Shown here piece after piece: positions 1 through 23,809 of a stretch of 23,809 nucleotides of DNA. Position numbers and translations under genes: made by a program. Location of the stretch: the IMG/VR virus record IMGVR_UViG_3300021365_000119, positions 1-23,809 of that record. One strand, 5' to 3'. The number at the start of each line of letters is the position of its first letter. Position 1 is the first letter of the stretch. The notes beneath the pieces were generated by a model that saw only the letters and a program-made list of their open reading frames with translations, searched no databases and was not told where the DNA came from. Source of the stretch: a virus.

Positions 1-12
1 AATTAAATTAAT

Positions 13-288
13 ATGTTAGAATATTTTACAACCTATAATATTATTATAGGAGTTTCAGTAATACTGAATATTGTCTTATTGATAGGTGTAAGAAACCTTT
101 TAAGACAGAATGAACAACTTGAAGATAGGCTTATTGAAACAATAACTTCTATACGAACTAGAATTCAAACTTCTCTTGAAAATATGAGAAGATTAGATAA
201 TAAACAAGTATTTGAAAAAGATGATGAAGTTGGAGTTTCGTTTAGTGAGATAAAAAAAATAATAGAAACTCTAGATAACAAAATATAA
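13..288 (+). CDS. small membrane-anchored coiled-coil protein, function unknown
   Basis: A 91-residue protein with one hydrophobic segment at about residues 8-27, followed by a charged, helix-favouring stretch (about 30-62) likely to form a coiled coil, and an acidic tail containing KDDEVG and an amphipathic helix (about 68-91). The predicted topology is a short N-terminus, one membrane helix and a long cytoplasmic helical domain. I do not recognise a named family, although small proteins of this design recur in T4-like marine phages. It is followed after one base by the late sigma-like gene, so the two are almost certainly co-transcribed. The upstream region is cut by the window edge, so its promoter cannot be judged. 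The ATG at 13 follows a purely A/T leader with no Shine-Dalgarno sequence. Confidence 0.75.
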   Translation: MLEYFTTYNIIIGVSVILNIVLLIGVRNLLRQNEQLEDRLIETITSIRTRIQTSLENMRRLDNKQVFEKDDEVGVSFSEIKKIIETLDNKI

Positions 289-289
289 T

Positions 290-1036
290 ATGCCAAAAAA
301 AAGAAGAAAAAAATCCAAAATATATTTTGGAACACCAGCACAAGAAGCAATAATAGAGTACAACAAATCAAAGGACTTTGAAGAAAGGTCTAAAATTTAC
401 GAAGAAAGAATTAAATATCCATTTGAAAAACTAGCAGAAAATGTTATGAATACATTTAAGTTTTCGTATTTTGATGTACCAAAAATAGATGTACAAATGG
501 AAGTAGTTTCTACTATGGTAGAAAAAATGCATATGTTTAAAGAAGGTAAGGGAAGGGCTTTTTCTTACTTTACAATTATTGCAAAAAATCATTTGATATT
601 GAAAAATAATGGTAACTATAAAAGATGGAAACAAAATTCATTATTATCTCAAATGCCACAAACTTGGAATCCTCAAAATGACCATTACGAAGCTGAAGAA
701 AAAAATGAATTTAAAGAGTTCAAAGAAATAATGTTAGGCTATTGGGATAGAAACTTAACTACTGTTTTTAGTAAAAAAAGAGATATTCAAATTGCGGATG
801 CAATATTAGAATTATTTCGTAGAAGTGAACATATAGAAAATTTTAATAAAAAACATTTATATCTTCTTATAAGAGAAATGACTGATTGTAAAACTCATTA
901 CATTACTAAAGTTGTAAATACAATGAAACAACATCAGAAAAGATTATTAAACCAATATTTAGAACACGGTCATATTGAAGAAACCAAAGATACTTTTTTT
1001 GATTCCAACAAATATATAGACGAAGAATATTTATAA
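290..1036 (+). CDS. gp55: late-transcription sigma factor, T4 gp55-like
   Basis: A 248-residue protein with a lysine/arginine-rich start (KKRRKKSK, residues 3-10). A central block resembles sigma-70 region 2 as kept in T4 gp55: residues about 44-58 are helical, and about 86-114 include GKGRAFSYFTIIAKNHLI followed by a basic run, the usual position of -10 recognition and DNA melting. In T4 this protein replaces the host sigma and, with the sliding clamp and gp33, directs late transcription. A C-terminal part (about 160-230) has a helix-turn-helix look (LLIREMTDCKTHYITKVV). At 248 residues it is longer than T4 gp55 (about 185). Its probable target is the TATATTTATATA motif found before the late operons here. 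It lies one base after the membrane-protein gene and three bases before the carbamoyltransferase gene. Assignment rests on the region-2-like block and genome context. Confidence 0.72.
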   Translation: MPKKRRKKSKIYFGTPAQEAIIEYNKSKDFEERSKIYEERIKYPFEKLAENVMNTFKFSYFDVPKIDVQMEVVSTMVEKMHMFKEGKGRAFSYFTIIAKNHLILKNNGNYKRWKQNSLLSQMPQTWNPQNDHYEAEEKNEFKEFKEIMLGYWDRNLTTVFSKKRDIQIADAILELFRRSEHIENFNKKHLYLLIREMTDCKTHYITKVVNTMKQHQKRLLNQYLEHGHIEETKDTFFDSNKYIDEEYL

Positions 1037-1039
1037 AGA

Positions 1040-2749
1040 ATGAAAGTAAAATATGTTATAGGAATAAGTTGTGGTTATCACGATTCAGCCGCCTGTTTAG
1101 TTAAAGATGGTAAAGTTATCGCTGCTTGTGAGGAAGAAAGATTCACAGGTATAAAACATGATTCATCATTTCCACATAATACTTTAAATTGGTTTTTTGA
1201 TAAATTTAATATTTCCAAAGAAAATATATCTGAGATATGTTTTTACGAAAACCCAATAACGAAATTAGATAGAATTACAGAATCTACAAAAAGAGGAGGT
1301 ATTTGGAAATATTTCAATAGAAAAAAAATAATAAACAGAAATACCGAATCTTATAATTTATTAAATAAAAATATAGATAAATATAAAGGTAAGAATACCA
1401 ACGTTATTTTTGGTAACCACCATGATTCTCACCTATCATACACCTACTACACTTCTCCATTTAAAACATCAGCAATATTATCAGTAGATGGTGTTGGTGA
1501 ATGGAAAACAACTTCTTTATCTTATGGAGATAAAAATAAAATAAAAGAATTACAAAGTATAGATTTCCCACATTCATTGGGAATGTTTTATTCTTCATTT
1601 ACTGCTTTCCTAGGATTCAAACCAAACGAGGGTGAGTATAAAGTTATGGGATTGGCTCCATATGGTAATTCTGAAAAATATAATTTAAAATTTGAAGATA
1701 TAATTTATTCTACTAAAGATGGTGGATATAAATTAAATATGGATTATTTTGAATACGATTGGTCTGATGACCATATGTTTAATTCAAAACTATCAGAACA
1801 CTTAGGTATATCAAATAGATTACCAGAAGAAGAACTAACACAAGATTATAAAGATTTAGCTGCATCGGTTCAATTTCAATATGAAAAATATTTCTTTAAA
1901 TTATTAAACAGATTATACAGAATAACAGAAACACCGAACTTATGTTTAAGTGGTGGATGTGCTTATAATGGAACTGCAAATGGTAAGATAAAAGAAAAAA
2001 CAAAGTTTCAAAATATTTGGATACCACCAGCTCCATCAGATGCTGGTTCTTCGATTGGCGTGGCTCTTGAAAGTTTTTACAAAGGTATTGATATTGATAG
2101 ACATGATAATACTAATCCATATTTAGGTCCTGATTATAGTAAACAAGATATGTTAAAAGCACTTAATGATTATCATTTAGATGTTTACTATGAATGGAAA
2201 CCGAGTGATGTACTAATACCTTATACTGCTGAACTGATAGCTGAAAATAATATTATAGGATGGTTTCAAGGAAGAATGGAATTTGGTGCAAGAGCATTGG
2301 GAAGTCGATGTATATTCGCAAATCCATGTGACCCTCAAATGAAATCTCGATTAAATAAAGTAATTAAAAAAAGAGAAGGATTCAGACCATTTGCTCCTAT
2401 ATGTAAAAGAGAATCATTAACTACTTACTTTGAATATGATTCTGATATACCATATATGAATCAAGTAGTAAAAGTAGTTGATAGATTTATAAAGAAATTA
2501 CCATCTATAACTCATGTAGATAAATCATCAAGAGTTCAAACTCTAACAAACACAAGAGCTAGATATGTTTATCAACTACTTGGTGAACTAGAAAAACTAA
2601 ATGGATTTCCAATTGTAATTAATACTTCATTCAATTTAAAAGACCAAACAATGGTTCTTACACCAGAAGATGCAATAAAAACATTTTTAAATTGTGAGAT
2701 GGATGTGTTGATACTTGGTTCTTATGTAGTTCGTAAAAAGATTCTTTAA
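1040..2749 (+). CDS. O-carbamoyltransferase, NodU/CmcH/TobZ family
   Basis: A full-length 569-residue carbamoyltransferase. These enzymes activate carbamoyl phosphate with ATP to carbamoyl-adenylate and transfer the carbamoyl group to a hydroxyl. The N-terminal ASKHA-like domain shows SCGYHDSAACLV (residues 10-21), the metal-site HHDSH (127-131), LSVDGVGEW (147-155) and NEGEYKVMGLAPYG (196-209). The middle holds LSGGCAYNGTANGKI and WIPPAPSDAGSSIG. The C-terminal carbamoyl-phosphate domain begins near residue 405 with GRMEFGARALGSR and continues through GFRPFAPI and NTSFN. No expected motif is missing, so it should be active. The acceptor is unknown. Family members modify antibiotics and Nod factors, and phage members have been reported to carbamoylate 5-hydroxymethylcytosine in DNA. 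It is the last gene of the sigma-factor operon and is followed by a terminator at 2854-2883. Confidence 0.93.
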   Translation: MKVKYVIGISCGYHDSAACLVKDGKVIAACEEERFTGIKHDSSFPHNTLNWFFDKFNISKENISEICFYENPITKLDRITESTKRGGIWKYFNRKKIINRNTESYNLLNKNIDKYKGKNTNVIFGNHHDSHLSYTYYTSPFKTSAILSVDGVGEWKTTSLSYGDKNKIKELQSIDFPHSLGMFYSSFTAFLGFKPNEGEYKVMGLAPYGNSEKYNLKFEDIIYSTKDGGYKLNMDYFEYDWSDDHMFNSKLSEHLGISNRLPEEELTQDYKDLAASVQFQYEKYFFKLLNRLYRITETPNLCLSGGCAYNGTANGKIKEKTKFQNIWIPPAPSDAGSSIGVALESFYKGIDIDRHDNTNPYLGPDYSKQDMLKALNDYHLDVYYEWKPSDVLIPYTAELIAENNIIGWFQGRMEFGARALGSRCIFANPCDPQMKSRLNKVIKKREGFRPFAPICKRESLTTYFEYDSDIPYMNQVVKVVDRFIKKLPSITHVDKSSRVQTLTNTRARYVYQLLGELEKLNGFPIVINTSFNLKDQTMVLTPEDAIKTFLNCEMDVLILGSYVVRKKIL

Positions 2750-2853
2750 ACTTTTCTTTAACTAAAATATACTTATTTGTAGATAGAGGAAACTATTTTA
2801 AGTTATAAATTACCTCGGAAATCTCTAATCGTATAACAAATTGGTTAGAATAG

Positions 2854-2883
2854 AAACCCAACGAATTTCGGTTGGGTTTTTTT
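2854..2883 (+). terminator. intrinsic terminator after the carbamoyltransferase gene
   Basis: A perfect 9-base-pair stem, AAACCCAAC (2854-2862) with GTTGGGTTT (2871-2879), closes an 8-base loop and runs into seven consecutive T (2877-2883). It would end the sigma/carbamoyltransferase transcript. Confidence 0.9.
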
Positions 2884-2951
2884 GTACATAAATATATAAA
2901 TCCACAATACAACCCTCTAATTGATGTTTCAATATATATTAAAATTTTTTT

Positions 2952-2962
2952 GTTTATATATA
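2952..2962 (+). promoter_or_regulatory. weak candidate late promoter upstream of the 76-residue protein
   Basis: GTTTATATATA shares the TTTATATA half of the phage late motif but lacks its upstream TATA. It is 81 bases before the start codon at 3044, much farther than the 13-29 bases of the other copies. I list it because this single-gene unit must have a promoter between the terminators at 2854-2883 and 3311-3337. Confidence 0.25.
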
Positions 2963-3043
2963 CCATAGTTATTGAGTGGATATCCCTTAGTTTTGCAAGA
3001 TGGAAAAGTTATTTACATTTAATTAAAACAAAAGGAGAACAAT

Positions 3044-3274
3044 ATGGAATTTTTGAAAAAAATAGGCTCTTGGGCCGAAGAATTAACAAAAATTGGTATC
3101 AGTTTCATCGCCTTTGGAGTTGTACTTGAAGTACTCTTCTCAGGTGCAAACATCCCTTTTTGGCCAGAAGTATCAGTAGTTGGTAACATTATGGACATAT
3201 TAGGAAGTTTGAGTGCTGAGGGTCTGTTAGGACTTGTAGGGGCTTTTGTACTATATCATATCATTAAAAAGTAA
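3044..3274 (+). CDS. small two-helix membrane protein, holin candidate
   Basis: A 76-residue protein with a short charged start (MEFLKKIGSWAEE), a first hydrophobic segment at about residues 16-33, a polar/proline turn (about 34-50, including NIPFWPEV), a second hydrophobic segment at about 56-73 and a basic end (IIKK). Size, two predicted membrane helices and charged termini fit small phage holins, which permeabilise the inner membrane to release a cell-wall hydrolase. There is no direct sequence signature for that role. It has the best Shine-Dalgarno sequence in the window (AAAGGAG, six bases before ATG) and is a single-gene unit between two terminators, as expected for a separately timed protein. 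It could instead be an uncharacterised membrane protein. The CHAP-bearing gene 1.8 kb downstream is the nearest hydrolase. Confidence 0.6.
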   Translation: MEFLKKIGSWAEELTKIGISFIAFGVVLEVLFSGANIPFWPEVSVVGNIMDILGSLSAEGLLGLVGAFVLYHIIKK

Positions 3275-3310
3275 GAGTTAGGAGTAATTCTAACAACGCG
3301 TTAAAGATTA

Positions 3311-3337
3311 AACCTCACACTAAAAGTGAGGTTTTTT
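3311..3337 (+). terminator. intrinsic terminator after the 76-residue membrane protein
   Basis: AACCTCAC (3311-3318) pairs with GTGAGGTT (3326-3333) around a 7-base loop, followed by a T run ending at 3337. The late motif of the next operon begins eight bases after that last T. Confidence 0.9.
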
Positions 3338-3344
3338 CGTTTAC

Positions 3345-3356
3345 TATATTTATATA
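3345..3356 (+). promoter_or_regulatory. putative late promoter, exact TATATTTATATA
   Basis: An exact 12-base copy of the motif found before each late transcription unit. It lies 7 bases after a terminator T-run and 19 bases before the ATG at 3376. It is expected to drive the unknown protein, spike and CHAP hydrolase genes. Confidence 0.7.
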
Positions 3357-3375
3357 CAACTAATATGGTATAATT

Positions 3376-3789
3376 ATGAGTACAAATTTTGAATTATTTC
3401 CTGGCAAAAATCTTAGTGGATTATTTAAAAATATCTATGATAATCAACAAAATAAGAAACAAAAGATTTCAGAACTAATTGCTGAAATGAAAAAGGTAAT
3501 TAGACATTCTGGTGATATGGCGGTAATTGGTCCAATCATAAAAGATTTAGTTGATACATCAGTAAGAAACGATGAATCACTTCTTAAGATGGCTGCAATT
3601 GCACAAAGAATGGTTGCATCAAAAGAAAAAGTAGATGGCGATACAGGATTTCTTAGTGACCAAGAAAAAGAACAATTACTTCAACAACTTGAAGATACTG
3701 TTATTGAAATAGAAAATGAAAAAACAAAAGTTGATGATTTAACTAATGAAGTTGAAGAATTAAAACAAAAGGTAGATATAGATGAGTAG
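3376..3789 (+). CDS. uncharacterised coiled-coil protein heading the spike operon
   Basis: A 137-residue, almost entirely helical protein with no membrane segment. The start (LFPGKNLSGLFKNIYDNQQNKKQKI) is followed by a hydrophobic/charged helix (about 35-75). The last third (about 95-135), rich in Q, E and K with regular leucine/isoleucine spacing, should form a coiled coil. I do not recognise a family. It is the first gene after a putative late promoter, and its stop overlaps the start of the spike gene by eight bases (ATGAGTAG), so translation of the two is probably coupled. A role in tail or baseplate assembly, for example as a chaperone, is suggested by position only. The start is fixed by the promoter 19 bases upstream; an earlier ATG at 3365 meets a stop after two codons. 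Confidence 0.7.
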   Translation: MSTNFELFPGKNLSGLFKNIYDNQQNKKQKISELIAEMKKVIRHSGDMAVIGPIIKDLVDTSVRNDESLLKMAAIAQRMVASKEKVDGDTGFLSDQEKEQLLQQLEDTVIEIENEKTKVDDLTNEVEELKQKVDIDE

Positions 3790-5047
3790 TAGAGTAGCAA
3801 TATCAAATAGCTCTTTTAACGCAAACAAAAAACCTACGATTAACAGTTCGCTTGATAGAAGTACAGGTGTAGTTGTTTTTGTACACCTTGATGATAGTAA
3901 AGCAAATACTATTGCTTTACCAGATGACTTAGTTGATAAAGTATCTGATAAAGAAATGGTTATTGGTCATTGTAAGATTGCAAGCAGAACCGATTCGACA
4001 CATGATTTAGAAAATATACCAGAATATCCACCAATGAATCCTGATGAGGGAATTCCATTAATAGGAGAAGTAGTACAGTTGATAAAAATTGGGGCTACAC
4101 TATTTTATAAACGAATACCAAGTATAGATATTAATACAGGTAACGCAGTTGAAAATGCATTACTAGAAGGAACTCCAAAAGAAGAAAAATCTGTATCACA
4201 AGGAAAATCATATAATGAAACATCTCAAACAGGTATTGCTAATAATACTAGTAATACTGATAATTCTGTTAGAGAAACTAAAATAGGAGAATATTTTGAA
4301 TCAACTCAAATTAATCCTTTAAAATTTTATGAAGGTGATAAGATAATTCAAAGTAGGTTTGGTCAATCAATTAGATTTAGTGGATATAATAATGAAGAAA
4401 ATAAACTAGCTCCAACTATTATTATTCGTAACAGACAGAATGATAAATCTATTGAAGATTTAAAAGAGTTCGAACCAACAGAAGAAGATATTGTAAATGA
4501 TGGTTCTTCAATTATTCTTTCGAGTGGAGAGTATGAGCTTCCATTTTTACCTGGAAACGATGAAGTTACATTAGAAACAAATGATAATGTAGTTTACCAC
4601 GAATCACCAGAACTAAAAGGAACAGACCAAGTTTTAATCAATAGTGGTAGAATAGTTTTATCCGCTAAAGATTCAGAAATGATATTTTTCTCAAAAGGTA
4701 ATTATTCATTTATATCAGATGGAAAACTTACAATAGATAATGGATTAGATGGTGCTGAAATGGATTTTAATGGAGAAGTAAGAATAACAACTAATGATAA
4801 TCCTGTTTTTATTTTAGGACAAGGAGAAGAAGGTAAAATATTTCTTAATACGGAAGAAACAAAAGAACCAATTGCAAGAGGACAAACTTTAATTGATTTG
4901 TTAGCAGAATTAATAGATACTATTAACAAACAAATATTTTCAACCCCTGCAGGGCCAACAGCAGTAGGACCAAACAATAAAGCAGATTTTAAGAATATAA
5001 AAAATAAACTAGATACAATATTATCTTCTACAAACTTTACTGAATAA
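3782..5047 (+). CDS. baseplate central spike protein, gp5/VgrG-like without lysozyme domain
   Basis: A 421-residue protein with the plan of a myovirus central spike. An N-terminal OB-fold-like region (about 1-125) contains VVFVHLDDSKANTIALPDD and GEVVQLIKIGATLFYKRIP, the usual pattern of gp5/phage-baseplate spikes. A Ser/Asn/Thr-rich linker (about 130-175) follows. Then comes a beta-rich part (about 180-360) with repeated short strands (GSSIILSSGEYEL, SGRIVLSAKDSEMIFF, GEVRITTNDN) typical of the trimeric beta-helix. The end (IARGQTLIDLLAELIDTI...STPAGPT) matches C-termini of such spikes. T4 gp5 carries a lysozyme between the OB fold and helix. None is seen here, and the next gene supplies a CHAP hydrolase. 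The spike sits at the tail tip and pierces the outer membrane. Coupled by overlap to the gene before and one base from the gene after. Confidence 0.78.
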   Translation: MSSRVAISNSSFNANKKPTINSSLDRSTGVVVFVHLDDSKANTIALPDDLVDKVSDKEMVIGHCKIASRTDSTHDLENIPEYPPMNPDEGIPLIGEVVQLIKIGATLFYKRIPSIDINTGNAVENALLEGTPKEEKSVSQGKSYNETSQTGIANNTSNTDNSVRETKIGEYFESTQINPLKFYEGDKIIQSRFGQSIRFSGYNNEENKLAPTIIIRNRQNDKSIEDLKEFEPTEEDIVNDGSSIILSSGEYELPFLPGNDEVTLETNDNVVYHESPELKGTDQVLINSGRIVLSAKDSEMIFFSKGNYSFISDGKLTIDNGLDGAEMDFNGEVRITTNDNPVFILGQGEEGKIFLNTEETKEPIARGQTLIDLLAELIDTINKQIFSTPAGPTAVGPNNKADFKNIKNKLDTILSSTNFTE

Positions 5048-5048
5048 G

Positions 5049-6455
5049 ATGTCTGTTTCCATTTTTAAAAAAAACCTACTAAGTTATATGGAAAATCAAT
5101 CCGGTATAAAACGGTTTGAAGATTTTGCAGATAAACTAACATTTGAATATGATTTATTAATTAAATCAGGATTTCAAACAATAAATAATAATAAAATTAT
5201 TAGTGGAAATACCGAGTTAATGAAGAACTCAGTAATATTTGCTTGTAGAAAAAGTTTACAAAAAAAATCTGGTACACATGACTTTGTTAATGATTTAGGA
5301 GATGCAACAAGACAGTATTGGATTGGTGCAGAGTTTATTGTAGGAGTACCACCAGTAATACCTGCAATTGCAACAATTGGTAATATATTATTAAATTCAT
5401 CTATTGTTAGTAACATAGGAACATGGGCACCACAACCACCAACATTTCCTAACAATGATAGTAACATTTTACTAGATAGTTTAATTTTAGGAATACAACA
5501 GCATCTTACAACAGTAAGTGGGTTTTATTTTACAACATCACTATATCCTTCAATTCCATCACCAATTCCACAAAAAGGAATTAGGCCTTGGACAGGATAT
5601 ACTATTATTGGAGGCGGAACCCCATCACAAACCTCAGAACAACCTGAGTCAGAAAGTTTTCTAACTAAAGTTTTAAAGAAACTTGGAAACCTTTTAAAGA
5701 ATGATGAAATGGATGAAGAACATAAACAGGAAGCAGAAAAAGAAAAATTAGAAGCAGATGGAGTTGCAAATGATACTTCTTTACCACAACAAGGAAGAAC
5801 ATCTGCACAAGAATATTCTAAATTAAAACAAACTCAATTAAATGAGGGTAAAGTAAATAGTGTACCTGTAAATATATCTGAAGAAGAAGCCGAAGAGTTA
5901 GAAAAAGAAACACCTGAAGAATATAAATGTGAAGCAGGAGAAAAGGTAGTTCAGATAGCTAAAAAAGATATTGGAATATTAGAAACAGGTTCACCACCTG
6001 GTAATAATTATGGTGGTTTTCCTGGCGGAGTTCAGAAAGATGAACCTGGTAGAATAGATGAAATGTTTGATAATTGTGGATTAGATAATCAGGCTAAAGT
6101 TAGAAAAACTGGTAGTGGTTATTATTGGTGTGCAGCCGCAGTAACAACTTGGTGGAAAGAAGCTGGATTACCTCTACCACCAAATGGAAGAGCTGGTTGT
6201 GATTTTTGGATGAATTGGGGAAAACAAAATGGTTATTGGTCTACTACTCCAAAGGTAGGTGCAGCTGTTTTATATGGTTCAGCATCAGATGCACATCATA
6301 TAGGAATTGTAGCAGCTGTCACTAAATCGGGTGGTATAATTACAATAGAAGGAAATACAAGTGGTGGAGGATTTAATAGAAATGGTTGTGGTGCATTTAG
6401 AAAAGTACCAAAAAAATATTTAGGCTTTGTTTTACCCCCATCATGTGTTGATTAA
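5049..6455 (+). CDS. tail-associated CHAP-domain peptidoglycan hydrolase
   Basis: A 468-residue two-part protein. The N-terminal part (about 1-195) is a non-enzymatic structural domain of a type seen in far-T4 virion proteins. An acidic, low-complexity linker (about 200-295, e.g. EEEAEELEKE) leads to a CHAP (cysteine, histidine-dependent amidohydrolase/peptidase) domain at about 300-465. The catalytic Cys is C361 in YYWCAAAVTTWW, the His is H417 (or H416) in DAHHIGIV, and E434/N436 in IEGNTS fit the third catalytic position. The enzyme should cut peptide or amide bonds in peptidoglycan. Its place directly after the spike, and its long structural N-terminus, suggest a virion-mounted lysin used in DNA entry, replacing the lysozyme domain of T4 gp5. 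A role in lysis at the end of infection is an alternative. It ends the operon; a new late motif follows 18 bases later. Confidence 0.85.
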   Translation: MSVSIFKKNLLSYMENQSGIKRFEDFADKLTFEYDLLIKSGFQTINNNKIISGNTELMKNSVIFACRKSLQKKSGTHDFVNDLGDATRQYWIGAEFIVGVPPVIPAIATIGNILLNSSIVSNIGTWAPQPPTFPNNDSNILLDSLILGIQQHLTTVSGFYFTTSLYPSIPSPIPQKGIRPWTGYTIIGGGTPSQTSEQPESESFLTKVLKKLGNLLKNDEMDEEHKQEAEKEKLEADGVANDTSLPQQGRTSAQEYSKLKQTQLNEGKVNSVPVNISEEEAEELEKETPEEYKCEAGEKVVQIAKKDIGILETGSPPGNNYGGFPGGVQKDEPGRIDEMFDNCGLDNQAKVRKTGSGYYWCAAAVTTWWKEAGLPLPPNGRAGCDFWMNWGKQNGYWSTTPKVGAAVLYGSASDAHHIGIVAAVTKSGGIITIEGNTSGGGFNRNGCGAFRKVPKKYLGFVLPPSCVD

Positions 6456-6473
6456 CCATAAAATTAAAGAACA

Positions 6474-6485
6474 TATATTTATATT
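6474..6485 (+). promoter_or_regulatory. putative late promoter, TATATTTATATT (11/12)
   Basis: Differs from the other copies only in the last base. It lies 19 bases before the ATG at 6505, the same spacing as the copy at 3345-3356, and would drive the long baseplate operon. No hairpin terminator separates it from the preceding gene. Confidence 0.62.
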
Positions 6486-6504
6486 AAGATAAACAGAATT
6501 CAAA

Positions 6505-7098
6505 ATGAACAACAAACAATTAATAAAAGTAATAAAGACTCTTGTTGAGGTAGAAACTGCCAAACAACAAGAACGATTTTTATCGAAAACTTTTCCAAAA
6601 ATATTGGCAGAGGAAGTAAATAAAAGATTAGCAGAGGCGAAGGGAGGTGTAGTCAGCGTTCCCTCTCCGCAAGTAGTTGTAGAGGATGTGGTAGACCCAT
6701 TTGAACAAGCAGAACTTGCATTAACGGAACAAAGACAGGCACCAACAAAACAACTTTCAAGAAATCCAATATTGAATGAGGTTTTAAACCAAACAAAACC
6801 ATTTACAAAAGCTCAAAGAGCAGGCGGTGGAACACCTGGTGGTGGAGCATCTGTATTAGATAATTTACCACAACAAGAACCAATTCAAGAAAGTATGGAT
6901 AAAACAGTATCATTTACTTCTCAAGGAGCAGGAGCTGGTGTTAGTGGATTACGAACTCAGATGGCAGCTAAAATGGGATATGGTGATGTTGCAACAAAAC
7001 CAAACAAAACAGGACTTGGTGTTAAGACAGGATTACCTGGTTTAGACAAAATATTAAATAGAGATAATTCTGAACTTGTAAAAAAGTTTAAAAGATAG
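6505..7098 (+). CDS. uncharacterised, largely disordered virion-operon protein
   Basis: A 197-residue protein that I cannot assign. A helical, basic/acidic start (about 1-47, MNNKQLIKVIKTLVEVETAK...) resembles N-termini of assembly or scaffold-like proteins in T4-related marine phages. The middle (about 50-165) is rich in Gln, Pro, Gly and Ala (AGGGTPGGGASV, SQGAGAGVSG) and probably unstructured. A short conserved-looking end (GLPGLDKILNRDNSELVKKFKR) could be a docking helix. It is the first gene of the baseplate operon, 11 bases before gp25, so a role in tail assembly is plausible by position. There is no Shine-Dalgarno sequence; the leader CAGAATTCAAA is A-rich, as for several genes here. 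Confidence 0.65.
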   Translation: MNNKQLIKVIKTLVEVETAKQQERFLSKTFPKILAEEVNKRLAEAKGGVVSVPSPQVVVEDVVDPFEQAELALTEQRQAPTKQLSRNPILNEVLNQTKPFTKAQRAGGGTPGGGASVLDNLPQQEPIQESMDKTVSFTSQGAGAGVSGLRTQMAAKMGYGDVATKPNKTGLGVKTGLPGLDKILNRDNSELVKKFKR

Positions 7099-7109
7099 GG
7101 TAAATAAAA

Positions 7110-7544
7110 ATGGCTTATGTTATTGGTAGAAAGGTAGTAAAAGATACGAAAGAATTTGATTCTTATGCTTATGGTATTACATTACCATTAGGTAGAGGAG
7201 AAACAGGATTCTTCCAACAAGCCTTTGTATCATTTGAACAAGCAAAAAGTAATTTGAAAAATTTACTTCTCACAAAAAAGGGAGAAAGAATAATGCAACC
7301 AAACTTTGGTACAGGATTACAATCTCTTTTATTTGAACAGGCAGATGATAACCTTGAACAAAAAATAGAACAAACAATAACAGAGAATGTAAGTTATTGG
7401 TTACCATATGTTACAATAAAAAATATAGATATTGAAATGACCGATGAATTGAAAGATAAAAATCAAGTTAATGTTGAGTTGGAATTTACAGTAGGAAATC
7501 AAATAGATTTACATGAATTAACATTTACAGTACAGGGAACATAA
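7110..7544 (+). CDS. gp25: baseplate wedge protein gp25
   Basis: A 144-residue member of the gp25/GPW_gp25 family, the most conserved wedge protein of contractile tails, which joins the wedge core to the start of the sheath. The family signature lies at about residues 51-75: NLLLTKKGERIMQPNFGTGL followed by QSLLFE. The C-terminus is the usual beta-hairpin region (VNVELEFTVGNQIDLHELTFTV). Length is close to the family norm (T4 gp25 is 132). It is followed after one base by gp6, the same order as in many T4-like phages, supporting both calls. Confidence 0.93.
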   Translation: MAYVIGRKVVKDTKEFDSYAYGITLPLGRGETGFFQQAFVSFEQAKSNLKNLLLTKKGERIMQPNFGTGLQSLLFEQADDNLEQKIEQTITENVSYWLPYVTIKNIDIEMTDELKDKNQVNVELEFTVGNQIDLHELTFTVQGT

Positions 7545-7545
7545 A

Positions 7546-9582
7546 ATGGCATTAAACTCGGCAACATTTAAAAGTAATAATGGTAGAGATATAAAATATC
7601 TTAATAAAGATTTTGTACAATTTAGACAAAATCTAATTGAATACGCAAAAACTTATTTTCCAAAAACTCATTCTGATTTCAATGAATCATCACCTGGTAT
7701 GATGTTTATTGAAATGGCATCTTATGTTGGAGATATACTTTCTTATTATACCGATGATTCATTAAAAGAATCATTAATGTTATATGCTGAAGATAAGGCA
7801 AATGTTATTGCTCTTGCAAAGTACTTGGGATATCAACCAAAGGTAACTTCACCAGCAGTAGCAGAAATATCAGTATATCAACTTGTTCCATCAATATATA
7901 ATTCAAATAGTAAAACAGGAACTAATTACGAACCAGATTCTAGATTTTATTTAAGAATAAAAGAAGGAATGATTGTACAATCTTCAAATACAAACACAAA
8001 ATTTAGAACATCTGAGTTACTTGATTTTAATGATAAAAATGATAGAGAGATTACAGTATGGGCATATGACCCTAATGATACAACAAAACCAATTCAATAC
8101 TTGGTTAAAAAAACAATAAAGGCTATATCAGCCGAATTAAAAGAGTTTACATATACATTTGGTAACAACACTTCTTTTTCTAAAATTAATATAGCTGATA
8201 CAAACGTAATTGATATTGTTGATGTAAGAGATTCTAATGGAAACAAGTGGTATAATGTTCCGTATCTTGCACAAGAAATGGTTTATATTGATTATCCAAA
8301 TACCGAACAATATGATAAAGACCTATCACAACACCAAACTGATGGAGTATCAAGAATATTAAAGGTACTAAAAACATCTAGAAGATTTACAACAGAAATA
8401 AATGATGATAATTCAACATCAATTGTATTTGGTGGAGGAACCGCAACAAATGATGAAAGTTTAATTCCAAACTTCAAAAATGTAGGATTGGGATTAAATA
8501 ATTCTATTGATAAACTAGGAGCTTCATTTGACCCATCAAACTTTTTAAAAACAAAATCATATGGCCAGGCACCAAGTGGTGAGTTTACGATACAGTATTT
8601 AGTTGGTGGTGGTGTTGAATCAAATGTTTCCAAGGGTGAACTAACAGCAATACAACGAATTGAATATGATGAAGATACTGATTTATTTACTCCAGCTGAA
8701 TTAAGATTATATAATTCTGGTAAATCATCTGTTGCTGTTGATAATGAAACACCTGCTACTGGTGGAAGAGGAGAAGAAACTATTGATGAAATAAGAGAAA
8801 ATTCATTAGGAAACTTTTCATCTCAAAATAGAGCGGTAACAAGAAAAGATTACCAAGTAAGAGCATTATCACTTCCATCTAAATTTGGTGGTATAGCAAA
8901 AGCATACTGTGCACCAGATGGTGAGTTAGATAATAACTCCCCTGCTTCTATTTTAAATAATCCTAATTCCCTTGAAGAGTTTGCAGGATTAGTTCAGAGT
9001 TTAGGTGATAAAAAATTAACAGAACAGCAAATTAAAGATGAACTAAAAAACTTTTTAGTAAGTAAAAAAGGAAATCAAAACGAAAAAAATAATCCATTTG
9101 CAATTAATTTATATACACTTGGATATGATTCATCAAAAAAATTAAGTACACTAAATCGTGCAGTTAAAGAAAACCTAAAAACATATTTAGGAGAATATAG
9201 AATGTTAACTGATGGTATAAATTTTATAGATGGGTATATTATTAATGTTGGATTAGATTTTGAAATAAGAGTTTATGGTGGATATACTAAAAGAGAAGTT
9301 CTTACTAAGTGTATAAATGAACTAAAAGATTATTTTAATATTGATAATTGGACTTTTAATATGCCAATAAACATTTCTGAAATTGAATTATTAATAGCTG
9401 GTGTAGAAGGAGTACAATCAGTACCAAAGTGTGAAATTACAAACAAATGTTTAGGAAACTATTCATCACATTCTTATAATATATTAGATGCAACCAAGGG
9501 TAAAATGGTTTATCCATCTTTAGACCCATCTGTATTTGAAGTGAAGTTTCCAAACAAAGATATAAAGGGGAGAGTTTTATAA
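7546..9582 (+). CDS. gp6: baseplate wedge protein gp6 (baseplate_J-like)
   Basis: A 678-residue protein matching the gp6 wedge subunit, which forms the inner ring of the baseplate and clamps gp7. The N-terminal region (about 15-98) has the typical DFVQFRQNLIEYAKTYFP then SSPGMMFIEMASYVGDILSY and ALAKYLGYQP. At about 410-455 is the baseplate-J type block TIDEIRENSLGNFSSQNRAVT plus RKDYQVRAL. The C-terminal part (about 560-640) has the GYIINVGLDFEIRVYGGY strand and the ELLIAGVEGVQSV helix-turn seen in gp6. T4 gp6 is 660 residues, so length agrees. The start ATG follows the gp25 stop with one base between. Its own stop shares a base with the next start (TAATG). Confidence 0.93.
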   Translation: MALNSATFKSNNGRDIKYLNKDFVQFRQNLIEYAKTYFPKTHSDFNESSPGMMFIEMASYVGDILSYYTDDSLKESLMLYAEDKANVIALAKYLGYQPKVTSPAVAEISVYQLVPSIYNSNSKTGTNYEPDSRFYLRIKEGMIVQSSNTNTKFRTSELLDFNDKNDREITVWAYDPNDTTKPIQYLVKKTIKAISAELKEFTYTFGNNTSFSKINIADTNVIDIVDVRDSNGNKWYNVPYLAQEMVYIDYPNTEQYDKDLSQHQTDGVSRILKVLKTSRRFTTEINDDNSTSIVFGGGTATNDESLIPNFKNVGLGLNNSIDKLGASFDPSNFLKTKSYGQAPSGEFTIQYLVGGGVESNVSKGELTAIQRIEYDEDTDLFTPAELRLYNSGKSSVAVDNETPATGGRGEETIDEIRENSLGNFSSQNRAVTRKDYQVRALSLPSKFGGIAKAYCAPDGELDNNSPASILNNPNSLEEFAGLVQSLGDKKLTEQQIKDELKNFLVSKKGNQNEKNNPFAINLYTLGYDSSKKLSTLNRAVKENLKTYLGEYRMLTDGINFIDGYIINVGLDFEIRVYGGYTKREVLTKCINELKDYFNIDNWTFNMPINISEIELLIAGVEGVQSVPKCEITNKCLGNYSSHSYNILDATKGKMVYPSLDPSVFEVKFPNKDIKGRVL

Positions 9583-10640
9583 TGTACTATTTCGTAACAG
9601 CATCAAAAGATGCATCAATATACTTACAACAACCAACTCAAAATACTGGATTGGATGAAATACTAGAAGTATCTAAAACATATTATGGTAACTTAAAAGA
9701 TATCGCTCGTTCTTTAATTAAGTTTGATACCACTCCAATATCACAATCAATAGTAAGTGGTGAGATAACAATGAGTTCTGCAGAATTAATACTTAATGAA
9801 TGTGATGTAGATGAAATACCAATTGATTACACATTATATGCATATCCTGTTTCACAATCTTGGGATATGGGAATAGGAACTCGTTTCGATAATATTTCAG
9901 TAGATGGGTGTTCTTGGGAAACGAGAACTACCGAAAATTGGTTAGGAAGTGGATTTGCAACAGGAACATCAGGTTCTTTTAATGGAAAAGGTGGAACATG
10001 GTACACTGGTTCGGCTTCTTCACAATCGTTTTCATATCAAAGTAATAATATCGAAATGGATGTTTTAACTTCACTTAATTCTTGGATTAGTGGTTCGATA
10101 CCAAATGAAGGATGGATTATAAAACACGATTCATCTTTAGAAAATAATACAACAGATTATGGACAATTAAAGTTCTTTTCAAAAGAAACAAATACTATAT
10201 ACCAACCGAAGTTAAGAATTGGTTGGGATGATTCTTCTTTCTCTACTGGTTCTCTTAGTGCACTAACTGCTGATGATATTCATATCACATTTAAGAGATT
10301 AAAAGTAAGATACAAACGAGGAAGTAAACCTACAATCAGAGTTTTTGGGAGAGAAAAATATCCTCTTAAAACTTACACTAACGAATATTCTTATACAGAC
10401 GTATATTATTTACCATCAACTACTTACTATCAGATTAAAGATATAGTAACAGATGAAGTGGTGGTTCCATTTAATGATGACTATACAAAAGTAAGTTGTG
10501 ATTCAAATGGTAATTATTTTAAATTAAATTTAAGTAACTTTGAATATAATAGAGATTACTATATAGAAATAAAAACAAATAGAAGTGGTGTAATTGAATA
10601 CTTTACTGATAAGGATTTAACTTTCACCGTAGAGAAGTAA
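9582..10640 (+). CDS. baseplate/tail structural protein with DNRLRE-like domain
   Basis: A 352-residue beta-rich protein. The first 220 residues resemble a DNRLRE/carbohydrate-binding-like beta-sandwich: TASKDASIYLQQPTQNTGLD, then ARSLIKFDTTPIS (about 42-54), strands ending in YAYPVSQSWDMGIG (about 85-100), and TIYQPKLRIGWD (about 205-216). The rest (about 225-352) is another beta region (KVRYKRGSKPTIRVFGREKY) that reads like Ig- or fibronectin-type domains. DNRLRE domains are common in extracellular fibres and adhesins. Position between gp6 and the other tail genes suggests a peripheral baseplate or short-fibre component, perhaps taking the place of T4 gp8 or gp10, but I see no direct homology to those. 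Start overlaps the gp6 stop by one base, so translation is probably coupled. Confidence 0.68.
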   Translation: MYYFVTASKDASIYLQQPTQNTGLDEILEVSKTYYGNLKDIARSLIKFDTTPISQSIVSGEITMSSAELILNECDVDEIPIDYTLYAYPVSQSWDMGIGTRFDNISVDGCSWETRTTENWLGSGFATGTSGSFNGKGGTWYTGSASSQSFSYQSNNIEMDVLTSLNSWISGSIPNEGWIIKHDSSLENNTTDYGQLKFFSKETNTIYQPKLRIGWDDSSFSTGSLSALTADDIHITFKRLKVRYKRGSKPTIRVFGREKYPLKTYTNEYSYTDVYYLPSTTYYQIKDIVTDEVVVPFNDDYTKVSCDSNGNYFKLNLSNFEYNRDYYIEIKTNRSGVIEYFTDKDLTFTVEK

Positions 10641-10641
10641 A

Positions 10642-11850
10642 ATGGCGTTAAACGATAAATTTAGAATAGACGAGTTAGTCAAAAAAGGTGATAGAGGAAT
10701 CCGTAGAGATGAATCTAATAAAATCGTTGTGCGAAAAAAAAATGGTAAAGAAATAAAACCATTACCAAAATCTCCAAAACCATTTGGTGAAGAAAGAATA
10801 AAAGGAAAATTAATAAAAAATAAACTAAAAGAAGATTTAGTTTATAGAGATGATGATATAAATCCAAACCAAGAAACTTTTTCAGGTGAATCAAATTTAA
10901 ATATTGTTAAACCAAAATATAATGAAGAAGAATTAAAAAAGGCGGTTGATGTAAAGGTTGATGAATTGGTAAAAAATAAAAAACCAAAAAAACCAAGGTA
11001 TATATTATACGAAAAATATGAAAAGAAATTAAATGAAATTACATTATTAAATAATCAATTACAAGAAATAACAAGTGAAAGAGATAATTTAATATCAAGT
11101 GTAGAGACATTAGAAGGTAGTGTTGAAGTTTTAAATTCACAAATTGAAACATTACAATCACAAATAGATTTTCAACAAAGTGAATTTGAAAAATTAACTG
11201 AAAAGTTTGGAGAACTCTCAGTAGATTTTCAAAACTCAGTTATTAAAGGTACAAAAGAAGGAATTGAACGAGTTTCATTAACTGCTCAAACAAGAGGATT
11301 ACAGGCACAGAAGGAAACATTACAATCACAACTTGAATCAGAAAAAGAAATCGTGAAAGCATTACAAGCTTCAAATGAAACACTTCAACAAACAATAGCA
11401 ACAAATGCACAAATATTTGAACAACAAATAGCTCAAGCAAATGCATCAGTAAAGGCTGCACAAGCAACAGCATCAAATGCAGCAAATTCTAAGAAGAAAA
11501 AAATTATATGTAATGAACTTTATCATCAAGGATATTTACCAGAACACATATGGGATGCGGATGAAAGATGGGGAGATAAAAGATTTATTACAGACCCTAA
11601 ATTAGTAATTGGATATCAGATGTGGGCTCGAAAAGTTGTAAAGTTTATGAGAAAGAACCCACAATATACTCCGGCAATTTACTTTTTATGTAAACCATGG
11701 ACAGAGTGGATGGCGTATGATTTAGGAGTGTTACCAAAAAATAATTTAAGAGGACAGTTTACACAATGGGTTGGTAGATACTTCTCTTATATGGTTTATG
11801 ATTTATATGGTGGAGATAAGTTTTACCAAAGATATTTAAAGGCAAATTAA
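10642..11850 (+). CDS. coiled-coil tail protein with ICNELY...GY..WA C-terminal domain
   Basis: A 402-residue protein in three parts. Residues 1-115 are lysine-rich and probably extended. Residues about 120-282 form a long coiled coil with clear heptads (LEGSVEVLNSQIETLQSQI, ETLQSQLESEKEIVKALQ). The C-terminal domain (about 286-402) starts IICNELYHQGYLPEHIWDAD and includes VIGYQMWARKVVKFM and KPWTEWMAYDLGVLP. Domains with this Cys-Asn-Glu-Leu...Gly-Tyr...Trp-Ala pattern occur at the ends of many marine phage tail or fibre proteins; their function is not known to me. The coiled coil suggests a trimeric rod that presents this domain. It is joined to neighbours by one-base gaps with the same TAAAATGGC junction. 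An 18-base word recurs at 11146-11163 and 11314-11331, encoding the heptad piece ETLQSQ. Confidence 0.7.
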   Translation: MALNDKFRIDELVKKGDRGIRRDESNKIVVRKKNGKEIKPLPKSPKPFGEERIKGKLIKNKLKEDLVYRDDDINPNQETFSGESNLNIVKPKYNEEELKKAVDVKVDELVKNKKPKKPRYILYEKYEKKLNEITLLNNQLQEITSERDNLISSVETLEGSVEVLNSQIETLQSQIDFQQSEFEKLTEKFGELSVDFQNSVIKGTKEGIERVSLTAQTRGLQAQKETLQSQLESEKEIVKALQASNETLQQTIATNAQIFEQQIAQANASVKAAQATASNAANSKKKKIICNELYHQGYLPEHIWDADERWGDKRFITDPKLVIGYQMWARKVVKFMRKNPQYTPAIYFLCKPWTEWMAYDLGVLPKNNLRGQFTQWVGRYFSYMVYDLYGGDKFYQRYLKAN

Positions 11851-11851
11851 A

Positions 11852-13681
11852 ATGGCAATTAAAGAATTTAAAGATATAGTAGATAGAAAAGGATACTTAG
11901 TTGAAAGTGAGGATAGAAAAATATTCGAACAAGAACTAACTAAATCTAACTATGGGCTGGGTTGTGATGATATGATTGAATTCATACTTTATGATTCAAA
12001 TGATAATCAACTGCCACAAGGAGAAGATGGAAAACTAGTAAAATACATTTCAACTGATGATGTAGATTACAAAAAGTATTTTTTAAACTTGCCTAAAAAC
12101 CCATATACAAACAAACCAAACGATTCAGATGATTATATTATTGATTTACAACAACTTATATTAGATTCAGGATATTCCAATGGTATCTTTAAAACTCAAG
12201 TAACTTTTTTAAATAGAAGAATTGGTTCTGAGGTGGGTTTAGATAAAACTTGGATACACGAAGTATCGCCATCAAGAACAGAAATTAGAATACTTCCTCT
12301 TAAAAACAAATCAACAGATGAAGATTTAGAAAAAAGATATTCGGTTTTTACAAACAAATCAACTTTTAGAGATGATATAATTTATAACATTAGAGAATAT
12401 ATTGATAGTATCAATCTACAAAAAATTAAAGAATTTATAACTTTCAGAAAAGGAACAGAAGCGGAAGGAAAACAATATATTAATTTAATTAAAAAAGAAT
12501 TTAAAATAAATAATTTTGATTCCTTTTTATTAAAAATAAGAGATAAGTGGATTGAATCAATAAAATATTATGTTGATGGTTATGGTTGGGATATTAAAAA
12601 TATTAATTATGGTAAACCACTTGGAAATAAACAAGAATGTATTGAACTTTCATTAAAAGAATTAAAAACTGATTTAGAATCATCATTAATAAACATTATA
12701 GATAAATTTTTATTTAAAAGAGATATTATAGAAGATAATATTTTAACAAAAGAAGAACAAATAACTTTAGATAAAGTAAAAAATATTTTAAAAACAACAA
12801 CATCTGATGGTATTTATGAAAGTACAATTCCTGAAGATGTATCTGCAATAGTCAGAGGTTGTACAGACCCTAATTCTAAAAACTATAATCCTCTTGCAAA
12901 AGAAGATGATGGTAGTTGTTTATATGACGTGGAAGATATTGAAGTAGCTGGTTGTACAGACCCTAGTTCATTAAACTATAATCCAAATGCAACAGTAGAT
13001 GATGGTTCGTGTAGATATGAAGATACAATACCAACTGTTACTAAACAATATTATGTTTGGTCTGCAACAGCCACTATCAAATGGAAATTAAATGGTGTGG
13101 CAGCTGGAATCGAATCGGGAGTTGAATATGATTCATTTACAATTACACATGATGTAGGACATATAAAATTTGGAATAAATGATGATGTTAGAGAAGTTCC
13201 AAAAATTATTCAAACAGTAAATACCTTTTTCTATTATATTATAAACAGAACAACAACATCAAATTATCAATACTATAATCAAAACAATTTTACAGGATTG
13301 GGTGGATTTGGAAACACTGCAATACCAGACCTTAGTGGATTATATGATGTATATAATAACGACCCATTTGTAGGACAACCTGTAAATGTAACGTATAAAG
13401 ATGAACTAGGAAACACAGTAACATCATTAGAAATATCTGCAGGAGGACAGGTTATGATTTGTGCACAAGAAGGAAGTGTTTCTAATATACCTGGTGTTGA
13501 AGTTATAAAAGGAGATTTATGTGCTACACAACCTAACACAGGAGGTGGAAGTACTGGTGGTGGAAGTGGAAATAACTCAGGTCCTCTTGGTGGAGGTGGT
13601 GGAGGAGGTAGAGATATACCAAATCCAGGTGATGATGAAGTAATAGATAGAGAAGATTTAGATATACAAAATTATAGATAA
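11852..13681 (+). CDS. baseplate protein with two GCTDP/DDGSC modules and Gly-rich tail
   Basis: A 609-residue protein. The first 300 residues look like a far-T4 baseplate protein and contain KTWIHEVSPSRTEIRILPLK (about 132-151), a motif recurrent in large marine phage wedge proteins. Two cysteine modules follow, at residues 336-356 and 367-387. Each has GCTDP, NYNP and DDGSC with a Cys near each end (C337/C356, C368/C387), like short acidic, probably calcium- or disulphide-stabilised modules of secreted Bacteroidetes proteins. Residues about 395-555 are a beta-rich domain, and about 563-592 are Gly/Ser/Asn-rich (GGGSTGGGSGNNSGPLGGGG). The protein likely forms part of the baseplate periphery or connects to fibres. 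It is followed after 16 bases by the 1761-residue gene, whose N-terminus carries a third copy of the module. Confidence 0.72.
   Translation: MAIKEFKDIVDRKGYLVESEDRKIFEQELTKSNYGLGCDDMIEFILYDSNDNQLPQGEDGKLVKYISTDDVDYKKYFLNLPKNPYTNKPNDSDDYIIDLQQLILDSGYSNGIFKTQVTFLNRRIGSEVGLDKTWIHEVSPSRTEIRILPLKNKSTDEDLEKRYSVFTNKSTFRDDIIYNIREYIDSINLQKIKEFITFRKGTEAEGKQYINLIKKEFKINNFDSFLLKIRDKWIESIKYYVDGYGWDIKNINYGKPLGNKQECIELSLKELKTDLESSLINIIDKFLFKRDIIEDNILTKEEQITLDKVKNILKTTTSDGIYESTIPEDVSAIVRGCTDPNSKNYNPLAKEDDGSCLYDVEDIEVAGCTDPSSLNYNPNATVDDGSCRYEDTIPTVTKQYYVWSATATIKWKLNGVAAGIESGVEYDSFTITHDVGHIKFGINDDVREVPKIIQTVNTFFYYIINRTTTSNYQYYNQNNFTGLGGFGNTAIPDLSGLYDVYNNDPFVGQPVNVTYKDELGNTVTSLEISAGGQVMICAQEGSVSNIPGVEVIKGDLCATQPNTGGGSTGGGSGNNSGPLGGGGGGGRDIPNPGDDEVIDREDLDIQNYR
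12857..13012 (+). repeat. tandem GCTDP...DDGSC cysteine modules
   Basis: Two in-frame module copies inside the 609-residue protein: 12857-12919 and 12950-13012, with a 10-residue spacer. The second copy is nearly identical to the copy at 13839-13901 in the next gene: 63 of 71 bases match over 12950-13020 against 13839-13909, and six of the eight differences are synonymous. The first copy is clearly more diverged. Confidence 0.85.
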
Positions 13682-13697
13682 AAACTAGGGTAAGATA

Positions 13698-16600
13698 ATG
13701 GCAAGATTAGCTAATTTTAATAAAGAAAACCAAGAACTCAGAAATGAAAGTATTTTTTTTGATGAAAATGGAGACGGCCTTAACTTAAATTCTGGTGGTG
13801 GTGGCGGAGGTTCATCGAAACCTGTTAATATCATTAGAGGATGTACAGACCCAAGTTCTTTAAATTATAACCCAAGTGCAACAGTAGATGATGGTTCATG
13901 TAAATATGATATATCTACTGAACCTGTAAAAGGAAAAACACTTTCTTTGAGTATAAATCCTAATTTAAAACAATCTAAGATTGTAATAGATGGAAAGGAA
14001 ACAAATGAACTTGCTCCTAAAACGTTAGTATTTACTGCAACTGAATTATTAACTCCAAAAACAATTACTGTTTCAAATTCAAATAAAAAAGCAAAGGAAG
14101 AGTATGTTGTTTATGCTATAAAAAATTCAATTAGAAAAGAAATCAAACCGCTTATTGATATTTTACCTGATGAAGAAACAATATTTGAAAATACTAGGTT
14201 TGAGGAAGTAGGAGTTACAATTTCAGGTGGTGCAATTAAATCATATGGAACATATGATACACCTGAATTACGAAACTTAGGAAACTCTCCACTAAAAATT
14301 TCTTCAATATCTGGTATACCAGATGTTTATACCGGATATACAAGACCAGTTAAACCAATTGTTGTAAAAAGACCTGAATTGATATTAGGTGATGTATTTT
14401 ATGACTATTACACTTTTGTTATTGAAAAAAGAGGAGTCAATAATACAGTAAAAATAGCAAGAGCATTTGATTCTGAATTAGATTCAAAGGGATTATCTGT
14501 TTTACTAAATGGAAATGATGCAGTTTCAACACAGGCAACAGCAACTTTATCATTTACTTTGGAATCAACTAATACACCTTTACCAATACCATATATAGTT
14601 GATATAGATTGTGATTTAGCAGGAGATGGAATTATACAATACATAACTTCTTGGGGAGATAGTGGTAAACTACCAAGTACAGGTAAAATACAATTATCTG
14701 GTGAAAATCTAAATAATCCATCTATTGAATTTTTTGGTATAGGAATATCTTCATATACACATAAGGTATCTTATGAATATATTGGACGTAAGCCAATTGA
14801 AAATATAGATTCTAAGTTTGAAATACAATCATATACTCAAACAATTGTAGTAAAAGCATCAAGAGCAGAAGTAACACCTGCACCAACTAAACCAAATATA
14901 AAAGTTGAAACAGAGATTGTTAAATATAATATTAATAGTGAAGAACCATTAAAGATAGGATATCAAACAAGTTATACAGATGAGGTACTTTATAAGCTTG
15001 GTAAAACAGAAAAAAAATTATCAAGAAGTGGTTCATTAATTTTAACTAAATCTGATTTTTTAAATGGTGTTGGTAACTATATTATTTATTTACAACCAAT
15101 ATCAGAAAGAGGTGGTACTGGAGATTATAAAAAAATAGTAATTAATGTAATTTCAAAAGATTATATACCTGGACCAGACATAACTCATATTAATTATCCA
15201 CAAAACATTAAAGGAGCTGATTTTAAAGAATATGATGTTCCATTTAAAGTTTCTTGGCAATCCATTAATACAAATTATATAAAAATATTTGTAGGTAAAC
15301 AAAGTGATACTACATATTTAGGACAATTCCCTAATGCATCAGTTGCTAATTTTAATGTTGAAGAAGTTTTAAGAAAAGCTGGAGACCGGTTAGATTTAGA
15401 CGCTAATATAATTCAATTCAAATTATTATTTGTACCTTTTAATCAAGAAGGAGATGAATTAACAGAAGGTAAAGTAGAGGAAATAAGTATTACGTTTGAT
15501 AAGGGGGATTTAAAATTAAGAAGAGGAAATGTAGTAGCTGATTTAAGACAATCATTCTTATCTAATATAGATAACAATAAATTAATTAAAGATACCTCAC
15601 CATTACTTTCACATTATTTACATATTGGAAATGGTGATAATAAATTAATATCAACATGGGGTATTGATGATTTAACATTTTCAGAAAAATATAATGATTT
15701 AGAAACAAATGAAGTAAAATATAAAAATGTAGAAAAATCATTAGTTTTAAAATTATATGAACCACTACCAAGAAACATTAATACAAATGATGTGGTATGG
15801 GTTTCAAAAATACAATCAGTTCCTTTAATTGATACTATTGAAATTACAGAAGATTTTTCAAAAGAATGTACACCATTAATTCCTAACTTTAATTTAAATG
15901 TTACTGATTCAATTGGATATGAAGTATTGGATGATTTAATTGCAAGTGGTTCATCATCATCGACAGAACTTGTAAATGAGTTTGTTTCTTCTAGTAACTT
16001 TAGTTTATCAAGTTTTAATATACAGTTCGTAAAACGAAAAGAAGTAGTATTTGAAGAATATAGTGGGTCATCTGCAAATATAATTATACCAACAGGAGAT
16101 GATGTTTATAATTGGGATTCTTTTGTAAAGTATTCCTCTGCAGAAGAAAGAAGTGAAAACTTTTTATATAAGGTAAAACTAATAGAAGCATATTCTTCTT
16201 CAGTTGCCGATATTAATACACGAGTTTCTACTGTATCATTATCAAATGAAAAAACAAAATTAGAAAGTAAAATTAATGATGTTAAAAAAGGATTTGATTC
16301 TTTTGAAAGTTATTTATACAACTCAACTGGTTCATTAACTTATCCTGGTGCGGGATTAAACGAATTATCTGCATCAACAGATTCATCTGTTACTGGTTGG
16401 CACACTCATATAATATCATCATCAAGGCATTATGACTATTATAATCCATCAAGATTATCATACAACTTACCAGAATATATAAAAGAAGATGATAAGAATG
16501 ATGAATTTACTTTATTCTTTGATATGATAGGTCAACATTTTGATATTATACATACTCACATTAAAGGTATTTCACAATCTAAAAAATTAGAACATAAACA

Positions 16601-18983
16601 AGATATCGGTATTAAAGATGATTTAGTTTATCACTTATTAGAATCATTTGGATTTGATGCGGATGTAGGTGCAGAAAGTCAATTATTGTGGGAACATGCA
16701 TTTGGTTATTGGGATAAAAATAAAAACGAAAGAGCAGATGGAAGTTCTAAATCAGTATTAACTGCTAAGGATAAACAACAACAAATATGGAGAAGATTAC
16801 TAAACAACTTACCATATTTAAACAAACATAAAGGTACTAAAAGAGCATTACATGCTGCTATGAGTTGTTATGGTGTACCTGCTTCATTATTAACAATAAT
16901 GGAATTTGGAGGACCAAAAGACCCAACACAAGATGGTACAACTAAATTTACTTTTGAAGATAGAACTTTATCAATTAATCTTATTAGTGGTAGTTCAATT
17001 ACAGTTCCTTGGAAAACATTTACTAACTCACTAAGTACAGACTATCCAAACGCAGTTGAAATACGAGTAAATACAGAACAAAGACAAGACCAAAGAATTT
17101 TAAGTGGTTCTGATTGGTCATTGGATATTATTAAAGATACTGGTTCACTTGCTAAAGTTAAATTAACAGTAGGACCTGATTCAGCGAGTACAGAAGCTAT
17201 TCCATTTTTTAATGATGAATATCAACATATAACTGTAAACAGAACAAGTGGAAGTTTAGATTCATTTGAAGTATTTGTTAAAGAAGGATTCCAAGGTAGA
17301 ATTAGAAATCAATCATCTGCTTCTATTTCATCTGCAACAACTAAAGCATGGACAAGTGGTAGTGAATTGAGTTTAGGTCATACATTTATAGGTTCGGTAG
17401 ATGAATTTAGATTATGGAGAACTCCTCTTTCTGAATCAAGAGTAGATAATCATACATTGATGCCAGATGCTATTGACGGTAATCACATATCTGCATCAAC
17501 TCATGATTTAATTTTTAGAAATGATTTTGAATATCCAAAGAATAGACACTCAAGTGGAGATGTTGATATTAAGAATGTTGCTTTAGTAACAACTTATTGT
17601 ACTTCATCTGTTGCAAGTGGATTTTCAAATGAAACAACATATCCATACCAATACACTCCTTATGATAGAGATGTAACTGCAAATATTCCATCAACAGGAT
17701 TTAATTTTGCAAATAAAGTAAGATTTGAATCACAAACAAAATTAATAGATTTATCTTACAGACAACGAGCAACTAAAAAATCATTTGACCAGTCTCCTGT
17801 TGATTCAAATAGGTTAGGATTATTTTTCTCACCAATAAAAGAAATTAATTTAGATATTTTAAAAGGACTAGGTGAATTTAATATAGATAACTATATTGGT
17901 AATCCTGCAGATGAATACTCGGATGAATACTCTGATTTAAAAACATTAAGAAATTATTATTTTAGTAGATATACATTAAACCTACATGAGTATATTCAGT
18001 TGGTAAGATATATTGATAAATCTTTATTCAAAACATTAGAATCACTTGTACCTGCAAGAGCAAAAGTTGCAAGTGGACTATTAATTGAACCACATATTTT
18101 AGAAAGAAGTAAAACTAAGTGGACAAAACCAAGTGGTACACTTAATTCATTAACATCATCGATAGATGTAGAAGAAGATGTAAATCTTACATCTACAAAT
18201 CCACAATATGATGTAATAGTATCTGCATCACAGGATATAGACCTTATCGGTACAAATCCACAATATGTAGGAACCATAGATACTGAATCAGATGTGGTTA
18301 TAACATCAACAACATCAGATTATTCAGCAACAATTACAAATGAAGATACAACTAAATTAGAAGGAACTATTACACGAAACTCTGGCTCTGATATGGGAGG
18401 AATTTCAATTACTATAAACGCACAACTAACTGGTTCTGTACAAGGACAATATGATTCAACTGCATATCAACAAGTTGGAATGGATATAGATGGAATATCA
18501 AAAGTAGGATTTGGTTTATATGGTAGTGGTTCTCATGCAATACGAACTAGATTATTTAACAATAATATTGTAAAAGATAGAGTTAAAGTATTTTTATTAA
18601 ACGAATCATATACAGAAGATGTACCACAAAATATAGATTCATCTGATTCATCGAGGGGTGTGGAATTTGTAACTCAAACAAAGTATAGAAAAAGAGTTTC
18701 TATTTTACCATTTACCGGTTCTGATGGAAACGAATCAACAACTCCAAGTGGGGGTAATATAGTTTCAGCAACCGCATTAGATGGTTATTTCCCAACACAT
18801 TACAGAAATACAGGTGATTTAACAAGTGGTATGGAAAACTCTTTCTTTAATGGTTCAAAACAAACAAGTGCAACTACTTTAGATGGTGGTTCACCTGTAC
18901 AAACATTTACTACCAATCCAAATACATTGAGAGTATCTGATAGTGGCAGAGGAAGTGGGGAACCGATTTTAGAAGTAGATTAG
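13698..18983 (+). CDS. giant baseplate wedge/adhesion protein with LamG-like domain
   Basis: A 1761-residue protein, the largest in the window. Order of parts: a short start; a poly-Gly stretch (about 32-40); one GCTDP...DDGSC module (48-68); a long series of beta-sandwich/Ig-like segments (about 75-620); helical regions (about 830-1000); and a block typical of tail protein I/gp7-like wedge proteins in far-T4 phages, with FFDMIGQHFDIIHTHIKGI (about 941-959) and LPYLNKHKGTKRALHAAM then SCYGVPASLL (about 1037-1064). A concanavalin/LamG-like jelly roll (about 1084-1254) has HITVNRTSGSLDSFEVFV and FIGSVDEFRLWRTPLSE. Three tandem 19-residue repeats (1494-1550) lie near the C-terminus. It probably forms the wedge arm that links the baseplate core to the receptor-binding periphery. 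The start has a weak GGG Shine-Dalgarno sequence. Confidence 0.75.
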   Translation: MARLANFNKENQELRNESIFFDENGDGLNLNSGGGGGGSSKPVNIIRGCTDPSSLNYNPSATVDDGSCKYDISTEPVKGKTLSLSINPNLKQSKIVIDGKETNELAPKTLVFTATELLTPKTITVSNSNKKAKEEYVVYAIKNSIRKEIKPLIDILPDEETIFENTRFEEVGVTISGGAIKSYGTYDTPELRNLGNSPLKISSISGIPDVYTGYTRPVKPIVVKRPELILGDVFYDYYTFVIEKRGVNNTVKIARAFDSELDSKGLSVLLNGNDAVSTQATATLSFTLESTNTPLPIPYIVDIDCDLAGDGIIQYITSWGDSGKLPSTGKIQLSGENLNNPSIEFFGIGISSYTHKVSYEYIGRKPIENIDSKFEIQSYTQTIVVKASRAEVTPAPTKPNIKVETEIVKYNINSEEPLKIGYQTSYTDEVLYKLGKTEKKLSRSGSLILTKSDFLNGVGNYIIYLQPISERGGTGDYKKIVINVISKDYIPGPDITHINYPQNIKGADFKEYDVPFKVSWQSINTNYIKIFVGKQSDTTYLGQFPNASVANFNVEEVLRKAGDRLDLDANIIQFKLLFVPFNQEGDELTEGKVEEISITFDKGDLKLRRGNVVADLRQSFLSNIDNNKLIKDTSPLLSHYLHIGNGDNKLISTWGIDDLTFSEKYNDLETNEVKYKNVEKSLVLKLYEPLPRNINTNDVVWVSKIQSVPLIDTIEITEDFSKECTPLIPNFNLNVTDSIGYEVLDDLIASGSSSSTELVNEFVSSSNFSLSSFNIQFVKRKEVVFEEYSGSSANIIIPTGDDVYNWDSFVKYSSAEERSENFLYKVKLIEAYSSSVADINTRVSTVSLSNEKTKLESKINDVKKGFDSFESYLYNSTGSLTYPGAGLNELSASTDSSVTGWHTHIISSSRHYDYYNPSRLSYNLPEYIKEDDKNDEFTLFFDMIGQHFDIIHTHIKGISQSKKLEHKQDIGIKDDLVYHLLESFGFDADVGAESQLLWEHAFGYWDKNKNERADGSSKSVLTAKDKQQQIWRRLLNNLPYLNKHKGTKRALHAAMSCYGVPASLLTIMEFGGPKDPTQDGTTKFTFEDRTLSINLISGSSITVPWKTFTNSLSTDYPNAVEIRVNTEQRQDQRILSGSDWSLDIIKDTGSLAKVKLTVGPDSASTEAIPFFNDEYQHITVNRTSGSLDSFEVFVKEGFQGRIRNQSSASISSATTKAWTSGSELSLGHTFIGSVDEFRLWRTPLSESRVDNHTLMPDAIDGNHISASTHDLIFRNDFEYPKNRHSSGDVDIKNVALVTTYCTSSVASGFSNETTYPYQYTPYDRDVTANIPSTGFNFANKVRFESQTKLIDLSYRQRATKKSFDQSPVDSNRLGLFFSPIKEINLDILKGLGEFNIDNYIGNPADEYSDEYSDLKTLRNYYFSRYTLNLHEYIQLVRYIDKSLFKTLESLVPARAKVASGLLIEPHILERSKTKWTKPSGTLNSLTSSIDVEEDVNLTSTNPQYDVIVSASQDIDLIGTNPQYVGTIDTESDVVITSTTSDYSATITNEDTTKLEGTITRNSGSDMGGISITINAQLTGSVQGQYDSTAYQQVGMDIDGISKVGFGLYGSGSHAIRTRLFNNNIVKDRVKVFLLNESYTEDVPQNIDSSDSSRGVEFVTQTKYRKRVSILPFTGSDGNESTTPSGGNIVSATALDGYFPTHYRNTGDLTSGMENSFFNGSKQTSATTLDGGSPVQTFTTNPNTLRVSDSGRGSGEPILEVD
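13839..13901 (+). repeat. third GCTDP...DDGSC module copy
   Basis: Encodes residues 48-68 of the 1761-residue protein (C49 and C68 flank the acidic loop). It is a close relative of the copy at 12950-13012 in the preceding gene and directly follows a poly-Gly stretch. Confidence 0.85.
18177..18347 (+). repeat. three tandem 19-codon repeats
   Basis: Encodes residues 1494-1550 of the giant tail protein as three 19-residue units: DVNLTSTNPQYDVIVSASQ, DIDLIGTNPQYVGTIDTES and DVVITSTTSDYSATITNED. Units one and two share TNPQY and the nucleotide string ACAAATCCACAATATG. The alternating hydrophobic pattern suggests a small beta-solenoid or stacked strands. Confidence 0.75.
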
Positions 18984-19012
18984 TTTTTAATTTAATTAAT
19001 TTTTAAAATCGT

Positions 19013-19024
19013 TATATTTATATA
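19013..19024 (+). promoter_or_regulatory. putative late promoter, exact TATATTTATATA
   Basis: An exact copy of the late motif, 29 bases before the ATG at 19054. The intervening leader is (AAC)n-like (AACAACAACAAGGA) and supplies a short AGGA Shine-Dalgarno sequence. No hairpin terminator is visible in 18984-19012, only an A/T palindrome. Confidence 0.7.
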
Positions 19025-19053
19025 TTGAATAACAACAACAAGGAATTTAGATT

Positions 19054-19683
19054 ATGGCTTATTTAGATAACACCGAAATCACAGTAGATGCAATTCTTAC
19101 AAAGAAGGGTAGAGAGAAATTAGCAGCTGGACAAGGTTTAAACATTTCAAAATTCGCATTAGGCGATGATGAAGTAGATTACTCCCTTTATGAACCAGCA
19201 CATCCAAAGGGTAGTGCTTATTATGATTCGGCAATCAAAGCGATTCCGATTACAGAAGCATCTCCTGATGAAACTCAAGTTTTAAAATATAAATTGGTAA
19301 CTTTACCAAAGGGAACTACTAAAATTCCTAAAGTAGAGTTTGGTATCCCTTCAATATCAGTAAACCAAAACTCAGGACAAGTACAACTTTCACCAACAAC
19401 TTCACCAAGTGGTAATACACAAAGTGGATATACTGTAATTCTTTCTAATAAGAATGCAGGTTCAATTGTTGGAAGTGGAATATCAAGTGGAACAGGAACA
19501 GTACCATCATTCTTAGGTGATGAGATTACTACAACTGCGGCTGTTGAAACAGGATTAACATTTGTATTTATTCCTAACCCAAATATTACAACAACAATTA
19601 AAACAACTATAACTGTATATGGTAATGAAACTGGTGGTTCACAATCTGTACCAGTAACAGTTACTTATGTACAACCAAGTTAA
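19054..19683 (+). CDS. virion structural protein, YLDNTEITVDAILTKKGRE family
   Basis: A 209-residue protein whose N-terminus (MAYLDNTEITVDAILTKKGR, then ISKFALGDDEVDYSLYEPAH) matches a family widespread among large marine and far-T4 phages and annotated there as virion structural; no biochemical role is known to me. The N-terminal 90 residues form the conserved domain. The rest (about 100-209) is Ser/Thr/Gly-rich and beta-strand-like (QSGYTVILSNKNAGSIVGSG, IKTTITVYGNETGG), compatible with an Ig-like surface domain. It is the first gene after a late promoter motif and is followed after 16 bases by another virion protein with its own AAAGGA Shine-Dalgarno sequence, so the pair is probably one transcript ending at 20962-20986. 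Confidence 0.75.
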   Translation: MAYLDNTEITVDAILTKKGREKLAAGQGLNISKFALGDDEVDYSLYEPAHPKGSAYYDSAIKAIPITEASPDETQVLKYKLVTLPKGTTKIPKVEFGIPSISVNQNSGQVQLSPTTSPSGNTQSGYTVILSNKNAGSIVGSGISSGTGTVPSFLGDEITTTAAVETGLTFVFIPNPNITTTIKTTITVYGNETGGSQSVPVTVTYVQPS

Positions 19684-19699
19684 CAAAGGATAATATAAG

Positions 19700-20908
19700 A
19701 TGGCAACAATACAAGGACAAGCAGGAGTAAATTTATCACAAGAATTAGCTACATATCTATCGGAAAACCAAGGTAACTATACTTCTGAACAATTATCAAC
19801 AATCATTAACCAATATTTAAGTGGTGGTGATAAACTAGGTAGCACAGGAGGTCAGATATCAAATGGTATATATAAGAGATTTGGAGAATTTGACCAAATA
19901 ACTGGTAAAGTAGAAGTAGTAACAACTGGACTATGGAGTGGTGATACAGGAAGTTTAACTTCTTTCTTTACATCATCTGCTCAAGTATCAGCAACAAGTG
20001 GTAAATATTATTATAATGTTTATAACACAGCAGATACTTCATCAGTACAATTCTCAATTGCTTATGGAAATAGAACAGGTTTAGGTTCACCTGCATTATC
20101 TGGTGATGATACATCAACTTTAGAAACTAAAGCAACTTATGCACAATACAAACAAATTCTTTTAGAACAAGATGATTCACAATTTACATTTTTATCATCA
20201 TCAGCTGCAGGAACACATGATTCAGATGCCATCTATGTAATCAATGTTGCAAGAGCAAGATATAAAGAAAAAATGGATGCAGGAAACTGGTCATTAACTT
20301 TATCAGGTTCAAACTCATATTCAACAACTTTAATTGATGATAGTGGAAAGAAATTTGATGATACTGTTGGAAAGGCTGGTAGAGTGTTTAATATAGTAAC
20401 AGGTTCACTTAACTTAGGAACTGAAAATGCTGCTAGTATTTCTTCATCTACTGCACCAAATGGACAAGGATTTGGATTATTTTATCCTGACCAAGGATTA
20501 ATAGTACTTAATCCAAGTGCATTATCAAGTGAAGTTGGAACTATTCATGGTTCAAGTTTAATCGGTTCAGTTTTAACTAACGCAAGTGCTAAAAATCAAC
20601 AATACTTATTTGATTCAATAGCATTAGGTGGTGATTTCGAAGCAAGAAGAACAGAAAATGTTTCTACTTCTCATTACTTCGTAAGAGCAACAAACAGAGA
20701 ATTTAACTTTTCTAATAACCCATCATTCACAACAGGTTCAGCTGGTTCTTTCACAGAATCAACATTTGAAACAAATCCACAAACATTTATTACAACTGTT
20801 GGATTATTAAATGATGCAAATGAAATGATTGCAGTGGCTAAAACATCACAACCAATTCCAAAATCATTTGATAAGGAAGTATTAATTAAAGTAAAACTTG
20901 ATTTCTAA
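19700..20908 (+). CDS. virion structural protein with conserved ITTVGL...AVAK C-terminal module
   Basis: A 402-residue Ser/Thr/Gly-rich, beta-dominated protein with no signal peptide or membrane segment. The C-terminal module (about 334-402) reads EFNFSNNPSF ... TFITTVGLLNDANEMIAVAK ... PKSFDKEVLIKVKLDF. This module recurs in the protein at 21019-22107 and in structural proteins of marine far-T4 phages. Other features include NIVTGSLNLGTENAASISSS and GFGLFYPDQGLIVLNPSAL, suggesting a stacked-strand fibre or sheath-like surface. Abundant use of the same preferred codons fits a highly expressed late gene. I cannot tell whether it belongs to tail, neck or head decoration. A strong terminator follows 53 bases after the stop. 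Confidence 0.72.
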   Translation: MATIQGQAGVNLSQELATYLSENQGNYTSEQLSTIINQYLSGGDKLGSTGGQISNGIYKRFGEFDQITGKVEVVTTGLWSGDTGSLTSFFTSSAQVSATSGKYYYNVYNTADTSSVQFSIAYGNRTGLGSPALSGDDTSTLETKATYAQYKQILLEQDDSQFTFLSSSAAGTHDSDAIYVINVARARYKEKMDAGNWSLTLSGSNSYSTTLIDDSGKKFDDTVGKAGRVFNIVTGSLNLGTENAASISSSTAPNGQGFGLFYPDQGLIVLNPSALSSEVGTIHGSSLIGSVLTNASAKNQQYLFDSIALGGDFEARRTENVSTSHYFVRATNREFNFSNNPSFTTGSAGSFTESTFETNPQTFITTVGLLNDANEMIAVAKTSQPIPKSFDKEVLIKVKLDF

Positions 20909-20961
20909 AAATTAAAATAAACACGAATTGATGTGGTTGCAAACATATCGTTCACGAATAT

Positions 20962-20986
20962 AACCCCACCACGAGTGGGGTTTTTT
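20962..20986 (+). terminator. intrinsic terminator between two virion-protein units
   Basis: A perfect 8-base-pair stem, AACCCCAC (20962-20969) with GTGGGGTT (20975-20982), closes a 5-base loop and runs into six T ending at 20986. A late motif starts eight bases further on. Confidence 0.93.
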
Positions 20987-20993
20987 GTTTTAT

Positions 20994-21005
20994 TATATTT
21001 ATATA
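20994..21005 (+). promoter_or_regulatory. putative late promoter, exact TATATTTATATA
   Basis: An exact motif copy with 7 bases between the terminator T-run and its start, the same spacing as at 3337/3345. It lies 13 bases before the ATG at 21019, with AAAGGA between. The motif is so close to the start that the transcript leader would be very short. Confidence 0.72.
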
Positions 21006-21018
21006 AAGGAATTACACT

Positions 21019-22107
21019 ATGTTAAAGACAATATCAAAATCTAATATTACTCAACGTTCTTTTAATGCTTATAAAGAATGGGAAATTACTAATGATACAT
21101 ACCCAATTGAATCTGCTTCTTTATCAAATAATAAATCAAAATATAAATCTATACTTTCAAAATATTATAGAAAAGATGCAAACCCTTTTAATTTATATGG
21201 TACTACATCCAATATAGCAAGGCTTGACTCAGAAAGAACTATTGTTGATGAATTTAACATCATTGATATACCACAAAACAAGTATGGTGAACAAATAAAA
21301 CCTAACTCGGTAGTTTATACTGATTTAGATAATTCAATTAGTTTTAATGATAATGGAAACTCTGAATTAACATCTCTTAGTCCAATATACACGATTGTAT
21401 CTTTAGATTTATCCTCATCTGAGATAGTCATAATTGATAATGATTTAGAAGAATTTACATTAACAATAGGAAATTTAGATTTAGATTCAGGAGAAGTTGT
21501 TTTAACTTTTGGTGGAAATAGTGATTCTGTTATTTTTGCAACAATAGATTTCGAAACAGCTACACTTACAACAGAAAGCGATATAGAAATAAGTGGTTTA
21601 AATATAGATAAACTTTCATATGGTAATATATTTTATTCAGATGGATTGATTGTATTAACAAATAATACTTTATCAGATAGATATAAATTAACTTATAAAA
21701 GTACTAAAACAATACATGAAACTGAAGTATTGGTAAGTGTAAATGAGGGACAATTTAATTACTCTCAAAATCCATCGGCAGTAGAAGTTACTTTAAGTGG
21801 TTCTTATGATTTCACAACAACTGCAGTTACTAATGCATTTCCAAGCCAAACTAAAAAAATAAAAGAAGTTTTAGATATAAAAAGAAAAGAAACATATACA
21901 GGAACAACAGGTTCCAACCAAGGTACTTGGAATGATTACTTTGAATCATCCTCTACCGACCCGACTGGTTCATATTTAACACCATTTATCACAACAATTG
22001 GTTTATATGATAATGATAATAATATGATTGCAGTTGCTAAATTACCTAAACCAATAAAGAATTTACCTGATTACGATGTAAACTTTATTGTTCGTTTAGA
22101 TACTTAA
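21019..22107 (+). CDS. virion structural protein sharing C-terminal module with the preceding gene
   Basis: A 362-residue beta-rich protein. The N-terminal 240 residues (e.g. SIEDL-free, acidic strands such as FTLTIGNLDLDSGEVVLTFG) are unlike the neighbour. The C-terminal part (about 245-362) repeats its module: QFNYSQNPSA ... FITTIGLYDNDNNMIAVAKL ... PDYDVNFIVRLDT, with about 50-60 extra residues inserted between the two halves. The pair therefore look like proteins with a common virion-docking end and different outward domains. It forms its own unit, between a terminator plus late motif upstream and the next late motif at 22110. Exact location in the virion is unknown. Confidence 0.72.
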   Translation: MLKTISKSNITQRSFNAYKEWEITNDTYPIESASLSNNKSKYKSILSKYYRKDANPFNLYGTTSNIARLDSERTIVDEFNIIDIPQNKYGEQIKPNSVVYTDLDNSISFNDNGNSELTSLSPIYTIVSLDLSSSEIVIIDNDLEEFTLTIGNLDLDSGEVVLTFGGNSDSVIFATIDFETATLTTESDIEISGLNIDKLSYGNIFYSDGLIVLTNNTLSDRYKLTYKSTKTIHETEVLVSVNEGQFNYSQNPSAVEVTLSGSYDFTTTAVTNAFPSQTKKIKEVLDIKRKETYTGTTGSNQGTWNDYFESSSTDPTGSYLTPFITTIGLYDNDNNMIAVAKLPKPIKNLPDYDVNFIVRLDT

Positions 22108-22109
22108 AC

Positions 22110-22121
22110 TATATTTATATA
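22110..22121 (+). promoter_or_regulatory. putative late promoter, exact TATATTTATATA
   Basis: An exact copy of the motif only two bases after the stop codon at 22107 and 20 bases before the ATG at 22142, with a good GGAG Shine-Dalgarno sequence (22129-22132) between. There is no terminator in front, so upstream transcripts may read through. Confidence 0.7.
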
Positions 22122-22141
22122 ATACAAAGGAGATACTAACT

Positions 22142-22324
22142 ATGGCATCAATTAAAGACTTATACGACAAATCAGAATTTTCTAAATTAGCAGATAACTC
22201 AAAGGACAAAACTCCTATATCTGCAGATTCTACTAACAAGCTTAGTAAAAATGAAAAAGCACTTGCAACTGCAAGAGGTGGAAAATTAAATCTGAAAAAA
22301 TATTCTGATTCAGTTTCACGATAA
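22142..22324 (+). CDS. small basic protein, probable virion or assembly component
   Basis: A 60-residue, lysine/serine-rich soluble protein (MASIKDLYDKSEFSKLADNS... ending ARGGKLNLKKYSDSVSR). I do not recognise a characterised family. The start sequence resembles short conserved proteins seen near late genes of related marine phages. It is real rather than spurious: it has its own exact late motif, a proper GGAG Shine-Dalgarno sequence nine bases before ATG, and codon use like its neighbours. High expression, basic charge and lack of predicted fold would suit a small internal or assembly protein, but this is only inference. Confidence 0.7.
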   Translation: MASIKDLYDKSEFSKLADNSKDKTPISADSTNKLSKNEKALATARGGKLNLKKYSDSVSR

Positions 22325-22334
22325 AATTTAAACT

Positions 22335-22907
22335 TTGAGTTTACTCTACAACATTTCAGGTAAATGGGCATTTATCCATATTCCAAAAACTGCTGGTACA
22401 TCTATAAATAAAATATTATTAACTGATAAAAATACAAAATTTTTAACATCACACGATTCTATTAGATTATTACCAGAGGATAATTTATATACATTTACAT
22501 TTGTAAGAAATCCATATACACGATTTTTATCAGCATGGAATCACGGAGTAAGAAAAAATAAATATACTTCAGATTTGAAAGATTTTATAAAAAATATTAA
22601 TTTAAATGATGTTTGGCTACTACCTCAATCATATTATGTAAACGAAGGTAAAACCAAAAACAAAAAAGTTAATTTTATAGGCAAATATGAAAATTTAAAA
22701 AAAGATTTTCAAATAGTTTTAAACAAACTTGGAATTCAAGGAACACTTGAACACTTAAATAGAAATCCTATCTACAACAGTCATCCAACACTAAATCAAG
22801 AAAACTATTATCTATCAACGTACAAACATAAAACATGGGTAAGAGATTTCGTAAAAGAAACTTATTACAATGACTTCAAGATTTTTAACTATGACATGGA
22901 CATATAA
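22335..22907 (+). CDS. sulfotransferase (Sulfotransfer_2-like), PAPS-dependent
   Basis: A 190-residue sulfotransferase-family protein. The 5'-phosphosulfate loop is at residues 13-24, FIHIPKTAGTSI, with K18 and T19/T22/S23 as PAPS contacts. The 3'-phosphate site is FVRNPYTRFLSAW at 56-68, with R58 and S66. A later FIGKYENLKKDF (about 114-125) fits the usual YE element. Such enzymes move sulfate from PAPS to hydroxyl or amino groups, mostly on carbohydrates. It is short (many members have 220-300 residues) but keeps both cofactor motifs. The only workable start is TTG at 22335: an in-frame stop lies at 22329-22331 and no ATG precedes the cofactor loop. The TTG start and lack of a Shine-Dalgarno sequence predict weak translation. 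It lies 10 bases after the 60-residue gene and overlaps the nuclease gene. The acceptor is unknown. Confidence 0.85.
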   Translation: MSLLYNISGKWAFIHIPKTAGTSINKILLTDKNTKFLTSHDSIRLLPEDNLYTFTFVRNPYTRFLSAWNHGVRKNKYTSDLKDFIKNINLNDVWLLPQSYYVNEGKTKNKKVNFIGKYENLKKDFQIVLNKLGIQGTLEHLNRNPIYNSHPTLNQENYYLSTYKHKTWVRDFVKETYYNDFKIFNYDMDI

Positions 22908-23364
22908 CGGAAGATGTATAACAGAATTATCAGATATGCCAGAAGGTACATTTGGTTTTATATATAAAATAACTAATGGAAAAACTGGTGAATATTACAT
23001 CGGTAAGAAACAAGTAGTTTCTATTAGAAAAAGAAAATTTGGTAAAAAAGAAATTGCCAAATTAACAGATAAAAGAATGAAACGATACGAAATGGTAGAA
23101 AAAGAATCTAATTGGGTAGATTATCGTTCATCAAATCCAACAGTACAACTTTGGTTTCATTCAAATGCAATGGCATTGGAGGAAGAACCAAGAGGAGAAA
23201 TAAACGATACATTAGAACTAAAAATACTTAGATTCTGTAAAACTAAGAAGGCTTTAACCTATTATGAACTACAAGAACAGTTCTCACACAATGTATTAGG
23301 AGATGAGTTATCCTTAAATGATAACCTATTAGGAAAGTTTTTTAGAAAAGACTTGGATAATTAA
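22891..23364 (+). CDS. GIY-YIG-type nuclease
   Basis: From the ATG at 22891 the product is 157 residues. GFIYKITN, 14 residues on YYIGKK, and a following basic SIRKRKFGKK give the two conserved strands and arginine helix of a GIY-YIG nuclease (residues 22-53). NWVDYRSSN (74-82) and LELKILRFCKTKKALTYYE (108-126) match the back half of the fold, with E109 a candidate metal-binding glutamate. These domains cut DNA, usually nicking or making staggered breaks, and occur as homing or repair enzymes in T4-like phages. An in-frame ATG at 22870 would add seven residues. I prefer 22891 because related phage proteins start with a short MTWTYNG-like segment. The overlap with the sulfotransferase gene is then 17 bases. 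There is a 24-residue insertion-like stretch (about 83-107) between conserved parts. Confidence 0.82.
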   Translation: MTWTYNGRCITELSDMPEGTFGFIYKITNGKTGEYYIGKKQVVSIRKRKFGKKEIAKLTDKRMKRYEMVEKESNWVDYRSSNPTVQLWFHSNAMALEEEPRGEINDTLELKILRFCKTKKALTYYELQEQFSHNVLGDELSLNDNLLGKFFRKDLDN

Positions 23365-23383
23365 ATTATTTTTCGTATATTTG
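23353..23383 (+). promoter_or_regulatory. Bacteroidetes-type promoter before the primase gene
   Basis: TATATTTG (23376-23383) is a perfect match to the Bacteroidetes -7 element TAnnTTTG, and TTG (23353-23355) lies 20 bases upstream where the -33 TTTG/TTG element is expected. Transcription would begin near 23390, leaving a short A-rich leader before the ATG at 23403 with no Shine-Dalgarno sequence, as is common in that phylum. It marks the switch from late virion genes to replication genes. Confidence 0.6.
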
Positions 23384-23402
23384 TATTGTTAAAAGTGTAA
23401 TT

Positions 23403-23809
23403 ATGCTCTCACATCACGAGAAACAAGAAGTTATTAATATATTAAATGATGTTTTGGGGCCTGGAACATCTATGAAAAATGATGAACAGGCACATTTCTG
23501 TCCTTTTTGTCATCATCATAAGAAAAAGTTACAAATTAACTTAAAAACTCAATATTGGCATTGTTGGGTTTGTGATGCAAAAGGAAGAAAAATACAGAGA
23601 TTATTAAAAAGACTTCATGTAGATTCTCGTAAACAGAAAAAGTTATTTGAAATCTATGGTGATGATTATGTAGTTTATTCGAAAGATACTGAAGATGAAA
23701 AAGTAGAGTTACGATTACCAAGTGAATTTAAATCACTTTTAAAAGTACCAACAGGTAAAGTAAAACCTGTTTATAGAAAGGCTCTCAAGTATGCAGAAGA
23801 ACGAGGTAT
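23403..23809 (+). CDS. gp61: DNA primase, gp61-like, N-terminal part (truncated by window end)
   Basis: An open frame from ATG 23403 to the window edge, with 135 codons visible and no stop. Residues 31-57 form a primase zinc ribbon: HFCPFC (C33, C36), 16 residues, then HCWVC (C54, C57), directly followed by DAKGRKIQRLLKRL. This is the CHC2-like arrangement of T4 gp61 and related primases, in which the zinc ribbon reads the template trinucleotide before RNA primer synthesis. The catalytic TOPRIM-type core would lie beyond the window. The gene starts 38 bases after the nuclease stop behind a host-type promoter, so it likely opens an early or middle replication unit. The truncation is due to the window, not to a mutation. 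Confidence 0.85.
   Translation, partial: MLSHHEKQEVINILNDVLGPGTSMKNDEQAHFCPFCHHHKKKLQINLKTQYWHCWVCDAKGRKIQRLLKRLHVDSRKQKKLFEIYGDDYVVYSKDTEDEKVELRLPSEFKSLLKVPTGKVKPVYRKALKYAEERG

Follow-up and report, generated by a model that had tools for sequence, protein, structure and literature searches.

The virus record analysed here encodes a complete O-carbamoyltransferase that is a core gene of an uncultured marine T4-like phage lineage, in which it is placed between a sigma-like gene and the tail operon. Several lines of comparison point away from phage DNA as its substrate, and we give roughly even odds (about 0.5) to a stand-alone carbamoyltransferase acting on a glycan or a sugar precursor. The window is the entire 23.8-kb IMG/VR virus record, which is possibly a fragment, and it gave no match when compared as a whole with cultured phages by Megablast. 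Its genes follow a T4-like order, with a small hydrophobic protein, the sigma-like protein and the carbamoyltransferase followed by baseplate and tail genes (Table 1).

Table 1. Positions of the sigma-carbamoyltransferase gene string and of the transcription signals that follow it in the window.
Feature	Position	Strand	Evidence
Conserved protein of 91 aa whose N-terminal part has a hydrophobic stretch; lies upstream in the sigma-carbamoyltransferase gene string	13..288	+	ORF list, conservation
Likely gp55-like sigma factor gene encoding 248 aa, directly 5' of the carbamoyltransferase throughout the lineage	290..1036	+	Fold match, synteny
O-carbamoyltransferase, 569 aa, PF02543 + PF16861	1040..2749	+	ORF, domain, tree, residue evidence
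Probable intrinsic terminator, AAACCCAAC...GTTGGGTTT + T-run	2853..2883	+	Folding of 2840-2890
TATTTATA motif, a candidate late promoter for the tail operon starting at 3376, not for the carbamoyltransferase	3347..3354	+	Conserved position

The first-pass annotation had described a complete NodU/TobZ-type O-carbamoyltransferase located three bases after a gp55-like gene, and both the complete enzyme and the spacing were confirmed. The reading frame has an ATG start, is free of internal stops and follows the end of the sigma-like ORF after a gap of 3 nt. Carbam_trans_N (PF02543) was matched over its full length at residues 6-343 (E 3.6e-68, 231 bits for a cut-off of 24), as was Carbam_trans_C (PF16861) at residues 397-566 (E 5.3e-61, 205.5 bits for a cut-off of 27). 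The protein also matched PHROG 1601, 'Nol-like carbamoyltransferase' (8.5e-115), and the structures of NovN, 7xb6, GdmN and TobZ. The HHxxxH motif at 127-131, D150, D334, R418, R445, R498, N528, S530 and N532, which are invariant in 183/183 aligned family members, are all intact in the window protein; their roles in the metal site and the carbamoyl-phosphate site are those that we take from general knowledge of TobZ. Judged by these features of its sequence, the protein belongs to the NodU/TobZ O-carbamoyltransferase superfamily. It shares domain make-up and conserved residues with TobZ, GdmN and NovN, although these are distant actinobacterial enzymes with antibiotic substrates.

Relatives were collected as two sets of IMG/VR loci, 80 gathered by the carbamoyltransferase and 80 by the sigma-like gene. 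The carbamoyltransferase lies directly after the sigma-like gene, usually 2-12 nt away, in 79/80 sigma loci, these being the 80 most similar ones, so that more distant loci may differ. Seen from the other gene, the sigma gene precedes the carbamoyltransferase wherever the upstream sequence of the carbamoyltransferase loci extends far enough. Exactly one carbamoyltransferase copy was present in each of the 21 large contigs, the largest of which measures 287 kb. The dN/dS of the gene was 0.06-0.09 against the four nearest full-length relatives tested and about 0.2 (up to 0.23) against relatives at 73-75% protein identity, values that indicate purifying selection. Because the pair recurs in almost every locus, with a carbamoyltransferase that is single-copy and under such selection, the pairing is real biology and not chance, and the tight association suggested by the window extends to its closest IMG/VR relatives. 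The carbamoyltransferase is absent from two cultured phages that share the sigma and baseplate genes, Flavobacterium phage immuto (Immutovirus) and Microcystis phage Mel-JY01, as well as from a 484-kb uncultured phage; it was therefore either acquired by the marine lineage or lost elsewhere. These absences indicate that the body plan does not depend on the gene, as would be the case for a passenger gene (moron) that serves no function linked to the phage lineage. The constant position in the nearest loci, the membership of one clade and the low dN/dS make such a passenger highly improbable.

The 248-aa product of the upstream gene gave no match in Pfam, PHROG and PDB-sequence searches, and when its profile was compared by hhalign with that of the gp55 annotated in S-SSM7, the E-value was only 0.013 and the probability 3.4%. 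An AlphaFold model was built from 17 lineage sequences, with a modest pLDDT of 66. Almost all top structural matches of the predicted fold were sigma factors, and the best tight match was T4 gp55 itself (7d7c_F; Z 10.4, 125 residues, 4.5 A). The gp55-like identity first assigned to this gene is thus supported by the modelled fold and is likely to be correct.

The motif TATTTATA, which is the reverse complement of the T4 late TATAAATA, is found on the + strand of the window at 3347, 6476, 19015, 20996 and 22112, ahead of tail and structural genes, and shows a strand bias of 254 vs 64 occurrences. The tail-operon gene p3376 is preceded by it at a distance of 29-32 nt in 77/80 relatives, and p6505 in 79/80, there mostly at 23-33 nt; the corresponding position in Immutovirus has it upstream as well. 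The 100 nt ahead of the small protein and of the sigma gene contained it in 0/68 and 0/75 loci. A copy located 12 nt before the carbamoyltransferase start was considered as a late promoter of that gene and rejected; it is formed by the Tyr-Leu-stop codons of the sigma gene and was therefore treated as chance. The motif is present in 18/36 distinct sigma genes ending in YL, roughly 0.4 being expected from codon usage. Downstream of the carbamoyltransferase, the terminator region folds at -15.4 kcal/mol (z -3.3), and the consensus scanner did not flag it. The placement of TATTTATA and the terminator after the carbamoyltransferase suggest that transcription of the sigma-carbamoyltransferase string comes ahead of that of the late genes. 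The carbamoyltransferase would then probably be co-transcribed with the sigma gene, ahead of the structural genes and up to the terminator, with a timing that we deduce from the motif positions.

It had been proposed that the enzyme carbamoylates 5-hydroxymethylcytosine (5hmC) in the phage's own DNA and thereby guards it against host restriction. This has a precedent in a metagenomic, phage-associated enzyme of the superfamily, a 5hmC carbamoyltransferase active in vitro (MetaGPA enzyme, PMC8670742), and TobZ W408, G421 and R423 were named as the positions with the strongest association with modification (PMC8670742). The near-universal presence of the gene in the lineage, its probable expression before packaging, a thymidylate-synthase-family gene upstream in relatives and a 2OG-Fe oxygenase gene nearby in a few of them would all suit this proposal. 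However, in a maximum likelihood tree of 59 sequences, the validated 5hmC enzyme groups with Xp15, Effie, BF503P4 and one IMG/VR sequence in a DNA-acting clade (support 100/100), and the window lineage forms another clade outside it (support 99/100), the branches that separate them being long (3.0 and 1.5). Positions 408, 421 and 423 were mapped by the GW..GR.E.GPRALGNR spacing, where the window numbering coincides with that of TobZ, TobZ itself being left out of the alignment. The window protein carries the canonical W408, G421 and R423, and its lineage has W408 in 81/87, G421 in 87/87 and R423 in 87/87 sequences, whereas the DNA-acting clade has I, V or L at 408, C421 in 4/5 and T423 in 5/5. 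Position 408 is variable among known cyanophage members, so that W408 by itself does not settle the matter.

The partner genes of the two groups differ as well. As the first-pass annotation had stated, the window has no hydroxymethylase or TET gene; it contains no thymidylate-synthase gene either, and the partner-gene test was run on relatives. Their thymidylate-synthase gene, located about 5-6 kb upstream, carries N177 in 45/45 copies, including the one at locus L005, whose carbamoyltransferase is 97% identical to that of the window. It has H147 in the readable copies save one cut-off copy, and it passes the NCBIfam thymidylate synthase cut-off, so that this homologue was ruled out as a hydroxymethylase. 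By contrast, a thymidylate-synthase-family gene with D177/T147, which reads as a dCMP hydroxymethylase-type signature, is found near the carbamoyltransferase in 4/4 DNA-acting-clade loci tested (Xp15, Effie, BF503P4 and L261). No second PF00303 gene was found in the 287-kb contig. A Tet_JBP search of the 21 contigs gave no match, although this is a weak test in which no positive control matched either. A pattern scan of IMG/VR for relatives of the validated 5hmC enzyme found only one, and a search of the open literature on 5-carbamoyloxymethylcytosine for follow-up work turned up nothing beyond the original report (PMC8670742). Because the clade, the three residues and the ordinary partner thymidylate synthase agree with one another, DNA carbamoylation is unlikely, and we leave it only a slim chance. 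Of the two findings that the first-pass annotation had named as together refuting DNA modification, the phylogenetic one was obtained.

Compared with the 5hmC carbamoyltransferases (MetaGPA, Xp15, Effie, BF503P4), the window enzyme is alike in its two-domain superfamily, its phage-borne gene and its family-wide conserved residues. It differs in that its lineage forms a separate clade, does not have the I/V/L408-C421-T423 pattern and has no dCMP hydroxymethylase-type partner in the relatives examined. Many marine phages carry carbamoyltransferase genes, and the discovery of the 5hmC enzyme makes it tempting to call all of them DNA-hypermodification genes. The three-part test used here (clade, residues 408/421/423 and residue 177 of the partner thymidylate synthase) tells the DNA-acting phage carbamoyltransferases apart from the others and identifies one phage lineage whose core carbamoyltransferase is not of the DNA type.

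The closest sequences outside the lineage are cellular, with 36-42% identity over many phyla, and come from SxtI-type modules in which the carbamoyltransferase is accompanied by SxtJ (PF19588) and DUF5989 (PF19451), sometimes with a GDSL hydrolase. SxtJ lies near 70/80 and DUF5989 near 61/80 cellular carbamoyltransferase loci. The canonical residues are common to both groups, but a downstream SxtJ or DUF5989 partner was found in 0 viral loci, and residue 417 (window 2288-2290), which adjoins R418, is A or S in the phage lineage and P in 79/80 cellular and 5/5 DNA-acting sequences. The 76-aa ORF at 3044-3274 was tried as a DUF5989 or SxtJ partner and gave no match. The neighbours of the cellular homologues revealed no single glycan signal, GDSL hydrolases being the commonest.

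In the marine T4-like phages S-CAM3, S-CAM1, HTVC008M and Mosig, carbamoyltransferases adjoin heptose or other sugar genes, and the copies of P-SSM2 and S-SSM7 sit elsewhere. The window enzyme has in common with the cyanophage and pelagiphage Nol-like carbamoyltransferases (S-CAM1, S-CAM3, P-SSM2, HTVC008M) its occurrence in marine T4-like phages, G421 and R423. They differ from it in forming a branch of their own, at less than 33% identity, and in their varied genome positions, several being in sugar operons. S-SSM7 (L265) has about three carbamoyltransferase genes, one of them near its gp55 gene. In the window lineage, 30/31 eligible loci have a conserved nucleotidyltransferase gene about 3.5 kb upstream. 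Its best named match is heptose-1-phosphate adenylyltransferase, at 63.7 bits far below the curated heptose-enzyme cut-off of 181.5, and it also resembles glycerol-3-phosphate and ethanolamine-phosphate cytidylyltransferases. A family-2 glycosyltransferase was found in only 3/21 large contigs. Also upstream of the sigma gene, SAM synthetase (MetK) is conserved in 21/23 and peptide deformylase in 44/44 eligible loci (L035 4193-7767 and equivalents).

By analogy with TobZ, the enzyme would be an ATP- and carbamoyl-phosphate-dependent O-carbamoyltransferase, in which carbamoyl-adenylate would be formed by the C-terminal domain and its carbamoyl group then passed to a hydroxyl group by the N-terminal metal site. 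The family context suggests a sugar as the likeliest acceptor, either a nucleotide-sugar or a glycan of the infected-cell surface or of the virion, and a carbamoylated glycan could change phage binding or superinfection. A glycan or small-molecule acceptor, which the first-pass annotation had kept as a fallback, is the better-supported branch, DNA being the weaker one. Against a sugar count the scarcity of family-2 glycosyltransferases, which means that the acceptor may be host-made or non-sugar, the sub-cut-off score of the nucleotidyltransferase and the separate branching of the sugar-operon phage enzymes. It is a serious possibility that the acceptor is instead a small molecule, nucleotide cofactor, lipid head group or RNA; a host metabolite would be one example. 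The SxtI-type module of the closest cellular relatives, the small-molecule substrates of NovN, GdmN and TobZ and the metabolic neighbours in the lineage (MetK, peptide deformylase, thymidylate synthase) are consistent with this, but no neighbour makes an obvious acceptor and, with SxtJ and DUF5989 missing in the phages, the cellular context is not directly transferable. We consider it rather doubtful that the gene is an obligatory sigma-linked takeover function which acts early in infection by carbamoylating a previously unknown acceptor (cell-surface glycan, nucleotide-sugar or other host molecule); if true, this would be a phage strategy not yet described for the carbamoyltransferase family.

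Other features of the window were recorded. A sulfotransferase-family gene with a TTG start (22335-22907; PF03567; PHROG galactose-3-O-sulfotransferase) could decorate a glycan, and its end is overlapped by a gene for a SegE-like GIY-YIG homing-type endonuclease (22870-23364). The tail-region proteins encoded at 11852-13681 and 13698-18983 contain repeats of the type GCTDPSSLNYNPxATVDDGSC.
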